NCBI GenBank assembly: GCA_021850325.1
Contig: JAJZMF010000020.1
Coordinates: forward strand, 62,001-126,000
Length of the DNA: 64,000 nucleotides
Direction: 5' to 3'
Origin: Actinomycetes bacterium
Lineage (GTDB): Bacteria; Actinomycetota; Acidimicrobiia; Acidimicrobiales; Palsa-688
In this document: positions 1 to 64,000 of the stretch, one piece after another
How positions within the stretch are numbered: position 1 is the stretch's first letter
How the letters are laid out: each line of letters begins with the position of its first letter
Translations under genes and position numbers: made by a program
Notes under the pieces: generated by a model
Databases searched by the model: none
Seen by the model: the letters and a program-made list of their open reading frames with translations, nothing else
Told to the model about the DNA's origin: nothing

Positions 1-1173
1 CTCAGCACCGGGCTCACCTCCGCCTGTGCCAGTTCACGTGCCCTGCGCGCCTTTGGTACCGAACTGGAGGCCTACGTGGGTTCGGCAGCCTTCGCCGAGC
101 TCGAGGAGGGCTCCCGGGCCGTGCTGGACGAGCTGGGCGAGGTCCGCTACACCGTGCTCGTCCGCAACAACAGGGTCACCGTCACCACCTACCAGGGAGA
201 GGACGACTACGCCCTGGAGGTCGCCCGGACCTTTGCCCGCTTCGAGGCGCCCGGTGGCCAGCAGTACCGCTTCGCCAGCTCCGGGCCGGTCGAGCTGGAC
301 GACGTAGAAGCACGCCTGCTCGACGTGGTGGCCGAGCTGCACCCTGGCCCGTTCGGCCGCCTCGACCGGTTCGCCGCCCACAACGGCGCCTTCTTCCACC
401 CCGCCGTCGTCTCGCTGGAGAAGGGGGCACGCTTCTACCTCACCTACCTCGACCTCGTCGCCCCTCTGCGGGCCCGTGGGCTCGGAGTGTGCCGGCCCCA
501 GCTGTCGGTGGGCCCCGGGCCCACGAGAGCCGAGGGCCTCTACGACCTGGCCCTCGCCCTTCGGGCCGGCACAGCCGCCAACCCGCCGGAGGTCGTCCCC
601 AACGACGTCGACCTGGCGGCCGACGAACGCACCGTGATCGTGACCGGCCCCAACAGCGGAGGCAAGACGACCCTGGCGCGCGCCCTGGGCCAGGCCCACT
701 ACCTCGCAACGTTGGGCCTTCCCGTCCCGGCGCGCCGCGCCGAGCTCGTGCTCCCCGACCGGGTCGCCACCTCGTTCACCCAGAAGGAGGTCCTGGACCT
801 CGGCCGGAGCCACCTCGAGCACGAGCTCGTGCACCTGCACGAGGTCCTGGCCCACGCCGGGCCCCGCACCGTGGTGGTCCTGAACGAGACCTTCTCCTCC
901 ACCACGCTGCGTGATGCCCTGCTGCTCGGGCGGGCGGTCCTGGGCGCGCTCGCGGAACGGGGCTCTCTGTGCATCTTCGTGACCTTCGTCGAGGAGCTCG
1001 TCACCTCGGTGCCCGGCGCAGTGAGCCTGGCTGCGGTCGTGGGCACCGACGACCGGCTGCGCCGGACCTACCGCTTCACCCGCCAGCCCCCTCAGGGCGC
1101 TGTCTACGCCGCAGCTCTGGCCGAGCGCTACGGGTTGACCGATCTCGGGGCCCGGGACCAGGTGGGGCGGTGA
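1..1173 (+). CDS. MutS-family ATPase (5' end outside window)
   Basis: The frame is open from base 1, so the N-terminus lies outside the window; about 390 residues are visible. A MutS domain V-type ATPase occupies the C-terminal half: Walker A GPNSGGKTT near bases 646-672 and a Walker B-like VVVLNETFSSTT near 874-910, where the usual Asp-Glu pair reads Asn-Glu. This matches stand-alone MutS-related proteins of actinobacteria rather than mismatch-repair MutS1, because no mismatch-recognition domain is visible in this part. The stop overlaps the GTG of the next MutS-like gene by 4 nt (GTGA), so the two are probably translated together and may act as a pair. The exact DNA or RNA substrate is unknown. 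Confidence 0.85.
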   Translation, partial: LSTGLTSACASSRALRAFGTELEAYVGSAAFAELEEGSRAVLDELGEVRYTVLVRNNRVTVTTYQGEDDYALEVARTFARFEAPGGQQYRFASSGPVELDDVEARLLDVVAELHPGPFGRLDRFAAHNGAFFHPAVVSLEKGARFYLTYLDLVAPLRARGLGVCRPQLSVGPGPTRAEGLYDLALALRAGTAANPPEVVPNDVDLAADERTVIVTGPNSGGKTTLARALGQAHYLATLGLPVPARRAELVLPDRVATSFTQKEVLDLGRSHLEHELVHLHEVLAHAGPRTVVVLNETFSSTTLRDALLLGRAVLGALAERGSLCIFVTFVEELVTSVPGAVSLAAVVGTDDRLRRTYRFTRQPPQGAVYAAALAERYGLTDLGARDQVGR

Positions 1174-2723
1174 GGCCGAGGCTGATGTCGCCCGAGGCCG
1201 ACTTCGTGGCCGGCCCCGGGCTCCCCACCGGGGCACAGGACCAGGAGGACGACCTGGGCCTGTCGTCGGTGGTCGCAGTCATGGGCGACGGCGACCAGGT
1301 GCGGGCCAGGGCGGCCCGGGCGGCGCTCAGCAACCCGGTGGCCGACCACGCAACGCTGCTCTGGCGCCAGCAGGCCCTGGCGGACCTCACAGCGAACGCC
1401 GGGCTGGCGACCGAGCTGTACCAGGCGGCGACCTACGCCCTGCGCGAGCACGACCGGCTCACCATCTGGGGGATGGGCCGCTCGCCCGAGAGCATGCGCT
1501 ACACCTCGGTCCAGGTACTGGAGATGTTCGTACCCGAGCTGGTGAAGCTGCGCCGGCTGCTCGCCGGCTACGGCGACCGCCTGGCGTCGCCGGCCCTGAG
1601 GGGCCTGCACGACCGGGTGCAGGCCGAGCTGGACGACCGCTACCTGGACGAGGTCCGGTCGCACCTGGCCCGCATGCAGCTGGCCGGGGGCACCAGCTTC
1701 AGTGCCTCCCTGGGCGATGCCAACCATGGCACGGCCTACATGATGCACGAGCCCCCCTCCCAGGGCATGCGCTGGCGGCTGGCAAGACGAGGGCCCCAGA
1801 GCCGTACCTTCAGCGTGGCCGAGGGTGACGAGGAGGGCATGCGGGCCCTGGCCCGGCTGCAGGGCCGGGGTATCGCCGTTGCCGCGACAGCGCTGGCGGC
1901 GGCGGCGGCCCACGTCCGGGGCTTCTTCGAGGTCCTGCAAGCCGAAACGGCTTTCTACCTGGGGGCCATGCACCTGAGCGCCGTGATCGGCTCCCGCGGC
2001 TACCCCACGTGCACCCCCCTCTTCAGCCAGGGCACCGACCGCGCCCTGGAGGCGACCGCTCTCTGCGATGCCGGCCTGTGCCTGCGCAGCCCGTCCGCCG
2101 TGGTCGCCAACGACCTGTCCACCCAGGGCCGGCGCCTGGTGGTGGTCACCGGGGCCAACCGGGGCGGCAAGTCGACGTTCCTGCGCAGTGTCGGGGTGGC
2201 CCAGCTGATGGCCCAGTGCGGGCTTCCCGTGGTGGCCCGGGCCTACCGGGCCCCCGTCTTCGACCGGGTGCTCACCCACTTCAAACGGGACGAGGACGCC
2301 GGAGCGAACGCAGGGCGCCTGGAAAGCGAGCTCGAGCGCCTGAGCGGCACGCTCCACCAGCTCTCGACGTCGAGCCTGTTGCTGTGCAACGAACCGTTCG
2401 CCTCGACCAACGAAGAGGAGGGCTCCCAGATCGGCCTGCAGGTGCTCGTACCCCTCAGTGCCCTCGGCACACAGGTCTTCGTGGTAACCCACCTGTTCGA
2501 GCTGGCAGACGGCGCCCGCCGTGACCACGGGGCCACAACGCTGTTCCTGCGGGCCCGCCGCGAGGGCCAACAGGCTCCGTTCCGGCTGGTGGAGGCACCG
2601 CCCGAGCCGACCGCCTACGGGGAGGACCTCTACCGGCGCGTCTTCGGGGCCCCGCCGGCGGTCCCCCTGCCCGGCGCAGCGCCGACAACCGGGACCGGCG
2701 GGACCGGCGACGCCGGCCCGTAG
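1170..2723 (+). CDS. MutS-family ATPase, second of a tandem pair
   Basis: A 517-residue protein. The N-terminal two thirds is helical and resembles the MutS core/lever region; the C-terminal third is the ATPase, with Walker A TGANRGGKST near base 2150 and LLLCNEPFASTNEEE as the Walker B/signature segment, again Asn-Glu instead of Asp-Glu. The GTG at 1170 is chosen because it overlaps the upstream stop (GTGA); an ATG at 1185 is the alternative. It pairs with the preceding ATPase and precedes uvrB by 54 nt. The mismatch-binding and connector domains of MutS1 and the Smr domain of MutS2 are absent, so a canonical mismatch-repair role is not supported. Confidence 0.85.
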   Translation: MRPRLMSPEADFVAGPGLPTGAQDQEDDLGLSSVVAVMGDGDQVRARAARAALSNPVADHATLLWRQQALADLTANAGLATELYQAATYALREHDRLTIWGMGRSPESMRYTSVQVLEMFVPELVKLRRLLAGYGDRLASPALRGLHDRVQAELDDRYLDEVRSHLARMQLAGGTSFSASLGDANHGTAYMMHEPPSQGMRWRLARRGPQSRTFSVAEGDEEGMRALARLQGRGIAVAATALAAAAAHVRGFFEVLQAETAFYLGAMHLSAVIGSRGYPTCTPLFSQGTDRALEATALCDAGLCLRSPSAVVANDLSTQGRRLVVVTGANRGGKSTFLRSVGVAQLMAQCGLPVVARAYRAPVFDRVLTHFKRDEDAGANAGRLESELERLSGTLHQLSTSSLLLCNEPFASTNEEEGSQIGLQVLVPLSALGTQVFVVTHLFELADGARRDHGATTLFLRARREGQQAPFRLVEAPPEPTAYGEDLYRRVFGAPPAVPLPGAAPTTGTGGTGDAGP

Positions 2724-2773
2724 GGAGCGCTGCCCGACAACCACGGGCCGGGGCCGACCCGTAGGCACCTCGG

Positions 2774-2777
2774 TACC

Positions 2778-2779
<2 letters not shown>
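2774..2779 (+). promoter_or_regulatory. -10 hexamer TACCAT of uvrB
   Basis: TACCAT is followed by 7 nt and then GTG at 2787, in frame with the ATG at 2778. The spacing equals that of other leaderless genes in this window, so transcription may start at or near GTG 2787. If so, the ATG at 2778 would not be on the transcript. Confidence 0.5.
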
Positions 2780-4835
<2,056 letters not shown>

Positions 4836-4920
4836 GGCGCGCCCCCGTAGCGCACCACAAGGGCCCTGCAGTGGCCCGGAGGGCTAGGATCTGCGTCGTC
4901 CCCACCAGATGGAGGCACCA

Positions 4921-5736
4921 GTGGACGCTGCGACTGCCCGGTACCGTTCCCAGCCCACCGCCAGGCGCCTTTGGCCGGTCGGAGCAGCTGCCCTGAGCGT
5001 GCTCACCGGTGCCTGCGGCGCCGGAGGGGCGTCCGCAGCCTCGGCCGGCCGCTCTCCCACCACGCTGCAGACGCTGCCCGGCCTGCAGTCGTCGGCGGGG
5101 GCCACCACACCATCGGGTGCCGGGCAGGCCGCGGGGCCTTCCAACCTCTCCCCCTTCCCGGCCTCGGCCGCCTCCAGTTGCACCACGCCCCAGTTGCACC
5201 CCAACGTCCAGGGCAACCCCCACGTCCCCAACGTCCCCCCGATCCGCTCGGTGGCGGTCGCGCCCAGGAGCGGAGGCCTGGCGGTCCAGTACCGTTTCGG
5301 CGGCCACCTGCAGGCACCGCCGGAGGGCGTCTACTTTGCCTGGACGATCACCCTGTACCGGCACCGGGCGGACGCCAACAAGCCGACGAGCGCCATCGAA
5401 CTGCAGGTGGAGGACCGGGGTGCCGGCTGGGAGCCGACGGGCTGGGCGCTTTCGGCGTCAACGTACACCGACAACACCCCACTGGTCGGCAACGTCACGC
5501 TCACAGCCGGGGGCACACTGCTGACCACGTTCTTCCCGGCCGGGTTCGCCAACCTCAAACCGCCCTTCTTCTGGTACGCCAGCCAGGAGGCCTACCGCGC
5601 CTACCTGCCCAGAGGTACCAGCGCCCACCACCAGGACTTCAGCGTCAACGGTGCCATCACCATCGACTGCCCCTCCGGCGTGCGCCAGTCGCCCTACAGC
5701 CTGCCCCTGGCGGCCAAGCTGTTGGCTGCCGGCTGA
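4921..5736 (+). CDS. secreted or lipid-anchored hypothetical protein
   Basis: A 271-residue protein of unknown function. GTG 4921 is favoured over ATG 4909 because GGAGG at 4911-4915 lies 5 nt before it and overlaps the ATG. A -10-like TAGGAT is at 4885-4890. The N-terminus has arginines, a hydrophobic stretch (PVGAAALSVLTG) and a cysteine in LTGACGAGG, which could be a weak lipobox or a cleavage region. A Ser/Thr/Gly/Ala-rich linker follows, then a beta-rich domain from about residue 75 with scattered Trp/Tyr and two well-separated Cys. It is monocistronic and converges on the Opp operon across a strong hairpin. Confidence 0.75.
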   Translation: MDAATARYRSQPTARRLWPVGAAALSVLTGACGAGGASAASAGRSPTTLQTLPGLQSSAGATTPSGAGQAAGPSNLSPFPASAASSCTTPQLHPNVQGNPHVPNVPPIRSVAVAPRSGGLAVQYRFGGHLQAPPEGVYFAWTITLYRHRADANKPTSAIELQVEDRGAGWEPTGWALSASTYTDNTPLVGNVTLTAGGTLLTTFFPAGFANLKPPFFWYASQEAYRAYLPRGTSAHHQDFSVNGAITIDCPSGVRQSPYSLPLAAKLLAAG

Positions 5737-5785
5737 CGGGGCGGGGCCCCGGCCCGGCCACTGCGCGGCGGCCAGGGGCAGGGCC

Positions 5786-5823
5786 GTGGCCCGCCGATGG
5801 GGTTGGAGCCAACGGCGGGCCAC
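5786..5823. terminator. hairpin terminator between convergent genes
   Basis: Perfect 11-bp inverted repeat GTGGCCCGCCG / CGGCGGGCCAC around a 16-nt loop. It lies between the stop of the secreted protein gene (+) and the end of the Opp operon (-). There is no U-tract, which is common for high-GC terminators. Confidence 0.6.
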
Positions 5824-5878
5824 GGGTGGTGGCCACCGGCCCGGGCTACCGGCCCCGGGGGCAGCCGTACCTGGCGCT

Positions 5879-6988
5879 TCAGGTCGCCTGGGCGACGAAG
5901 TGCTGCGGTTCGACCTCGAGCATCGGAGGTGGCGGGTTGGCAGCAATTACAGCTGCGTAGTCGGGCCCGCCCATGCGGAACCGGCGCGCCCAGGGTTGGT
6001 CGGGCTGGTCCATCAGGGACAGGCGGGGCCGCTCGGCCTTGTCGGCCTTGGCCCGGTGCATGGGGTGCAGCGGGCTCTTGGAGTACCGACGTGGATCTGC
6101 GTCGTCCTCAGCGCTGACGGCCACCATCGTGGCTGCGCCGGTCTGGCCCCCCGCACCGGCGTCAGCCGCCAGTGGGCCCGCCGTGACCTGGGCACCGGCC
6201 GAGCCCCACTTTTTGTGCAGCTGTGGGACCGCTGTGAGCAAGCTCTTGGTGTAGGGGTGCTGGGGGTTGCCGAACACCTTGTGGGTGTCGCCCATCTCCA
6301 CCGTGGCGCCGTAACGCAGGATGACCGTCCGGTCGCTTATGTAGTTGCCGAGCGAGAGGTCGTGGGTGATGAAGAGGACGCCCAGGCCCTTCTTCTTCAG
6401 GTCGACCAGCAGGTTGAGGACGTCCACGCGGGTGGAGGCGTCGAGCATGCTGATGATCTCGTCGGCGATCAGCAGCTTGACCTCGAGCAACAGCGCCCGG
6501 GCGATCAGCAGGCGCTGCTGCTGGCCCCCCGAGAGCTGGTGCGGGAACTTGTTCATCACGTCCGCCGGGTTGAGCGACACCGCCTCCAACGCGTCCTCGA
6601 GCTTCGCCTCCCACTCCGAGGTGCTGAGATGGTCGAAATAGACGCCACGGACCATCTCGAAGACCCGGTCCGCCTTGTAGAGGGGGTTGTAGGAGCTGAA
6701 GGGGTCCTGGAAGACCCCTTGCACCTGCCGGTAGTAGTCGCGCAGCTCCCTCTTGCCCCAGCTCATGATGTCCCGGCCGTTGAAGCGGATGGTGCCCCCG
6801 CTGGGCCGCACGAGCCGGAGCAGGATCTTGCCCAGGGTGGACTTGCCGCTCCCGCTCTGCCCGATCAGCGACACCACTTCGCCCTGGTCGATGTTGAAGC
6901 TCACGCCCCGGAGGGCGAGCTGCACGTCCCCGCCGAAGGTCCCGGTCTTGTAGACCTTGGAGACCTTGTCGATCTCGAGCATGCTCAT
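5879..6988 (-). CDS. Opp/Dpp-type ABC transporter ATP-binding protein (OppF-like)
   Basis: Cytoplasmic ATPase of the five-gene importer; 369 residues. Walker A GQSGSGKST, signature LSGGQQQR and Walker B LLIADEI are present. Start ATG 6988 overlaps the upstream ATPase stop (ATGA). The oligopeptide-type C-terminal region begins normally (NPQHPYTKSLL), but the usual cysteine cluster is missing. Instead there is a roughly 100-residue tail rich in Ala/Gly, then Asp/Arg/Pro, ending in a hydrophobic proline run. The tail's role is unknown. It is the last gene of the operon, ending 56 nt beyond a hairpin terminator. Confidence 0.93.
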   Translation of the reverse strand: MSMLEIDKVSKVYKTGTFGGDVQLALRGVSFNIDQGEVVSLIGQSGSGKSTLGKILLRLVRPSGGTIRFNGRDIMSWGKRELRDYYRQVQGVFQDPFSSYNPLYKADRVFEMVRGVYFDHLSTSEWEAKLEDALEAVSLNPADVMNKFPHQLSGGQQQRLLIARALLLEVKLLIADEIISMLDASTRVDVLNLLVDLKKKGLGVLFITHDLSLGNYISDRTVILRYGATVEMGDTHKVFGNPQHPYTKSLLTAVPQLHKKWGSAGAQVTAGPLAADAGAGGQTGAATMVAVSAEDDADPRRYSKSPLHPMHRAKADKAERPRLSLMDQPDQPWARRFRMGGPDYAAVIAANPPPPMLEVEPQHFVAQAT

Positions 6989-7986
6989 CGGGCCGCCTCC
7001 TGGGCCACCATCGGGCCACCCGGCACCTGGGCCTCCTGCAAGGCCTTCCAGCAGGCCACCTCGTGGCCCGGGCGGAGCTCGACAAAGGGCGGCTCCTCGA
7101 CGCACTTGTCGAAGGCGAAGGGGCACCGCTCCCGGAAGCGACAGCCCTTGGGCGGGTCGAGCAGGGAGGGTGGGCGCCCGGGGATGCCCAGCAGGGGTGC
7201 CTCGTCGTAGCGCAGCCCGACCTCGGGGAGAGAGGCCAGGAGCTGCTGGGTGTAGGGGTGCAGCGGGTTGTTGACGATCGTCGCCGTGCCTGCCTTCTCG
7301 GCCAGCTTGCCCGCGTACATGACGAGGATGGAGTCGGCGATCTGGGCCAGGATCGACAGGTCGTGGGTGATGACCACGGTGCTCTTGACATAGCCCCGGT
7401 CCCGGAACTCCATGAGCATCTCCCCCACCGCCCGCTGAGTGGAGACGTCGAGGGCCGACGTCACCTCGTCGCCGATCAGCAGAGAGGGGTTGAGCAGTGT
7501 GGAGATGACCATCGTGGCCCTCTGGCGCATACCACCCGACAGCTCGAAGGGGTAGCGGTCGAGGACGTCCTCGGGCAGGCCCACCAGCCTCACCCGGCGC
7601 TTGAACTCCTCCAGTACCTTGCGGTAGTCGACGCCGCGGGACTTGAGGAGGTCGGCGGTCATGCGCCCGATCTTGCGGGTCGGGTTGAGCGCGCTCATCG
7701 CGTACTGCGGGATGATCGAGACCTGGCGCAACCGGAAGGCCTCCATGGCCCTGGAGTCGCCTATGGGCAGCGGCTGCCCGTCCAGCTGGACGTGGCCACC
7801 AGCGTGGCGCATCCGGCCCTCCAGGAAGACAAGGCCGTTGCCGAGCGTCGACTTCCCGCAGCCCGACTCCCCGGCCAGGCCCATGATCTCGCCGTCACCG
7901 ATGGAGAAGGTGACACCGTCGACGGCCTTCACCTCGCCCCGCAGGGTCGTGTAGTAGATCTTGAGGTCCTCGACTCTGACGCTCAC
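6985..7986 (-). CDS. Opp/Dpp-type ABC transporter ATP-binding protein (OppD-like)
   Basis: Partner ATPase of the same importer; 333 residues, normal for the family. Walker A GESGCGKST, signature LSGGMRQR and Walker B LLIGDEV are visible. The C-terminus carries the oligopeptide/dipeptide-type extension with a cysteine cluster (CRFRERCPFAFDKC and a later ACW), which in relatives can bind an Fe-S cluster. GTG 7986 overlaps the permease stop (GTGA) and its own stop overlaps the next ATG. The LacI regulator upstream of the operon suggests an oligosaccharide substrate even though the family name implies peptides. Confidence 0.93.
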   Translation of the reverse strand: MSVRVEDLKIYYTTLRGEVKAVDGVTFSIGDGEIMGLAGESGCGKSTLGNGLVFLEGRMRHAGGHVQLDGQPLPIGDSRAMEAFRLRQVSIIPQYAMSALNPTRKIGRMTADLLKSRGVDYRKVLEEFKRRVRLVGLPEDVLDRYPFELSGGMRQRATMVISTLLNPSLLIGDEVTSALDVSTQRAVGEMLMEFRDRGYVKSTVVITHDLSILAQIADSILVMYAGKLAEKAGTATIVNNPLHPYTQQLLASLPEVGLRYDEAPLLGIPGRPPSLLDPPKGCRFRERCPFAFDKCVEEPPFVELRPGHEVACWKALQEAQVPGGPMVAQEAAR

Positions 7987-8978
7987 TGCTGCCTCAGCTT
8001 GGGGTTGAAGACCTCATCGAGGCCGACATTGGTTATGTACAGGGCGACGACCATGAGCGTCATGGCCGCACCGGGCGGGATGAACCACCACCACACGCCG
8101 AGCTGCAGGGCGCTCCACTGGGAGGCGTAGTTCATCATGTCCCCGATGGAGTACGAGTTGCTCGGGCCCAGGCCGAGGAAGTCGAAGTTGACCGCTACCA
8201 GCATGGAACTGGCGAAGAGGAGCACGAACACCAGGAAGATGTACGAGGCCATGTTGGGGGCGATGTCCTTGACGACGATGCTCGACGCCCGCCGGCCCGA
8301 CAGCTTGGCCAGGTCCACGAAGTCCCTCGCCTTCAAGGTGAACGTCTGTGCCCGGACGGCACGGGCCACCCAGGGCCAGCCGGTCACGCCTATGAACACC
8401 CCCTCGAACAGGGTGCTGCGGTTGGTCTGGTAGGCGCTCAGGACGATCATCAGGACCAGCTGGGGCAGGGTGATCACCACGTTGGTGAGCAGCTGGAGCA
8501 GCTCGTCCAACCAGCCGCCCCGCCAGCCGGCGGCGAAGCCGACCGCCAGGCCGACGACCCCTGCGAACACCGCACCGAGCGCCCCCACCATGTAGCTGTC
8601 ACGGACGCCGGTGAGAGCCTGCGAGAACACGTCCTGGCCGAAGGGGGCGTTGGTGCCGAACAGATGGTGCAACGAGGGGTGCAGGCCGGGCGGGAAGGTC
8701 TTGGTCACGCCGTAGGGGGCGATGAGCGGGCCGAAGATGGCCACGAAGACGAAGACGGCTTCGATGCCGGCACCGATCATGAGCTTCTTGTTGCGCAGGG
8801 CGAAGTGCATGAACTCCCAGCGCCGGCGGCCGGCGAAAGCTGCCGCCACGCCACCGCCGGCCACGGTCCCACCGGCCCCGGCCTCTGCCAGGGAGGGCTG
8901 GCCGAGCCCCGCAGGGCTTGCCGCCGGGCTGCCGGTCGCCAGGCTCTTGTGCCCGGAGGGCTCGATGTTGACGCTCAT
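7983..8978 (-). CDS. Opp/Dpp-type ABC transporter permease (OppC-like)
   Basis: Inner-membrane permease of 331 residues. The first 60 or so residues are a cytosolic Ser/Ala/Gly-rich segment. A first transmembrane helix follows (MIGAGIEAVFVFVAIFGPLI), then a periplasmic loop containing HHLFGTNAPFGQDVFSQ, and a BPD_transp_1 domain with about five helices. ATG 8978 is selected from a much longer open frame because it overlaps the OppB-like stop (ATGA) and gives normal family length. The coupling-helix region near ARDFVDLAKLSGRRAS is typical of OppC/DppC. Confidence 0.92.
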   Translation of the reverse strand: MSVNIEPSGHKSLATGSPAASPAGLGQPSLAEAGAGGTVAGGGVAAAFAGRRRWEFMHFALRNKKLMIGAGIEAVFVFVAIFGPLIAPYGVTKTFPPGLHPSLHHLFGTNAPFGQDVFSQALTGVRDSYMVGALGAVFAGVVGLAVGFAAGWRGGWLDELLQLLTNVVITLPQLVLMIVLSAYQTNRSTLFEGVFIGVTGWPWVARAVRAQTFTLKARDFVDLAKLSGRRASSIVVKDIAPNMASYIFLVFVLLFASSMLVAVNFDFLGLGPSNSYSIGDMMNYASQWSALQLGVWWWFIPPGAAMTLMVVALYITNVGLDEVFNPKLRQQ

Positions 8979-9967
8979 GCCGTCGCTCCAGTCATGCTGA
9001 GCCGGGTCCGGGGGTCGATCACCACGTAGGCGATGTCGATCACGAAGTTGGCGAGGAGGACACCGATGATGATGAACATGAAGATGCCCTGCAACAAGAA
9101 GTAGTCCTCGTTGGTGATGGCCAGGAATATCAGGTGGCCGAGGCCCGGGTACTGGAACACGACCTCGGTGACGATGTTGCCGCCCACCACCACCCCCAGG
9201 GCCAGAGCGAGGCCCGAGAGCTGGGGCAGGACCGCATTGCGGTACGCGTAGCGACGGACCAGGCGCTGGGACGCCCCGAGGGAGCGCAGGTAGCGGGCAT
9301 AGTCGGTCTCGAGCTCGTAGATGACGAGGTTGCGCATGCCGATCGACCACCCGCCGAAGCTGACCAGGAAGACGCTGAGGAAGGGCAGCACCCAGTGGTG
9401 GAGCGCGCTCAGGATGAAGCTCCAGCTCCACCCCACCGCGATGCCGGGGTTGGACCCGAGCGAGGGCGGGAACCAACGCAAGCGGACGGCGAAGACGTAG
9501 GCCAGCAGGAGGGCCAGCCAGGCATAGGGTGCGGCCTGGAACACATAACCGATGGGGAGCACCACGTTGTCCAGGACCTTGCGCCGGGCCGCCATGGCGC
9601 CGATCCGGTTCCCCAGGAAGTAGCTGAGCAGGATGGCCGGCACGAGCAGGGCCAGGGTGTAGGGGATGGCCTGGGCGATGATGTGGGTGACGGGGGCCGT
9701 CTCGTAGAAGCTGATGCCGAAGTTCCAGTGCAGCACCCCCTTCCAGAAGTCCAGGTACTGCTGCCACAGGGGTACGTTGACCCCGAACGATTCCGAGATC
9801 GTCTTCTGCAACGCCACGTACTGGGTGTTGGAGGAGATGTTGAACCTGGAAAGGTAAATCTCGACCGGGTTGCCGGGCATCAGGTGCGGGATGCCCCAGT
9901 CAACCGTCGTAGCCACGAAGAACGCCACCAGGTAGGTGACGACCTTCTTCACGAAATAGCGCCTCAC
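8975..9967 (-). CDS. Opp/Dpp-type ABC transporter permease (OppB-like)
   Basis: Inner-membrane permease of 330 residues with the OppB/DppB layout. There is a first transmembrane helix at residues 10-30, a long extracytoplasmic region containing HLMPGNPVEIYL (the usual PGDP-like motif), then five to six helices of the BPD_transp_1 domain. The coupling loop is YARYLRSLGASQRLVRRYAYRNAVLP. It pairs with the overlapping OppC-like gene. It is separated from the binding-protein gene upstream by 172 nt holding two hairpins, which probably lower permease expression relative to the binding protein. Confidence 0.92.
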   Translation of the reverse strand: MRRYFVKKVVTYLVAFFVATTVDWGIPHLMPGNPVEIYLSRFNISSNTQYVALQKTISESFGVNVPLWQQYLDFWKGVLHWNFGISFYETAPVTHIIAQAIPYTLALLVPAILLSYFLGNRIGAMAARRKVLDNVVLPIGYVFQAAPYAWLALLLAYVFAVRLRWFPPSLGSNPGIAVGWSWSFILSALHHWVLPFLSVFLVSFGGWSIGMRNLVIYELETDYARYLRSLGASQRLVRRYAYRNAVLPQLSGLALALGVVVGGNIVTEVVFQYPGLGHLIFLAITNEDYFLLQGIFMFIIIGVLLANFVIDIAYVVIDPRTRLSMTGATA

Positions 9968-10017
9968 GCCCTGAACACCCTTCCAACCAATGGGTTTGTC
10001 ACCTGAGCCGTGGACAA

Positions 10018-10058
10018 CCAGAGGCCCTCCCCCCGGTCAGGGAGGGAGGGCCCTCTGG
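10018..10058 (-). terminator. intercistronic hairpin 1 before oppB-like gene
   Basis: Imperfect long hairpin: CCAGAGG pairs with CCTCTGG, continued by CCCTCC/GGAGGG with one bulge. It lies 51 nt upstream of the permease start. It could act as an attenuator or an mRNA-processing stop that favours expression of the binding protein. Confidence 0.55.
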
Positions 10059-10087
10059 CTGGGTCACACTGCTTTGTACGGAGTTGA

Positions 10088-10112
10088 GGGCCCCGGGCAC
10101 CGCCCGGGGCCC
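10088..10112 (-). terminator. intercistronic hairpin 2 after binding-protein gene
   Basis: Perfect 11-bp stem GGGCCCCGGGC / GCCCGGGGCCC with a 3-nt loop, 28 nt after the binding-protein stop. It is a very stable partial terminator or 3'-end stabiliser. Together with hairpin 1 it separates the abundant binding protein from the permease genes. Confidence 0.6.
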
Positions 10113-10139
10113 CTCGTCGCCCCTTTCAGGGCTGGTCGG

Positions 10140-11873
10140 CTAGGCCCGACGGATCTGGGCCAGGGCGTAGACCGTGGTCATCGCGCCCAGCCAGCCACCC
10201 CACATGACGGGCGTGTACTGGTCGGCCTTGTTGAGGGCGGACGGGTAGTCAGCCCACACCGTGCTCTGGGCCTGGAACCAGGCGCCGTTGTACCACAGCG
10301 GGATCTCGGGGAGGTCCTGGAGGAACCGGGTCTCGATCTGGCTGTAGAGGGAGTTCAGCTTGGCAGTGTCGGCCAACGGGGTGTGGCCGGCCTGCTGCAC
10401 CAGCGCCCACGCCTTCTGGTCAGTGAAACGCTCGAAGTTCAGCGTGGCGTTCTGCTGCTTCTGGATGGGCAGGTTGTACACACGCTGGAAGTAGCTCCAG
10501 GGCGTGGAGTCCGGCTGGGCGTTGTTGTCGATGGCCATGTCGTAGGTGCCATTGATCAGGTCGTTCTCCCGGACCGGGTACTGCGGGTAGATCGGGTTGA
10601 CCTTGATCCCGACCGCGTTCAGCTGGTTGCTGATGTTCTGGATGGCGGCTTCCCAGTCGGTCCAGCCGTTGGGCACCTCCAGGGTCAGCTTCTGGCCCTT
10701 GTAGCCCGACATGGCCAGGTACTTCTTGGCCATGGACGGGTTGTAGCTGAAGCCGTACTTGCTGACCACGCGGGGGTTGATGTAGCTCTTCAGGTTGGGC
10801 AGGAGCCCGACCGGGTTGGCCGCCTTCACGATGTTGGTGTAGACGCCCGAGACGATGCTCTGGGGGTTTATCGCCGCAGCGACGGCCCGACGGAAGTTGA
10901 CGTTGCTCATCGGGTACTTGGTCGTGTTCATCTCGAGCCAGGCAGTGTTGGCCGAGAGCATGTAAGGGGCCTTGGGGTAGTAGGTCTTGATACCGTAGGC
11001 GCTGCTACCGCCGAGGCCGTTCACGAGCACCGAGATGCCGGGCAGGAAGTTGTTGCTCCAGTCGATCTGGCCCGTGGTGAGGTTGGCCAGCTCGACGTTG
11101 TTCGAGCCGTTCACCACGTCGCACAGGTACTTGAAGTGGAAGCTCAGGCCGAGCTGGGCGCCCCACCAGTGGGGGTTCGTCTGGTAGCAGGCCTGGGTCG
11201 AGCTGGTGCTGTCCAGCGTCATGGGGCCGGTGGAGACCGGGGTCATGTTGGCCCCGCTCATCTGGTCGGTCGCCGACATGGCGCCCCACTGGGCGGCGGG
11301 CAGCACGGGGGCGTGCCACAGGTAGTCCTGCCACTCGGTGTAGGCGGGCGTGCCCTTGAAGTTCACGGTGACCGTCTGGCCGCTGGCACTGACGCTCGCC
11401 ACGCCCGAGACGTTGGAGTTCCACGGGTCGGAGGGGTTGCTCATCGCCAGCTTGATCGAGAAGGCCACGTCGTTGCCCGTGACGGTGCCGACCACGTTCT
11501 GGCTCGGGCTCTGCACCCAGTCGACGCCGTTGCGGACCTGGAGCACGTACGAGTTGCCCACCCATTTACCGCTTGTGGCGATCCAGGGCTTGTAGCCACC
11601 GTGGATCGGGTCGTAGAGGAACAGGGGCTCGTAGAGCAGGCCCATGGTCCCCGTGTAGCCGCCACCCGGGTCGTTGGGGTTGAAGTTGGTGGGCTGGCTG
11701 TAGGCCGTGCCGCTCGTGTAGAGCGTCTCGCCCCGGGGGTAGTTCCCCTGGAACGGTAGCCGGGAGGCGCTGGCGGCGCCGCTGCCGGCCACGCTGAGCA
11801 GCGGTGCCGTGAGAGCGGCCGCTGTCAAGGCGGCGCCCAGGCGGGCGACCGACTTGGTCTTACGTGTCACCAT
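10140..11873 (-). CDS. ABC transporter solute-binding protein, family 5 (Opp/Dpp type)
   Basis: Exported substrate receptor of the importer; 577 residues. ATG 11873 is preceded by AAGGAG. A Sec signal peptide follows, with basic start TRKTKSVAR, a hydrophobic core and cleavage near SGAASA. The mature part has the SBP_bac_5 pattern: LLYEPLFLYDP near the start, a central domain with MSNVNFRRAVAAAIN, and a C-terminal lobe. It is rich in Trp, Tyr and Asn, including a Trp cluster near the C-terminus, as expected for a sugar- or peptide-binding cleft. The LacI regulator and operator upstream favour oligosaccharides such as beta-glucosides. That is inference, since several family-5 receptors of Opp-like systems are known to bind oligosaccharides. 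Confidence 0.92.
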   Translation of the reverse strand: MVTRKTKSVARLGAALTAAALTAPLLSVAGSGAASASRLPFQGNYPRGETLYTSGTAYSQPTNFNPNDPGGGYTGTMGLLYEPLFLYDPIHGGYKPWIATSGKWVGNSYVLQVRNGVDWVQSPSQNVVGTVTGNDVAFSIKLAMSNPSDPWNSNVSGVASVSASGQTVTVNFKGTPAYTEWQDYLWHAPVLPAAQWGAMSATDQMSGANMTPVSTGPMTLDSTSSTQACYQTNPHWWGAQLGLSFHFKYLCDVVNGSNNVELANLTTGQIDWSNNFLPGISVLVNGLGGSSAYGIKTYYPKAPYMLSANTAWLEMNTTKYPMSNVNFRRAVAAAINPQSIVSGVYTNIVKAANPVGLLPNLKSYINPRVVSKYGFSYNPSMAKKYLAMSGYKGQKLTLEVPNGWTDWEAAIQNISNQLNAVGIKVNPIYPQYPVRENDLINGTYDMAIDNNAQPDSTPWSYFQRVYNLPIQKQQNATLNFERFTDQKAWALVQQAGHTPLADTAKLNSLYSQIETRFLQDLPEIPLWYNGAWFQAQSTVWADYPSALNKADQYTPVMWGGWLGAMTTVYALAQIRRA

Positions 11874-12182
11874 GTACTGCCTGCTCCTTGTCTCGGTGGG
11901 ACTGGCCCGGGCGCGCACGGCCCGGCCTGGGCACGAGGCCCGAGCCGGTCGCCGCTCCCCCGGTGCACAGGGGTTTGTTTCTTGGGACTGTTCGGGCCGG
12001 CCGGCACCGGAGCAGACCATGGTGATCTGGCCAAGGCATGTCGCCCGAGCTTGGTTGCCTGGACGCTGTAGCCGGAGGGACCGGCCACGACCGCAGCCGG
12101 GGCCCCCTGGGCAGTCATGGCCACCCTGCTGTTCGCGGCACTGAAGGCCTCAGAGCCCATGACACCCCCTCGCAGCTCTTGT
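11874..12182 (-). other. long 5' leader of the binding-protein gene
   Basis: About 330 nt lie between the predicted transcription start (near 12205) and the ATG. On the minus strand it contains an open frame at 12160-11867 with a GAGGGGG sequence before its ATG; its TGA lies just inside the binding-protein start. The predicted 97-residue peptide looks like non-coding translation (Pro/Ala/Arg/Gly-rich), so it is recorded as leader and not as a gene. No known riboswitch fold was recognised. Confidence 0.4.
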
Positions 12183-12198
12183 CCTTAACCGGTTAAGG
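12183..12198. promoter_or_regulatory. LacI-type operator of the Opp-like operon
   Basis: CCTTAACCGGTTAAGG is a perfect 16-bp palindrome with the central CCGG typical of LacI-family operators. It sits just downstream of a strong promoter and so should block transcription of the binding protein and transporter. A related palindrome lies upstream of the adjacent LacI-family gene. Confidence 0.7.
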
Positions 12199-12211
12199 CC
12201 GAACATCGCAG

Positions 12212-12240
12212 ACAGTAAGCACGCCGCACGCGCGAGTCAA
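12212..12240 (-). promoter_or_regulatory. sigma70-type promoter of the Opp-like operon
   Basis: On the minus strand TTGACT (12240-12235) and TACTGT (12217-12212) are separated by 17 bp. The predicted start lies near 12205, a few bases before the operator. No gene is seen in the remaining interval 12241-12475, which is the 3' flank of the LacI gene. Confidence 0.65.
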
Positions 12241-12475
12241 GTCACCGCGAAGCCTCTCGCCTTAAGAAAAGGCAAGAGCTTATGCCTGTAGTGCTCTGCC
12301 TGCGCTTATGCGCCCCAGCGAGTGGCAAGGCTTACCCCATACGAGAAAGGCTGCCGACAGCTCTAAGGCCCACCTCACAACGCCGGGCCACCCGCTCCCC
12401 GTCCCGCCCGCAGCGCCGCACCCCGGGCAAAGCGCCCCCGGCCGCTGCCGGGCCTGGCACCCGTGCCGGCCGGGC

Positions 12476-13504
12476 TCAGGCCACCGTGCTCCCCCGGCAG
12501 ACCAACGAGGACGGTTCCTCGTCGCCGAAGGCCACCTGCTCACCCTCGATCACGGCCACCAGCGCCCTGGCGGCACGGGCACCGTAGGCTTCGACGTCAC
12601 GGGCACAGGCCGTGAGCGAGGGGCGTACGACCTCGCACAGGATGGAGTCGTCGAAGGAGACCACCGCCAGTTCCCCGGGGACGGCGACCCCCATTTCCTG
12701 GGCCGTGCTCAGGCCCGCCACAGCCATGATGTCGCTGTCGTAGACGATGGCCGTGGGCACGGGCGCCCTGGTGAGGAAGCGGCGGGTGGCCTCGGCGCCG
12801 GCCGCGCTCGTGTAGTCGGTGCTGATCGTGCGCCCTCTGGCCCCCGAGCGGGCCAGAGCCTGGCGGAACTCCCGTGTCCTCACCTGGGTGCTGGCGAAGG
12901 CGGTCGAGCCGGCCACCCGGTCGATGCGGGTGTGGCCCAGGCCGACCAGGTGGTCGACTATCTGGCGCACCCCTCCGGCGTCGTTGCCCGGGAAGAACGG
13001 CAACCCGTGCGTCGCCCCCGGGCCGCCCACGACCACCGTTGGCAGGTCGAGCTCCTGGACCACCGCCACGCGGGGGTCGTCCACCCTGAGGTCGACCAGG
13101 AGCACGCCGTCAACGCGACGCTCCGCCCACCACCGGCGCAGGGCCTCGGCTTCGGCTCCGACGTCCTCCACGATCTGCAGCACCAGGGCGATCTGGTTGG
13201 AGGAGAGCTCCGCTTCTATGCCGGAGAGCAACTTGGAGAAAAAGGGCTCATAGGCCAGGGTCCGGGCCGGGCGGGCCAGGGCCAGGCCACAGGCGCCCGA
13301 GCGGGAAGCCGACAGCGCCCGGGCGGCCCGGTTGGGCTGCCAACCGACCTCTTCGGCGATGGCGAGGATGCGGCGACGGGTGGGCTCGGAAAGGCCGGGG
13401 TTGCCGTTGAGCGCATAGGAGACCGAGCCCTTCGAGACACCCGCACGCTGGGCTATGTCTGCGATCGTGGGCCGACGGGGGCCCGGGCCCGGCCTACGTG
13501 GCAC
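12476..13504 (-). CDS. LacI-family transcriptional regulator
   Basis: A 342-residue repressor. The N-terminal helix-turn-helix reads PTIADIAQRAGVSKGSVSYA with the LacI hinge region (NRAARALSASRSG). A periplasmic-binding-protein-like effector domain follows, with VDGVLLVDL and VVSFDD segments near the usual positions. GTG 13504 is chosen for an AGGAG sequence 10 nt upstream (13519-13515) and because it trims a long low-complexity extension; GTG 13513 is an alternative. It lies upstream of, and in the same direction as, the Opp-like operon. Palindromes before both units indicate autoregulation and control of the importer. The effector is unknown and is presumed to be a sugar. Confidence 0.9.
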   Translation of the reverse strand: MPRRPGPGPRRPTIADIAQRAGVSKGSVSYALNGNPGLSEPTRRRILAIAEEVGWQPNRAARALSASRSGACGLALARPARTLAYEPFFSKLLSGIEAELSSNQIALVLQIVEDVGAEAEALRRWWAERRVDGVLLVDLRVDDPRVAVVQELDLPTVVVGGPGATHGLPFFPGNDAGGVRQIVDHLVGLGHTRIDRVAGSTAFASTQVRTREFRQALARSGARGRTISTDYTSAAGAEATRRFLTRAPVPTAIVYDSDIMAVAGLSTAQEMGVAVPGELAVVSFDDSILCEVVRPSLTACARDVEAYGARAARALVAVIEGEQVAFGDEEPSSLVCRGSTVA

Positions 13505-13536
13505 AGCCTGCACTCTCCTGTCGCGGGGTGCGCGTA

Positions 13537-13550
13537 CTTTACCGGTAAAG
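13537..13550. promoter_or_regulatory. LacI-type operator upstream of its own gene
   Basis: CTTTACCGGTAAAG is a perfect 14-bp palindrome 32 bp before the regulator start. It shares the TNACCGGTNA core with the operator at 12183-12198, so the adjacent LacI protein probably binds both. Confidence 0.65.
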
Positions 13551-13729
13551 CGATCAGCCATCAACTCAGCCACAGCGCCTGCCCGTCCCGGCCGCGCCAC
13601 CCGTCGGGCGCCCGCGCCGGTGCCGGCGCGTGCACCCGACGCCCGGGGGCAGCCATGCAGGGGGCCCTGTCGCACCTGTGTGGTGGGCCCGGGGTGCCTC
13701 ACGGGCGCCGAAATGCGGGCCGGCTGGCA

Positions 13730-13772
13730 TATGATCCTCTGGCTGGGCAATAGCCCGTTCCGATCGGAGAGG
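13730..13772 (+). promoter_or_regulatory. promoter -10 and Shine-Dalgarno of the peptidase gene
   Basis: TATGAT at 13730-13735 is a good -10 hexamer; no clear -35 is seen. GGAGAGG at 13766-13772 is a strong Shine-Dalgarno sequence 9 nt before ATG 13782. Confidence 0.5.
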
Positions 13773-13781
13773 TTGTCCTAA

Positions 13782-15590
13782 ATGCGCCGTCCCCTGGAGG
13801 CCCACCGGGCACACCGGGCTCTCGCCGGGGTGGTCGCCACCCTGGCATGGCTTGCCGGTCTCCTGAGCCCTGCCCTTGTGCAGCCCGCCGGGGCCGCTCC
13901 GTTGCCGGTAGGGGCCACGGGCGCCGCTGCGGGCCACGTGGTGGGGGCCGGTGGCCCTGTCGCCCCGGGGCCGTTGTCCTCTGCGTTGCACCGGGTGCCC
14001 CTGAGCGCGGGGCGGCCGCTGCCCGGGACCTGGCCCCGCCCACGCCCCCTGGTCGCTGCCCCGGCACAGGCACCCAAGCCGACCGTGCCCCTGGAGTCGA
14101 CGAACTGGTCCGGCTTCGTCGCCTCCCGCGCCGGGGCCCGCTTCACCGGCGTGACCGGGGCCTGGACGGTGCCCACAGTCCAGCCGGGCCCGGCCGGGTA
14201 CTCGAGCAGCTGGGTGGGCATCGACGGAGCGACGAACCAGACCCTCGTCCAGGCCGGTACGGAACAGGACTGGAGCCCGGACGGGGTCGTCTACTACGCC
14301 TGGTACGAGCTGATCCCGTCTGCGTCCATCTACCTGGGCCAGGTCTTCCCGGGTGACCGCATCGTTGTCGACATCGCCATGGCCGGCCCGTCCACCTGGA
14401 AGGTCACCGTCTACGACTCCACGTCGGGCACCGTGTGGTCGGGGGCGGTGTCCTACTCCACCCCGGGCAGCTCCGCCGAATGGGTGGAGGAAGCACCGAG
14501 CAGCGGGACCAGCCTGAAGCTCTTCCCCCTGGCCAACTTCGGCTCCGTCGCCTTCAGCGACCTTGCCGTGACCGGCCCGGGGACGGCGCAGGCCACGCTG
14601 GCCCCCATTTACATGGTCACCAAGGGCCATGGCCCGGTACGCGCCTACCCGAGCCCCTACGACCCCTCCACCAACTCGTTCGGCGTCACCTACGGGACCA
14701 GGCCGGCGGCCACGTACCCGGGCGTACGGCTGTCGGGCGGGCCCTCGGCACCGCCCGCCCCGGCGCCCCCGCCCCCCGCGGGCTACGGCCCGTCGCTGGT
14801 CGGGCCCGGCTACTGGCTTGCCGGCCTGGACGGAGGCGTCTACGCCTATGGTTCGGCCCGCTACCACGGCTCTGTGGCCGGGCTCGGCCTGGGCAGGGGC
14901 CAGAGCGCAGTCACAGGTATAAGCCCCACACCCGACGGTGGCGGCTACTGGCTGGTGACCCTGTCCGGCGGGGTCTTCCCGCTCGGGGACGCCCCCTACT
15001 ACGGTTCGCTGGTCTCCCTCGGGGGACAACCGGAGCCCATCGTGGGCCTGGCGTCCACTCCTGACGGGCGGGGCTACTACATGGTCGGCGTCTCGGGCGG
15101 GGTGTACGCCTTCGGCGACGCCCACTACGCAGGGGGCTGCAGCACAGCCGCCTGCGGGCAGACCTCCACGGTGGCCATCGTCGCCAACAGGACCGGGAAG
15201 GGCTACTGGCTCGTGCAGTCCGACTGCCGGGTGGTGGCGTTCGGTGGTGCGCCCGCTCTCAGCTCGGCAACCTGCCAGGCCGCGACAGGCGCCGAGCGCA
15301 GCCCCGCCCGCGCCGCCGCCGCTGCGCCGGGCGGCGACGGGCTGTGGGTCGTCCTCCAGAACGGCTCGCTGTACCCGCTCGGCTCCGCCACCGCCCTGGG
15401 GGCCTGGCCCGGCACCGCTCGTCCGGTGAGCACCGCACCGGCAGCGGCACTGGTGCCCACGGCCGACGGCCGGGGAGGTTGGCTGGTACTGGCCAACGGG
15501 AGCGTCGAGCCGCTCGGTGATGCGAAGTCCCTCGGGGACCTGGGGGGGCACCGGCTCAACGCCGCCGTGTTCGCCGCTTCGGGCGCCTGA
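13782..15590 (+). CDS. secreted G1-family glutamic peptidase fused to a C-terminal propeller
   Basis: A 602-residue exported protein. A signal peptide ends near residue 39 (VQPAGAA). Residues about 105-310 match the eqolisin (peptidase G1) family: NWSG at 108, WVGIDG at 144, the glutamine of LVQAG (Q157) and the glutamate of SAEWVEE (E233). The last two correspond to the Gln/Glu catalytic dyad of scytalidoglutamic peptidase. A proline-rich linker follows, then residues 335-602 hold about six degenerate propeller repeats of the type GYWLAGLDGGVYAYGSARYH. Glutamic peptidases work best at acid pH. The family assignment rests on these motifs; the fusion partner may bind substrate or the cell surface. 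It is monocistronic. Confidence 0.85.
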   Translation: MRRPLEAHRAHRALAGVVATLAWLAGLLSPALVQPAGAAPLPVGATGAAAGHVVGAGGPVAPGPLSSALHRVPLSAGRPLPGTWPRPRPLVAAPAQAPKPTVPLESTNWSGFVASRAGARFTGVTGAWTVPTVQPGPAGYSSSWVGIDGATNQTLVQAGTEQDWSPDGVVYYAWYELIPSASIYLGQVFPGDRIVVDIAMAGPSTWKVTVYDSTSGTVWSGAVSYSTPGSSAEWVEEAPSSGTSLKLFPLANFGSVAFSDLAVTGPGTAQATLAPIYMVTKGHGPVRAYPSPYDPSTNSFGVTYGTRPAATYPGVRLSGGPSAPPAPAPPPPAGYGPSLVGPGYWLAGLDGGVYAYGSARYHGSVAGLGLGRGQSAVTGISPTPDGGGYWLVTLSGGVFPLGDAPYYGSLVSLGGQPEPIVGLASTPDGRGYYMVGVSGGVYAFGDAHYAGGCSTAACGQTSTVAIVANRTGKGYWLVQSDCRVVAFGGAPALSSATCQAATGAERSPARAAAAAPGGDGLWVVLQNGSLYPLGSATALGAWPGTARPVSTAPAAALVPTADGRGGWLVLANGSVEPLGDAKSLGDLGGHRLNAAVFAASGA

Positions 15591-15649
15591 CGCCCGCGCC
15601 CTGCGTTCAGGCTCCCCGGGCGGAGGAGCCGCCCCTGGGCGCCTCCGGC

Positions 15650-15940
15650 TTACAGCTGGATGACCTGCTCCTGTGGTGTGCCGATCGCGCTCAGGTTGCG
15701 CCTGGCCACCTGCCGGGTGCCCGGGCCGCCGCCCAGCTCCTCCACGAAGCCGTGGCGGTTGATCATGAGCAGCAGCTTGCCCCCACCTTCGGCGTTCAAG
15801 TCGAGCACCGTTTCGACCAACCAGCCGCCGCCCAGTTCCAGCACGGCGAGGTCGCTGGCCGCGATGTCGGGGTAGCGCGAGGCCAGGTACTCCCATGCGA
15901 CCTCCCCCGCCGTCGAGCTGGTGGAAACCCTGCTTGCCAT
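15650..15940 (-). CDS. small hypothetical protein
   Basis: A 96-residue protein with no recognised family. ATG 15940 has GGAGG and AAGG sequences 7-15 nt upstream and trims a long low-complexity extension. The sequence is acidic to neutral with no signal peptide or membrane segment, and may form a small alpha/beta domain (VAWEYLASRYPDIAASDLAV, then GGGWLVETVLDL and KLLLMINRHGFVEEL). It converges on the glutamic peptidase gene. The function is unknown. Confidence 0.65.
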   Translation of the reverse strand: MASRVSTSSTAGEVAWEYLASRYPDIAASDLAVLELGGGWLVETVLDLNAEGGGKLLLMINRHGFVEELGGGPGTRQVARRNLSAIGTPQEQVIQL

Positions 15941-16170
15941 TGCTGTGCCTTCCCTCCGTAAGCCTTCAGCCCGGCGCCCTCCGGCTGCCCGGCCCGGCGC
16001 CCTGCGGGACCAATCAAGCACAAGTGCCCCCAGTTCCGGCGGGGCCGGCGGACAGAGGGCATGAGACCCGAAACGGGCTGAGCCGGGCCGCGGCCCCGAC
16101 AACGCGCACAGTGGCGAACGGTCCCCGGAGCTCAAACCCGGCCCTCGAAACCCCGGCCCTCGAAGCCCCT

Positions 16171-16215
16171 GCCGGCGCAGGGCACGCCGGCGCAGGGCAC
16201 GCCGGGGCAGGGCAC
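16171..16215. repeat. 15-bp tandem repeat, three copies
   Basis: GCCGGCGCAGGGCAC occurs at 16171-16185 and 16186-16200, with one mismatch at 16201-16215. It lies directly after the stop of the esterase gene on the minus strand. The interval 15941-16170 holds no gene that can be supported. Confidence 0.85.
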
Positions 16216-16221
16216 GCCCGC

Positions 16222-17334
16222 CTACGAGCCCATCGCCTCCGGCGCGCCCAGGTGCCGGCGTAACCAGTCGAAGGCCGCGCTCTGCATGGCACGGTCGAAC
16301 TTGTGACCGCCCGGGTAGAACTGACCCTCGTAACGTCCCGCGGCTCCAGCACGCTGGTAGCGCCGCTCCAACCTCTCGTGGGCCGCCTGCATACCCTCCA
16401 GCGGGAAGAGCGGGTCCTCACGGTTGTACTGGACCAGCAGGGGGACCTCCGTCCGGCACCCGGCCAGGTCCGGCCAGTCGGCCCGCTCGGGCCACCCGGC
16501 CGGGTAGAGGAGCCAGGTATGGCGGGCCACATGCTGGTCGAGCAGGCTCCGGTAGGTCGCCATCATGCCCACGACCACGCTGGCACGTACCGGTCCGCCC
16601 GTGGCATGGAGCATGCAGGCGCGCAGCCCGCCACCGGACAGGCCGATGCACCCGAGATGACCGGCGGCCACCTCGGGCCGGGCCGCCAGGTAGGCCAGCG
16701 CCGCCCTGTCCTCCCGGGCAACCACGGCGGCCGCCGTGGTGCCGAGCAACCGGCAGTACTTCTCGACCAGGTGCTCGTGGGCGCCGGCCAGGTCGTTGTA
16801 GGCGGCGATCCCGTCCTCGGTGCCACCGCCGGGCTGCAGGCCCTCGGTCAGGGCGAAGCGCCGGCTCCCCCACATGAACGCGTCGTGGACCAGGACCACG
16901 AAGCCGGAGCGGGCCAGTTCGTTGGCGTACGCCGTCCCGTCGTAGAGCTCACGGCGCACGCCGGCGGTACCCGGTGCCGGGCCGTCCGGGCCGTCCGCCA
17001 CCTTCTCCTTGCCGTACCACTTGAACCCACCGTGGCAGTGCAGCGCGAGCACTCCGGGCAGGGGGCCGGTGGCCGAGGACGGCCGCAGCAGGTAGGCCTC
17101 GGTCGGGGGGCCGTAGCCCAGGTCCCAGGACAGGGCCTCGCCGACCAGGCCGTCCGCCTCCCAACGGCCGGTCACCCGAGCCTCGGGCGGCTCGTCCTCG
17201 TCGGGGCCGGCACCCAGGACCGACATGGCGAGTGCCCGCAGCTCGGCAGGGCTGGCCTGCTCCGCCTCCGCCCATACCCGGGAACGTCCTGCGGCCAGGC
17301 CGCCCACCCAGCCTTGGTAGGGGGCCATGCTCAT
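16222..17334 (-). CDS. alpha/beta hydrolase (dienelactone hydrolase / acetyl esterase-like)
   Basis: A 370-residue cytoplasmic hydrolase without a signal peptide. The nucleophile elbow is GLSGGG, followed by a probable acid in NREDPLFPLEG and the catalytic His in GGHKF near the C-terminus. HCHGGFKWYGKEKV probably forms the oxyanion region. Such proteins usually cleave small acyl or carbohydrate esters; the substrate cannot be deduced. Start ATG 17334 follows TACGGT by 7 nt, consistent with a leaderless transcript; ATG 17328 is an in-frame alternative. Confidence 0.85.
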   Translation of the reverse strand: MSMAPYQGWVGGLAAGRSRVWAEAEQASPAELRALAMSVLGAGPDEDEPPEARVTGRWEADGLVGEALSWDLGYGPPTEAYLLRPSSATGPLPGVLALHCHGGFKWYGKEKVADGPDGPAPGTAGVRRELYDGTAYANELARSGFVVLVHDAFMWGSRRFALTEGLQPGGGTEDGIAAYNDLAGAHEHLVEKYCRLLGTTAAAVVAREDRAALAYLAARPEVAAGHLGCIGLSGGGLRACMLHATGGPVRASVVVGMMATYRSLLDQHVARHTWLLYPAGWPERADWPDLAGCRTEVPLLVQYNREDPLFPLEGMQAAHERLERRYQRAGAAGRYEGQFYPGGHKFDRAMQSAAFDWLRRHLGAPEAMGS

Positions 17335-17341
17335 TGGCCCA

Positions 17342-17347
17342 ACCGTA
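17342..17347 (-). promoter_or_regulatory. -10 hexamer TACGGT of the hydrolase gene
   Basis: TACGGT read on the minus strand, 7 nt before ATG 17334. No Shine-Dalgarno sequence is seen. The spacing matches the leaderless pattern of the window. Confidence 0.55.
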
Positions 17348-17510
17348 CCTGCTCGTGGGCCGGGCCGACGCTTACATCGCTGAACGAGCTAAGCACCGCT
17401 TTCTCCGGTTCTGCCCCGCCCCGGGGCGGTCACCTCAAGCCTCGCCGGCTCTGGCCCGATACAAAGGAGCAAACAGGGTCAAAGGGCCCCGTTTCCCAAA
17501 GGGGGCGACG

Positions 17511-17555
17511 ATGCGCAATCCGTGCCCATGGAACCTGAAGGCGGTCGAGGTATGA
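17511..17555 (+). CDS. possible 14-residue leader peptide
   Basis: ATG 17511 begins a 14-codon frame encoding MRNPCPWNLKAVEV. A strong AAGGGGG sequence lies about 6 nt upstream. Its TGA overlaps the ATG at 17552 of the next frame (ATGA), the arrangement used for translational coupling in this genome. It may be a coupling leader or a short peptide product. There is no family match and confidence is low. Confidence 0.35.
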   Translation: MRNPCPWNLKAVEV

Positions 17556-17908
17556 GCGCTCTGCTCGATGACGATGCGTTCTCCTGCGACGGGCGGCCGT
17601 TCAGCACGGCTGACCTACCCGTCGCCAAGCTGGAGGCGCTGGGCCGGCCTGCTCGTCGCCACGCAGCCCCGGGGGGCGCCGAGAAGGCGTTCTCCCGCCT
17701 CCTGCTCGACTTCCTGAAGGACTTCAGCTCCGTACGCCAGAGGACTGCCTGCCTCACCCGGTCCGGACGGGCCAGGGCACCCATCGCCACACCCGTGGAC
17801 CTCGAGGAGGCCAAGGCTGCTCCCGGCGGCACCGGACCGGCCGAGCAGGCCGCGCCGGAGAGGGCGGTCCGCGTACCCCCGTTCGTCGCCCAGATGGTCG
17901 ACGCCTGA
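17552..17908 (+). CDS. hypothetical protein
   Basis: A 118-residue protein with no recognised family. ATG 17552 is preferred because it overlaps the stop of a short upstream frame that has a strong Shine-Dalgarno sequence. ATG 17528 or GTG 17522 would add 8-10 residues. The N-terminal half contains a helical segment (EKAFSRLLLDFLKDFSSV); the C-terminal half is Ala/Pro-rich. No signal peptide or membrane helix is seen. It lies 164 nt before the luciferase-like gene and may be separately transcribed. Confidence 0.5.
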   Translation: MSALLDDDAFSCDGRPFSTADLPVAKLEALGRPARRHAAPGGAEKAFSRLLLDFLKDFSSVRQRTACLTRSGRARAPIATPVDLEEAKAAPGGTGPAEQAAPERAVRVPPFVAQMVDA

Positions 17909-18072
17909 CGCTCGCCTGACGCACCGGGCCGGCGGCCGGTGCCGCCCCCACCCGCAGCACCCGGGGGCCTGGCACCGGCCGTAACGCCTCCGGCCGGCAG
18001 GGGCGGCGACGCCACTCTCACGTCGCCCGGGCCTCTAGCCTGGGAGCACCTGCTCCCCCGGAGGTCTCGGCT

Positions 18073-19125
18073 TTGCAAGTACCCCTCTCGCTGTTGGACC
18101 TCGTCCCCATCCCGAGGGGCGGCACCGCCTCGGAGGCTCTGGCCACCAGCGTCGAGCTGGCGCGCACGGCGGAACGCTGCGGCTACAAGCGGGTCTGGTA
18201 CGCCGAGCACCACAACATGGCCACCATCGGTTCGGCCGCCACCAGTGTGGTGATAGCCCACATGGCGGCCTGCACGGAGCGGATCCGGGTGGGGGCGGGC
18301 GGGGTGATGCTGCCCAACCATTCGCCCCTCACCATCGCCGAGCAGTTCGGGACCCTGGAGGCGCTCCACCCCGGGCGGGTGGACCTCGGCCTCGGCAGGG
18401 CACCGGGCTCGGACCGGCGGACCATCTTCGCCCTGCGCCGCTCCGACGTGCACGCCGAGCGGTTCCCCGACGACGTCCTCGAGCTCCAGGCCTACCTCAC
18501 GGGCCGCTCGCGGGTACCAGGCGTCCAGGCGGTGCCGGGGGCGGGGTCGAACCTACCGCTCTACATCCTCGGTTCGTCGTTGTACGGTGCTCAACTGGCC
18601 GCCAACCTGGGCCTGCCCTACGCGTTCGCCTCCCACTTCGCTCCGGCCGCGCTGACAGAGGCTGTCGCCCTCTACCGTGCCCGGTTCTCCCCCTCCGACC
18701 AGCTGGGCGAGCCGTACGTCATAGCGGGCGTGAACGTGGTGGCGGCGGGCTCGGAGGACGAGGCGGTCGCCCTCTTCGCCCAGGCCAAGCGCAACCGCGT
18801 GGCCGCCATGTTCGGGCGCGACCACCCGCTCTCGGACGAGGAGGTCGAGGCCGTCCTGGCCTCCCCGGCCGGGCGCCACGTGGAGGAGATGCTGGCCTAC
18901 TCGGCCGTCGGCACCCCCGGACAGGTCAACCGGTACCTGGAGGAGCTCGCCGGCCACATCGGCGCCGACGAACTGATGACGGTCCACCTGGCGCCGGGGG
19001 CGAAGCCCAGGCTGGCCTCGGTGGAGCTCCTGGCCCGGGGCGCGCAGCCACAACACCTACCGCCCGGTCCCCTCCCGGGCCAGGTGCAGGTGAGCGCCGG
19101 CGCAGCGCCGCCAGGGGCCCATTAG
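18073..19125 (+). CDS. luciferase-like flavin-dependent monooxygenase (LLM class, MsnO8 type)
   Basis: A 350-residue TIM-barrel flavoprotein. Diagnostic segments are the N-terminal [65 protein letters not shown] and the MsnO8-like [18 protein letters not shown]. Members use FMNH2 or F420H2; which one is used here cannot be read. The start is TTG 18073, preceded by GGAGG (18060-18064) at 8 nt, and no ATG or GTG lies close upstream. The C-terminal 30 residues are low complexity. The epimerase-like gene follows after 10 nt but has its own -10 motif. Confidence 0.9.
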
Positions 19126-19128
19126 CCT
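19123..19128 (+). promoter_or_regulatory. -10 hexamer TAGCCT of the SDR-like gene
   Basis: TAGCCT overlaps the 3' end of the luciferase-like gene and lies 7 nt before GTG 19136, consistent with leaderless transcription. Confidence 0.55.
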
Positions 19129-19135
19129 CGGCCCG

Positions 19136-20149
19136 GTGCGAGTGCTCTTCGTCGGTGGCACCGGGATCATCAGCTCGGGGTGCAGCCCGGCCGTCCTCGA
19201 GGCGGGCCACGAGCTCTGGCTCCTCAACCGTGGCCGGTCCGCTCTTGCCCCCCCACCGGGTGCGCACCACCTCGAGGGCGATGCCCGGGACCCCGCTGCC
19301 GTCCGCCGGGCCGTGGGCGGACGCGACTGGGACGTGGTGGTGCAGTGGCTCGCCTTCACACCCGACCAGGTCCGGGATGACATCGCGACCTTCGCGGGCC
19401 GGGCGGGCCAGTACGTGTTCATAAGCTCCGCCAGCGCCTACCAGAAGCCGCCCCGGCACTGGCTGGTGCGCGAAACCACGCCGCTGGAGAACCCCTACTG
19501 GCAGTACGCACGGGACAAGATCGCCTGCGAGGCGCTGCTGGCCGGGCAGCACGTGCTGCCCTGGACGGTTGTCCGGCCGTCGCTCACCTACGGCCGCTCG
19601 CAGATCCCGGTGGCCATCGGCAGCTGGGAGAAGCCCTTCACCATCGTGGAGCGGATGCGCCGGGGCGCCCCGGTCCTGGTACCGGGGGACGGCACGGCGC
19701 TGTGGACGGTGACCCACAACACCGACTTCGCTGCAGGCCTCGTGGGCCTGCTGGGCAGGCAGGAGGCGCTGGGGGAGGCGTTCCACATCACCTCGGACGA
19801 AGCGCTCACCTGGGAGCAGATATACGGGCAGCTGGCAGACGCCGCAGGCGCCCCCCGCAACTTCGTCCACGTGCCAACTGACGCCATGTCAGCAACGGGC
19901 CCGGAGGCCCTGGGCAGCCTGTGGGGCGACAAGTCGCACAGCACCGTCTTCGACAACTCCAAGCTCCGTCGCCTCGTGCCCGGGTTCGAGGCGCGAGTCC
20001 CTTTCGCGGAGGGGATCCGCTCCACGGTGGACTGGTTCGACGCCGACCCCGCCCGCCAGGCCGTCGACCACGCCGCCAACGCGCTGTGGGACTCGCTGGC
20101 CCGCATCTACACCGACGCGCTGGAGCGGGCCCGGGCCCTGCGCGCCTAG
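19136..20149 (+). CDS. NAD-dependent epimerase/dehydratase-like protein (atypical SDR)
   Basis: A 337-residue Rossmann-fold protein. The dinucleotide site is VLFVGGTGIISSG. ISSASAY followed by YARDK resembles the Ser/Tyr/Lys region of extended SDRs, though the canonical YxxxK reads YARDK. RPSLTYG and TVTHNTDFA match NAD-dependent epimerase/dehydratase proteins of the isoflavone-reductase-like type. The substrate is unknown. GTG 19136 is set by the -10 motif. Its TAG stop shares the palindrome CTAG (20146-20149) with the stop of the gene on the other strand. Confidence 0.85.
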   Translation: MRVLFVGGTGIISSGCSPAVLEAGHELWLLNRGRSALAPPPGAHHLEGDARDPAAVRRAVGGRDWDVVVQWLAFTPDQVRDDIATFAGRAGQYVFISSASAYQKPPRHWLVRETTPLENPYWQYARDKIACEALLAGQHVLPWTVVRPSLTYGRSQIPVAIGSWEKPFTIVERMRRGAPVLVPGDGTALWTVTHNTDFAAGLVGLLGRQEALGEAFHITSDEALTWEQIYGQLADAAGAPRNFVHVPTDAMSATGPEALGSLWGDKSHSTVFDNSKLRRLVPGFEARVPFAEGIRSTVDWFDADPARQAVDHAANALWDSLARIYTDALERARALRA

Positions 20150-21042
20150 AGAGCAGCCCGGCCGCAGTTGTCCGCTATGCGCCCGGCCAGCATGGGATAG
20201 AGCTGCCGCGGGATGTCATGGCCCATCCCCGGCACCATGACCAGCTCGGCCCCGGGCACCGCCTCGGCGATGGCCCGGCCACCGGCGGGGTCGACCATCG
20301 GGTCCGCATCGCCGTGGACGACGAGGGTGGGTAGCCGGAGCTGCCGCAGGGCGGCGGTGCGGTCCTCCTGCGCCGCCACGGCCAGCACCTGGCGTGCGGC
20401 GCCTGCCGGGTGGAAAGCCCGGTCGTAGGCAGCTGCAGCCCTCTCGTAGAGGACCTCCCGGCCCGGCGGGTAGACGGGACTGGACAGGGCCAGGCCCCGG
20501 GCCACCACGGCCTCGATGACCTCCTCCCGGCTCGGCGCCGCCGCCCCCGTCGCCTCTGTCCCCGTCCCACCGGGGGCGCTGGCCGGCGCCAGGTAGGCAC
20601 CGCCCAGGATGTCAAGGCCCGGACGGGCGGCCTCGGCACTCGGCGAGGAGTAGATACAGGTCAACGAGAGGGCGCGACCGGGATGGGCCAGAGCAAGGGC
20701 CTGGGCGATCATGCCCCCCATCGAGGCACCGACGATGTGGGCGCTCTCCACACCGAGTGCGTCGAGCAGGCCTACAGCATCGTCTGCCATGTCCCCGAGG
20801 GTGTACGGCGGCTCCGCCGCCCCCACCGGCACCCCGGCCTCGTCGAACCAGCTCGACAGGCCGACGTCCCGGTTGTCGAAGCGGACCACCCGGTAGTGCC
20901 GCCCCGTCAGTTCCCGTACGAAGGCATCCTCCCAGCCGATCAGCTGGGACCCCAGGCCCGACACCAGCAGCACGACCGGAAGGCCACCGTCCCCGTGCTC
21001 CTCGTACTCGATCTCGGTACCGTTGGCCGCTGCCCTGGGCAT
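20146..21042 (-). CDS. alpha/beta hydrolase
   Basis: A 298-residue protein with an alpha/beta hydrolase fold. LLVSGLGSQLIGWEDAF gives the oxyanion-hole region, DNRDVGLSS is the typical loop, GASMGG is the nucleophile elbow, VVHGDADPMV carries the acid and GMGHD the catalytic His. It resembles the aclacinomycin methylesterase/RdmC and 3-oxoadipate enol-lactonase group. ATG 21042 is 7 nt after TACGCT. It has no signal peptide. The substrate is unknown. Confidence 0.9.
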   Translation of the reverse strand: MPRAAANGTEIEYEEHGDGGLPVVLLVSGLGSQLIGWEDAFVRELTGRHYRVVRFDNRDVGLSSWFDEAGVPVGAAEPPYTLGDMADDAVGLLDALGVESAHIVGASMGGMIAQALALAHPGRALSLTCIYSSPSAEAARPGLDILGGAYLAPASAPGGTGTEATGAAAPSREEVIEAVVARGLALSSPVYPPGREVLYERAAAAYDRAFHPAGAARQVLAVAAQEDRTAALRQLRLPTLVVHGDADPMVDPAGGRAIAEAVPGAELVMVPGMGHDIPRQLYPMLAGRIADNCGRAAL

Positions 21043-21049
21043 GCAGGGC

Positions 21050-21055
21050 AGCGTA
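21050..21055 (-). promoter_or_regulatory. -10 hexamer TACGCT of the hydrolase gene
   Basis: Minus-strand TACGCT, 7 nt before ATG 21042, with no Shine-Dalgarno sequence: a leaderless pattern. Confidence 0.55.
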
Positions 21056-21097
21056 GCTGGGTACGGGCGACCCCCAGGGCCGGCCTCCGACCACCCC

Positions 21098-22003
21098 TCA
21101 GGCGGAAGGCAGCCCGAACCACTGGTCGCGCCGAGGGAACAGGAACCTGTCGGCGACAAGTCCGAGCGCCCGGCGGGCGTCGTCGAAACGCTCGTGCACC
21201 TGCTCGATGACCGCGACGTCAGCAGGCAACGGGTGCTCCAGCAGGTCCGCCGCCGCACCGTACCAACGGCGCCCGAGCGCGGCCAGCAACCCGACCGCCT
21301 CCTCGCCCCCCAGCGCGTCCCGGGCCGCCCGCCCCCGGTCCACGCCGGCCCCCGGCATGCCCGTGCCGGCCCGCAGCAGGCGGGCCCGGTCGAGAGGACC
21401 GAAGCCCTGCCGCGCGACATGGTCAGGGAACACGCTGGTGAGGAACAGCGCCAGGTCGCCGAGCCTGCGCAGTACACCCGGCCGCTCGCCCGGCCCCACG
21501 ACCTCGAGCAGACCGGCCAACTGCACCGGGTCGAGCTCGGAGAAACGCCGGCGCCGCCAACCCCGGGAGGTTGCCACGAGGACCGACCCACTGGCCACCC
21601 GGGCGTAGGACCCGAGGAGCTGGGCCAGGAAGAACCGGCGCAAGGGGCTCGAGACGAACTCCCGGAGCCGGGCCACGTCGAGCACGAGCGTCCTGCGGCC
21701 CGGCCCTGCCCATTCGGGGACGGACCGGGCCGAGGCGAGCTCGCGGGCGGCCCGCTCAACGGCTACCGCGAAGACGAGGAAGGGTGACACCCGCAGCACC
21801 TCGCGGCTCGGGCCCCCGCCGAGCACCGTTCCGAACAGGTCCGGAGAGGCGAGGAACCCCTCTACCCCACCGCGGCGGCTACGCACCAGGCCGCGTAGTT
21901 CCCGCGGCCCGAGGTCATCGCGCTCGGAGCGGCAGAGCACGGTGAGGTCGTGGTCGGTCAGGTGCTCCAGGTAGAGCAGAGTGGCCACCTCGTCGGGGGT
22001 CAT
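21098..22003 (-). CDS. hypothetical protein
   Basis: A 301-residue soluble protein with no recognised domain. ATG 22003 lies 10 nt after the hexamer TAGGCT (CGTAGGCTCGG on the minus strand), so the leader would be very short. The N-terminus (MTPDEVATLLYLEHLTDHDL) is acidic and helical. The rest is rich in Arg, Leu and Ala, with long amphipathic helices. It sits 55 nt before the alpha/beta hydrolase gene in the same direction. The function cannot be inferred. Confidence 0.75.
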   Translation of the reverse strand: MTPDEVATLLYLEHLTDHDLTVLCRSERDDLGPRELRGLVRSRRGGVEGFLASPDLFGTVLGGGPSREVLRVSPFLVFAVAVERAARELASARSVPEWAGPGRRTLVLDVARLREFVSSPLRRFFLAQLLGSYARVASGSVLVATSRGWRRRRFSELDPVQLAGLLEVVGPGERPGVLRRLGDLALFLTSVFPDHVARQGFGPLDRARLLRAGTGMPGAGVDRGRAARDALGGEEAVGLLAALGRRWYGAAADLLEHPLPADVAVIEQVHERFDDARRALGLVADRFLFPRRDQWFGLPSA

Positions 22004-22124
22004 CGCGGCACCGAGCCTACGCGTGCGGGCCCGCCCGGCGGGCTCGGCCGCCGCCGCCGCTCGAGGGCTTTGGGCCACAAGCACCGGGCCCCGCCTGACG
22101 CGCGCCCCTCGCCGGGCCCTGAGA

Positions 22125-22196
22125 GCGGACGACGGGATTCGAACCCGCGACCCTCACCTTGGCAAGGTGATGCTCTACCAACTGAGCCACGTCCGC
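22125..22196 (-). tRNA. tRNA-Gly (anticodon GCC)
   Basis: A 72-nt cloverleaf on the minus strand. The acceptor arm GCGGACG pairs with CGTCCGC, the D-arm is GCTC-AGTTGGTA-GAGC, the anticodon stem TCACC/GGTGA encloses TTGCCAA (anticodon GCC), and the T-arm contains GGTTCGAATCC. The 3' CCA is not encoded. Confidence 0.97.
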
Positions 22197-22210
22197 GTTG
22201 CCCGACCAGA

Positions 22211-22792
22211 CTAGCGCCTCGGCTTCAACTTCGCCAAGCACTCGAACGGCTCGCCGAGCACCGTGGCCTTCACCACAAAGGCCGGCTCGCTGCCCCGCGG
22301 GCATGACGCCACCTTGGCCGTCGTCTTCACCACCGACACCACCCTGACCGCCGCCGTGGGGTCGCTGCAGGCCACCGGGGTGCTGGAGTACACCGGGGCC
22401 GCAGCGCTGCCCCCACCACGGGCCAGGCACCGGCCCTGCAGGGCCATGGCGGCCGAGATGTCCGCCCGGGTGGCCTGTGAAGGGGGCTTCAGGGCCTGGT
22501 AGAGCGAGATGCCGATGATCGCCAGGAAGATCACGATGGGCACCATGCGAAAGGGCGAGCGCAGGGGCAGGCGGTTGCTCATCGCGTCCCCGGCCCGGGC
22601 CCCGGCCGGCTCCCCGGTCCTGCCCGCCGGGGCCACGACGGCGGCCCACCCCTCGGGTACGGGCGGTGCGTCGGCCCCCTCGTGCCAGGTCACCCAGCGC
22701 CCGAGGCCTTCGTTGTACCAGACAGCCCGGCCCGAGGCGCTGCGGCGCCACCTGACCCCGCGGTAGACGACCTCTTCGGTCTTCGCGCTCAC
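22211..22792 (-). CDS. single-pass membrane protein with N-terminal Trp-rich domain
   Basis: A 193-residue protein. GTG 22792 overlaps the fpg stop (GTGA), so it is co-translated with fpg. The N-terminal 50 residues carry a tryptophan-rich motif (YRGVRWRRSASGRAVWYN, then GRWVTW) reminiscent of the short domains of actinobacterial DUF2510-like membrane proteins. A linker follows, one transmembrane helix (VPIVIFLAIIGISLYQAL), and an outside domain of about 90 residues containing two or three cysteines. It is the last gene of the dut-fpg operon, 14 nt before tRNA-Gly. The function is unknown. Confidence 0.75.
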   Translation of the reverse strand: MSAKTEEVVYRGVRWRRSASGRAVWYNEGLGRWVTWHEGADAPPVPEGWAAVVAPAGRTGEPAGARAGDAMSNRLPLRSPFRMVPIVIFLAIIGISLYQALKPPSQATRADISAAMALQGRCLARGGGSAAAPVYSSTPVACSDPTAAVRVVSVVKTTAKVASCPRGSEPAFVVKATVLGEPFECLAKLKPRR

Positions 22793-23649
22793 TTGAGCAA
22801 CCTCGACAGCCTTCGGTCCGCCAGCACCCGGCCCCCAGTCTGGCACCCCGGGCAGTACTGGAAGCTGCGGTTGGCCAGGTGCACCTCGTGCACCGTGCTA
22901 CCGCAGGCCGGGCAGGCCTGGCCGGCCCGGCCGTGGACGTTCAGCCCTGTCCTCTTGGCGTCCTTGAGCGCGCCGGCCGCCTGACCGGCACTGCGGGCCA
23001 CGGCGTCCCTCAGGGTCGTGGTCAGGGCCTCGTACAGGCGCTCGGTCTCCTCGGGGGACAACCTGGCCGCAGCCTTGAACGGTGACATCCTGGCCGCCCA
23101 GAGGATCTCGTCGGAGTAGGCGTTGCCCACCCCGGCCAGGACCGCCTGGTCGGCCAGCGCGGTCTTCAGCTGACCGGGGGCCCCGGCCAACGCCCGGGCC
23201 AGGGCAGCCCGGTCGAAGCCGGGCGCCAGCGGGTCCGGCCCGAGGCGGGCTATGCCCTCGACCTCCTCGGGCCGGCGCACCACCCAGATGGCCAGGCGCT
23301 TCTCCGTGCCCTGCTCCGTCAGGTCGAACCCCTCCCCTCCCGAGAGGCCGACCCGCAGGGCGACAGGGCCCTTGCCCGGCTTGGGCCGGCCCGTGGGCAC
23401 CGGCACCCGCCAGTGCAACCAGCCCGCCCGCGCCAGGTGGGCCACCAACCAGATGCCGTCCAGTTCGGTGCACAGGTACTTGCCCATCCGGCGCGACCCA
23501 CTGACCGTCCGGCCCACCAAGGCTTCGAGAGGCGGGTCGTAGGTCTTCAGCGCCGAGAGCGACCCCAGCTCAGCCCTCTCCACGCGCTGCCCCGTAGCCC
23601 GTTCGCGCACGAACGCGGCGAGCGCCTCCACCTCGGGCAGCTCGGGCAC
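22789..23649 (-). CDS. DNA-formamidopyrimidine glycosylase family protein (Fpg/Nei)
   Basis: A base-excision repair glycosylase/AP lyase of 286 residues. After the initiator come the catalytic Pro and Glu (PELPEVE), the conserved lysine in SRRMGKYL, the H2TH region (DQAVLAGVGNAYSDEILW) and a C-terminal zinc finger CPACG...YCPGC. The linker around residues 95-125 differs from classical MutM, so the damaged-base preference (Fpg versus Nei) is unclear. GTG 23649 follows the dut stop by 6 nt. It forms an operon with dut, both enzymes limiting aberrant bases in DNA. Confidence 0.92.
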   Translation of the reverse strand: MPELPEVEALAAFVRERATGQRVERAELGSLSALKTYDPPLEALVGRTVSGSRRMGKYLCTELDGIWLVAHLARAGWLHWRVPVPTGRPKPGKGPVALRVGLSGGEGFDLTEQGTEKRLAIWVVRRPEEVEGIARLGPDPLAPGFDRAALARALAGAPGQLKTALADQAVLAGVGNAYSDEILWAARMSPFKAAARLSPEETERLYEALTTTLRDAVARSAGQAAGALKDAKRTGLNVHGRAGQACPACGSTVHEVHLANRSFQYCPGCQTGGRVLADRRLSRLLK

Positions 23650-23655
23650 GAAGCC

Positions 23656-24108
23656 TCAACGCCCGCTGTGGCCGAAACCGCCCAGGCCCCGCTCCGAGGG
23701 CGGCAGCTCCCCGACGTCCACGAACTCCGCCGTGACCACCTCCTTGATGACGAGCTGCGCCACCCGGTCGCCCCTGCGCACCTCGTAGTCCCTCTGGGGG
23801 TCGGTGTTGACGAGCAGCACCTTGACCTCGTCCCGGTAGCCGGCGTCAATGAGGCCCGGGGCGTTCAGTACGGTGACACCGTGACGCAGGGCCAGCCCGC
23901 TACGGGGCTGGACGAACCCCCCATAGCCCGGTGGCAGGGCCAGGGCGATCCCGGTCGGTACCAGGGCCCGGCCCCCGCCGGCCTCCAACTTGACGTCCTC
24001 CCTGGCCCGGAGGTCGGCCCCCGCATCGTCCGGCCTGGCGTAGACGGGCAGGCCCAGCTCCGGGTCGAGCAGCCTGACCTCCACCCTCACGTGCCTGCCC
24101 GGGCCCAC
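23656..24108 (-). CDS. dut: dUTP diphosphatase (dUTPase)
   Basis: Hydrolyses dUTP to dUMP and PPi, keeping uracil out of DNA and supplying dTMP synthesis. The 150-residue product has all five trimeric dUTPase motifs: DDAGADL, PRSGLA, GLIDAGYRDE, RGDRVAQLV and the glycine-rich RGLGGFGHSG at the C-terminus. GTG 24108 is preferred because it lies 7 nt after TAGCGT; GTG 24117 (three more residues) overlaps that hexamer. It heads the dut-fpg-membrane protein operon and is divergent from orn. Confidence 0.95.
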   Translation of the reverse strand: MGPGRHVRVEVRLLDPELGLPVYARPDDAGADLRAREDVKLEAGGGRALVPTGIALALPPGYGGFVQPRSGLALRHGVTVLNAPGLIDAGYRDEVKVLLVNTDPQRDYEVRRGDRVAQLVIKEVVTAEFVDVGELPPSERGLGGFGHSGR

Positions 24109-24115
24109 ACCTGCC

Positions 24116-24149
24116 ACGCTAGTGCTCCGTCCGCGCCGCCAAGTAGAGT
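24116..24149. promoter_or_regulatory. divergent leaderless promoters of dut and orn
   Basis: On the minus strand TAGCGT (24121-24116) precedes dut GTG 24108 by 7 nt. On the plus strand TAGAGT (24144-24149) precedes orn GTG 24156 by 6 nt. The two -10 hexamers are only 22 bp apart, so the two polymerases may exclude each other. Confidence 0.6.
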
Positions 24150-24155
24150 CCGGAC

Positions 24156-24701
24156 GTGCTGGTTTGGCTGGACCTGGAGATGACGGGGCTCGACCCCGCC
24201 CACGACCACATCGTCGAGATCGCCACCCTGGTCACCGACGACCAGCTCGAGGTGGTGGCGGAGGGGCCCGACCTCGTGCTGGCGGCCCCCCCCGAGGCCC
24301 TGGACGGCATGGACGCCGTGGTCCGCCACATGCACACCCGCAGCGGCCTGCTGGAGGCGGTCAAGGCCTCGGACGTCACCCTGGCCGCAGCGGCCGAGGA
24401 GACCATGGCCTTCGTGCGCAAGCACGTCCCCGAGGCGCGCCGGGTCCCCCTGTGCGGCAACTCGATCGCCACCGACCGCCGCTTCCTGGCCGTGCACATG
24501 CCCGAGCTGGACGCCTACCTCCACTACCGCAACGTCGACGTGTCGACCATCAAGGAGCTGGCACGGCGCTGGTACCCCGAGGAGTTCGCCCGGGCCCCTC
24601 GCAAGGTGGGAGCCCACAGGGCCCTGGACGACATCAGGGAGAGCATCGAGGAGCTGCGCTTCTGGCGCGCGGCAATTTTCAGGGAAAGACCTTCCCCTTA
24701 G
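24156..24701 (+). CDS. orn: oligoribonuclease
   Basis: A 3'-5' exoribonuclease that finishes RNA decay by degrading 2-5 nt oligomers. The 181-residue protein shows the DEDDh exonuclease motifs: WLDLEMTGLD (Asp/Glu pair), LCGNSIATDRRF (second Asp), and HRALDDIRESIEEL with the final His and Asp. The length is normal. GTG 24156 is set by the TAGAGT hexamer 6 nt upstream. It is divergent from dut and followed by a palindrome and a small basic protein gene. Confidence 0.95.
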   Translation: MLVWLDLEMTGLDPAHDHIVEIATLVTDDQLEVVAEGPDLVLAAPPEALDGMDAVVRHMHTRSGLLEAVKASDVTLAAAAEETMAFVRKHVPEARRVPLCGNSIATDRRFLAVHMPELDAYLHYRNVDVSTIKELARRWYPEEFARAPRKVGAHRALDDIRESIEELRFWRAAIFRERPSP

Positions 24702-24720
24702 CAGGTCAACGGTGGCAGCA

Positions 24721-24738
24721 TGGACCGTAACCGGTCCA
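24721..24738. promoter_or_regulatory. inverted repeat upstream of small basic protein gene
   Basis: TGGACCG-TAAC-CGGTCCA: perfect 7-bp arms with a 4-nt centre, 36 nt before ATG 24775 and 20 nt after orn. It may be an operator or a short hairpin at the end of orn. Confidence 0.4.
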
Positions 24739-24774
24739 TGCAGACGAGGACCGGCTACCACAGCGGAGGTGGAG

Positions 24775-25086
24775 ATGACCCGAGTGATGGACGCTCCTTT
24801 CCTCGAAGATGCCACAGGCCGTCGGCGCCAGAGCAGCCGGGCCGCACGGCACGCCGTCCGTAGCCACCTGCACTCGGCGGCCTACGACGAGGACACCCTC
24901 GAGGACGCGGTCTTACCCGAGGTGCCCCACGACGTAGGGCGCAGAGCGTCACCACGGCCACCCAAAGCCCCCACGCCCGGCCGGCGTGGAGGGTTCAAGG
25001 TCTGGAAGACAGCCTTCTGGAAGCGGCGGCGCCAGCTATGGGCGGAGCGCAACGCGGCCGAGCGGGCCATAGCCGAATCCGAATAG
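24775..25086 (+). CDS. small basic hypothetical protein
   Basis: A 103-residue protein of unknown function. ATG 24775 is preceded by GGAGG (24765-24769). It has an acidic middle (YDEDTLEDAVLPEVPHD) between an Arg/Ser-rich N-terminal stretch and a very basic C-terminal region (FKVWKTAFWKRRRQLWAERN), which could contact nucleic acid or membrane. No signal peptide is seen. A strong hairpin terminator follows 11 nt after the stop. Confidence 0.6.
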   Translation: MTRVMDAPFLEDATGRRRQSSRAARHAVRSHLHSAAYDEDTLEDAVLPEVPHDVGRRASPRPPKAPTPGRRGGFKVWKTAFWKRRRQLWAERNAAERAIAESE

Positions 25087-25096
25087 GCCACCCCCA

Positions 25097-25130
25097 GGCG
25101 CCCCGCCGGCACCCAAACCGGCGGGGCGCC
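25097..25130 (+). terminator. hairpin terminator
   Basis: Perfect 13-bp stem GGCGCCCCGCCGG / CCGGCGGGGCGCC with an 8-nt loop, directly after the small basic protein gene. There is no U-tract. Confidence 0.7.
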
Positions 25131-25210
25131 CCCGCCCCGTGGGCGCGGTCGGACCGGGCAGCCCCGAGGGCCGTGCACGCAAGTCCGGTCGCTGCGGCCA
25201 GCGGGCCCCA

Positions 25211-25216
25211 TATCCT
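25211..25216 (+). promoter_or_regulatory. -10 hexamer TATCCT of the PPOX gene
   Basis: TATCCT is followed by 6 nt and then ATG 25223; no Shine-Dalgarno sequence. Leaderless pattern. Confidence 0.55.
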
Positions 25217-25222
25217 CGGTAC

Positions 25223-25612
25223 ATGCTCGACCAATCTGTGAAGTCCCTCGCCCAAGACAAGAACTTCGCCGCCCTGACCACGCTCCTGCCCGGCGGCCAG
25301 CCCATGACGCACGTCATGTGGGTGGACGCCGACGACGAGCACCTGTTGATCAACACAGAGGTCGGCCGCCAGAAGTACCGCAACGTCACCAGGGACCCCC
25401 GCGTCACGGTGACCGTCATCGACGTCCAGAACCCCTACCGCTACGTCGAGGTCCGCGGGCGCGTGGTCAGCACCGTCACCGGTCAGGAAGCCCGTGACCA
25501 CATCGACCGGCTCAGCCAGAAGTACACGGGCGGCCCCTACGACCCTTCGGCCATCCAGACCGAGCGCGTCATCCTGCGCATCGCGCCGGACCGCCAGCGC
25601 TCCAACGGCTGA
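25223..25612 (+). CDS. PPOX-class (F420/FMN split-barrel) protein
   Basis: A 129-residue split-barrel protein of the pyridoxamine-phosphate-oxidase superfamily. FAALTTLLPGGQPMTHVMWVD, GRQKYRNVTRDPRVTVTVID and PYRYVEVRGRV match the small actinobacterial F420-dependent (FDOR-B-like) proteins. The cofactor, F420 or FMN, is inferred from the family only. The substrate is unknown; related proteins reduce biliverdin or other small conjugated molecules. The start is set by the leaderless -10. It converges on msrB with 30 nt between stops. Confidence 0.85.
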   Translation: MLDQSVKSLAQDKNFAALTTLLPGGQPMTHVMWVDADDEHLLINTEVGRQKYRNVTRDPRVTVTVIDVQNPYRYVEVRGRVVSTVTGQEARDHIDRLSQKYTGGPYDPSAIQTERVILRIAPDRQRSNG

Positions 25613-25642
25613 GCGGCCGGCGCGCCGGCGCCCGCCCCGGGC

Positions 25643-26053
25643 CTAAGCCTGGTCGAAGTCCAGTGCGAGGGAGTTGATGCAGTAGCGCTGACCGGTGGGT
25701 GCCGGGCCGTCGTCAAAGACGTGGCCCAAGTGCCCGCCACAGGCCCGGCACACGACCTCGGTCCTCACCATCCCGTGGCTGCGGTCCGAACGGAGCTCCA
25801 CCACGCCCGCCGCTGCCGGCTCGTAGAAGCTTGGCCAGCCCGAGCCCGAGTCGAACTTGGTCGCACTGTCGAAGAGGACCGCCCCGCACCCGGCGCAGCG
25901 GTAGCTGCCGTCCGCGTGGTGGTGCACGTACTCGCCGGACCACGGGGGCTCGGTCGCGGCCTGCCTGAGGACCTGGTAGCGCTCGGGGGACAGCTCGGCC
26001 TGCCACTCGTGGTCGGTGCGGGCCGGGGACGCTGGTGTGTCGTGCTCGCTCAC
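25643..26053 (-). CDS. msrB: peptide-methionine (R)-S-oxide reductase MsrB
   Basis: Reduces methionine-R-sulfoxide in oxidised proteins. The 136-residue enzyme has the two zinc CxxC pairs (CAGC and CRAC), the substrate segment [29 protein letters not shown] with the catalytic cysteine, and a normal C-terminus. GTG 26053 is chosen because TACGGT lies 6 nt upstream; the longer frame adds unrelated sequence. It is divergent from ppgK. Confidence 0.95.
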
Positions 26054-26059
26054 AGGCCC

Positions 26060-26131
26060 ACCGTACCGGGCTGAACAGCTCGGCGGGCCGCATTGGCCGG
26101 CCCAACGGCCCGTGCGGGCCTCGGTTAGTCT
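26060..26131. promoter_or_regulatory. divergent leaderless promoters of msrB and ppgK
   Basis: Minus-strand TACGGT (26065-26060) is 6 nt before msrB GTG 26053. Plus-strand TAGTCT (26126-26131) is 6 nt before ppgK GTG 26138. Neither gene has a Shine-Dalgarno sequence. Confidence 0.6.
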
Positions 26132-26137
26132 CATGCC

Positions 26138-26914
26138 GTGGCTCTGCGCGGTTTCGGCGTCGACATCGGCGGTTCAGGCATCAAGGGCGCTGTCGTCAAC
26201 CTCGACGAGGGCGGCCTGGCCGGCGAGCGCTACAAGGTCGCCACACCCCAGCCGTCCACCCCCGAGGCCGTGGGCAAGGCCTGTGCCGAGGTGGTGGCCC
26301 ACTTCGGGTGGCAGGGCCCCATCGGCTGCACGTTCCCGGCAGTGGTGGACCACGGCGTTGCCCGCAGCGCGGCCAACGTCGACAAGAGCTGGATAGGCAC
26401 CAACATCGAGGACGTGGTGGCAGCGGCCACCGGCCTGGAGGTGACGGCTGTCAACGACGCCGACGCAGCCGGTATCGCCGAGGCCAACTGGGGCGCCGCC
26501 CGGGGCGTCGCAGGCCTCGTCGTGCTGGTGACACTGGGGACGGGGATCGGCACCGCCCTCGTCTACGACGGGGCCCTGGTGCCGAACGCGGAGCTGGGCC
26601 ACATCGAGCTGGACGGGGCCGACTACGAACAGCGGGCCTCTGCTGCCGCCCGCGAGCGGGAGTCCCTCAGCTGGGAGAAGTGGGCCCGGCGACTGCAGCG
26701 CTACTTCTCCGCCCTGGAGGCGTACCTCTGGCCGAGCCTGTTCGTGGTGGGAGGAGGCGTGAGCCGCCGGGCGGAGAAGTTCCTCCCCCTGCTCAACCTG
26801 CAGACGCCGATCGTGCCGGCCAGGTTCCAGAACGAAGCTGGGATAACCGGGGCCGCCTACCTGGCCTCGCGCCTGGGCCCGGTGCCCCTCGGGGTCACCG
26901 GCCGGCAACCCTGA
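26138..26914 (+). CDS. ppgK: polyphosphate glucokinase
   Basis: A ROK-family kinase that phosphorylates glucose with polyphosphate (and usually ATP), typical of actinobacteria. The 258-residue protein has [13 protein letters not shown] (phosphate-binding), [16 protein letters not shown] with the catalytic Asp, [10 protein letters not shown] and NAELGHIE. No ROK zinc motif is present, as expected for PpgK. Its 3' end overlaps the convergent ABC exporter gene by 20 bp. With the GH1 beta-glucosidase nearby it could feed glucose released from beta-glucosides into glycolysis. Confidence 0.93.
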
Positions 26915-28877
26915 CGTCGACCGGCCGTCCGTCACCCACCGGGCCTGCTGCCCCGGCCGGGCCCGGGGCTTGCCCGTCGTGCTCGGCCCGCGAGCCCTGC
27001 TCGGCGAACTGCGTCCGGTACAGCTCAGCGTAGAGGCCGTCCGCCTCCAGCAGCTCGGAGTGGGTGCCCCGCTCGACCACCCTGCCACCGTCCACCACCA
27101 GGATCAGGTCGGCGTCGCGCACCGTCGAGAGCCGGTGGGCGATGACCAGCGAGGTCCGGCCGGTGAGCACCTTGGCGAGCGCCCTCTGCACGGCCACCTC
27201 GGACTCGGAGTCCAGGTGCGCCGTCGCCTCGTCGAGGACCACTACGTCAGGGGCCTTCAGCAACAGGCGCGCGATGGCCACCCGCTGCTTCTCGCCCCCT
27301 GACAGGCGGTACCCCCTGTCCCCCACCAAGGTGTCCAAGCCGTCGGGAAGGCTGGCCACCATGTCCAGGATCTGCGCGTCGCGCAACGCGTCCGACAACT
27401 GCTGCTCGGTCGCGTCCGGACGGGCATAGAGCAGGTTGGAGCGGATGGTGTCGTGGAACAGGTGGGGGTCCTGTGTCACCACGCCCACCACGCCCTGCAG
27501 GGACGCCAGGCTGGCGTCACGCACGTCGGTGCCGTTTATGCGCACCGCTCCCGAGGTCACGTCGTAGAGCCTGGCCGCCAGGTGGCTGAGGGTCGTCTTC
27601 CCGGCTCCCGAGGGGCCGACCAGGGCCACCAGTTGCCCGGGTTGGGCGGTGAACGAGACGTCGAAGAGCACCTGTTGGCCACCTCCCCGCTCGGGGACGG
27701 CCACCGACTCCAGGGAAGCCAGGGACACCTCCTCCGGCCGGGGGTAACGGAAGTCCACGTGGTCGAAGACCAGTTCGGCCGGTCCCCTCACCAGGTCCAC
27801 CGCACCCGGCTTGTCGTCGATCATCGGGGGCAGGTCGAGCACCTCGAACACCCGGTCGAAGGAGACCAGGGCCGTCATCACGTCGACCTGCACATTGGAC
27901 AGCGAGGTCAGTGGCCCGTACAGACGCGTCAGGTACAGCGTCATGGCGACCAGCGTGCCGAGCGAGAGCGACCCGTGAGCCACCATCACCCCGCCCACCC
28001 CGTAGACGAGAGCGGTGGCCAGCGAGGCCGTCAACATCAAGCCGGTGAAGAAGATCCGCCCGTACATGGCGGTGGTCACGCCGATGTCGCGCACCCGGCC
28101 CGTCCGGGAGCGGAACAGGTCCGACTCCCCGCTGGGCCGGCCGAAGATCTTCACCAGGAGGGCGCCCGCAACGTTGAAGCGTTCGCTCATCATGGCGTTC
28201 ATCTCCGCGTTCAGCCCGTAGGCCTCCCGCGTTATGCCGGCCAACCGTCGCCCCACCCAGCGGGCAGGAAGGATGAACACGGGCAGCATCAGCAGGGCCA
28301 GCAGCGTGACCTGCCAGCTGAGCACGAACATGGCCGCAAGGGTGACGGCGACACTGATCGTGTTGCCGATGACCGAGTTGAAGGTGTCGGTGAAGGCCTG
28401 CTGCGCCCCCAGGACATCGTTGTTGAGCCTCGATATCAGCGCACCGGTCTGCGCCCGGGTGAAGAACGCGACGGGCATGCGCTGGATGTGGGAGAAGACC
28501 CGGTTACGCATGTCGTAGATGAGCCCTTCACCGACCCGGGCCGATATCCAACGCTCCCAGAGGCCCAGGCCGGCGTCCAGGACGGCGATGGCGCCGATGG
28601 CCACGGCCAACCAGATGACAACGCCGTCGGGCACCCGGTGGCCGGGGCGCGCCACCAGGTGGTTCACGATGCCCCGCGTGAGCAGAGGGTTGACCGCTCC
28701 GACCAGTGCGTCGAAGACTATGAGCACGAGGAAGACGACCAGGAGGCCCCGGTAGGGCCGGGCGAAGCCGAGCACCCGGCGCACCGTGCCCTTGGGCAAC
28801 TTGTGCTGGGTCACCTTGCGGTCCTGGCGCAGGGAGCGCATGGCGGCCCAGCCTCCGCCCATGCCGGAGTGCATCAT
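26895..28877 (-). CDS. ABC transporter, fused membrane and ATPase domains (exporter type)
   Basis: A 660-residue half-transporter that should work as a homodimer in the membrane. Residues 35-350 form an ABC type-1 transmembrane domain with six helices. Residues about 385-620 form the nucleotide-binding domain: Walker A VGPSGAGKTT, Q-loop TQDPHLFHD, signature LSGGEKQR, Walker B VVVLDEATAHLD and the H-loop AHRLST. It resembles multidrug/lipid exporters. ATG 28877 is followed by a second ATG at 28874. The Gly/Pro-rich C-terminal tail overlaps ppgK in antisense. Confidence 0.93.
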   Translation of the reverse strand: MMHSGMGGGWAAMRSLRQDRKVTQHKLPKGTVRRVLGFARPYRGLLVVFLVLIVFDALVGAVNPLLTRGIVNHLVARPGHRVPDGVVIWLAVAIGAIAVLDAGLGLWERWISARVGEGLIYDMRNRVFSHIQRMPVAFFTRAQTGALISRLNNDVLGAQQAFTDTFNSVIGNTISVAVTLAAMFVLSWQVTLLALLMLPVFILPARWVGRRLAGITREAYGLNAEMNAMMSERFNVAGALLVKIFGRPSGESDLFRSRTGRVRDIGVTTAMYGRIFFTGLMLTASLATALVYGVGGVMVAHGSLSLGTLVAMTLYLTRLYGPLTSLSNVQVDVMTALVSFDRVFEVLDLPPMIDDKPGAVDLVRGPAELVFDHVDFRYPRPEEVSLASLESVAVPERGGGQQVLFDVSFTAQPGQLVALVGPSGAGKTTLSHLAARLYDVTSGAVRINGTDVRDASLASLQGVVGVVTQDPHLFHDTIRSNLLYARPDATEQQLSDALRDAQILDMVASLPDGLDTLVGDRGYRLSGGEKQRVAIARLLLKAPDVVVLDEATAHLDSESEVAVQRALAKVLTGRTSLVIAHRLSTVRDADLILVVDGGRVVERGTHSELLEADGLYAELYRTQFAEQGSRAEHDGQAPGPAGAAGPVGDGRPVDVRVAGR

Positions 28878-28886
28878 GGGCCCGCC

Positions 28887-28922
28887 CGCCTGTGCCTCCC
28901 GGGCCGCCTGTGCCTCCCGGGC
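28887..28922. repeat. 18-bp direct repeat, two copies
   Basis: CGCCTGTGCCTCCCGGGC occurs at 28887-28904 and 28905-28922, with a third degenerate part after it. It lies between the GH1 stop and the exporter start. On the minus strand each copy presents GGGAGG, so the exporter's Shine-Dalgarno region is duplicated. Confidence 0.8.
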
Positions 28923-28957
28923 CGCCCGTGCCGCGACCGCTCGCTCACCGTGGCCTC

Positions 28958-30370
28958 TCAGTCCTCGGGCGGCAGGCCGTTGGACCGGGCCACCCGTCGG
29001 TACCAGTGGTAGCTGTCCTTGGGCACCCGCTCACCCGTCGGGTAGTCGACCCAGGTGAGACCGAACCGGACGGAGTACCCGAGCGCCCATTCGAAGTTGT
29101 CCATGAGGCTCCAGACGAAGTAGCCCCCAACGTCCACGCCGGCCTTCAGGGCGTCGTGCACAGCTGCGATGTGGCGGGCCAGGTAGGCGATGCGACCAGG
29201 GTCGTGGACTGCGCCGTCCGGGCCCCTGTAGTCGTGCTGCGCGGCGCCGTTCTCAGTGACGTAGAGGGGCAACCTGGGGTACTCCCGGTGCAGGCGGACC
29301 AGGATCTCCGTGAGCCCGGCGGGGTCCACCTCCCAACCCGTGGACAGGTGCTCCATGCCCTGGCGCCCCACGCCACGGACGCCGAAGCTAGCGTTGGTCT
29401 CTCCCGGCCCCACCGGGCCCACCAGGTACCCCGCCGCCCTGGCCTCGTCCTCGCGTCCCATGTCCGCCACGACTGCAGTGCTGTAGAAGTTGACCCCGAG
29501 GAAGTCGACGGGGCGGCTGATGGCCTCCAGGTCGCCCGGTCTCACCACCTCGAAGCTCCCGCCCGCCCGTCCCACTTCCTGGACGAGGTCCTCGGGGTAG
29601 CTCGCCCTGAGCACCGGGTCGAGGTAGAAGCGGTTCAGTACCGCGTCGGCCACCCGGGCCGCCCGGAGGTCCAGTTCGTGGTCGGTGGCAGGGGTGTAGT
29701 GGTTGAGGTTGAGGGTTATGCCGACCGGTGACCGGGTCGTAGCGCGCAGGGCCTCGACTGCCGCACCGTGGGCGAGGAGCAGGTGGTGGCTGGCGGCGAC
29801 GCCCGAGGCCACACCACGGGTGCCGGGGGCGTGGGCCCCCGTCCCGTAGCCCAACCAGCCCGAGCACCAGGGCTCGTTGAGCGTGATGTACATCCCGACA
29901 TCGTCCCCCAGCGCCCCGGCCACGACGGCGCTGTAGTCGGCGAAGCGCTGCGCCGTCCCTCGCGCCAACCACCCACCCTGGTCCTCCAGGGCCTGAGGCA
30001 GGTCCCAGTGGTAGAGGGTCGCCACGGGCACGACACCCCTGGAGCGCAGCCCGTCCACGAGGCGCCGGTAGAAGTCCAGGCCGGCCTGGTTCGCCGGCCC
30101 CTTGCCGTCGGGCTGCACGCGGGGCCAGGCGACCGAGAAGCGGTAGGCGCCGAGACCGAGGGCCCCGATCAGGTCGAGGTCCTCGTCCAGACGGCCGTAG
30201 TGCCCGCAGGCCACGTCACCTGTGTCACCGTTGAGCGTCCGTCCAGGCGTGTGCGAGAACGTGTCCCAGATCGAAGGCCCCCGCCCGTCCTCGTGCACCG
30301 CCCCCTCGACCTGGTAGGCCGCGGTGGCGGCACCCCACAGGAAGCCATCGGGGAAGGGTGCAGTGGCCAT
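28958..30370 (-). CDS. glycoside hydrolase family 1 beta-glucosidase
   Basis: A cytoplasmic retaining beta-glycosidase of 470 residues. The N-terminus FPDGFLWGAATAAYQVEGA, the acid/base Glu in TLNEP and the nucleophile Glu in TENG are in place, as are the C-terminal VWSLMDNFEWALGY and RFGLTWVDYPTGER motifs. It lacks a signal peptide, so it acts on imported cellobiose or aryl-glucosides. ATG 30370 has AAGGAG 6 nt upstream and a TAGCCT hexamer further upstream. It is divergent from an orphan solute-binding protein, which may deliver its substrate. Confidence 0.96.
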   Translation of the reverse strand: MATAPFPDGFLWGAATAAYQVEGAVHEDGRGPSIWDTFSHTPGRTLNGDTGDVACGHYGRLDEDLDLIGALGLGAYRFSVAWPRVQPDGKGPANQAGLDFYRRLVDGLRSRGVVPVATLYHWDLPQALEDQGGWLARGTAQRFADYSAVVAGALGDDVGMYITLNEPWCSGWLGYGTGAHAPGTRGVASGVAASHHLLLAHGAAVEALRATTRSPVGITLNLNHYTPATDHELDLRAARVADAVLNRFYLDPVLRASYPEDLVQEVGRAGGSFEVVRPGDLEAISRPVDFLGVNFYSTAVVADMGREDEARAAGYLVGPVGPGETNASFGVRGVGRQGMEHLSTGWEVDPAGLTEILVRLHREYPRLPLYVTENGAAQHDYRGPDGAVHDPGRIAYLARHIAAVHDALKAGVDVGGYFVWSLMDNFEWALGYSVRFGLTWVDYPTGERVPKDSYHWYRRVARSNGLPPED

Positions 30371-30458
30371 TCGAAGCTCCTTGTAACGCGCCGGGAGGGG
30401 GCCAGGCTAGCAACCACAGGGCGCTCGACCGGGGCCTGCCCCGTCCGCCGCTTGCGCC

Positions 30459-30539
30459 TTCACGGCCCCGGCTTCACGGCCCCGGCTCCACCGCCGTACC
30501 AGGGCCGTACCAGGGCCCCACCAGGGCCGCACCAGGGCC
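30459..30539. repeat. two short tandem repeat arrays
   Basis: TTCACGGCCCCGGC occurs twice (30459-30486). An 11-bp unit related to GTACCAGGGCC occurs four times (30496-30539). They lie between the divergent GH1 and solute-binding protein genes, upstream of the latter's promoter. Confidence 0.75.
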
Positions 30540-30579
30540 GCGCTCGCCCCGGGCCGGGCCGCTGGTAGAACCGTTCCCC

Positions 30580-32238
30580 GTGGCGAGCGGGAAGGTGCTG
30601 GGGGCCCTGTTGGCGGCCGCGCTGGCCATGAACGGCAGCGCCTCGGCCAACGCGGGCACCACCCAACTGGTCATAGCACCGGCGGCCGTGGCCCGTTTCG
30701 TAGACAACTTCAACCCCTTCGACACGGCACAGGCGTTCAGCTGGACAGGGGTCGACTCCCTCTTCTACGAGCCCCTCGTCCTCTACGACGGGGCACAGGC
30801 GGACGAGTACTACCCCTGGCTGGCGACAAGCTGGGCCTACAGCCCGAGCGGTCAGACGGTCACCTTCGAGCTCCGCTCCGGCGTCCACTTCGCCGACGGC
30901 TCGGTCCTCACCGCCGCCGACGCCGCCTACAGCTTCAACCTCGTCAAACAGGTGCCTGCCCTGGCGCCGGGGCTCGAGGTCGTCTCCGCCAGCGCCGTCG
31001 GGCCGCTCAGCCTGTCCCTGACCCTGGGCGGGCCGGCTTACACGGAGATGCAGGCGCTGGCGACGGTGCCGATCGTGAAGGCCGGCTACGGCGGGGCCGA
31101 CCCGTTGCGCTATGTGGACCGCTCCCCCGACGGCACCGGCCCCTACGCGCTGGCTCGCGGGGGCTTCAGCCCTCAGAGGCTCGTCCTGGCCGCCCGCCAC
31201 GGCTACTGGCAACGCGGCGAGCCTGCGGTCCAGCGCCTGGTCTTCCCTGCCTTCCGCGACCCCGCCCAGCTCCGTGCCGCGTTGACGTCGGGCGGGCTCG
31301 ACTGGGCGGGGACGTTCATGCCCGATGTCAGGCAGGCCTACGCCGCCCGCGAGCCCGCCCACCACCACTACTGGCTCGTCCCCGTGGCCACCGTGGCCCT
31401 CGACCTCAACCTGGCCTCAGGCGCCACGTCCGAGCTCGCCGTGAGGAACGCCATCAGTGACGACCTCGACCGCCAGGCCATCTCGACCGCTGTCTCGGGT
31501 GGCTACGACCCGCCCGCCACCTCGGCGCCCGGCCTGGTCATGCCGGCCGATGCGGGCCTGGTCGGCCCCGGGGCCGGTACCCGGCTGAGCACGCATGCCC
31601 AGCGCGCCGCGGCCGGGCAGGCCATGACGGCCGGTGGCTTCCACATCGGCGCCGCCGGCTACTGGGTGGGCGCCAACGGCAGGCCTCTCGCCCTGCGCCT
31701 GGTGGCGCCCTCGGGCACGGTGCAGGCCAGTGTGGGCGAGGTGGTGGCCCGGGAGCTGAGCGCAGCGGGTTTCGCGGTGTCCTATCGCGCCCTCGGCCCC
31801 GCTGCCTGGCAGGAGGCGCTGAGCAGCGGGGCGTTCGACGCCGCCGTGGTAAGGGGACAGAACGGGCCCGACCCCTACCCCATGTACCGCCAATGGCTCG
31901 ACCCGGCGCTCCTCGTCGGCGGCCGGGCCGCCCAGGGGGACTACGGTCGCCTGAGCAGGGCCACGTTGCCCGCCGCGGCGACCGTCGTGAGCAGGGGCCT
32001 CGCCGCCTACGCGTCCAGCCCGCCCGGCTCACCGGCCGCCGTGGCCGCCGCCCGTTCCATAGCTTCAGTGGTCGACCGGGACAGGCTGGTCGTGCCCGTG
32101 GTCTACGCATCTGCGTGGGGCGAGTTCAGCACGGCGCACGCCATCGGCTGGCCCTCCGGGGCCGACCCCTACGAGCCGGCGACCCCCGAGCCGCCCTTCC
32201 TGGAGTACACCCTGCTCCAGCTCTCGCCCGCCAACTGA
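30580..32238 (+). CDS. orphan ABC solute-binding protein, family 5
   Basis: A 552-residue exported receptor of the SBP_bac_5 fold. GTG 30580 gives a compact signal peptide (hydrophobic LGALLAAALAMNGSASANA); TAGAAC at 30566-30571 is a weak -10. FYEPLVLYDG, GVHFADGSVLTAADAAYSFN and SPDGTGPYALARG are family landmarks. No permease or ATPase gene is adjacent, so it either serves the Opp-like importer elsewhere in the window or an unlinked one. It is more divergent and less aromatic than the binding protein at 10140-11873. Peptide, nickel or oligosaccharide substrates are all possible for the family. Confidence 0.85.
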   Translation: MASGKVLGALLAAALAMNGSASANAGTTQLVIAPAAVARFVDNFNPFDTAQAFSWTGVDSLFYEPLVLYDGAQADEYYPWLATSWAYSPSGQTVTFELRSGVHFADGSVLTAADAAYSFNLVKQVPALAPGLEVVSASAVGPLSLSLTLGGPAYTEMQALATVPIVKAGYGGADPLRYVDRSPDGTGPYALARGGFSPQRLVLAARHGYWQRGEPAVQRLVFPAFRDPAQLRAALTSGGLDWAGTFMPDVRQAYAAREPAHHHYWLVPVATVALDLNLASGATSELAVRNAISDDLDRQAISTAVSGGYDPPATSAPGLVMPADAGLVGPGAGTRLSTHAQRAAAGQAMTAGGFHIGAAGYWVGANGRPLALRLVAPSGTVQASVGEVVARELSAAGFAVSYRALGPAAWQEALSSGAFDAAVVRGQNGPDPYPMYRQWLDPALLVGGRAAQGDYGRLSRATLPAAATVVSRGLAAYASSPPGSPAAVAAARSIASVVDRDRLVVPVVYASAWGEFSTAHAIGWPSGADPYEPATPEPPFLEYTLLQLSPAN

Positions 32239-32293
32239 GCACCGCCTGCGAGCACCTTTTTCCGGTCCCTAAGGCTCCTCTCAGCTGTTTTTG

Positions 32294-32327
32294 AGGCGTT
32301 CAGGGTTGATTGGCCTATGGAACGCCT
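32294..32327. promoter_or_regulatory. spaced inverted repeat upstream of the HtrA gene
   Basis: AGGCGTTC (32294-32301) and GAACGCCT (32320-32327) form perfect 8-bp arms 18 nt apart. A TATGGA hexamer lies between the arms near the second one. This may be a regulator site in the promoter of the protease gene. Confidence 0.4.
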
Positions 32328-32365
32328 GACGGCACTGTGACTAGCGAGACCAAGGAGCGGTGAGC

Positions 32366-33805
32366 ATGGCACAACAGAGCGAGCACAGGTTCCCGAACTG
32401 GGGCGAAGCCGGTACACCCGGGACTGCAGGCCAGCCCTGGGCGGGTGCCGGGTGGGGTGCCGGCCAGGGCTGGCCGGGAACTGGCGCGACGGGCTGGGGC
32501 TCCCAGGGCCCCGCCGGCCCCCCGGACCAGGCCGCATGGGGCGGCCCGCCTCCGGGCGAACAGGGCCATTGGGCCGGCAAGGACGGCTCCGCACCCCCGA
32601 GACCGCCCCGGAGGCGGCTCGCCATCGCCGCCGCCCTCGTGGGCACGGCCCTGGTGGCCGGCGGTGCGGGCGCCGGTATCGCTCTGGCCGCCGACCAGCC
32701 GGGTGCCGGTAGTCCCAGCACCGTCCCAACCGCCGAGAACACCCCGGCAGCCTCGTCGCCCGCGCCGGGCGCGCCGGGCCAGGGGCTCAACGTGCCCGCC
32801 ATAGCTTCCCGGGTCGAACCGGCCACCGTGGACATAACCGCCACGGGCCCCAACGGCCAGGACGAGGGCACGGGGATGGTCATCACCCGGTCCGGCCTCG
32901 TGCTCACGAACAACCACGTCATAGTGGGCTCGACCAAGCTGTTCGCCCAGGTCAACGGGGCCGGTAAGAAGTACCCGGCAACGGTGGTGGGCACGAGCCC
33001 CACCGACGACGTCGCGCTGCTCCAGCTCCACGGGGGTTCAGCCTTCAGCACCGTGAGCATCGGCAACTCGAGCCAGGTCGCGGTGGGCGCCCAGGTCGTG
33101 GCGATCGGGAACGCCCTCGCCCTGCAGGGCCCTGAGACCGTGACGGACGGGATCATCGCCGCCACCAGCCGGACCATCAACGTCGGGGACCCGGCGACGG
33201 GCACCACGGAGACCCTGAAGGGCGTGTTCCAGACCACGGCCCCCATCAACCCGGGCAATTCCGGCGGCCCTCTCACCAACTCGGCAGGCCAGGTGATCGG
33301 CATGAACACGGCCGCAGCCACGGGGTCGGCCACGGGGACCAGCGCCTCCAACGTCGGCTTCGCCATCCCCATCGACCATGCGATGGCCATCGTCAACCAG
33401 ATCGAGGCGGGCAAGGCGAGCCCGACCGTGTTCATCGGGCCCCACGCCATCATGGGCGTGACGGTGGAGAGCGTGGCCTGTGCCGAGGGCCAGGTCTCCG
33501 GCTGCTACCCGCTGGGCTCGAACGGCCTGTTCGGCGGCCCCTTCGGCTTCAGCACCTACAGCGCGCCCACCCAGCACGGCGCGGTGGTGGCCGGCGTGGA
33601 GCCCGGAAGCCCGGCGGCAGGCGCGGGCCTGGCTGTGGGCGACGTGATAACCGCCGTGGACGGCCGCTCCGTGGCCAACCTTTCCGACCTGTCGCACCAG
33701 CTGACCGGCAAGAAGGTGGGCCAGGCCGTCACGGTCAAGTGGCTCAACCCCGGGGGCAGCGCCCACAGCGCCCGCCTCCAGCTCGAGGCGGGGCCGGCCC
33801 TGTAG
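32366..33805 (+). CDS. HtrA/DegP-like membrane-anchored serine protease
   Basis: An envelope quality-control protease of 479 residues. A cytosolic Gly/Trp/Pro-rich N-terminal region (about 75 residues) precedes one transmembrane helix (AIAAALVGTALVAGGAGAG), a linker, and a trypsin-like domain. The catalytic residues lie in NNHVI (His), TSPTDDVALL (Asp) and GNSGGP (Ser). A PDZ domain follows (GSPAAGAGLAVGDVITAVDG). An insertion with two cysteines (VACAEGQVSGCYPLG) separates them. ATG 32366 has AAGGAG 8 nt upstream; GTG 32360 is too close to it. Confidence 0.95.
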   Translation: MAQQSEHRFPNWGEAGTPGTAGQPWAGAGWGAGQGWPGTGATGWGSQGPAGPPDQAAWGGPPPGEQGHWAGKDGSAPPRPPRRRLAIAAALVGTALVAGGAGAGIALAADQPGAGSPSTVPTAENTPAASSPAPGAPGQGLNVPAIASRVEPATVDITATGPNGQDEGTGMVITRSGLVLTNNHVIVGSTKLFAQVNGAGKKYPATVVGTSPTDDVALLQLHGGSAFSTVSIGNSSQVAVGAQVVAIGNALALQGPETVTDGIIAATSRTINVGDPATGTTETLKGVFQTTAPINPGNSGGPLTNSAGQVIGMNTAAATGSATGTSASNVGFAIPIDHAMAIVNQIEAGKASPTVFIGPHAIMGVTVESVACAEGQVSGCYPLGSNGLFGGPFGFSTYSAPTQHGAVVAGVEPGSPAAGAGLAVGDVITAVDGRSVANLSDLSHQLTGKKVGQAVTVKWLNPGGSAHSARLQLEAGPAL

Positions 33806-33823
33806 GGCCTCCCCCACCAGCCT

Positions 33824-33870
33824 CCGCCCGCCGGCCGTCCGCTACCCTCCCGTGGACGGCCGGCGGGCGG
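33824..33870. terminator. 17-bp perfect hairpin with a promoter-like loop
   Basis: Arms 33824-33840 and 33854-33870 are perfectly complementary over 17 bp. The 13-nt loop contains TACCCT (33843-33848), a good -10 hexamer. It follows the HtrA stop by 18 nt and ends 13 nt before the flavin-reductase ATG, so it may terminate one gene and also hold the promoter of the next. Confidence 0.6.
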
Positions 33871-33883
33871 CCACACTCGTGGG

Positions 33884-34534
33884 ATGACCAACCCGCCGCC
33901 CGGCCCCGGCTCGTCCGGCAGCCACCTGCACTTCGCCCCCCCCTGGTCGGACGCACCGCAGGACCGTGACCCGCTGCGCAGGGCCAGGGGCCGTCTCCCG
34001 CTGCCTGTCACCGTCTGGCTGGCCCAGCCCGCGGGCAGCCCCGGGACCGAGCAGTTCGGGGCGGCCGGAGCCCCACGTCACGAGGCGAGGACAGGCAGCA
34101 GCGGTGCTTCGCAGCCCGGCCTGTTCCAGGGGGACCGTGGGACCGTGGGCCTCACGGTGTCCTCGCTTCTCGTAGCCCCCGGTGAGCCCGGCCTCCTGGC
34201 CGGCGTGGTCAGCCCCACCACCGACCTCGGAGACCTCCTGGCCGGCGAGGGTGGCACCAGCTTCACCGTGCACCTCCTCCGGCCCGGGCACCGCCGGCTT
34301 GCCCAGCACTTCGCCGGCCAGCTGCCCGCTCCCCCCGAACAGCTCGCGGTAGCCGTCACCCCTGCCGGCCCGGCGCTGGAGGTGGTGGACGACAGGATCT
34401 TCTGCCGGGCGACCGGCGTCAGCTCCTTCGGCTGGTCCCTGCTCGTCCAGGCCGAGGTGCTGGAGGTCGAGCTCGGCCGGCCCGGGCCTGCCCTCATCTG
34501 GTCCGCCGGCGCTTACCACAGCCTGGGAGGCTGA
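33884..34534 (+). CDS. flavin reductase-like (split-barrel) protein
   Basis: A 216-residue protein. From about residue 80 it follows the flavin reductase-like FMN-binding pattern: GTVGLTVSSLLVAPGEPGLLA, DLGDLLAGEGGTSFTVHLL (the usual LLresgrFtVnvL) and HRRLAQHFAG. The N-terminal 75 residues are Pro/Gly-rich and variable. It could supply reduced flavin or reduce a small molecule, though no partner oxygenase is adjacent. ATG 33884 is the only plausible start after the hairpin. The assignment is moderate because the cofactor-binding loops are not diagnostic. Confidence 0.7.
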   Translation: MTNPPPGPGSSGSHLHFAPPWSDAPQDRDPLRRARGRLPLPVTVWLAQPAGSPGTEQFGAAGAPRHEARTGSSGASQPGLFQGDRGTVGLTVSSLLVAPGEPGLLAGVVSPTTDLGDLLAGEGGTSFTVHLLRPGHRRLAQHFAGQLPAPPEQLAVAVTPAGPALEVVDDRIFCRATGVSSFGWSLLVQAEVLEVELGRPGPALIWSAGAYHSLGG

Positions 34535-34585
34535 CTGACGGCGCCCAGTGACGGCGGCCAGTGACGGCGGCCACCGCCGACGGGC

Positions 34586-35128
34586 TCAGCCCACCGGCCC
34601 CGGCGCAGCACCGGGGCCAGGAGCTCCCCCGAGCGCTCCCAGGGCTTCCCCCGTCACCCGGAAGGTCGTCCATTCGTCCATCGGCGTCGCTCCCAGTGCC
34701 CGGTAGAAGGATATGGCGGGCTCGTTCCAGTCGAGCACCGACCACTCGAGGCGGGGCAGGCCACGGGACAGAGCCTCGGAGGCCAGGGCGCCGAGCAGCG
34801 CCCTGCCCACCCCCCGCCGGCGGGCGGCCGGGCGCACGTACAGGTCTTCCAGGTAGAGCCCGTGCCTGCCCGTCCAGGTCGAGAAGGACAGGAAGTAGAC
34901 CGCTGTGCCCACCACCTCGCCGCCGAGCTCGGCCACCAGGGCGTGAGCACGCGCCCCGGGCGCGAACAACGCCTCGTTCAGGTCCGCCTCGCCTGCCTCC
35001 ACCTGGTCGGCTGCACCCTCGTACTCCGCCAGTTCCCGCACCAGGGCCAGGACGGTCGCCGTGTCCGAGGGCCGGGCCGGGCGGACGAGGACGCCCACGC
35101 CATCTCCCCTGTCGACCACGGTGGGCAT
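34586..35128 (-). CDS. GNAT-family N-acetyltransferase
   Basis: A 180-residue acyl-CoA-dependent acetyltransferase. It shows the GNAT core: VRPARPSDTATVLAL at the N-terminus, GTAVYFLSFSTW, LYLEDLYVRP, the acetyl-CoA loop RRRGVGRALL, and DWNEPAISFYRALGA. The WSVLDWNEPAISFY segment is typical of diamine (spermidine/spermine-like) N-acetyltransferases. ATG 35128 lies 5 nt after AGGGG; ATG 35149 is an alternative. It converges on the flavin reductase-like gene and is divergent from the receiver-HDOD gene. Confidence 0.9.
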   Translation of the reverse strand: MPTVVDRGDGVGVLVRPARPSDTATVLALVRELAEYEGAADQVEAGEADLNEALFAPGARAHALVAELGGEVVGTAVYFLSFSTWTGRHGLYLEDLYVRPAARRRGVGRALLGALASEALSRGLPRLEWSVLDWNEPAISFYRALGATPMDEWTTFRVTGEALGALGGAPGPGAAPGPVG

Positions 35129-35280
35129 TATTACCCCTGGCAGCGCCAAACGGGCAATCTCGGCCGCTCACCTTCGGTGCGTGGCCCCTCGTGCCGAAGT
35201 TGTACCAGGACCGGCGCCAGCCCACGCGGGCCGCTACAGCCACGCCGACGGCGGCTCCGCAGGCAAGACAAGGACCATGG

Positions 35281-36501
35281 ATGGTTTCAGTTCTCTTCGT
35301 GGACGACGACGCAACAGGTCTGGCCGCCCTCAAGCAGGCCTACGGCCGGTGCCGGGGTGACTGGGACATGGCCTTCCTCTCCAGCACCGACGCCGCCCTG
35401 GACACCTTGGCAGGCGGGGGCGTGGACGCCGTGGTGACCAGCGCCCGCCTGTCCGACATGAGCGCGGCCCGCTTCCTCCGGTTGGTCAAGGACGCCCACC
35501 CGGCCACTGCCCGGCTGGCGCTCGCCGGTCCCGGCGACCGCAGCGCGGCCCAGAGCACCCTCCCGGTCGCCGGCGAATGCCTGAGCAAGGCGTGCGGACC
35601 GGAGGTACTGGCGGGGGCCGTGGAACGCGCCACCCGGCTGAGCGCCCGTCTCTACAGCTCCGCCACCCTCGACCTGGTGAGGGACCTGGGCTCCCTGCCC
35701 AGCCTCCCGGACAACGTCCAGGCCCTCGACACCGCCCTTGGCGACGAGGAGTGCTCCCTCGCCCACATCGCTGACATCGTCTCCACCGACGTCGCCATGA
35801 CGGCCAAGATCCTGGCGCTCGTCAACTCCTCCTTCTTCGGGCTGCGCACGGAGGTCTCCAACCTGCGCAACGCCGTTGCCTACCTCGGTGTCGAAGCACT
35901 GCGGGACTTCGCCCTGGCCGGCGCGGTCTTCCGGGCCTTCACCCCGGGACGGGGCCTGCCCACCAACTGGCTGGGCGACTTCCAGCACCATGGCAGCGCC
36001 GTGGGCGAGGCCTGCTCCAGCCTGGTCCGCAACAACGTCGCCCGGTGCGAGGCTTCGGTGGCGGGCATGCTGCACGGCCTGGGCGAGCTCGTCCTGGCGG
36101 ACCGGGCACCAGACCAGCTGCGCGCCATCGCCGCCGAAGTAGCTCAGGGCGCCGATGCGGACGAGGTGGAGCTGGGGCAGCTGGGCACCACGCTGCCCGT
36201 GGTCGCCGGGCACCTCCTCTCGGCCTGGGGCATGGGCAGCCAGGTGATCGAGGCCGTCGCCTACCAGCGGGAGCGCGAAGCGGGGGGCGCCCGCAACCCG
36301 GAACTGACCGACCTGTTGGCCGCAGCCGAGGCCATGTGCGGGCCCGAGCCGGGCTCGGACGCCCAGGACAACCCGGGTGACGTCCCGGTCTGCCTGTCCG
36401 CCTCCTGCGCCCCCGACGCCGAGTACCTCGCCGCCCTGGGCCTGGGTAGCGTCCTGGTCGGCCTGCACAGCCCGGCCAAGGTGCCTTCCCCGGCCGGCTG
36501 A
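35281..36501 (+). CDS. receiver-HDOD signalling protein with degenerate phosphoacceptor
   Basis: A 406-residue cytoplasmic protein. Residues 1-120 resemble a response-regulator receiver: the acidic pair is present (VLFVDDDATG) and a lysine occupies the usual place (CLSKACGP), but the phosphoacceptor Asp position reads Ser (VDAVVTSARLSDM). It is therefore probably not phosphorylated in the normal way. Residues about 130-330 form an HDOD domain (LPSLPDNVQALD, ILALVNSSFFG, NAVAYLGVEALRD, AGMLHGLGELV). HDOD proteins act in signalling without known enzymatic activity. ATG 35281 has AAGGA 6 nt upstream. No sensor kinase is adjacent. Confidence 0.88.
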   Translation: MVSVLFVDDDATGLAALKQAYGRCRGDWDMAFLSSTDAALDTLAGGGVDAVVTSARLSDMSAARFLRLVKDAHPATARLALAGPGDRSAAQSTLPVAGECLSKACGPEVLAGAVERATRLSARLYSSATLDLVRDLGSLPSLPDNVQALDTALGDEECSLAHIADIVSTDVAMTAKILALVNSSFFGLRTEVSNLRNAVAYLGVEALRDFALAGAVFRAFTPGRGLPTNWLGDFQHHGSAVGEACSSLVRNNVARCEASVAGMLHGLGELVLADRAPDQLRAIAAEVAQGADADEVELGQLGTTLPVVAGHLLSAWGMGSQVIEAVAYQREREAGGARNPELTDLLAAAEAMCGPEPGSDAQDNPGDVPVCLSASCAPDAEYLAALGLGSVLVGLHSPAKVPSPAG

Positions 36502-36529
36502 GCCCGGGCGCGGCACCGGCGCCCTGCCC

Positions 36530-37225
36530 TCACGGCCTCACCCCCACCTCCTCCAGGTGGGCCAGCAGGTCGGCAGGGTCCTGGTAGACCCGGTAGGCAC
36601 CGGCGGCTTGGAGCTCCTCGGCCCCGTACCCACCGCTCAGCAGCCCGATCCCGAGCGAGCCGGCGCGGCGGGCGGCGAGCAGGTCCCACACGCTGTCGCC
36701 AACCACAAAGGCGTTGGCCGGCTCGGTCCCCAGGCGCTGGGCGGCGGCGAGGAAAAGGTCGGGGTCGGGCTTGGCCCGGGCGACCGCGTCGCGGGTCACC
36801 ACAGGCACATCGGCGGGCACGTCCAGCATGGCCAGAGCCGGGCCGGCCACCTCCAGGGTGCCGCTGGTCGCAATGGCATAGGGGACACGCTGCGCCGAGA
36901 GCACGCCGAGCAGTTCGCGTGCCCCGGGGAGCGGCACCACCCCGTGGGCGCGTTGCATGTACCCCTCCAGGTGGCGGCGGGTGAGCTCGTCCAGGGTGGC
37001 GCGGTCGAGGTGGAGGCCCGTCTCCCGCTGCAGAGCGCTCAGGAAGAGGCCTCCGCTCATGCCTATGCGCCGGTGCACCCTCCACACCGACAGGGCGATG
37101 CCGCAGCCGGCCAGTGCCTCCTGCCAGGCCATGACGTGCTGGTAGACCGAGTCGACCAGCGTGCCGTCCAGGTCGAAGAGCAACGACGGCCGCGGGACCT
37201 GCAACGCGTTGGGCGCCTGGCTCAC
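36530..37225 (-). CDS. HAD-superfamily phosphatase
   Basis: A 231-residue beta-phosphoglucomutase/phosphoglycolate phosphatase-like enzyme. Motif I is LLFDLDGTLVDS, motif II ATSGT, motif III lysine in ARAKPDPDLF and motif IV VVGDSVWD. The helical cap lies between motifs I and II. GTG 37225 is exactly 6 nt after TAGCGT. The substrate is probably a sugar phosphate but cannot be specified. It is downstream of the PfkB kinase with its own promoter. Confidence 0.93.
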   Translation of the reverse strand: MSQAPNALQVPRPSLLFDLDGTLVDSVYQHVMAWQEALAGCGIALSVWRVHRRIGMSGGLFLSALQRETGLHLDRATLDELTRRHLEGYMQRAHGVVPLPGARELLGVLSAQRVPYAIATSGTLEVAGPALAMLDVPADVPVVTRDAVARAKPDPDLFLAAAQRLGTEPANAFVVGDSVWDLLAARRAGSLGIGLLSGGYGAEELQAAGAYRVYQDPADLLAHLEEVGVRP

Positions 37226-37231
37226 GCGGCA

Positions 37232-37237
37232 ACGCTA
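37232..37237 (-). promoter_or_regulatory. -10 hexamer TAGCGT of the HAD gene
   Basis: Minus-strand TAGCGT, 6 nt before GTG 37225 and without a Shine-Dalgarno sequence: a leaderless pattern. Confidence 0.55.
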
Positions 37238-37274
37238 CCCCGCTGCGGGCACCGGCGGCCCTGAACGGGCCGTC

Positions 37275-38207
37275 TCAGCAGGACAGGCTCGAGGTCCCGG
37301 GCGCGACCGCCTGCGCCCCGAGCCGGCTGGTGGTCGCAGATCCCATGGCCGCGCCGTACCTCACGGCCTCCAGCAGGTCGTAGCCGAGGGCGCGCCGCGC
37401 CGCCAATGCCCCAGCGAAGGCGTCACCGGCACCCGTGGTGTCCACCACCTCGACCGGCGGCGAGGGCACGTGCTCCTCCAGGCCGTCGGCGACCGCGACC
37501 GCGCCAGCTGCGCCGAGGGTGACCACCACGGCGGACGGCCCCGCCCCCCGCAGGGCGCGCCCCGCTTCCATGGCCTCGGCGACCGTGCCCACCGGGCTCC
37601 CCCACATGGCCGCCGCTTCCACCTCGTTGACCACCAGGACGTCCACCCGGCCCAGCAGTTCGGCCGGGAGACGGCGCCAGGGCGAAAGGTTGAGGACCAC
37701 CCGGGCCTGGGGACCGGCCAGCTCGATCGCCCTCGCCGTGGCAGGGTGGGGTACTTCGAGCTGGGCCAACAGTACGCAGGGCCCGGCCAGGAGGTGAGCT
37801 GCGGCGTCCACGTCCTCCCGCCCCAGGGCAGCGTTGGCGCCCGGGGCCACGATGATGTCGTTCTCGCCGTCCGGCGTGACCGTGATGAAGGCCAACCCCG
37901 TCAGGGACCCGGCGGCCCGGCGCACAAGGGCCGTCCGCACCCCGACCGAGGCCAGCTCGGCCATACGCTGCTCGCCCAGGGCGTCGTCACCCACGCAAGC
38001 GACGAAGTGCACCTCGGCCCCGGCGAGGGCGGCGGCGAAAGCCTGGTTCGCCCCCTTGCCACCCCCCAGGGTGCGCAGGCCCCGCGCCATCACCGTCTCG
38101 CCCGGGACGGGCCTGCGGTCCACCGAGATCAGGTAGTCCACGTTGGCCGACCCCACCACCACCACTGGTACGCCCTGGTGGCCCTTCGCAGCTCGATCGT
38201 TAACCAC
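37275..38207 (-). CDS. ribokinase-like PfkB-family carbohydrate kinase
   Basis: A 310-residue sugar kinase. VVVVGSANVDYLISVDRRPVPG and GGKGANQAFAAALAG match the N-terminal PfkB signature closely as in ribokinases. The C-terminal signature with the catalytic Asp is DTTGAGDAFAGALAA. LNLSPWRRLPAELLG and NEVEAA are also ribokinase-like. ATP and ribose (or another pentose or deoxyribose) are the likely substrates. GTG 38207 lies 6 nt after TAGCTT. It is divergent from the PCMT-like gene across 78 bp. Confidence 0.92.
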   Translation of the reverse strand: MVNDRAAKGHQGVPVVVVGSANVDYLISVDRRPVPGETVMARGLRTLGGGKGANQAFAAALAGAEVHFVACVGDDALGEQRMAELASVGVRTALVRRAAGSLTGLAFITVTPDGENDIIVAPGANAALGREDVDAAAHLLAGPCVLLAQLEVPHPATARAIELAGPQARVVLNLSPWRRLPAELLGRVDVLVVNEVEAAAMWGSPVGTVAEAMEAGRALRGAGPSAVVVTLGAAGAVAVADGLEEHVPSPPVEVVDTTGAGDAFAGALAARRALGYDLLEAVRYGAAMGSATTSRLGAQAVAPGTSSLSC

Positions 38208-38213
38208 GGCGCC

Positions 38214-38279
38214 AAGCTAACTGTCGCGCCGGGCCCGCGGGAGACGTGGGGCTGCTGACAAGTGCCCTTGGTCTATGGT
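38214..38279. promoter_or_regulatory. divergent leaderless promoters of PfkB kinase and PCMT-like genes
   Basis: Minus-strand TAGCTT (38219-38214) is 6 nt before GTG 38207. Plus-strand TATGGT (38274-38279) is 6 nt before GTG 38286. The second fixes the PCMT-like start in preference to the upstream GTG 38262. Confidence 0.6.
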
Positions 38280-38285
38280 CGGGCC

Positions 38286-39542
38286 GTGGGCCTGGACTGT
38301 GCAGCACTGCGCCGCCGGATGGTCGGCGTGCTGGCCGGGACGGGTGCCGTAGCGGACGAGGCCGTCCTGTGCGCCATGGGCAGGGTCCCCCGGGAACGGT
38401 TCGTCCCCCGGTTCTGGGCTGTCGACGACGAGCTGGGCATGGGAGGCCCTGACCACCCCTTCGAGTGGCAGCCGGGAGAGGGGCCCTGGGGCGACCGGGC
38501 CAACGAGCTCGTCTACGACGCCGACCGGGCTCTAGGCATCGCCGCCCTCGGGGCCAGCCCCTGGGCCGGGTGGGCCAGCTCGGTGTCGGCGCCCAACGTC
38601 GTGGGCCACATGCTCGAACTGCTCCGGCTGGCACCAGGCCAGCGCGTCCTGGAGGTGGGCACCGGGAGCGGCTACAACGCCGCACTGCTGAGCGAGCTCG
38701 TGGGACCGGCGGGCGCGGTGACCAGCATCGAGCTGGAGCCGGACCTGGCCGCTGCCGCCGCCGAGCACCTCGAGGCCGTCGGCTGCCGCAACGTCGAGGT
38801 CGTGGTGGGGGACGGTTATGCCGGCGCCCCCGGCCACGGGCCCTTCGACCGGGTCGTGGTCACCGCGGGATGCCCCGATGTCTCGCCCCAATGGCTGCGC
38901 CAGATGGCACCCGACGGGCTGTGCCTGGTACCCCTCCAGCACGGGGGATGGCACCCGGTCACCGCCCTGCGCCCGTCCGGACGGGGCGCCCTCGGACGCG
39001 CCGAGTCACCGGCCCGCTTCCTCCCCCTGCGGGGCAGCGGCGAACGGCAACTGCCCTGGGCCCACCCTGGCCCGGTGGGCCACCACGGGCCGCTTTCCGC
39101 CTCACCGCTGCCCCGGGCCGTAGCCGTTGCACTGCTCCGTCCCACCCCTGCCGGGCACGACTGGGCCCGGTGGGACCTGGGGTTCCTGCTGGCGCTGGAG
39201 GACAGCCGCGCTGTCTCGGTGCTCGCGCTGGCTGAGGACCGGTCCCTGGCCGAGGTGGCAGCGTCGGGCCGAGAGGTCATCGCCAGCGGTGAGCAGGCTG
39301 CGGCCCTGCGGGACCGCCTGGTCGAGGTGGCCGAGCTCTGGCTCGCCCTGGGGTGCCCCAGGATGCAGGACTACGCTATGAGCTTTGCGCCCACGAGCCC
39401 ACCAGGCCGGCCGACGGCGCGGGCCGGCACCACCCGCGACGCGCCCTCGGACATGCCGGGCGCACAGGGCTCCCCCCGGGGCACCTGGACGGTGCACCGC
39501 ACCGACTACGACCAGGCACTGTGGCTGGAGGAGGCAGCGTGA
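38286..39542 (+). CDS. protein-L-isoaspartate O-methyltransferase-like protein
   Basis: A 418-residue SAM-dependent methyltransferase. Residues 1-110 carry the PCMT-type lead (VPRERFVPRFW, SSVSAPNVVGHMLELL). The SAM site is LEVGTGSGYNAAL, followed by SIELEPDLA and VVVGDGYAGAP. The C-terminal half (about 190 residues) is an extra domain of the kind seen in actinobacterial PCMT homologues and is not needed for methyl transfer. Whether it repairs isoaspartate or methylates another target is open. It overlaps the next gene by GTGA, implying a functional link with a membrane protein. Confidence 0.85.
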   Translation: MGLDCAALRRRMVGVLAGTGAVADEAVLCAMGRVPRERFVPRFWAVDDELGMGGPDHPFEWQPGEGPWGDRANELVYDADRALGIAALGASPWAGWASSVSAPNVVGHMLELLRLAPGQRVLEVGTGSGYNAALLSELVGPAGAVTSIELEPDLAAAAAEHLEAVGCRNVEVVVGDGYAGAPGHGPFDRVVVTAGCPDVSPQWLRQMAPDGLCLVPLQHGGWHPVTALRPSGRGALGRAESPARFLPLRGSGERQLPWAHPGPVGHHGPLSASPLPRAVAVALLRPTPAGHDWARWDLGFLLALEDSRAVSVLALAEDRSLAEVAASGREVIASGEQAAALRDRLVEVAELWLALGCPRMQDYAMSFAPTSPPGRPTARAGTTRDAPSDMPGAQGSPRGTWTVHRTDYDQALWLEEAA

Positions 39543-41482
39543 CGACGACTGAGCCCGACCCGAGCGGGCCCGAGCCCGGCACAGCAGAAGGCACCGGCCC
39601 GGGCACCGACCTCGCCGACGTCACCCAAGCCCTCGCACCACCCGAGGCCGGGCCGGAGGAGCCCGGGGCCGAGGAGCCTCGGGCCCAGGACGCTCAGCCT
39701 GTCCGGCCGGGTGTGGCCCGGGGACGCGCCGACCGGCGCGAGCTGCTCGGCGTCGGCCTCTTCATGTTCGGTGCCGCCCTGGCGTTCTTCCACGGCGCCT
39801 GGGTGCACCCCAGTTCCACCCAGATCGGCCCGGGGGGCGACGCCGACGAGTACGCCTGGTTCATGGCCTGGGTGCCCTACGCCCTCGGCCACGGGCTGGA
39901 CCCCCTGGTCAGCACCTACGTGAACGCCCCCCATGGCATCAACCTGATGTGGAACACCTCGGTCCTCCTGCCGAGCTTCCTGGCATCGCCCTTCACGGTG
40001 CTCTTCGGTGGCGCGTTCTCCTACAACCTGCTCATGACCCTGGCCCCGGCCACCACGGGCCTGGCCTGCTACTGGGCCTTCAGGCGCTGGACAGCGCCCC
40101 TGGCCTCCTTTGCCGGCGCACTGGTCACCGCCTTCTCGCCCTACCTGTTCTCCCAGTCCTACGGGCACATGGCACAGACCGTCCTGGTCAGCGCGCCGCT
40201 GCTCCTGGTGGCCCTGGACCGGGTGCTGGTCGTCCAGGGCTCGGCGCCCTGGAAGGACGGGCTGTGGCTCGGAGCACTGGTGTGGGCACAACTGGTCACG
40301 GGGGAGGAGGTGCTCGCAATGGAGGCCGTCGCCGTCCTGGCCGGCCTCGTCGTGCTCGTGGCAGTCCGCTGGCTCGATGTGGGCAGCCGCTGGCGCCACG
40401 CCGCCAAAGGGCTCTCCGTGGCTGCGGTGACCGCCGGCGTGCTCTCGACCCCCTTCCTTGCCGTCCAGTTCCTCGGCCCGTACAAGGTCCAGAGCCCGCA
40501 CCCGCCCAACGTGTACGTGAGCGACCTGTTCAACTTCTTCGTACCGACCTCGGTCACCAGGATCGTGCCCGGCTCAGCGGCCCGCGTGGCCGCCGCCTTC
40601 ACCGGCAACGTGTCCGAACAGGGTGCCTACATCGGTGTCCCGCTCCTGGTTTTCGTCCTGGCCACGGTGGTGATGGCGCGCCGACGGCCCATCATGTGGG
40701 CGGCGCTGAGTGCCGGCGTGGTGGCCGCCGTCCTGTCGATGGGCCAGACCCTGCACTGGGACGGGCACATCACGAGCGACAACCTGCCCTACCAGCTCCT
40801 GGGCCGGCTGCCGCTGTTCAACAACCTGTTGCCTGACCGCTTCGCCTCGATGACCTCCGTGGCGCTCGGGCTCGTGGTCGCCCTGGGCTGCGACGAGCTC
40901 CGCCGCCGCCGCCCGGCCGTCCGGGCGGCGGGCACCGGCGTGGTGCTGGCCGGCATGGCCGCCATCTTCCCCACCACCAGCTTCCCTGCGGCCGCCAGCC
41001 CGATATACCAGGCCTTCAGCACCTCGCTGTCCTGCCCGCAGGCCCGATCGGGCACCGGCGGGCCACCTGTGGCACTGGTGGTCCCTTCGGTCAACGAGAT
41101 GGACCTGCGCTGGCAGTCCGAGGCCGGGTTCTGCTTCGTCATGCCGAGCGACACCGGCATGACCGGGACGAACTCGGGCGACATCGGCAACCTCGGCCTC
41201 CTCTTGGGCCTCGGCCAGCCGGGCCAGCCCCTGCTGCCCACCACGCCGCAGGCGCGTCGACAGGCTGCAGCCGAGCTGGGCCAGCTCCACATCAGCGAGG
41301 TCATCGTGGGACCGGAGTGGCCGGCAGTGCCCGGCTGGACGCCTCAGGGGCAAGCCAACGCCGTGGCCTGGCTCCAGTGGCTGCTCGGCAGGCCGCCGGT
41401 GACGAGCCACGACCCCTACCTCACCTACGTCTGGCGCCAGCTACCGCCCCTCGCCCGGGTCGCCTCGGGCAACTTCTCCTGA
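39539..41482 (+). CDS. polytopic membrane protein, GT-C glycosyltransferase-like
   Basis: A 647-residue integral membrane protein. GTG 39539 overlaps the upstream stop and is preceded by GGAGGAGG. The first 65 residues are acidic and disordered. About ten transmembrane helices span residues 70-500, followed by an extracytoplasmic domain of about 140 residues. The first outside loop has GGDADEYAWFMAW and STYVNAPHGINLMWNTS, an acidic motif placed as in GT-C glycosyltransferases that use lipid-linked sugars. The activity is inferred from topology and that motif only. Translational coupling to a PCMT-like protein is unusual. Confidence 0.75.
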   Translation: MTTTEPDPSGPEPGTAEGTGPGTDLADVTQALAPPEAGPEEPGAEEPRAQDAQPVRPGVARGRADRRELLGVGLFMFGAALAFFHGAWVHPSSTQIGPGGDADEYAWFMAWVPYALGHGLDPLVSTYVNAPHGINLMWNTSVLLPSFLASPFTVLFGGAFSYNLLMTLAPATTGLACYWAFRRWTAPLASFAGALVTAFSPYLFSQSYGHMAQTVLVSAPLLLVALDRVLVVQGSAPWKDGLWLGALVWAQLVTGEEVLAMEAVAVLAGLVVLVAVRWLDVGSRWRHAAKGLSVAAVTAGVLSTPFLAVQFLGPYKVQSPHPPNVYVSDLFNFFVPTSVTRIVPGSAARVAAAFTGNVSEQGAYIGVPLLVFVLATVVMARRRPIMWAALSAGVVAAVLSMGQTLHWDGHITSDNLPYQLLGRLPLFNNLLPDRFASMTSVALGLVVALGCDELRRRRPAVRAAGTGVVLAGMAAIFPTTSFPAAASPIYQAFSTSLSCPQARSGTGGPPVALVVPSVNEMDLRWQSEAGFCFVMPSDTGMTGTNSGDIGNLGLLLGLGQPGQPLLPTTPQARRQAAAELGQLHISEVIVGPEWPAVPGWTPQGQANAVAWLQWLLGRPPVTSHDPYLTYVWRQLPPLARVASGNFS

Positions 41483-41540
41483 GCGGTCAGCCGGCGCTCG
41501 GCCCCGGCCGTGCACCGGCCCGTACCCGCAGGAGACGGCC

Positions 41541-41642
41541 GGCCCACCGCAGGTCGGCCCACCGCAGGTCGGCCCACCGCAGGTCGGCCCACCGCAGGTC
41601 GGGCCCACCGCAGGTCGGCCCCGCACGTCGGCACCGCAGGTC
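41541..41642. repeat. 15-bp tandem repeat array
   Basis: GGCCCACCGCAGGTC occurs four times in perfect tandem (41541-41600) and a fifth time after one extra G (41602-41616). Two degenerate 13-bp copies follow to 41642. It lies in the intergenic space between convergent genes; no spacers are present. Confidence 0.9.
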
Positions 41643-41666
41643 GGCACCGCCGGGCCTGACGCGCCG

Positions 41667-41694
41667 AAGGCCCACGGCAGCAGCCGTGGGCCTT
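41667..41694. terminator. bidirectional hairpin terminator
   Basis: AAGGCCCACGGC-AGCA-GCCGTGGGCCTT: perfect 12-bp stem, 4-nt loop, between the convergent membrane-protein and repeat-protein genes. A/T pairs at the base give short A and T runs on both strands. Confidence 0.75.
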
Positions 41695-41726
41695 CCGGGT
41701 TCCGGGCTCCCCGAAGGGGGCGCCGA

Positions 41727-44567
41727 CTAGGTACCTGCGATGGCCACCACGGGCAGGCTCGTCGACAGCCCGGGTGCCGAGCTGGAGGGGACGGCGTCGC
41801 CGAAGCCGTACACCGACCCGTTGCTACCGGCCATGAAGTAGCCGCCGTTGTCCGGGGTGAGGGCCAGGCCGACTATGTCCCGCACATGGATGCCGCGACC
41901 GGGCAACGAGCCCAGGAAGTGCACCCCGGTGCCGAAGACGAACGCCCCGCCGTCAGCACCCACGAGCACGTAACCCTTGCCCGTGGACGAGGGGAGGATG
42001 GAGCGGATGTCGTGGACGTGGCGGTGCAGGCCCGGGATGGAACCGTAGAAGTGGGCCGAACCGAAGGTGAACACCCCTCCGTCCGCACCGACCACCAGGT
42101 AACCACGGCCGTCGGGCGAGGCGACCATGCCCACCACGTCCCGTACGTGCAGGTGCAGACCGGGGACGGAGCCGTGGAACTTGGCGTCACCGAAGGTGAA
42201 CATGCCCCCGTCCCGGCCCACCAACCAGTAGCCCTTGCCATCGGAGGTGGGGGCGATGGCCGTCACGTCCCTGGCCGTCACGTGCTCGCTGGGCAGGTCC
42301 CCGTAGGACTTGGCGTCACCGAAGGCCATGACGGTCCCGTTGCTGGTGGCGACCCAGTAACCCTTGCCCGAGGGGGTGGAGGCTATGCCGACGACCGCCC
42401 CCGTGGCCGGGGTCACCGTGAACTGGCCGTGGGAGCCGGCACCACCCTCGGCGAACACCCGGCCCGAGCTGGTGAGCAGCCAGTAACCCGCGGCAGGCAG
42501 GGAGACGGTCTCGGAGTAGACCCCAGACCTGGCCTGGGCGTTGGAGGGACCACTGAACACGGCCTGTACGGAGTGCCGTCCAGCTTGGTTGTAGGTGACC
42601 GCGCACGTGGCCCGGCCCGAGTAGACCTGCTGGGCGGTGCACCCCGCCAGGGGGGAACCGTTGTCGGTGAACACCACTACACCGCCGTTGGGCGCAGAGG
42701 ACACCGTTGCTGTGTAGACCACCTGCTGGCCCACGGTGACAGAAGCCGAAGTGGCCGCCAGGGCGACACTGACGCTGGGGGCCACGGGCGGAGGGGGTGA
42801 GGTGGGGGCCACACCGGCTTGCAGGTCGCCCACCACGGACATCTGGTAGGTGCCCGAGGGCGGGTTGAGGACGCTGGCCACGCCGACGCTCAGGAAGTCA
42901 CCGCCGGGCACCGTGGTGGCCAGGGTCAGGGTGACATCACTGGTGCCGCCCCCGGTCACGGTCGCCGGTGGCGTGCCCGCAGCGCCGGTGCTGGCGTCGG
43001 CAACTGTGTAGTCACCGACGTAGCTCGGGAAGATCGTGCCCGCGGGCGCCTGCAGCTCGATCGTGGCGCCGGGCGCCAGCTGGGCCGTGGCCTTGATGTC
43101 GGTGACGGTGTACTGCGCCGCCGTGCCCGGCGTCGTCGGCGTCACGCTGACCTTGGCGCCCGTCGAGGTGACGACCCCGGTGCCCACACCGTAGGACGGG
43201 ACTTCGGCGGCCACACTGTCGGCGCTGGTGGCGACCGTGAAGTCGCCCACGCCCCCGCCGTAGGTCCCGGTGCCAGGGTTGGTCACCCCACTGACCTCGA
43301 CGAAGACCTGGTCACCCGCGCTGATGGTGCTGGGCACAGTCACCTGGAGCCGGTTGGCGGAGGTCGCCCCGGGAGCGGTCGACACCAGTACCGAGCCGGG
43401 AGGGACACTGGCCGAGGCACCGAGGTGGGTGGAGTCGACGAGGGTGACGCCGGCACCGGCGAACGAGGTCCCCGAGGGGGCGACGACCACGATCGTCCCA
43501 CCTGCGTTGAGCTGGCTCGTGGCCCTGAACCCGACGCTGTACTCGACGCCGGTAGCCCCGGCGGCGCTGGACGACAGCGACAGGCTGGTGCCTGTGACCG
43601 GCGTGCCAATGGCCAGGGTGCCCGTGGTGGCCGCCGCCCCGGTCGGTGCGCTCACAGATATCTGGTCGGCCTGGGCGGTGCTCGGGTTGGTCACCCCCGT
43701 CGCCGTCACGCTCAGCACGTCACCCGCCGGCACAGGGGCGCCGAGCTGCAGGGTCACCGATTCGCCGGACTGGCCGCCGCCCGCTCCTCCCAGCACGATC
43801 GAGATGACCGGGACCGTGGTGCCCGTGGTGGCGTCCTCGACCTTGTAGGCGACGGCGGAAGTCGGGAAGCCCACGTTGTCGCTCGTGCCCGCCGGCCCCG
43901 CCGAGACGACCTGGATGGTGCCACCGGCGTTGACGGCCGCGGAGGCCTTGAACGCCCCGATGCTGTAAGTGGCCGTCTGGCCCACCTCGGGGGGTGTGGC
44001 CGTCGGGTTGAAGGTGGGCACGACATTGGCCGCCACCACCTGGTACGAGGCGCTGGCTGCAGCCGAAGGGCTGGCCGAGGTCGACACGCCCAGTGTGTAG
44101 CTGCCTGCGCTCGCCGGGTTTGTGGCACCGATCACGTACACGTCGAGGGTGTCACCGGCACCGATGGTGCTCGACAGCCCCAGGACGACCCCGTGGCCGC
44201 CCGAGGCGAGCGTCACCGAGGCGGCCGGCTGGGCGGACGAGTTGTTCGTGCTGTCGAGGATGAAGTAGTCGGCCACGGAGCCGGGGAACACCGGCCCGTT
44301 GCTGGCCGATGACAACGTGACGGTGGCCGAGCCCCCGACGAGCTGGGACGGTGTCACGAAGCCGATCGTGTAGTCCGCAGTTGCACCGGCGGTGTCAGGC
44401 TGGGCGACAACGGTGGCACTGCTCACCGAGCCGGCACCGATCACATAGGACTGGCTGGTGACGATGGCCTGGGCGGACGCGGCACCGCTGGCCGCCACCA
44501 CCAATGGCCCGACAGCCAGCGCAGCCACGGCGGCGACGCCGGCATGCCGCGTCGATCTGTACTTCAT
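41727..44567 (-). CDS. large secreted repeat protein with Ig-like domain and propeller
   Basis: A 946-residue exported protein. ATG 44567 is preceded by GGGAGG at 5 nt. The signal peptide ends near ASGAASA. Four related beta-domains of 110-150 residues follow, each with a line like ATADYTIGFVTPSQLVGGSA or ATYSIGAFKASAAVNAGGTI. A bacterial Ig-like domain comes next (residues about 640-725, SVTVGQQVVYTATVSS to AVFSG). The C-terminal 220 residues hold about six or seven propeller repeats (GYWLVGRDGGMFTFGDAKFH). No sortase signal or anchor helix is seen at the C-terminus. It is likely a surface or matrix protein; binding partner unknown. Confidence 0.88.
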   Translation of the reverse strand: MKYRSTRHAGVAAVAALAVGPLVVAASGAASAQAIVTSQSYVIGAGSVSSATVVAQPDTAGATADYTIGFVTPSQLVGGSATVTLSSASNGPVFPGSVADYFILDSTNNSSAQPAASVTLASGGHGVVLGLSSTIGAGDTLDVYVIGATNPASAGSYTLGVSTSASPSAAASASYQVVAANVVPTFNPTATPPEVGQTATYSIGAFKASAAVNAGGTIQVVSAGPAGTSDNVGFPTSAVAYKVEDATTGTTVPVISIVLGGAGGGQSGESVTLQLGAPVPAGDVLSVTATGVTNPSTAQADQISVSAPTGAAATTGTLAIGTPVTGTSLSLSSSAAGATGVEYSVGFRATSQLNAGGTIVVVAPSGTSFAGAGVTLVDSTHLGASASVPPGSVLVSTAPGATSANRLQVTVPSTISAGDQVFVEVSGVTNPGTGTYGGGVGDFTVATSADSVAAEVPSYGVGTGVVTSTGAKVSVTPTTPGTAAQYTVTDIKATAQLAPGATIELQAPAGTIFPSYVGDYTVADASTGAAGTPPATVTGGGTSDVTLTLATTVPGGDFLSVGVASVLNPPSGTYQMSVVGDLQAGVAPTSPPPPVAPSVSVALAATSASVTVGQQVVYTATVSSAPNGGVVVFTDNGSPLAGCTAQQVYSGRATCAVTYNQAGRHSVQAVFSGPSNAQARSGVYSETVSLPAAGYWLLTSSGRVFAEGGAGSHGQFTVTPATGAVVGIASTPSGKGYWVATSNGTVMAFGDAKSYGDLPSEHVTARDVTAIAPTSDGKGYWLVGRDGGMFTFGDAKFHGSVPGLHLHVRDVVGMVASPDGRGYLVVGADGGVFTFGSAHFYGSIPGLHRHVHDIRSILPSSTGKGYVLVGADGGAFVFGTGVHFLGSLPGRGIHVRDIVGLALTPDNGGYFMAGSNGSVYGFGDAVPSSSAPGLSTSLPVVAIAGT

Positions 44568-44729
44568 AAGGACCTCCCGGTAACGCTCTGTCAGACCTGC
44601 CCGTTGCCAGGTCCCCGACCGCACCCTACGACGCGACGCCCATGGGTGCGGCGAGCTGCTAACACAACCCTCACAGAGTCTTCGAAGTTCCCTCACCCTG
44701 GCCGCGTGCCCGGCCGCAGGTCGCCCAGC

Positions 44730-45491
44730 TCAGCCCTGCCCTTCAGGCCCGGGGGCTGCAGTGCCGGGGGTCGTGGGGCCGGAGCCGCTGCCGGCCCGGC
44801 CCTCGCCCTCCCCGGCCAGGATGGCATAGAGCCTACGTCTGGCGTCCTCCAGCACCCCGAGCGCGGCCTCCAACTGCCGAGGATCTCCCGACATGAACAC
44901 CTGTCCCACCGCGGGCATGAACCGGCCCATTGCGTGACGCAGCTCCCTCGCCCCTACCGGGGCGCCCGCACCGACCCGCTCCCAGGGGGCCGGGCCCTTG
45001 GCCAGCTCGGCGGCCGCCGCCTGACCGTCAGCGGTCAGGGTGAAGCGGCGCTTCCCCGCCCCGCCCTCCTCGGTGGCGACCACCAGGCCCTCGTCCTCCA
45101 GGAGCTGCAGGGTGGGGTAGATCGAACCCGGACTGGGCTTCCACATGCCGTCCGTGCGCTGGACGAGCTCGGTGATGATCTCGTAACCGTGCATGGGCCT
45201 CTCGGCCAGCAGCACGAGCACGGCGCTACGCACGTCACCGCGCCGGGCCCGGCCGAACGGTCCGCCCCGGGCACGGGCCTGGGGCCCCCAGGCCCAGTGG
45301 CCGCCCGGGCCACCGAAGCTCCAGCCCCCGAACGGGCCCCAGGGACGGCCCTCACCCTCGTCCTCGTCCCGCTCGGGTGGGCCCGAGCCCGGGCCGGCTT
45401 GGCCGTGCCCGCCTGGCGCCCAGGGGGGCGGTCCCCAACCGCGCCCCCATGCAGGGCCGTCCCCGGACCTTCTCTGTCCATGCACCGTCAT
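44730..45491 (-). CDS. PadR-family transcriptional regulator
   Basis: A 253-residue regulator. The first 85 residues are Gly/Pro/Trp-rich and disordered. The PadR winged helix follows (GDVRSAVLVLLAERPMHGYE, TDGMWKPSPGSIYPTLQLL, EDEGLVVATEEGGAGKRRFTL), then a helical C-terminal dimerisation region. ATG 45491 is selected; ATG 45527 would place the start only 2 nt from the predicted transcript end. A perfect palindrome overlaps its promoter, indicating autorepression. It lies upstream of the large secreted protein gene in the same direction, 162 nt apart. Confidence 0.9.
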   Translation of the reverse strand: MTVHGQRRSGDGPAWGRGWGPPPWAPGGHGQAGPGSGPPERDEDEGEGRPWGPFGGWSFGGPGGHWAWGPQARARGGPFGRARRGDVRSAVLVLLAERPMHGYEIITELVQRTDGMWKPSPGSIYPTLQLLEDEGLVVATEEGGAGKRRFTLTADGQAAAAELAKGPAPWERVGAGAPVGARELRHAMGRFMPAVGQVFMSGDPRQLEAALGVLEDARRRLYAILAGEGEGRAGSGSGPTTPGTAAPGPEGQG

Positions 45492-45533
45492 GCACCTCGC
45501 TTCCCACCCTGCACCATGCAGGGACATGAGCAC

Positions 45534-45547
45534 TATATCGCGATATA
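45534..45547. promoter_or_regulatory. PadR operator overlapping the -10 box
   Basis: TATATCGCGATATA is a perfect 14-bp palindrome. On the minus strand TATAGT (45537-45532), a near-consensus -10, begins inside it. Binding of the PadR protein here would block its own transcription. Confidence 0.65.
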
Positions 45548-45644
45548 TCGGTTGTGCGTGGTGCTACCGCCTCCCCGTGAAGACGCGGGCCGGGGGGCGT
45601 GCCGGGACCGGCAGGCACCTTTCCAGCCATCTGGCCCGGGCTTG

Positions 45645-45777
45645 TTGACAACGCTGTCAGGGCGAGCGGTTGGCCACCGGCCCTCTTCCACAACAGCTGT
45701 CTTGCCCATCCTCGTTTGCCTTGACAGCCGACACGACCAGCTGTTAGCAATGTCAGCCGCTAAGACAACGATGTCAG
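45645..45777. promoter_or_regulatory. cluster of TGTCA-type sites between PadR gene and sugar operon
   Basis: GACAACGCTGTCAG (45647-45660), CAACAGCTGTCTTG (45691-45704), GTTAGCAATGTCAG (45743-45756) and GACAACGATGTCAG (45764-45777) are related, near-palindromic sequences in locally A+T-richer DNA. TTGACA at 45721-45726 is a consensus -35, with TTAGCA 17 nt later. No gene is supported anywhere between 45492 and 46231; this region looks regulatory. Confidence 0.45.
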
Positions 45778-46068
45778 ACCGGGCGCAGGGACGGCCTGGC
45801 CCGGGAGAGGGGCTGAGCGGAGCAGTGGGCATACCGCCGGGGGCGACGCCACCGCAGGATGGGCTGCGACTACGTTGCCGTGAAGAGGTGCAGAGCCGTG
45901 GCCGTGCCGGCCGGCATGTCGAGCGGGGAGGGAAGCGGACGCCTATGCCAGGTGACCAGGTCTTACCCGATGGGCCCCCGGTGCCACCCGGCGCAGCGCC
46001 CGGGAGCGGCCCAGTGGCGCCGGCTCCGTACGGGGGGAGGATCTACGGCAACCTCCACCAACTACAAC

Positions 46069-46092
46069 ATGACACCGGAGTCATGCTACGCT
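46069..46092 (+). promoter_or_regulatory. operator and -10 of the sugar ABC operon
   Basis: ATGACACCGGAGTCAT (46069-46084) is a near-perfect palindrome with central CCGG. TACGCT (46087-46092) begins 2 nt later and serves as -10. The same 18 bases (46068-46085) recur at 55114-55131 before the SDR gene, with a -10 at the same distance. The transcript would start near 46099, leaving a leader of about 130 nt. Confidence 0.7.
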
Positions 46093-46231
46093 CGCGCATG
46101 GCTCACGGGGTCTGCCGCGTGAGCACGGCCGGGAGCCCGGTGCCCGCGCCCCTGCCGTTCAGCGGCACGGGCCAGGAGGGGCAGTGTGCGCCGGCCGGCT
46201 GGGAGCCGAGATCTAGGGGGATGGGAGGCCG

Positions 46232-47065
46232 ATGACGAGTGACCAGGCTGGGCCTGTCGACGGCTCGGCAAGGACGCAGCCGGGCGGCCGGGCGGGTGCC
46301 GACGGCGGCGTGCCGGTGGTGTCCGTAGAAGGCATCACCAAGCACTTCGGGAGCGTCCAGGCGCTCCGAGGCGTCGACCTCGAGGTCCACGCAGGCGAGG
46401 TGGTCGGCCTCGTGGGCGACAACGGCGCGGGCAAGTCGACGTTGGTCAACATCCTCTCGGGGGGCTATCAGCCCAATTCGGGCACCATCCGGGTGGACGG
46501 GCAGCGCGTTTCCTTCTCCTCCTCGCTCGATGCCCGCCGCATGGGCATCGAGACGGTGTACCAGGACCTCGCCCTCGCGCCCGACCTCAGTGTGTGGGCG
46601 AACATCTTCCTCGGCCGCGAGGAGCTCGTCAAGGGGCCCCTGCGCCACGTCGGCTGGCTGAACAGACGGTCCATGATCGCCTCGGCCGAGAAGGACCTGG
46701 AGCGCACCCGCATCCGCATCGGTTCGGTAGGTTCCGTGGCCGGCCGGCTCTCGGGCGGCCAGCGCCAGGCCATCGCCGTCGGCCGCGCCGTCGCCTGGGG
46801 CTCCCGGGTCATCCTCATGGACGAGCCCACGGCGGCCCTGGGCGTCGAACAGCAGGAGCGCGTCGGCGAGCTGGTCGCCACCGTCGCCTCACAGGGCGTG
46901 CCCGTGCTGCTCATCAGCCACAACCTTCCCCAGGTGTACCGGATCTGCGACCGCGTCGTAGTGCTCTTCCAGGGGCAGGTGGTGGCCAACCTCCGGCCCT
47001 CCGAGTGCTCCCTGGACGACATCGTCAGCTGGATCACGGGTGCGGCTCTGGGGGGCCGGCCTTGA
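46232..47065 (+). CDS. CUT2-type sugar ABC transporter ATP-binding protein
   Basis: A cytoplasmic ATPase of 277 residues with a single nucleotide-binding domain. Walker A is GDNGAGKST, signature LSGGQRQ, Walker B ILMDEPTAALG and switch SHN. Most CUT2 systems (RbsA-like) have two fused domains; a single domain as in the fructose system FrcA is a minority form. The first 28 residues are low complexity. ATG 46232 follows AGGGGGATGGGAGG. The permease starts 38 nt after the stop and the binding protein follows, so ATPase-permease-receptor form one operon. Confidence 0.93.
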   Translation: MTSDQAGPVDGSARTQPGGRAGADGGVPVVSVEGITKHFGSVQALRGVDLEVHAGEVVGLVGDNGAGKSTLVNILSGGYQPNSGTIRVDGQRVSFSSSLDARRMGIETVYQDLALAPDLSVWANIFLGREELVKGPLRHVGWLNRRSMIASAEKDLERTRIRIGSVGSVAGRLSGGQRQAIAVGRAVAWGSRVILMDEPTAALGVEQQERVGELVATVASQGVPVLLISHNLPQVYRICDRVVVLFQGQVVANLRPSECSLDDIVSWITGAALGGRP

Positions 47066-47102
47066 CCTCCGCCGCCCCCAGCACCGAAAGGTGGTCAAGG
47101 TA

Positions 47103-48173
47103 ATGCCCGCACGGCTGCCATCAGCCTTCTCCCGGCCCGGGACGACGCTAACCCCGCCCCGGGGCCCGGCCGAGACCCCGGTTGGAGCACCGGCCCGTTC
47201 GCGCTGGCTGCACCTGGTCGACCAGATCGGCGACTTCTGGATCGTCGGGGTCCTCGTCCTGATGGTCGTGGTGTTCGGCGCGCTCGCCCCGTCACTGTTC
47301 AGCCGCGGCGCCTGGCTCAGTATCTCCAACTATTCGGTCGAGTACCTGATCCTGGCCGTAGGCCAGACCTTCGTCATCATGACCGGGGGCATCGACCTGT
47401 CGGACGGCGCCGTGCTCGGCTTGTCGGGCATGGTCTCGGGCGCGGTCATGCAATCGATGTACAACGCCCACGCCAGCGGCCTGCTCACGACGGTCATCGG
47501 CTTCGCCATAGCCCTCGCCGTAGGGGCACTTGTCGGCTTCGGCAACGGCTTCCTCATCACCAGGCTCAAGTTGCCGCCCTTCATCGTCACCCTGGGCAGC
47601 CTGACCGCCGTCGGTGCTGCCCCTTCGCTCATAAACGGTGGTACGGAGATCTCGAACCTCCCGTCGCAGATCGGGTCGCTCGGTACCAGCGCCATCGGCG
47701 GCTGGGTCTACGTAACGTTCCTGATCGCCGTGGTCGTAGCAGTGATCTTCGGCTTCGTCCTGCACCGCACCCGGTTCGGGCTACGGACCTACGCCATCGG
47801 CAGCAACGGCCTGAGCGCCCGTCGAGCAGGTATCGACGTCGACCGTCACCTCATCTGGGTCTACACCCTGTCCGGCTTCCTGGCCGGGCTGGCCGGCATG
47901 ATGGTGATGGCGAACTTCAACGTCGCCAACCCCCTGTCCGGCCAGAACGACGAACTGGACGCCATCGCCGCTGTGGTCATCGGAGGAGCCAGCCTCTTCG
48001 GGGGCCGGGGCCACATGCTCGGCACCTTCGTAGGCACCATGATCATCTCACTGCTCGTTACGGGCCTGGTCCTGGTCAACGTGAACGGGTCCTGGACCGA
48101 GGTCGCCACGGGCATCATCATCGTGGCTGCCGTGGCCATGGACCAGGTGCGTGTCCGCCTGGCCGAACGTTAG
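47103..48173 (+). CDS. CUT2-type sugar ABC transporter permease (RbsC-like)
   Basis: An inner-membrane permease of 356 residues. A cytosolic lead of about 40 residues precedes nine to ten transmembrane helices. VGQTFVIMTGGIDLSDGAVLGLSG, RLKLPPFIVTLGSL, IGSNGLSARRAGIDVDR and VIGGASLFGGRG are the family landmarks of RbsC/XylH/FrcC. ATG 47103 has AAAGGTGG 8 nt upstream; an upstream in-frame start at 47040 would overlap the ATPase gene. A hairpin lies between this gene and the receptor gene. Confidence 0.94.
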   Translation: MPARLPSAFSRPGTTLTPPRGPAETPVGAPARSRWLHLVDQIGDFWIVGVLVLMVVVFGALAPSLFSRGAWLSISNYSVEYLILAVGQTFVIMTGGIDLSDGAVLGLSGMVSGAVMQSMYNAHASGLLTTVIGFAIALAVGALVGFGNGFLITRLKLPPFIVTLGSLTAVGAAPSLINGGTEISNLPSQIGSLGTSAIGGWVYVTFLIAVVVAVIFGFVLHRTRFGLRTYAIGSNGLSARRAGIDVDRHLIWVYTLSGFLAGLAGMMVMANFNVANPLSGQNDELDAIAAVVIGGASLFGGRGHMLGTFVGTMIISLLVTGLVLVNVNGSWTEVATGIIIVAAVAMDQVRVRLAER

Positions 48174-48186
48174 CGAGCCACAAGCC

Positions 48187-48208
48187 AGGCCCGGCCAAAA
48201 CCGGGCCT
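48187..48208 (+). terminator. intercistronic hairpin before the binding-protein gene
   Basis: AGGCCCGG-CCAAAA-CCGGGCCT: 8-bp stem with a 6-nt loop, 14 nt after the permease stop and just before the GGGAGG of the next gene. It may protect the downstream message from 3' decay or tune expression of the receptor. Confidence 0.5.
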
Positions 48209-48232
48209 ACGGAAAAAGGGAGGAAACAACAA

Positions 48233-49249
48233 ATGAAAATACCGGTCCTGAAGAGCAGGAAGCGCCGTTACCAGCTGGGTGCGGCAGCGTCGGCAGTGGT
48301 GATGGCGTCGAGCGCCCTCATGGCAGGCGTCCCCGGTGCCGGAGTCGCTGCGGCCAGTGCCGCCAGCAAGTACAACATCGTGCTCATCCCCGGCCTGACG
48401 ACGGACCCCTTCTACATCACGATGTACGCAGGTGCCAAGCAGGAAGCGGCCAAGCTCGGGGTCAACCTGACCTGGAGGGGCGCCACCACGTGGTCGACCT
48501 CGCTGCAGGTGCCCATCGTCAACTCGACCCTGGCCACCCATCCGTCCGCACTGCTCATCGCGCCCACCGACACGGTGGCCCTGTACAAGCCGATGGCTGC
48601 TTTCGCCAAGGCGGGCATACCCGTCATCTCGGTTGACACCACGATCACCAACCAGTCGATCCTCACCGCCGCCATCAGCTCCGACAACTTCCAGGGTGGC
48701 CAGGCGGCCGCCCAGGCCATCGCCGCCCAGGCCCACTACAAGGGTGCCGTGGCCGTGATCAACACGGTGAAGGGCGTCTCGACCACCGACCTGCGCCAGC
48801 AGGGCTTCCTCGCCCAGATGAAGAAGTACCCCCACATGCAGGTAGTGGCCACCGAGTACGACAACGACAGCGCCACCACGGCTGAGTCCCAGGCCCGGGC
48901 GCTCATCCTGGCCCACAGCAACCTGGTCGGCATCTTCGGCACCAACCTGTTCTCCGCTCAGGGCGCAGGACAGGGCGTCGTGGCTGCCGGCATGAAGGGC
49001 AAGGTCGCCGTGGCCGGCTACGACGCCGAGCCGGCGGAGATCAAGCTGCTCAAGCAGGGTGTCATCAACATCCTGGTCATCCAGAACCCGGCCCAGGAGG
49101 GCGCACTCGCCGTCCAGGACGCCTACTGGGCGCTGACCGGGCACAAGGCCAAGATCAAGAAGCACGTCCTGCTGCCCAACGTGATCGCCACCACCGCGAC
49201 CGCCGACAAGCCGAACGTCACCAAGTACTTCTACAAGACCCAGCCCTAG
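48233..49249 (+). CDS. sugar ABC transporter substrate-binding protein (RbsB-like)
   Basis: A 338-residue exported receptor of the periplasmic-binding-protein type I fold. The signal peptide (basic KSRKRRYQLG, then hydrophobic) ends near AAASAAS. IVLIPGLTTDPFYITMYAG, SALLIAPTDTVAL, IPVISVDTTIT and VAGYDAEPAEIKLL match ribose/xylose/polyol receptors. ATG 48233 has GGGAGG at 48218-48223. It is the last gene of the ABC operon and ends before a strong terminator. The adjacent catabolic genes suggest a sugar alcohol or pentose ligand. Confidence 0.94.
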   Translation: MKIPVLKSRKRRYQLGAAASAVVMASSALMAGVPGAGVAAASAASKYNIVLIPGLTTDPFYITMYAGAKQEAAKLGVNLTWRGATTWSTSLQVPIVNSTLATHPSALLIAPTDTVALYKPMAAFAKAGIPVISVDTTITNQSILTAAISSDNFQGGQAAAQAIAAQAHYKGAVAVINTVKGVSTTDLRQQGFLAQMKKYPHMQVVATEYDNDSATTAESQARALILAHSNLVGIFGTNLFSAQGAGQGVVAAGMKGKVAVAGYDAEPAEIKLLKQGVINILVIQNPAQEGALAVQDAYWALTGHKAKIKKHVLLPNVIATTATADKPNVTKYFYKTQP

Positions 49250-49272
49250 GTCACACCAGCCCCAGGGCTCCG

Positions 49273-49306
49273 GCAAAGGGCGTGGGCCACGGCCCACGCC
49301 CTTTGC
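49273..49306. terminator. bidirectional hairpin terminator
   Basis: GCAAAGGGCGTGGGCC-AC-GGCCCACGCCCTTTGC, a perfect 16-bp inverted repeat, between the convergent receptor and FGGY kinase genes. Confidence 0.8.
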
Positions 49307-49366
49307 GCGTCCCCGGGCAGGGCGGCCTGACGGGGCCGGCTCGCAGGCGGGGTGGCGAGATGCGGC

Positions 49367-50758
49367 TCAGTCGTGCTCGGCCGGCACAGGGAAGTCCTCG
49401 GGACCGCTGAACACGCCGGCCCCGCAGCCCCCGAACAGGGCTGCCCCCCTCGCCCCGGCCTCGGTCACCGCCGGCCAGCGCAGGCGACGGGCCAACTTGG
49501 CCCTGTCGGCCCTCAAGCCGGCGAAGTTGGCCCGGCCACCACTGAGCACCACCTCGCCCACCGGCCCGGCCACGGCCTCCAACGTCGCCAGGGTCCGGCG
49601 TGTCTGGTCCGCAGTCTGCCGGCGGACCGCCGCCCACAGGGCCGCGGGAGAGGCTTCCTGTCCGATACCGAGGACCGACGACGTACCCGAGCGCTCGTCC
49701 ACCTCCACCCGCAGCGCGCCCGGCGCGACCTCGTCGGAGGCACGGTCCAGCGCTACCTGGGCCTCCAGGCCCTCCACTCCGAGCAGGCTGAAGACACGGT
49801 CGAACAGCAGCCCCAGCAGGTGCCCCGTCAGCAACGCATAGCTACCGGGCACGGCGTGCCAGCCCACGGCCAGCCCGGTCTTGACCACCTCCGAGACCGC
49901 CGCCGAGCTCATCGGCCTCACACGCCGGACGAACGCCTCCGCCGTGCCACAGGAGTCGAGGACCTGGTCCTCTCCCGTGACCCCCGTACCTGCAGCCACG
50001 CAGAGATGGTCGTGGCCGGCCGATGCGACCATGGCTCCCTCCAGCCGGGCCAGGGCGCCCAGGGAGCCCGTCCCCACGCCACCCGTTCCGGGCTGGCGTG
50101 CCAGGTCGGCCAGGCGTGCCCGGCCACGTGGGGCCCCGGCGTCGTCCACGGGAGGGAAGAGACCGGCCGGGGCGCCCGCCCACTCCAGGCCTTCGGACCA
50201 CCATTGCCGGTCCTCCAGGCTGAGGGCGCCGGTCCGCGACCCCAGGGAGGCCTCCGTCGCCTGTCCGCCCCCCAGGGCGTGCACCACCCAGTCGGCGACC
50301 GTCATAGCCCGCTTCGCCCGTGGCCCGCCGTGGCGCGCCATCCAGGCCAGCTTGGCCAGAGTGGCCACGTGCGACAACTGGAGCCCGGTGCGGGCCGAGA
50401 ACTCCTCGGCCCCGAAGACCGAGCCCAGTTCCTCGGCCTCATCCTCTCCCCGCACATCGTGCCAGGCGATGCAGCGGCCGACGGGCAGGCCGTCGTCGCC
50501 GAGGAGGACCGCCACCTCGGCCATGCTCGTGACCCCGACCCCGGTCACCCTGCCCTCGGGCGCGGCCTCGAGGGCTGCCACCAGGGCCGCCACCACGCCC
50601 CCCAGCAGTTGCGCCGCCGTCGTCTCGGCCCCGCTGGGCACCTGGCGCCAGGTCGTGGGCGCCCGTCCCCAGGCCAGCTCGGTACCGTCGGTGCCCACGA
50701 CCGACGCCTTGGTCAACGTGGTGCCCACGTCCACCCCGACCAACAGCTCTGCGCTCAT
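49367..50758 (-). CDS. FGGY-family carbohydrate kinase
   Basis: A 463-residue sugar kinase. The N-terminal phosphate loop is VGVDVGTTLTKASVV; the substrate segment is GRCIAWHDVRGEDEAEEL; the C-terminal ATP site is VGEVVLSGGRANFAGL with GARGAALFGG. It resembles the xylulokinase/L-xylulokinase group but the exact sugar is unclear. ATG 50758 has AGGGG 6 nt upstream. It follows the polyol dehydrogenase genes in the same direction and would phosphorylate the ketose they produce, sending it to the pentose phosphate pathway. Confidence 0.92.
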   Translation of the reverse strand: MSAELLVGVDVGTTLTKASVVGTDGTELAWGRAPTTWRQVPSGAETTAAQLLGGVVAALVAALEAAPEGRVTGVGVTSMAEVAVLLGDDGLPVGRCIAWHDVRGEDEAEELGSVFGAEEFSARTGLQLSHVATLAKLAWMARHGGPRAKRAMTVADWVVHALGGGQATEASLGSRTGALSLEDRQWWSEGLEWAGAPAGLFPPVDDAGAPRGRARLADLARQPGTGGVGTGSLGALARLEGAMVASAGHDHLCVAAGTGVTGEDQVLDSCGTAEAFVRRVRPMSSAAVSEVVKTGLAVGWHAVPGSYALLTGHLLGLLFDRVFSLLGVEGLEAQVALDRASDEVAPGALRVEVDERSGTSSVLGIGQEASPAALWAAVRRQTADQTRRTLATLEAVAGPVGEVVLSGGRANFAGLRADRAKLARRLRWPAVTEAGARGAALFGGCGAGVFSGPEDFPVPAEHD

Positions 50759-50858
50759 TCAGCACCCCTGTCCGCACTACCCGAACCTGCTCCGTGGTGG
50801 CTGCGCCACCGCTGGGCGCACCGTGCCGGCGGTGGGCCGGCCTCCGGTGCCAGGGGGC

Positions 50859-52352
50859 CTAGGTGAGCACGGCCCGTACGCTCGCCAGCACCCCTGACCG
50901 GCTGAGCATCTCAGCCGCGTCGCGGTACGCCTGCTCGAATGCCGGCCCGCCCGCAGCCCGCAGCCCGGCGAACTTGGGATGAGCCAGCACCTCTGCCGGG
51001 GGCCCGGCCCGTAGCCGGTCCAGCTCGACCGCGCTGAACGAGGGCTCGGTGACCTCGAACGGCTCTCCGTTGTCGTCCCTGCCGCCCAGGTACCGGTGGT
51101 AGCAGGCGAGGAGCAGCGCCTCCCGGCGCAGGTCGCCCCCCGAGCCCACCAGGCCGCGCACGACCTCGGTGTGGAAGGTCGGGATCTTGGAGGCCCCATC
51201 TGTCGCGATACGCAGGAGCTGGTCCCCCACGGAGGGGTTGCCGAAGCGCTCGAGCACGCTGGCGATGTACTCCCGGGGCACCAGGTCCTCGGGGAGGCTG
51301 CCCTCCAGTAGCGGCAGGACGTCGTCCACCATGAACTTCTCGAGCAGGCCGTGCAGGGCCGGCTCGGCGACAGCCCGGTTCACGACCCGGTGGCCGGCGA
51401 GCACGCCCGGGTAGGACAGCAGTACGTGGGGAGCGTTCAACAGGCGCAACTTGGCTGTCTCATAGGCCGAGACGTCCCCGACCACCTGTACCCCCACCGT
51501 CTCCAGCTCGGGACGCCCGTCGCAGAAGCGGTCCTCCAGCACCCACTGCAGGTAGCTCTCGGCCATGACGGCGAGCTTGTCATCGACCCCGCTGCGCCGG
51601 TTGAGCTCTGCCCGGGCCTCGTCGTCCACGTAGGGCACCACGCGGTCCACCATCGAGCTGGGGAAGGCCCCCTGCTCCTCGAGCCAGTCCGCCAGTGCCG
51701 GGCTCACGAGCCGGGCGAACCCGGTGACCGCGGCGCGGGCCACCTCGCCGTTGTGGGGCAGGTTGTCGCACGAGACCACCGTGAAGGGGGCCAGGCCCTG
51801 GCTCCTGCGCCTCTCCATGGCTCGGACGATGTAGCCGAAGACGGTGCGGGGCACGGGACGCGAACAATCGTCGCGTACCTCGGGGCTGTCGGCCAGGAAC
51901 TCCCCCGTCTCGGGGTTCATGAAGTAGCCGCCCTCGGTTATCGACAGGGTGACGATGTGCAGTTCGGGGGAACTGAGCAGCTCGAGCACCCGCTCGGGGG
52001 ACGACGGGGCGTGCAGGTAGTCGACCATGGGGCCGAGCGCCCTGGTGCTGGAGGCCCCGCTCGGGCTCAGCTCGGTGAGGGTGTACAGGCACCCCTGCTC
52101 CGCAAAGCGCCGCGCCTTTTCGCGGGCCGCCTCGCCGTCGCTCGTGCCGATCCCCACGATGCCCCATGCCGTGCTCCCGCCCTGGCTCAGGTACCGGTCG
52201 ATGTAAACGGCCTGGTGGGCCCGGTGGAAGTTGCCCACCCCGAAGTGGGCTATGCCCCTGCGCAGGGCGGTGCGGTCGTAGGTGGGGACGGGCAGGCCGG
52301 CCAGCTCTGCCAGTGTGCCCGGGCTCAGCGGGACCAGGTGCTCGCCCGTCAC
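50859..52352 (-). CDS. mannitol dehydrogenase-family polyol dehydrogenase (copy 1)
   Basis: A long-chain polyol-specific dehydrogenase of 497 residues. The N-terminal Rossmann domain includes AHFGVGNFHRAHQAVYID. The catalytic Lys-Asn-His triad fits KLRLLNAPH (K-x4-N-x2-H). It oxidises a sugar alcohol such as mannitol, arabitol or a related polyol to a ketose with NAD(P). GTG 52352 overlaps the zinc dehydrogenase stop (GTGA); the longer frame upstream is out of family. It is the third gene of the minus-strand polyol operon. Confidence 0.94.
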   Translation of the reverse strand: MTGEHLVPLSPGTLAELAGLPVPTYDRTALRRGIAHFGVGNFHRAHQAVYIDRYLSQGGSTAWGIVGIGTSDGEAAREKARRFAEQGCLYTLTELSPSGASSTRALGPMVDYLHAPSSPERVLELLSSPELHIVTLSITEGGYFMNPETGEFLADSPEVRDDCSRPVPRTVFGYIVRAMERRRSQGLAPFTVVSCDNLPHNGEVARAAVTGFARLVSPALADWLEEQGAFPSSMVDRVVPYVDDEARAELNRRSGVDDKLAVMAESYLQWVLEDRFCDGRPELETVGVQVVGDVSAYETAKLRLLNAPHVLLSYPGVLAGHRVVNRAVAEPALHGLLEKFMVDDVLPLLEGSLPEDLVPREYIASVLERFGNPSVGDQLLRIATDGASKIPTFHTEVVRGLVGSGGDLRREALLLACYHRYLGGRDDNGEPFEVTEPSFSAVELDRLRAGPPAEVLAHPKFAGLRAAGGPAFEQAYRDAAEMLSRSGVLASVRAVLT

Positions 52353-53371
52353 CGGGCCAGCCCGGGCGAGATGGTCACCTTGAGGTGCGAACCGCTGACC
52401 GAGGCGGCAAAGGCTGCTGCCGCCTCCTCGAGCGGGAAGCGGCCGGTGACGAAGTCGTCCGGCGACACCCACCCCGACATGATCATCTCGATCGAGGCGT
52501 CGTAGTCCTCGGGCATGTAGGTGGCGCTACCCTGCAAGCGCACCTGGAGGTCCTGCAGTTCAGGCAGGGCGACGCTCACCGGGCGCACCGGGACGCCCAC
52601 GACCATCACGATGCCGCCCTTGCTGGCCAGGCGCACGGCCTGGTCGACAGTGCTCTGCACCGACACGCAGTCGAAGACCACATCGGCGCTCTCGCCGAGC
52701 TCGGCGCGTACCGCTTCCACCAGGTCCGGGCGGGTGGCGTCGTACACGGCACCGGCGCCCATGGCCAGAGCCCGCTCGCGCTTTTGGGGCAAGGGGTCCG
52801 TCACCACTGTGCGGCGCGCCCCGCCGTGCTGGGCAGCCCGTAGGACGAGCAGGCCGATAGTGCCTGCACCGAGCACCACCACGGTCTTGTCCCTCACCCC
52901 TCCGGCCAGCCGCACGGCGTGGACCGGGGTGGAAAGTGGCTCGATCAGGGCGGCCTGGAGGTCGCTCATCGCATCAGGGAGCCGGTGCAGCCGGCCTGCG
53001 GGGACGGTGAACCGCTCCGCCATGCCCCCCTGCTCGTAACCACAACCGAAGAAGCGCAGGTTCTCGCAGATGTTGGAGCGGCCCGTCCGGCACATCTTGC
53101 AGTTGCCACAGGGCAGTGTCGGCTCCACCGTCACCCGGTCGCCCACGCCGACCGCAGTCACGTCGGCGGCCACCGCCCGCACGGCCCCCACCACCTCGTG
53201 GCCCGGCCGGTAGGGCAGGGGCACAAAGGGGTGCTCTCCCGCCGCCGCATGGGTGTCGGAACCGCACACGCCCACAACGGTCGTCTCGACCAGCGCCTCC
53301 CCCGGGCGCAGCTCGGGTTCGTCGACCTCCACCAGTTCCACCCCGCTCACGCGGGCGACCACTGCTTTCAC
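52349..53371 (-). CDS. zinc-dependent alcohol (polyol) dehydrogenase
   Basis: A 340-residue medium-chain dehydrogenase of the sorbitol/xylitol/threonine dehydrogenase type. Catalytic zinc ligands are in VVGVCGSDTH (Cys) and PGHEV (His-Glu). The structural zinc loop CGNCKMCRTGRSNIC is complete. The NAD site is VVLGAGTIGLLVL. GTG 53371 follows GAGGAG closely. It overlaps polyol dehydrogenase copy 1 by 4 nt and lies 76 nt after copy 2, so all three belong to one transcript. Confidence 0.93.
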   Translation of the reverse strand: MKAVVARVSGVELVEVDEPELRPGEALVETTVVGVCGSDTHAAAGEHPFVPLPYRPGHEVVGAVRAVAADVTAVGVGDRVTVEPTLPCGNCKMCRTGRSNICENLRFFGCGYEQGGMAERFTVPAGRLHRLPDAMSDLQAALIEPLSTPVHAVRLAGGVRDKTVVVLGAGTIGLLVLRAAQHGGARRTVVTDPLPQKRERALAMGAGAVYDATRPDLVEAVRAELGESADVVFDCVSVQSTVDQAVRLASKGGIVMVVGVPVRPVSVALPELQDLQVRLQGSATYMPEDYDASIEMIMSGWVSPDDFVTGRFPLEEAAAAFAASVSGSHLKVTISPGLAR

Positions 53372-53447
53372 TGCTCCTCGACCCCTTCACGATGGGCGCG
53401 CTGCACCTGGGTGCCGCGCCGTGCGTCTGTCTCTGCCGGGTGGACGC

Positions 53448-54941
53448 TCACCTGGGCGCCACCCTGCCCTCCGGCCCGGCAATGGCCGCCATGGCACCGC
53501 GTGGCCCGCGCTCGGCCAGAGCGGCCCGGGCAGCCACGAACTCGTCCCGTAGCCGGTCGTCCCGGCCCAGGTCGCCGAAGACCGCTCCCAGACCGAGGAA
53601 ACCGCCCGGGCGCTCCCGCTCCGCGGCCACCGCCTCGGCCAGCTGCGCCCGCCGACGGTCCTCCACCGCCTCGGGCCCACCGAGAGCGGCCCGCTCCTCC
53701 AAAAAAGTGCTCCAGGCAGCCAGGACCAGTACCGTCCGGCGCCTGTCGCCATCACGGGCGAGCTGGTGACGCAGCACGGGCAGCAGGAACTTGGCGACCC
53801 GGTCCGAACCGTCCACCACCTGACGGGCGAGCGTGTCCCGGGTGGCCTCACTGGCGAAGCGGGCGATCAGCTCGTCGCAGTAACCGTCGAGGTCCACCCC
53901 GGGGACGGGCTCGAGCGTAGGGACCGCCTCTTCGTGCATGTAGCCGAGGAGGAAGCGGACGAACAGCTCGTCCCGGCAGACCTCGTGCACCCATGTCCCA
54001 CCGGCCAGGATGCCGAGGTAGCTCATGGCCTGGTGGGAGGCGTTCAGCAGGCGGAGCTTCATCATCTCGTATGGGCCGACGTCCTCCACCACCTGCACAC
54101 CGACGCGCTCGAAGGGCGGCCTGCCGTCGACGAACCGGTCCTCCAGCACCCACTGGCAGAAGGCTTCCGAGCGCACCGGCCACCCGTCGTCCACCCCCAG
54201 CAGGTCCCGGACGGCAGCCCGGGTCTCGTCCGTGGTCACCGGCGTGATCCGGTCGACCATCGAACTGGGGAAGCTCACGTTCCGGGCGACCCATTCGGCC
54301 AGCTCGGGCGACTTCTGCCGGGCGAAACCCAGCACCGCGGTCCGGGCCACGTCACCGTTGTGGGCCAGGTTGTCACACGACATGACCGTGAACGGCGGCG
54401 TCCCGTTGGCCCGCCGCGCCTGCAGGGCGGCGACGATGAAGCCCAGCACGCTCCTGGGCGGGCCGTCGGTCGCCAGGTCCGCCAGGGTCAGCGCGCCCTG
54501 GGGCTCGAACTCCCCGGTGACGTCGCTCACCCCGTAACCACCCTCAGTGACGGTGAGCGAGACGATGTGCGTGGTGGGCGCCACCAACCGGTCCAGGACC
54601 TTCTCTGGTTCGTCAGGCGCGTACAGGTACTCGACCAGGGAGCCGATGACGCGGGCCTCCGAAGTGCCGTCGGTGCCCACCGTTACCAGCGTGTAGAGGT
54701 TGTCCTGGGCCCTCATCACGTCGCGCATGGCACGGTCCGCCTCCATCACCCCCACACCGCAGATGGCCCAGTCGGCCTCGCCCAGGGCCAGGAGGCGGTC
54801 CGCGAACATCGCCTGGTGCGACCGGTGGAAGGCCCCCACCCCGAAGTGGACCATGCCGACCTTGCACACCGACCTGTCGTAGGTGGGGACACCCACGCCG
54901 GCCGGCAGGCTCCCCAGCGTGGCCGCGTCGAGCGCCGTCAT
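53448..54941 (-). CDS. mannitol dehydrogenase-family polyol dehydrogenase (copy 2)
   Basis: A paralogue of the enzyme at 50859-52352 and exactly as long (497 residues). VHFGVGAFHRSHQAMFAD and the catalytic KLRLLNASH are conserved; many other positions differ, so the two probably have different substrates or directions. ATG 54941 is chosen because it matches the paralogue's start; only a G-rich stretch serves as Shine-Dalgarno. It is the first gene of the dehydrogenase operon and lies about 130 nt downstream of a promoter with a LacI-type site. Confidence 0.94.
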   Translation of the reverse strand: MTALDAATLGSLPAGVGVPTYDRSVCKVGMVHFGVGAFHRSHQAMFADRLLALGEADWAICGVGVMEADRAMRDVMRAQDNLYTLVTVGTDGTSEARVIGSLVEYLYAPDEPEKVLDRLVAPTTHIVSLTVTEGGYGVSDVTGEFEPQGALTLADLATDGPPRSVLGFIVAALQARRANGTPPFTVMSCDNLAHNGDVARTAVLGFARQKSPELAEWVARNVSFPSSMVDRITPVTTDETRAAVRDLLGVDDGWPVRSEAFCQWVLEDRFVDGRPPFERVGVQVVEDVGPYEMMKLRLLNASHQAMSYLGILAGGTWVHEVCRDELFVRFLLGYMHEEAVPTLEPVPGVDLDGYCDELIARFASEATRDTLARQVVDGSDRVAKFLLPVLRHQLARDGDRRRTVLVLAAWSTFLEERAALGGPEAVEDRRRAQLAEAVAAERERPGGFLGLGAVFGDLGRDDRLRDEFVAARAALAERGPRGAMAAIAGPEGRVAPR

Positions 54942-55068
54942 CTGCTGATTACCCCCCGCCTGCTCACCTGTTCTGCCGTGGGACTCACGCTGTGCTCCTA
55001 GGGGCGGCGGGGCCGCCGGGCCACGCAGGCCCTGACCGGTGAGCTCGCACCGGCCACCGACGGCAAGC

Positions 55069-55097
55069 ACCGTACTGCGACGTGGCTCCGGAGTCAA
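55069..55097 (-). promoter_or_regulatory. promoter and operator of the polyol dehydrogenase operon
   Basis: Minus-strand TTGACT (55097-55092), a 17-bp spacer and TACGGT (55074-55069) form a good promoter. The -35 lies in TTGACTCCGGAGCCAC, a variant of the palindromic element found at 46069 and 55115 (ATGACNCCGGNGTCAT). Confidence 0.6.
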
Positions 55098-55114
55098 GCT
55101 AGCCCCCACCTTTC

Positions 55115-55138
55115 ATGACACCGGAGTCATGTTAGGCT
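55115..55138 (+). promoter_or_regulatory. operator and -10 of the SDR gene
   Basis: ATGACACCGGAGTCAT (55115-55130) followed after 2 nt by TAGGCT (55133-55138). It is identical to the operator of the ABC operon. Its centre is 33 bp from the centre of the site at 55082-55097, about three helical turns. Confidence 0.7.
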
Positions 55139-55217
55139 GACGCGAGGGTAGCACCAGCGAGCAGGGGGACCGGCCGAGGCTCGGCTCCTGCACCACATAC
55201 CGATCGGAGATGCAGTC

Positions 55218-55946
55218 ATGACGGGTTTCAACGGCCGGACCGTCCTGGTGACCGGGGCGAGCGGCGGCATCGGTGGGGCAGTCGTGCGCCAGCTCGCAGC
55301 AGCAGGTGCGCAGGTGCTGGCCGGCGGGCGCAGCGAAGCGGAACTGGCCGAGCTGGCAACGGCCACCGGGGCCCGGCCGCTGCCCTTCGACGTGACCGAC
55401 GAGGACAGTGTCCGCCGCGCCATCGAGGGGCTCGACCTGTACGGCGTCGTCAACAGCGCCGGCTGGGGCGGCGACATCGAGACCCCCCAGGACGCCGATG
55501 TCCAGGTCTTCGACAAGGTCATGGCGATCAACGCCCGCGGCGTGCTGCTGGTCACCAAGTACGCCTCGCGGGAGATGATCCGCACGGGGAAGGGCGGTTC
55601 CATCGTCAACGTCTCGAGCCAGGCCTCACTGGTGGGCCTGAAGGGCCACATCGCCTACGGCTCCTCGAAGGCGGCCGTGGACAACATCACCCGCGTCGGC
55701 GCCCTCGAGCTCGGCCAGTACGGCATCCGGGTCAACGCCGTGAACCCGACCGTGGTCATGACGCCCATGTCCGCCTGGTACTGGGGCCGTCCCGAGGTCG
55801 GGGGCCCGTTCCTGGAGCAGATGCCCCTGCACCGCTGGGCCAGCGTGGAGGACGTCGCCGCGCCCATCGTGTTCCTGCTGAGCGACGGCGCGGGCATGAT
55901 CACCGGCGTCTGCCTGCCCATCGACGGCGGTTACACGAGCCGCTGA
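55218..55946 (+). CDS. short-chain dehydrogenase resembling L-xylulose reductase
   Basis: A 242-residue classical SDR. Cofactor loop TGASGGIGG, NSAG motif, catalytic Ser in NVSSQ and YGSSK as YxxxK are in place. The stretch GIRVNAVNPTVVMTPM and the later FLLSDGAGMITG closely recall dicarbonyl/L-xylulose reductase (DCXR), which interconverts L-xylulose and xylitol. ATG 55218 has GGAGA 7 nt upstream. It precedes the LacI gene by 72 nt and has the operator at 55115. A role in pentitol metabolism is inferred from similarity and context. Confidence 0.92.
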   Translation: MTGFNGRTVLVTGASGGIGGAVVRQLAAAGAQVLAGGRSEAELAELATATGARPLPFDVTDEDSVRRAIEGLDLYGVVNSAGWGGDIETPQDADVQVFDKVMAINARGVLLVTKYASREMIRTGKGGSIVNVSSQASLVGLKGHIAYGSSKAAVDNITRVGALELGQYGIRVNAVNPTVVMTPMSAWYWGRPEVGGPFLEQMPLHRWASVEDVAAPIVFLLSDGAGMITGVCLPIDGGYTSR

Positions 55947-56018
55947 GCGGGGCCTGCGGCAGGCCCCTGCCCGGGCCCCTCGGCGGTTGTGGCTACCCTC
56001 GTTGCAGGAGGGACCGCC

Positions 56019-57005
56019 GTGACGACGATGCGCGATGTGGCCGCCGTGGCCGGTGTCAGCCAGAAGACCGTTTCCCGGGTCTACAACGGGGACCCTCATG
56101 TCCTGCCGGAGACGCGTGAGCGCGTGCTCAAGGTGCTCGAAGAGCTCCGGTACACGCCCAACGCCCTGGCGACCACCTTCCGTGCCGGCAGGGCGCCTGT
56201 CATAGGCATCGCCGTTCCCGACATCGTGGACCCCTTCTTCGGGGCCATAGCACGCGCGGTGGACGAGGAAGCAGCCCGCCACGACATGTCGACCCTCGTC
56301 ACCTCGATCGGGGAGGACCCGGAGCGGGAGGCGGAGATCGTCAACTCGCTCCTCACCCGCTCGCCGAGCGGGCTGGTGCTGGCCTCTGTCCGGCCCGAAC
56401 AGTCCTACCTGGGCGTCTGGCTGGACAAGCTCCCGGTCGTCTTCGTCGACCGGGCGCCAACCGGCGTGGTCGCCGACAGCTTCACCGACGACGACCTCGG
56501 GGGTGCCCGCCTGGCCACCGCCGACCTGATCGGCCACGGCCACCGGCGCATAGCCTTCGTCGGGGACCGGCTCAGCCTGCCCACGACCAGCCGGCGCCTG
56601 GACGGCTACCGCCAGGCCCTGGGAGCGGCCGGGCTGGCCTTCGACCCCGACCTGGTGGCCCTCGGGGTGTCGGACCGTACAAGCGCCCGGGCGGCACTGG
56701 AGCGCCTCCGTCTCGTCGAGGGCCCGCCCAGCGCCCTGTTCTCCTCCAACGGGCGGGTGACGATGTTCCTTTGGCCCGCGGTCAAGGACCTCCCGCTGGC
56801 CCTGTGCTCCTTCGGCGACCTGCCCATGGCGGACTCGCTCACACCCTCGCTCACCGTGGTCGACCAGGACCCGGCCCGGGTCGGCCTGCTCGCCGCCAGG
56901 CGGGTCCTGGACCGCCTGGCCTACCCCAGCCGTCGCTACAAGAGGAAGACCGTGCTCGAGGTGAAGCTCGTCGAGCGGCAGTCCTGCCGGTTGGAGAACT
57001 GGTGA
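56019..57005 (+). CDS. LacI-family transcriptional regulator of the polyol locus
   Basis: A 328-residue repressor. The helix-turn-helix is TTMRDVAAVAGVSQKTVSRV with the minor-groove hinge (PNALATTFRAGRAP). The effector domain has GIAVPDIVDPFFG, VVFVDRAPTG and GHRRIAFVGD. GTG 56019 is chosen for AGGAGG at 56006-56011; GTG 55989 would add ten atypical residues. TACCCT at 55994-55999 may be its own -10. Position next to the SDR gene and central CCGG palindromes at three promoters make it the likely regulator of the polyol genes. Confidence 0.92.
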   Translation: MTTMRDVAAVAGVSQKTVSRVYNGDPHVLPETRERVLKVLEELRYTPNALATTFRAGRAPVIGIAVPDIVDPFFGAIARAVDEEAARHDMSTLVTSIGEDPEREAEIVNSLLTRSPSGLVLASVRPEQSYLGVWLDKLPVVFVDRAPTGVVADSFTDDDLGGARLATADLIGHGHRRIAFVGDRLSLPTTSRRLDGYRQALGAAGLAFDPDLVALGVSDRTSARAALERLRLVEGPPSALFSSNGRVTMFLWPAVKDLPLALCSFGDLPMADSLTPSLTVVDQDPARVGLLAARRVLDRLAYPSRRYKRKTVLEVKLVERQSCRLENW

Positions 57006-57056
57006 CGGAGGGCCACCCGGCCCTGGGCTGACGCCAGCCGGGGCCGGTAGGCGCCC

Positions 57057-58016
57057 TCAGGCTCGGCGCACCTGGGTTACGACGGCAGTGAAGGCGTCCA
57101 CGGCGACCTCGTACGCGGTTGCCCCCGCTCGCACCGACACCCGGTACCACAACCACTTCTCCCCGTGGAGACGGACCTTGTACGCAGTGCCGCCCCCGGT
57201 CGCAGCAACGGCTGCAGCCCGGGCAGCCGCAGGCGTCACGATGTTGGGGTCACGGTAGTCGAGACCGTCCCCCCGGGCCGCGGCGATGGTGCCTGCCGTC
57301 GACGTGGCGTCCACCCACACCTTCACCGTGCTCCCCTCGCCGGGGCCGGCCAGCTCGAGCTTGACCGTGTAGTAGTCCTTGCGCCCGGTCGAGCTGAGCT
57401 CCGCCCACTTCACAGCGGGTACCTGGTAGCCAAGGCCGGTCACGAAGCGCACGGCGTCGTCGACTGCCCGGCCCTCCGTGAGCGCCGGCGCACCCGGCAC
57501 GGCCGCCGGTACCGGTGCCGGCTCAGCCAGGGCCGGGCTGGCCGGTGCCGGGCTGGCCGGGGCGCCGCCCTCGGCATGCGCCTGCCACCACACCCGGTCC
57601 CGGTAGGGGGCCCGGTCACTACGGTAGACGTGCACATTGAAGGTGCCGTCGTTGGCCCGCACCCGGAAGTCGAACACCGCCCGGGCCCGGGTACCGCCGT
57701 GGGCCTCGGTGTCGGCCTCGACCGCCAGGACCGTGGCACCGCCACCGTCCCTGGCGTCGGCATAGGCGAGCGCTACCGCGCACTCGTCCCCCGCCACCGG
57801 GCACGTGGTCGCTCCCCGGAGGGGCGCCCGGCTCCCGGCCCACACCGGTTGAGCGGTCGCCAGGGGGAGCACGCCGCCCAGGAGGACCGCCGCCCCCGTC
57901 GCAAGGACAACCCGGTGCCGACGACCGCCGGTCCTGACCGGAGGCCTGCCCTCCGGCTTCACGAGCGCGCCGGGCCACCGCTCCGCACCCGCTGTAGTCG
58001 TGCCTTCGGTCGTCAT
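57057..58016 (-). CDS. membrane-anchored or secreted hypothetical protein
   Basis: A 319-residue protein. A cytosolic basic lead (GGRRHRVVLATG) precedes one hydrophobic helix (AAVLLGGVLPLATAQPVWA) that is either a signal peptide or an anchor. A first outside domain (residues 65-145) contains two cysteines; an Ala/Pro linker follows, then two PepSY-like alpha/beta segments with VRFVTGLGYQVPAV and YYTVKLELAG. PepSY-type domains often inhibit or bind peptidases; this match is only suggestive. The Shine-Dalgarno AGGGAAGGA overlaps the start of a 16-bp repeat array upstream. Confidence 0.7.
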   Translation of the reverse strand: MTTEGTTTAGAERWPGALVKPEGRPPVRTGGRRHRVVLATGAAVLLGGVLPLATAQPVWAGSRAPLRGATTCPVAGDECAVALAYADARDGGGATVLAVEADTEAHGGTRARAVFDFRVRANDGTFNVHVYRSDRAPYRDRVWWQAHAEGGAPASPAPASPALAEPAPVPAAVPGAPALTEGRAVDDAVRFVTGLGYQVPAVKWAELSSTGRKDYYTVKLELAGPGEGSTVKVWVDATSTAGTIAAARGDGLDYRDPNIVTPAAARAAAVAATGGGTAYKVRLHGEKWLWYRVSVRAGATAYEVAVDAFTAVVTQVRRA

Positions 58017-58024
58017 CCGTCCTT

Positions 58025-58088
58025 CCCTGTGTCGTCCCGGCCCTGTGTCGTCCCGGCCCTGTGTCGTCCCGGCCCTGTGCCGTCCCGG
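58025..58088. repeat. 16-bp tandem repeat, four copies, in a gene's 5' region
   Basis: CCCTGTGTCGTCCCGG occurs at 58025-58040, 58041-58056 and 58057-58072, with one change at 58073-58088. It starts 9 bp upstream of the ATG at 58016 (minus strand), so copy-number change would alter the promoter or leader of that gene. Confidence 0.9.
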
Positions 58089-58142
58089 CCCTGCTCTGCG
58101 GGCACGCTCCGAGCGGCGCCCCCGGCCGTACGCTGGCAGTCG

Positions 58143-58169
58143 AGCCTGACGGCCTGGTTACGTCAGGCT
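58143..58169. promoter_or_regulatory. 9-bp inverted repeat in a divergent intergenic region
   Basis: AGCCTGACG (58143-58151) and CGTCAGGCT (58161-58169) are perfect arms separated by 9 nt. It lies between the divergent genes at 58016 and 58343. It could be an operator or hairpin. The rest of 58170-58342 shows no feature apart from a weak -10 (GAGGCT, 58331-58336) 6 nt before ATG 58343. Confidence 0.45.
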
Positions 58170-58342
58170 GAGAGACTTCTCATCCGACGGCCGACAAGCC
58201 GTCGCGACCGCCCGGGGCTGGCTTCGCGGCACTGCTCATGGCGGGCGGGCCAACACCGTACCGGCTCACCCCTGGGGCGTCGGCACGCCGGCAGGGCGGG
58301 TGGGAATGGCGTCGGCCCCGACGCGGGCGCGAGGCTGGTGAC

Positions 58343-59317
58343 ATGCGCTTCATCGTGGTCGGGGCAGGCGCCGTGGGGGGCGTCGTCGGGGGGCGTCTGT
58401 TCCAGTACGGCCAGGAGGTGCTGCTCGTGGCCCGGGGGGAGCACGCCGCCACCGTGGAGGCCGAGGGCCTGACGCTCGCCTCGGCAACAGGCGTGGTCAA
58501 CCTGCCCGTACCCGTCGTCAGGTCGGTCTCGCAGGTCGCCTGGGCTCCCGGGGACGTGGTCCTCCTGGCCGTCAAGAGCCAGGACACCGAGCAGGCCCTG
58601 GACCAGCTGGCCGCCGTGGCCCCGCCCGCGACGCCGTTGGTCTGCCTGCAGAACGGGGTGACCAACGAGCCCGCGGCGCTCAGGCGGTTCGCCAACGTCT
58701 ACGGCGTGTGCGTCATGTGCCCGGCAGCGCACATGAAACCCGGAGTGGTGGTGGCCGAGTCCTCCCCCGTCACCGCCCTGCTCGACATCGGGCGCTACCC
58801 GTCGGGTGCCGACGCCACAGCCCGCGCCATCTCCGACGCCTTCGCATCGAGCACGATGGGCTCCGAGGTCCGCGAGGACATCATGCGGTGGAAGTACGCC
58901 AAGTTGCTGCGGAACCTCGCCAACGCCGTGGACGCCCTGTGCGGGCCGGACGGCCAGGGCAGCCAGGTGGCGCAGATGGCCCGGCTGGAAGGTGAAGCCT
59001 GCCTGAGGGCCGCCGGCATCGACCACGCCTCGGAGACAGAGGACCGTCTGCGCCGGGGCAACATCCTGCACCCCACCGACGTGGTGGGCCACGAACGCGG
59101 GGGCAGCTCGACCTGGCAGAGCCTGGCCCGGGGCCAGGGCAGCGTCGAGGTCGACTACCTCAACGGCGAGATCGTGCTCCTCGGCCGCCAGTACGGAGTG
59201 CCCACCCCGGTAAACGAGCTGCTCCAGACGCTGGCGAACCGCAAGGCACGCCAACTCTCCGAGCCCGGCACCATGACCCCGGACGAGCTCCTGGCCCTGC
59301 TCGGCCAAGCGGGCTGA
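58343..59317 (+). CDS. ketopantoate reductase-family protein (ApbA/PanE-like)
   Basis: A 324-residue NADPH-dependent reductase-like protein. FIVVGAGAVGGVVGGRL is the dinucleotide loop. LVCLQNGVTNEP and the catalytic-lysine region MRWKYAKLLRNLANAVDAL fit the family, and the C-terminal helical domain ends with SLARGQGSVEVDYLNGEIV. Many family members outside pantothenate operons act on other 2-keto acids, so true PanE function is uncertain. ATG 58343 is supported by family alignment; a weak GAGGCT hexamer lies 6 nt upstream. Confidence 0.88.
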   Translation: MRFIVVGAGAVGGVVGGRLFQYGQEVLLVARGEHAATVEAEGLTLASATGVVNLPVPVVRSVSQVAWAPGDVVLLAVKSQDTEQALDQLAAVAPPATPLVCLQNGVTNEPAALRRFANVYGVCVMCPAAHMKPGVVVAESSPVTALLDIGRYPSGADATARAISDAFASSTMGSEVREDIMRWKYAKLLRNLANAVDALCGPDGQGSQVAQMARLEGEACLRAAGIDHASETEDRLRRGNILHPTDVVGHERGGSSTWQSLARGQGSVEVDYLNGEIVLLGRQYGVPTPVNELLQTLANRKARQLSEPGTMTPDELLALLGQAG

Positions 59318-59468
59318 AGACCGGCGGCGAACCGGCGGGTACACCCGCAACCACGCCTCTCGGAAGGTCGCCCGGCTCACGACCACGCTGAGCGGTGGGG
59401 CGTAGCCGGGGCGTCCGACTGGCCGGAGAACAACCGGCCGACCGCCTGCCCACCCGGCCCGCTCGGCG

Positions 59469-59474
59469 TACCTT
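59469..59474 (+). promoter_or_regulatory. -10 hexamer TACCTT
   Basis: TACCTT followed by 7 nt and ATG 59482, with no Shine-Dalgarno sequence: a leaderless pattern. Confidence 0.5.
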
Positions 59475-59481
59475 CGCTCCC

Positions 59482-59943
59482 ATGAACCTGTTGGCCCTCC
59501 CGATCACCTCGGCCTCCGAGCCCGTACTCTGCCTGGCCGGCACCGAGCCGGCGCCCGAACCCCTGCTCGGCAGCGACGAGCGCACCGAGATCGGAGAACG
59601 CCTGGAGAGCCTGCTCTGGGGCCTGCACGCCGCAGGCAACCTGCGCGCCCGGCCGGTCGACACCTCACCCCCGCCCCGCCTGCAGGTCCACCTGCCGGTG
59701 CCGGGATCCGAGGAGGCACTGGCCGAAGTGTGGCAGGTCGAGGGAGTGTACGAACTGGCCCTCACCTACGGCCCGTGGCAGCGCATGACCGTCCTCAGGC
59801 GGGGCCCCGGAGGCTACCTGGAGGCCCTCTACCGTGCCCACTTCTGCTCCCGGGCCGAGCAGGAGAGGCAAGCCAAGCAACAGCTGTTGCGTGGCTTCAA
59901 CCACTTGATGTTCGCCCAGACCTGGGGCATCACCCACCACTGA
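59482..59943 (+). CDS. hypothetical protein
   Basis: A 153-residue protein with no recognised family. ATG 59482 is fixed by the -10 motif 7 nt upstream. The N-terminal third includes the acidic helix DERTEIGERLESLLWGLH. The middle is beta-rich (RLQVHLPVPGS, YELALTYGPWQRMTVLRR). The C-terminus is helical and basic (CSRAEQERQAKQQLLRGFN) and ends with two histidines. There is no signal peptide or membrane helix. Function unknown. Confidence 0.65.
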   Translation: MNLLALPITSASEPVLCLAGTEPAPEPLLGSDERTEIGERLESLLWGLHAAGNLRARPVDTSPPPRLQVHLPVPGSEEALAEVWQVEGVYELALTYGPWQRMTVLRRGPGGYLEALYRAHFCSRAEQERQAKQQLLRGFNHLMFAQTWGITHH

Positions 59944-60033
59944 ACAGAGCGCGGGGACGGTCCTGGTGCCTGCCCGCCGCGCTCCCCGTCGGCACGGGGC
60001 GCGCAAGCCCCGGGGGCCGGTCAGAATAGGCCG

Positions 60034-60138
60034 GTGAGCGCAGACCAGAGGTACCGCAGGACCAGCCGGGTCGTATGGTCGGTCCTGGCCGTCTGGTTGC
60101 TGGTGGTCGTGGTGGTCGTGGTACTGGTCGCGGGCTGA
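60034..60138 (+). CDS. small single-span membrane protein
   Basis: A 34-residue frame starting at GTG 60034. A short basic N-terminus (DQRYRRTSR) is followed by one very hydrophobic helix (VLAVWLLVVVVVVVLVAG) to the end. CAGAAT lies 6 nt before the start, a weak leaderless -10. Small membrane peptides of this form are common regulators or complex subunits, but nothing else supports a role. Confidence 0.4.
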   Translation: MSADQRYRRTSRVVWSVLAVWLLVVVVVVVLVAG

Positions 60139-60261
60139 GCAGGGCAGCCCGCTCCCCCGTCCCACGAGCACCGGGCCGGGACCGGGCGCCTACGGGCCCG
60201 CCGGGACGGCCGGTAGCATCTGGACAGGCTCGAGGACCACCGGGGACACCAAGGAGCGGCC

Positions 60262-61425
60262 ATGCAGCCTGGAACGCCCACTGCCAAGCCCTTCGTCAAC
60301 GTGGCGGACTTCGGTGCCGTCGGCGACGGGAGCTCCGACGACACCGGCGCCCTGCAGGCAGCCATTGATGCTGCCGGGCCGTCGTCGTCGCCCACCGGGG
60401 GCACCGTGGCCCTACCACCCGGCCGTTACCGGCTCAGCGCCAGCCTGGTCCTGCCCCCGGCGGTGAGCCTGGTGGGTGCGGGCTGGAACACGCCGGGCTC
60501 ACAGGTCAACACCTTCGCCGGTAGTTGGTTGTTCGTGCCCGCGGGGGCGGACTGGAGCCCCGTGGTGGCCCGGGGCAGCGGTTCAGGTGTGCGCGCACTG
60601 GCGTTCAACGTGCCCGACCAGCCGTCCTCGGCCAACCCGCCCGAGGCAAAGCCCATGGTGCTGGTGACAGGCAACAACGTCCTGGTGGAGGACGTCTGTC
60701 TCTACAACCCGTTCGCCGGCGTCTTCCTGGACGGAGGAGCTCAGGCCAGTCTGAGGCGGATCTGGGGCCAGCCCCTGGCCTACGGGATCGCTGTCGACCG
60801 CTCGCAGGACACCAGTTACATCGACACCGTCCACTTCTGGCCCTACTGGGCGCCCCAGTCCACCGTCCCGGGCCGCTACCAACTGGCCAGGGGCATGGCC
60901 ATAGCCCTTTACCGCTGCGACAACCCGCACCTGAGCAACATCTTCGCCTACAACTACGCCCGCGGCCTCAGCCTCCTCGCCTCACCCGCCGGCACCGCGC
61001 ACAAGGTGCACCTGGTCAACGCGGACTTCGACCGCTGCACGACCGGCGTCCACGTGAACGCACCCGGGCGTCCCGGTTCGGCTGCCACCCTGCAGATGCT
61101 CAATGTGACGGTCCAGTCGCCGGTCGAAGAGGGCGTGCAACAGGGCCACGGCGTGTGGGTGGAGAAGGCCTCCTCCTTCGCCATGGTCCAGGCGCTGAAC
61201 CTCAGGATCTCCAACTCCGGGCTGTGCGGGGTCAGCGTCGAGGCCGACAACGTCAACTTCTACGGGGAGAACGTCAGCCTCGAGGGCTTCCGGGGGCCGG
61301 TCGGGTTCTCGGTGACCTCGGCGTCCTCGTACGCCCACCTCGGCATCGGGTTCCAGGCCAGCCCGGCCGGTGGCGGCCGCCAGCCTGCGCTCGGCCCTCG
61401 GTCACAGTTCCGCCTGGCCGGCTAG
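60262..61425 (+). CDS. right-handed beta-helix (pectate lyase-like) protein
   Basis: A 387-residue protein. The N-terminus has the pectate-lyase-superfamily motif NVADFGAVGDGSSDDTGALQ, then LPPGRYRLSASLVLPPAVSL, followed by repeated short beta-strands of a parallel beta-helix. Related proteins are pectinolytic or phage tailspike-like carbohydrate-binding proteins. No signal peptide is visible, so export would need another route or it acts inside the cell. AAGGAG lies 5 nt before ATG 60262, and TAGCAT at 60214-60219 is a possible -10. Confidence 0.8.
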   Translation: MQPGTPTAKPFVNVADFGAVGDGSSDDTGALQAAIDAAGPSSSPTGGTVALPPGRYRLSASLVLPPAVSLVGAGWNTPGSQVNTFAGSWLFVPAGADWSPVVARGSGSGVRALAFNVPDQPSSANPPEAKPMVLVTGNNVLVEDVCLYNPFAGVFLDGGAQASLRRIWGQPLAYGIAVDRSQDTSYIDTVHFWPYWAPQSTVPGRYQLARGMAIALYRCDNPHLSNIFAYNYARGLSLLASPAGTAHKVHLVNADFDRCTTGVHVNAPGRPGSAATLQMLNVTVQSPVEEGVQQGHGVWVEKASSFAMVQALNLRISNSGLCGVSVEADNVNFYGENVSLEGFRGPVGFSVTSASSYAHLGIGFQASPAGGGRQPALGPRSQFRLAG

Positions 61426-61510
61426 GCCTGGCACGCACCACGGGCGGCCTGCTGCGGCCCGGGCGGGCTCAGGTCCGCCGCGAACCGGGACATTTCGCCC
61501 GGGACTGACA

Positions 61511-61516
61511 TAGCCT
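61511..61516 (+). promoter_or_regulatory. -10 hexamer TAGCCT upstream of mscS-like gene
   Basis: TAGCCT is followed by 6 nt and GTG 61523, placing a leaderless start at a 13-codon frame and not at the channel gene itself. Confidence 0.5.
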
Positions 61517-61522
61517 GGAGCG

Positions 61523-61564
61523 GTGAGAGGCCTAGCCGCGCCCGGGCGTCGGTGGCGGCCATGA
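61523..61564 (+). CDS. possible 13-residue leaderless leader peptide
   Basis: GTG 61523 begins a 13-codon frame (VRGLAAPGRRWRP) whose TGA overlaps the ATG of the MscS-like gene at 61561 (ATGA). The GTG is at the usual leaderless distance from TAGCCT. It would deliver ribosomes to a start that lacks a Shine-Dalgarno sequence. Confidence 0.4.
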   Translation: MRGLAAPGRRWRP

Positions 61565-62652
61565 GCCCAGGGCTGGTGGCCGGGGCACTCGGTGGTGTGG
61601 CCGTGCTCATATTGGTCGCCCATCGGGTCGCACTCGTGGCCCTGGCCCGCCGGGCCCGCGGCGGCGGGCGGGCCCTGGGCCGGGCGGCGCTGAGGCACCT
61701 GGCACGGCCGACGATGTGGGCACTGCTCTCAGCCGGCCTGGAGACAACCCTCGTGAGCCTCCCCCTCCCCCGGTCCTGGGCCGGTGCGGCCAGCCACGCC
61801 CTGGGCGGCCTGCTCATAGCCAGCCTCGCCTGGCTCGTCGCCGGGCTCGCCCATGCCGTCCAGGACGTGATGCTGGCCCGTCATACCCTCGACGCCGAGG
61901 ACAACCTGCGCGCCCGGCAGCTCGAGACCCAGCTCGACCTGGTGCGCCGTGTCCTGGTCGTGGTCATCGTCCTGGTCGCGATGGCCGTCTTCCTCCTCAG
62001 CTTCCCCGGGGCACGGGCCATCGGCACCGGCCTGCTCGCCTCTGCCGGGTTGGTCGGCCTGGTGGCGGGCATCGCGGCCCAGCCCCTCTTCTCCAACATG
62101 GTCGCCGGCATCCAGATAGCGCTCACCCAGCCGGTCAGGACCGACGACGTGGTGGTGATAGCCGGCGAATGGGGCCGGATCGAGGAGATCCACCTGACCT
62201 ACGCTGTGGTGAAGGTCTGGGACCTGCGCCGCCTGGTGGTGCCCATATCGTTCTTCACCACCCAGTCCTTCGAGAACTGGACCCGCTCCACAGCCAACAT
62301 CCTGGGCACGGTGTACCTGGAGGTCGACTACTCGGCGCCCGTGGCGGAGCTGCGCCGGCGGCTGCAGGACGTGTGCCGTGCGTCCTCCAACTGGGACGGC
62401 CAGGTGGCCAACCTCCAGGTCACCAACCTGGGGCTGACAATGCAGCTACGAGCCGTGGTCAGCTCGTCCAACAGCTCGCGTTCCTGGGACCTGCAGTGCG
62501 AGGTGCGGGAACAGTTGATCGCCTTCCTACAGGCGCACCACCCGTACGCCCTGCCCCGGCTGCGCACCGAGCTCGCCCACGGCCGGGACGACCGCCCCGC
62601 CCGGGAGGTAGGCGAGCCCGGTGCAACGGCCCCTGCCCGGCAGAAGCGCTAG
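61561..62652 (+). CDS. small-conductance mechanosensitive channel family protein (MscS)
   Basis: A 363-residue membrane channel that releases solutes on osmotic downshift. Three to four N-terminal helices precede the pore helix (LLASAGLVGLVAGIAAQPLF), then the beta domain with VRTDDVVVIAGEWGRIEEIHLTYAVVKVWD and VPISFFTTQSFENWTR. The C-terminal alpha/beta vestibule is present, followed by a hydrophilic tail. ATG 61561 is chosen for its overlap with a short leader frame; GTG 61552 is three codons upstream. Confidence 0.9.
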   Translation: MSPGLVAGALGGVAVLILVAHRVALVALARRARGGGRALGRAALRHLARPTMWALLSAGLETTLVSLPLPRSWAGAASHALGGLLIASLAWLVAGLAHAVQDVMLARHTLDAEDNLRARQLETQLDLVRRVLVVVIVLVAMAVFLLSFPGARAIGTGLLASAGLVGLVAGIAAQPLFSNMVAGIQIALTQPVRTDDVVVIAGEWGRIEEIHLTYAVVKVWDLRRLVVPISFFTTQSFENWTRSTANILGTVYLEVDYSAPVAELRRRLQDVCRASSNWDGQVANLQVTNLGLTMQLRAVVSSSNSSRSWDLQCEVREQLIAFLQAHHPYALPRLRTELAHGRDDRPAREVGEPGATAPARQKR

Positions 62653-62707
62653 AAGTAGAGGCACCGGGCCGACCGACGCCCGGCCCTGAGGAGAGGCGAG
62701 ACCGCGC

Positions 62708-63703
62708 ATGCGCAAGCTGATCAACGAACCGAAGAGCTTCGTGGACGAGATGCTCGAGGGCGTACTGCTGGCCCACCCCGAGAGCCTGCGCTCGCCGGCC
62801 AGGCGGGTCCTGGTGCGCGCCGACGCCCCGAGGCAGGGCAAGGTGGCCATCGTCACCGGTGGCGGTTCGGGCCACCTGCCCCTGTTCATGGGTTACGTAG
62901 GCCAGGGGCTGGCTGACGCGGTGGCGGTGGGCGACGTGTTCGCCTCCCCCAGCGCCGAGCAGGTGCTCGAAGCGACCCGGGCCGTTGACGGGGGCGCCGG
63001 GGCGCTCTACCTGTACGGCAACTACTCGGGTGACACCATGAACTTCGACCTGGCGGCCGAGCTTGCCCAGCTCGAGGGCCTGGAGACGACCACCGTGCTC
63101 GGGGCCGACGACGTCGCCTCGGCACCCCCGGCCGAGGCGGCCAGGCGCCGGGGCGTCGCCGGGATCGCCATGCTGTACAAGGTGGCCGGGGCCAAGGCCG
63201 AGCTCGGCGCCACCCTGGGCCAGGTGGTCGAGGTGACCGAGCGGGCTGCGGCCGGCCTGCGCTCCATGGGGGTGGCCCTTTCGCCCTGCACCGTCCCGGC
63301 GGCCGGTAAGCCCACCTTCGACCTGCCCGAGGGCGAGATGGAGCTCGGCATGGGCATCCACGGCGAGCCGGGCGTCGCCCGGGGCCCCCTGCAGAGCGCC
63401 GCGGACGTGGGGGCGGACCTGGCCCGCCGGCTGGTGGCCGACCTGCCCTACGAGCGCGGCGACGAGGTGGCCGTGCTCGTCAACGGGCTGGGGGCCACCC
63501 CGGTGGAGGAGCTCTACGTGCTCTTCCGCACCGTGCACGCCGTGCTGGCCGAGCACGGCGTGCAGGTGCGCCGGGCGTGGGTGGGCGAGTACGCCACCTC
63601 CCTGGAGATGGCCGGGGCGTCGGTGTCCCTCATGCGCCTGGGCCCTGAGCTCCTCTCCCTCCTGGAGGCCCCGTCCCGCTCCCCTCTCCTGGCCCGGTGG
63701 TGA
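62708..63703 (+). CDS. dhaK: dihydroxyacetone kinase subunit DhaK
   Basis: The substrate-binding subunit of 331 residues. VTGGGSGHLP contributes to the dihydroxyacetone pocket, LYGNYSGDTMNFD is conserved, and GMGIHGEPG contains the histidine that binds the substrate covalently as a hemiaminal. It works with DhaL, encoded directly downstream, and either ATP or a phosphotransferase subunit. Related enzymes also act on erythrulose and other short ketoses. ATG 62708 is preceded by GAGGAGAGG. Confidence 0.96.
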   Translation: MRKLINEPKSFVDEMLEGVLLAHPESLRSPARRVLVRADAPRQGKVAIVTGGGSGHLPLFMGYVGQGLADAVAVGDVFASPSAEQVLEATRAVDGGAGALYLYGNYSGDTMNFDLAAELAQLEGLETTTVLGADDVASAPPAEAARRRGVAGIAMLYKVAGAKAELGATLGQVVEVTERAAAGLRSMGVALSPCTVPAAGKPTFDLPEGEMELGMGIHGEPGVARGPLQSAADVGADLARRLVADLPYERGDEVAVLVNGLGATPVEELYVLFRTVHAVLAEHGVQVRRAWVGEYATSLEMAGASVSLMRLGPELLSLLEAPSRSPLLARW

Positions 63704-63706
63704 GAG

Positions 63707-64000
63707 ATGCCGGCAACCGCCCTGCCCCACGCCCTCGGAGCTGCGGCACAGGCGCTGGCGGCGTCCGCCCCGGAGCTCAACCGCCTGGACGGCTTCGCCG
63801 GCGACGGAGATCTCGGTGTGACCATGACCGTGGTAGCCGAGGTGGCGCAGGAGGTCCTGGCCCGGGAGGAGGCCGACGGCACCCGCCTCTTGTCCTCCCT
63901 GGGGGCGGCCATCGCCCGGCGCGCCCCTTCGACCAGCGGGACCCTGCTCGCCACCGCCTGTCTGCGGGCCTCGCAGGCCTTGCGTGACGACCAGGGTGCT
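63707..64000 (+). CDS. dhaL: dihydroxyacetone kinase subunit DhaL (3' end outside window)
   Basis: The N-terminal 98 codons are visible and the frame is open to the window end. LNRLDGFAGDGDLGVTM matches the DhaL nucleotide/Mg-binding signature (L-D-x-x-x-GDGDxG). The ATG at 63707 follows the dhaK stop by 3 nt. A DhaM subunit, if present, would lie beyond the window; its presence or absence would tell phosphoenolpyruvate- from ATP-dependence. Confidence 0.93.
   Translation, partial: MPATALPHALGAAAQALAASAPELNRLDGFAGDGDLGVTMTVVAEVAQEVLAREEADGTRLLSSLGAAIARRAPSTSGTLLATACLRASQALRDDQGA

Follow-up and report, generated by a model that had tools for sequence, protein, structure and literature searches.

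A palindrome between htrA and a flavin-reductase gene as a putative U-less terminator abutting a candidate leaderless promoter

The exact inverted repeat downstream of an htrA-like gene was analyzed within a stretch of 64,000 nucleotides (the window) and within the genome assembly to which it belongs, which comprises 3.18 Mb (3,177,012 bases) in 49 contigs and is 95% complete. We infer, with somewhat more than even confidence, that the repeat forms a U-less terminator of htrA that abuts a leaderless promoter of the following flavin-reductase gene. The palindrome is a strong and real, but ordinary element. The inverted repeat would act at the RNA level, at the 3' end of the htrA message, where a very stable, GC-rich and U-less hairpin may end transcription or help to end it together with NusG or Rho. 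The same hairpin may also protect the 3' end of the transcript. The flavin reductase would be transcribed from its own leaderless promoter, for which CACACT at 33872-33877 is the most likely -10 element; as this hexamer occupies the leaderless position, the predicted start of the RNA is the A of ATG 33884 or an adjoining base. In this compact arrangement the terminator would lead directly into the promoter, whose -35/spacer region would contain the hairpin's 3' arm. The features concerned are the following.

32360..33805, + strand: htrA/degP-like serine protease gene with a PDZ domain (longest open reading frame; matches to PF13365 Trypsin_2 and PDZ)
33824..33840, + strand: 5' arm of the hairpin (sequence, fold)
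33841..33853, + strand: loop of 13 nt, GCTACCCTCCCGT (sequence, fold)
33843..33848, + strand: TACCCT, hexamer in the loop, 35 nt before the ATG (sequence, spacing counts)
33854..33870, + strand: 3' arm of the hairpin, directly followed by CCACACTCGT, without a T tract (sequence, U-tract scan)
33872..33877, + strand: CACACT, candidate leaderless -10, just outside the hairpin and 6 nt before ATG 33884 (spacing statistics)
33884..34534, + strand: flavin-reductase-like gene, PF01613 (open reading frame, family match, conserved N-terminus, no Shine-Dalgarno sequence)

The initial annotation had described exact 17-bp arms around a 13-nt loop holding TACCCT, placed after htrA and 13 nt ahead of the next ATG. 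The geometry is confirmed by the arm coordinates and by 100% complementarity over 17 nt, and the placement by the coordinates of the open reading frames: 18 nt separate the htrA stop codon (33803-33805) from the hairpin, and 13 nt (33871-33883) lie between the hairpin and ATG 33884. As RNA, the stem gains one G-U and one C-G pair to reach 19 pairs, which leaves UACCCUCCC (9 nt) unpaired. The 79 nt from 33806 to 33884 fold with -56.2 kcal/mol (z -7.0), and none of 200 shuffled sequences folded equally well. A 17-bp palindrome is far beyond chance, yet not unique in kind. Base composition predicts 0.001 arms of at least 17 bp per 64 kb, and ten random sequences with the dinucleotide frequencies of the window contained no perfect arm longer than 12 bp, whereas the actual window harbors one of 17 bp, one of 15 bp and four of 13 bp (loops of 3-20 nt in each case). 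The perfect 15-bp hairpin (49273-49306, 4-nt loop) is positioned between convergent genes, belongs to the U-less class and has a gene-end z of -6.7. Perfect 13-bp hairpins of the same U-less gene-end class occur between convergent genes at 5784-5825 and 41666-41695.

Within the assembly the whole palindrome is single-copy, both by BLAST and in a pattern search with its 31-base core at up to three mismatches, and the idea of a mobile or repeated (REP-like) palindrome thus found no support. The genome contains one further palindrome built on the inner eight arm bases, GGCCGTCC/GGACGGCC, within a 16-bp gene-end hairpin (L121 17956-17992). A looser pattern of 15 bases from arm and loop was found at 104 places, compared to 60 for the reversed control. 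Among the 51 non-coding hairpins surveyed below, 34 of 1275 pairs share at least 8 nt of their arms, a number that shuffled arms can also reach (mean 20, maximum 38 in 200 trials). The class is nevertheless not wholly repeat-free, since L111 contains a true repeat, two copies of a palindrome that agree in their 12-bp arms and 6-nt loop and lie 1.7 kb apart (13957-13990 and 15695-15724); an exact pattern search revealed no third copy elsewhere in the genome. No known RNA family was recognized. At gathering score the whole window gave no Rfam match except a tRNA (22124-22196), and the two microRNA-family matches at 33700-34000 were below threshold (E 0.17 and 0.2). Scans of 33500-34200 detected neither a canonical (L-shaped) terminator with a U tract nor an E. 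coli-type sigma-70 promoter.

Relatives were drawn from 32 genomes of the same family, including two congeners (G001 and G002) and a member of another genus (G010). Five relatives of the flavin reductase belong to named records, which are metagenome-assembled genomes labelled Acidimicrobiales, Acidimicrobiaceae (two) and Actinomycetes (two). ATG 33884 is supported as the start codon because the N-terminus, MT followed by P within three residues, is common to the proteins of G001, G002 and G010. This start lacks a Shine-Dalgarno sequence, with none of GGAG, GAGG or AGGA at -20 to -4. The true start of htrA may be located further in; a simple gene caller chose 32639. Rho (Rho_RNA_bind match) and NusG are both present in the genome, and a family search of the genome for Rho_N gave no match.

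The assignment of the hairpin as htrA terminator, which the initial annotation had also considered, is supported by the genome-wide placement of comparable hairpins and by the folding of gene ends, and termination itself is predicted on these grounds. Perfect hairpins with arms of at least 11 bp and loops of 3-20 nt were surveyed in 737,760 of the 3,177,012 bases, comprising the window and 34 stretches of the same genome, with gene contexts taken from a simple codon-usage gene caller and not from curated annotation. The 79 hairpins obtained were distributed over coding sequence (28), co-directional gaps (27), convergent gaps (18), divergent gaps (4) and the ends of stretches (2). This corresponds to 17.9 hairpins per 10 kb between convergent genes, 5.46 between co-directional genes, 1.33 between divergent genes and 0.44 in coding sequence, a distribution that U-less ('I-shaped') hairpin terminators would be expected to show. 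Nineteen of the 27 co-directional hairpins start at most 60 nt from a stop codon. A T tract accompanies only one of the 51 non-coding hairpins (one side looked at), and the 10 nt after these hairpins contain 1.6 T on average. Across 591 gene ends, a perfect stem of at least 6 bp with a T tract within 120 nt was counted once (L070 after 10887), and not at all in coding controls. By eye, a stem with TTTTTT was also noticed at L119 17324-17390, approximately 700 nt past the nearest called stop codon.

In the folding test, the 70 nt after stop codons were compared with exact dinucleotide shuffles. The htrA gene end reached z -6.9, the lowest value of 588 gene ends in the sample. Among the 320 gene ends followed by gaps of at least 50 nt, 53 had values below -2 (22 of 108 convergent and 31 of 212 co-directional ones), and the same was true of 22 of 529 coding controls (Fisher 1.3e-9). 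In short gaps the corresponding counts were 8/182 (co-directional) and 9/86 (convergent), and the control upstream of divergent genes was not low (9/83). Folding alone thus separates gene ends from gene starts poorly, as these short convergent gaps and divergent upstream regions pass the same threshold, and the densities of perfect hairpins separate the two better. Median z was -0.6 for convergent and -0.3 for co-directional ends, and most gene ends carry no strong hairpin.

U-less, I-shaped hairpin terminators have been described in mycobacteria (PMC12288462; TtsaD, PMC5335608), with papers by Unniraman and Ahmad cited as the primary work. The htrA-end hairpin resembles them in its stable GC-rich stem, its location at most 50 nt from the stop codon and the absence of a U tract; the likeness concerns these three features, and termination is a prediction here. 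From a canonical (L-shaped) intrinsic terminator it differs in having a stem without a U tract. Termination in mycobacteria is described as depending mainly on Rho, with intrinsic terminators being rare, and RNA polymerase is reported to need a U tract in vitro, on which reports conflict (PMC12288462, PMC5335608). In Streptomyces avermitilis, 3' ends lacking U appear weaker than U-rich ones (PMC8780764). The palindrome is one of the strong gene-end hairpins of a GC-rich genome that is nearly free of stem-plus-T-tract terminators, and genomes of this type would allow the debated question of U-less termination to be addressed.

For the downstream promoter, the regions upstream of 423 genes with gaps of at least 45 nt were surveyed, 255 of which lack a Shine-Dalgarno sequence. 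TAnnnT is located 6-7 nt before the start codon in 46 of the 423 genes, against a background of approximately 1.2 per position. The genome therefore starts many genes leaderless with this spacing, a pattern in line with the leaderless TANNNT promoters of Actinobacteria (PMC3160421, PMC8780764). Like them, the flavin-reductase gene lacks a Shine-Dalgarno sequence and has a hexamer resembling a -10 element at a distance of 6 nt from its start codon. It differs in that CACACT carries a C in place of the consensus T at its first position, and in that the promoter abuts a hairpin. CAnnnT at a spacing of 6-7 nt was observed in 13 of the 255 genes without Shine-Dalgarno sequence compared to 3.6-4.4 expected (Poisson 1e-4 to 6e-4), in a test chosen post hoc after CACACT had been noticed at the flavin-reductase start. 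Among co-directional gaps of 45-150 nt, perfect hairpins with arms of at least 9 bp were present in 3 of 30 leaderless ones and in 6 of 98 others; because they are not clearly commoner in the former, a hairpin beside a leaderless -10 may reflect mere compactness. The closest look-alike layout is found at L115 12535-12591, where 18 nt separate a stop codon from a 12-bp hairpin, which is followed by TAAGGT and the GTG of an open reading frame called RuvC-like from its peptide by eye and not by family search. A similar arrangement of a 10-bp hairpin, TAGCAT and ATG occurs in L111.

The initial annotation had proposed that TACCCT in the loop serves as the -10 of the next gene, which would give a leader of approximately 29 nt starting in the 3' arm while the hairpin terminates htrA. 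TACCCT fits TAnnnT, and TAnnnT is present in the loops of 2 of the 27 co-directional hairpins compared to 0.32 expected by composition. However, one of the two is the palindrome itself and the other is TATTTT at 103 nt from a start codon, and none of five co-directional loops in 520 kb from five related genomes, a very small number, contained the motif. The loop promoter does not hold up as a recurring trait. In favor of the loop hexamer, 18 TAnnnT motifs were counted at spacings of 40-44 nt over all 423 genes; motifs at 42, 43 and 44 nt number 6, 3 and 2 in genes with a Shine-Dalgarno sequence, whereas the flavin-reductase gene, and hence the proposed leader, has none. In genes without Shine-Dalgarno sequence, TAnnnT at spacings of 30-40 nt is at background (7 observed, 6.4-8.3 expected), although three of these seven, the flavin-reductase gene included, are located exactly at 35 nt. 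These counts and the presence of CACACT at the leaderless position speak against TACCCT, and the use of the loop hexamer as the flavin-reductase -10 is considered improbable. The loop sequence is probably incidental. A truly bifunctional element, in which the palindrome terminates htrA as RNA and its loop carries a working flavin-reductase -10 as duplex DNA, is slightly less probable still; if it existed, initiation at the loop could not coincide with transcription entering from htrA. Titles and abstract openings yielded no paper on a -10 element in an actinobacterial terminator loop, from which absence is not implied.

The other readings separate according to whether the palindrome acts as RNA or as DNA. 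As RNA, it could stabilize or process a 3' end within one htrA-flavin reductase transcript, causing differential decay while termination takes place elsewhere. The gene arrangement in relatives points in this direction. The congener G001 harbors an htrA orthologue (68% identity) with the flavin reductase next to it in a 4-nt GTGA overlap (L038 1459), which suggests coupled translation of the two, and G010 has retained the pair with an 87-nt spacer. Rho is also present, and 3' structures have been described as protective against decay in E. coli (PMC8780764). On the other hand, such hairpins are densest between convergent genes, where no operon runs on, and the flavin-reductase gene has a leaderless-type -10 and no Shine-Dalgarno sequence. 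A stabilizing or processing role without termination at the hairpin is judged unlikely. As DNA, the arms could form an operator at which a regulator controls the flavin-reductase promoter. The palindrome does overlap the region upstream of CACACT, and its inner GGCCGTCC/GGACGGCC recurs once, in another gene-end hairpin, but the 31-base core is unique, arm sharing does not exceed that of shuffled arms and G001 has no intergenic site; this reading is very unlikely. Extrusion of a cruciform that exposes a single-stranded promoter, also raised by the initial annotation, is the most remote of the readings. The arms are perfect and a single DNA strand of the palindrome folds with -28.8 kcal/mol, but the center is GC-rich, which makes extrusion unlikely, and promoter loops do not recur. 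Bacterial sigma-factor promoters are generally recognized as duplex. The single-stranded hairpin promoters of phage N4 vRNAP and plasmid Frpo resemble the proposed arrangement in placing a promoter in a hairpin; these are dedicated to a special polymerase or to single-stranded DNA that is transferred.

A U-less htrA terminator next to a leaderless promoter accounts best for these observations, with several points standing against it. The first base of CACACT is not the consensus T, most gene ends are without a strong hairpin while 9 of 83 divergent upstream controls fall below z -2, and hairpins are not clearly enriched beside leaderless promoters. The mycobacterial reports of Rho dominance and of a U-tract requirement in vitro also argue against it. 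In addition, gene ends of G001 display no significant excess of structure (7/73 below z -2, compared to 6/103 controls). Folding also did not support a lineage-specific surplus of such hairpins in the genome of the window relative to G001 (53/320 vs 7/73, Fisher 0.15). In other relatives, the share of convergent ends below z -2 ranged, in tiny samples, from 0% (G017, 8 ends; G022, 10 ends) to 43% (G019, 14 ends).

No intergenic hairpin is present in the htrA-flavin reductase pair of G001, and the largest perfect stem in the spacer of G010 has 7 bp. In G002, the contig with the flavin reductase has a different upstream sequence, and the htrA matches listed are on other contigs. In relatives the two genes may form one coupled unit; overlapping in G001, they would be split in the species of the window by a compact joint of terminator and promoter. 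Within the opening codons of the flavin-reductase gene, both congeners carry inverted repeats, of 12 bp at L039 1283-1310 and of 8 bp at L038 1497-1524, in a seemingly homologous place.
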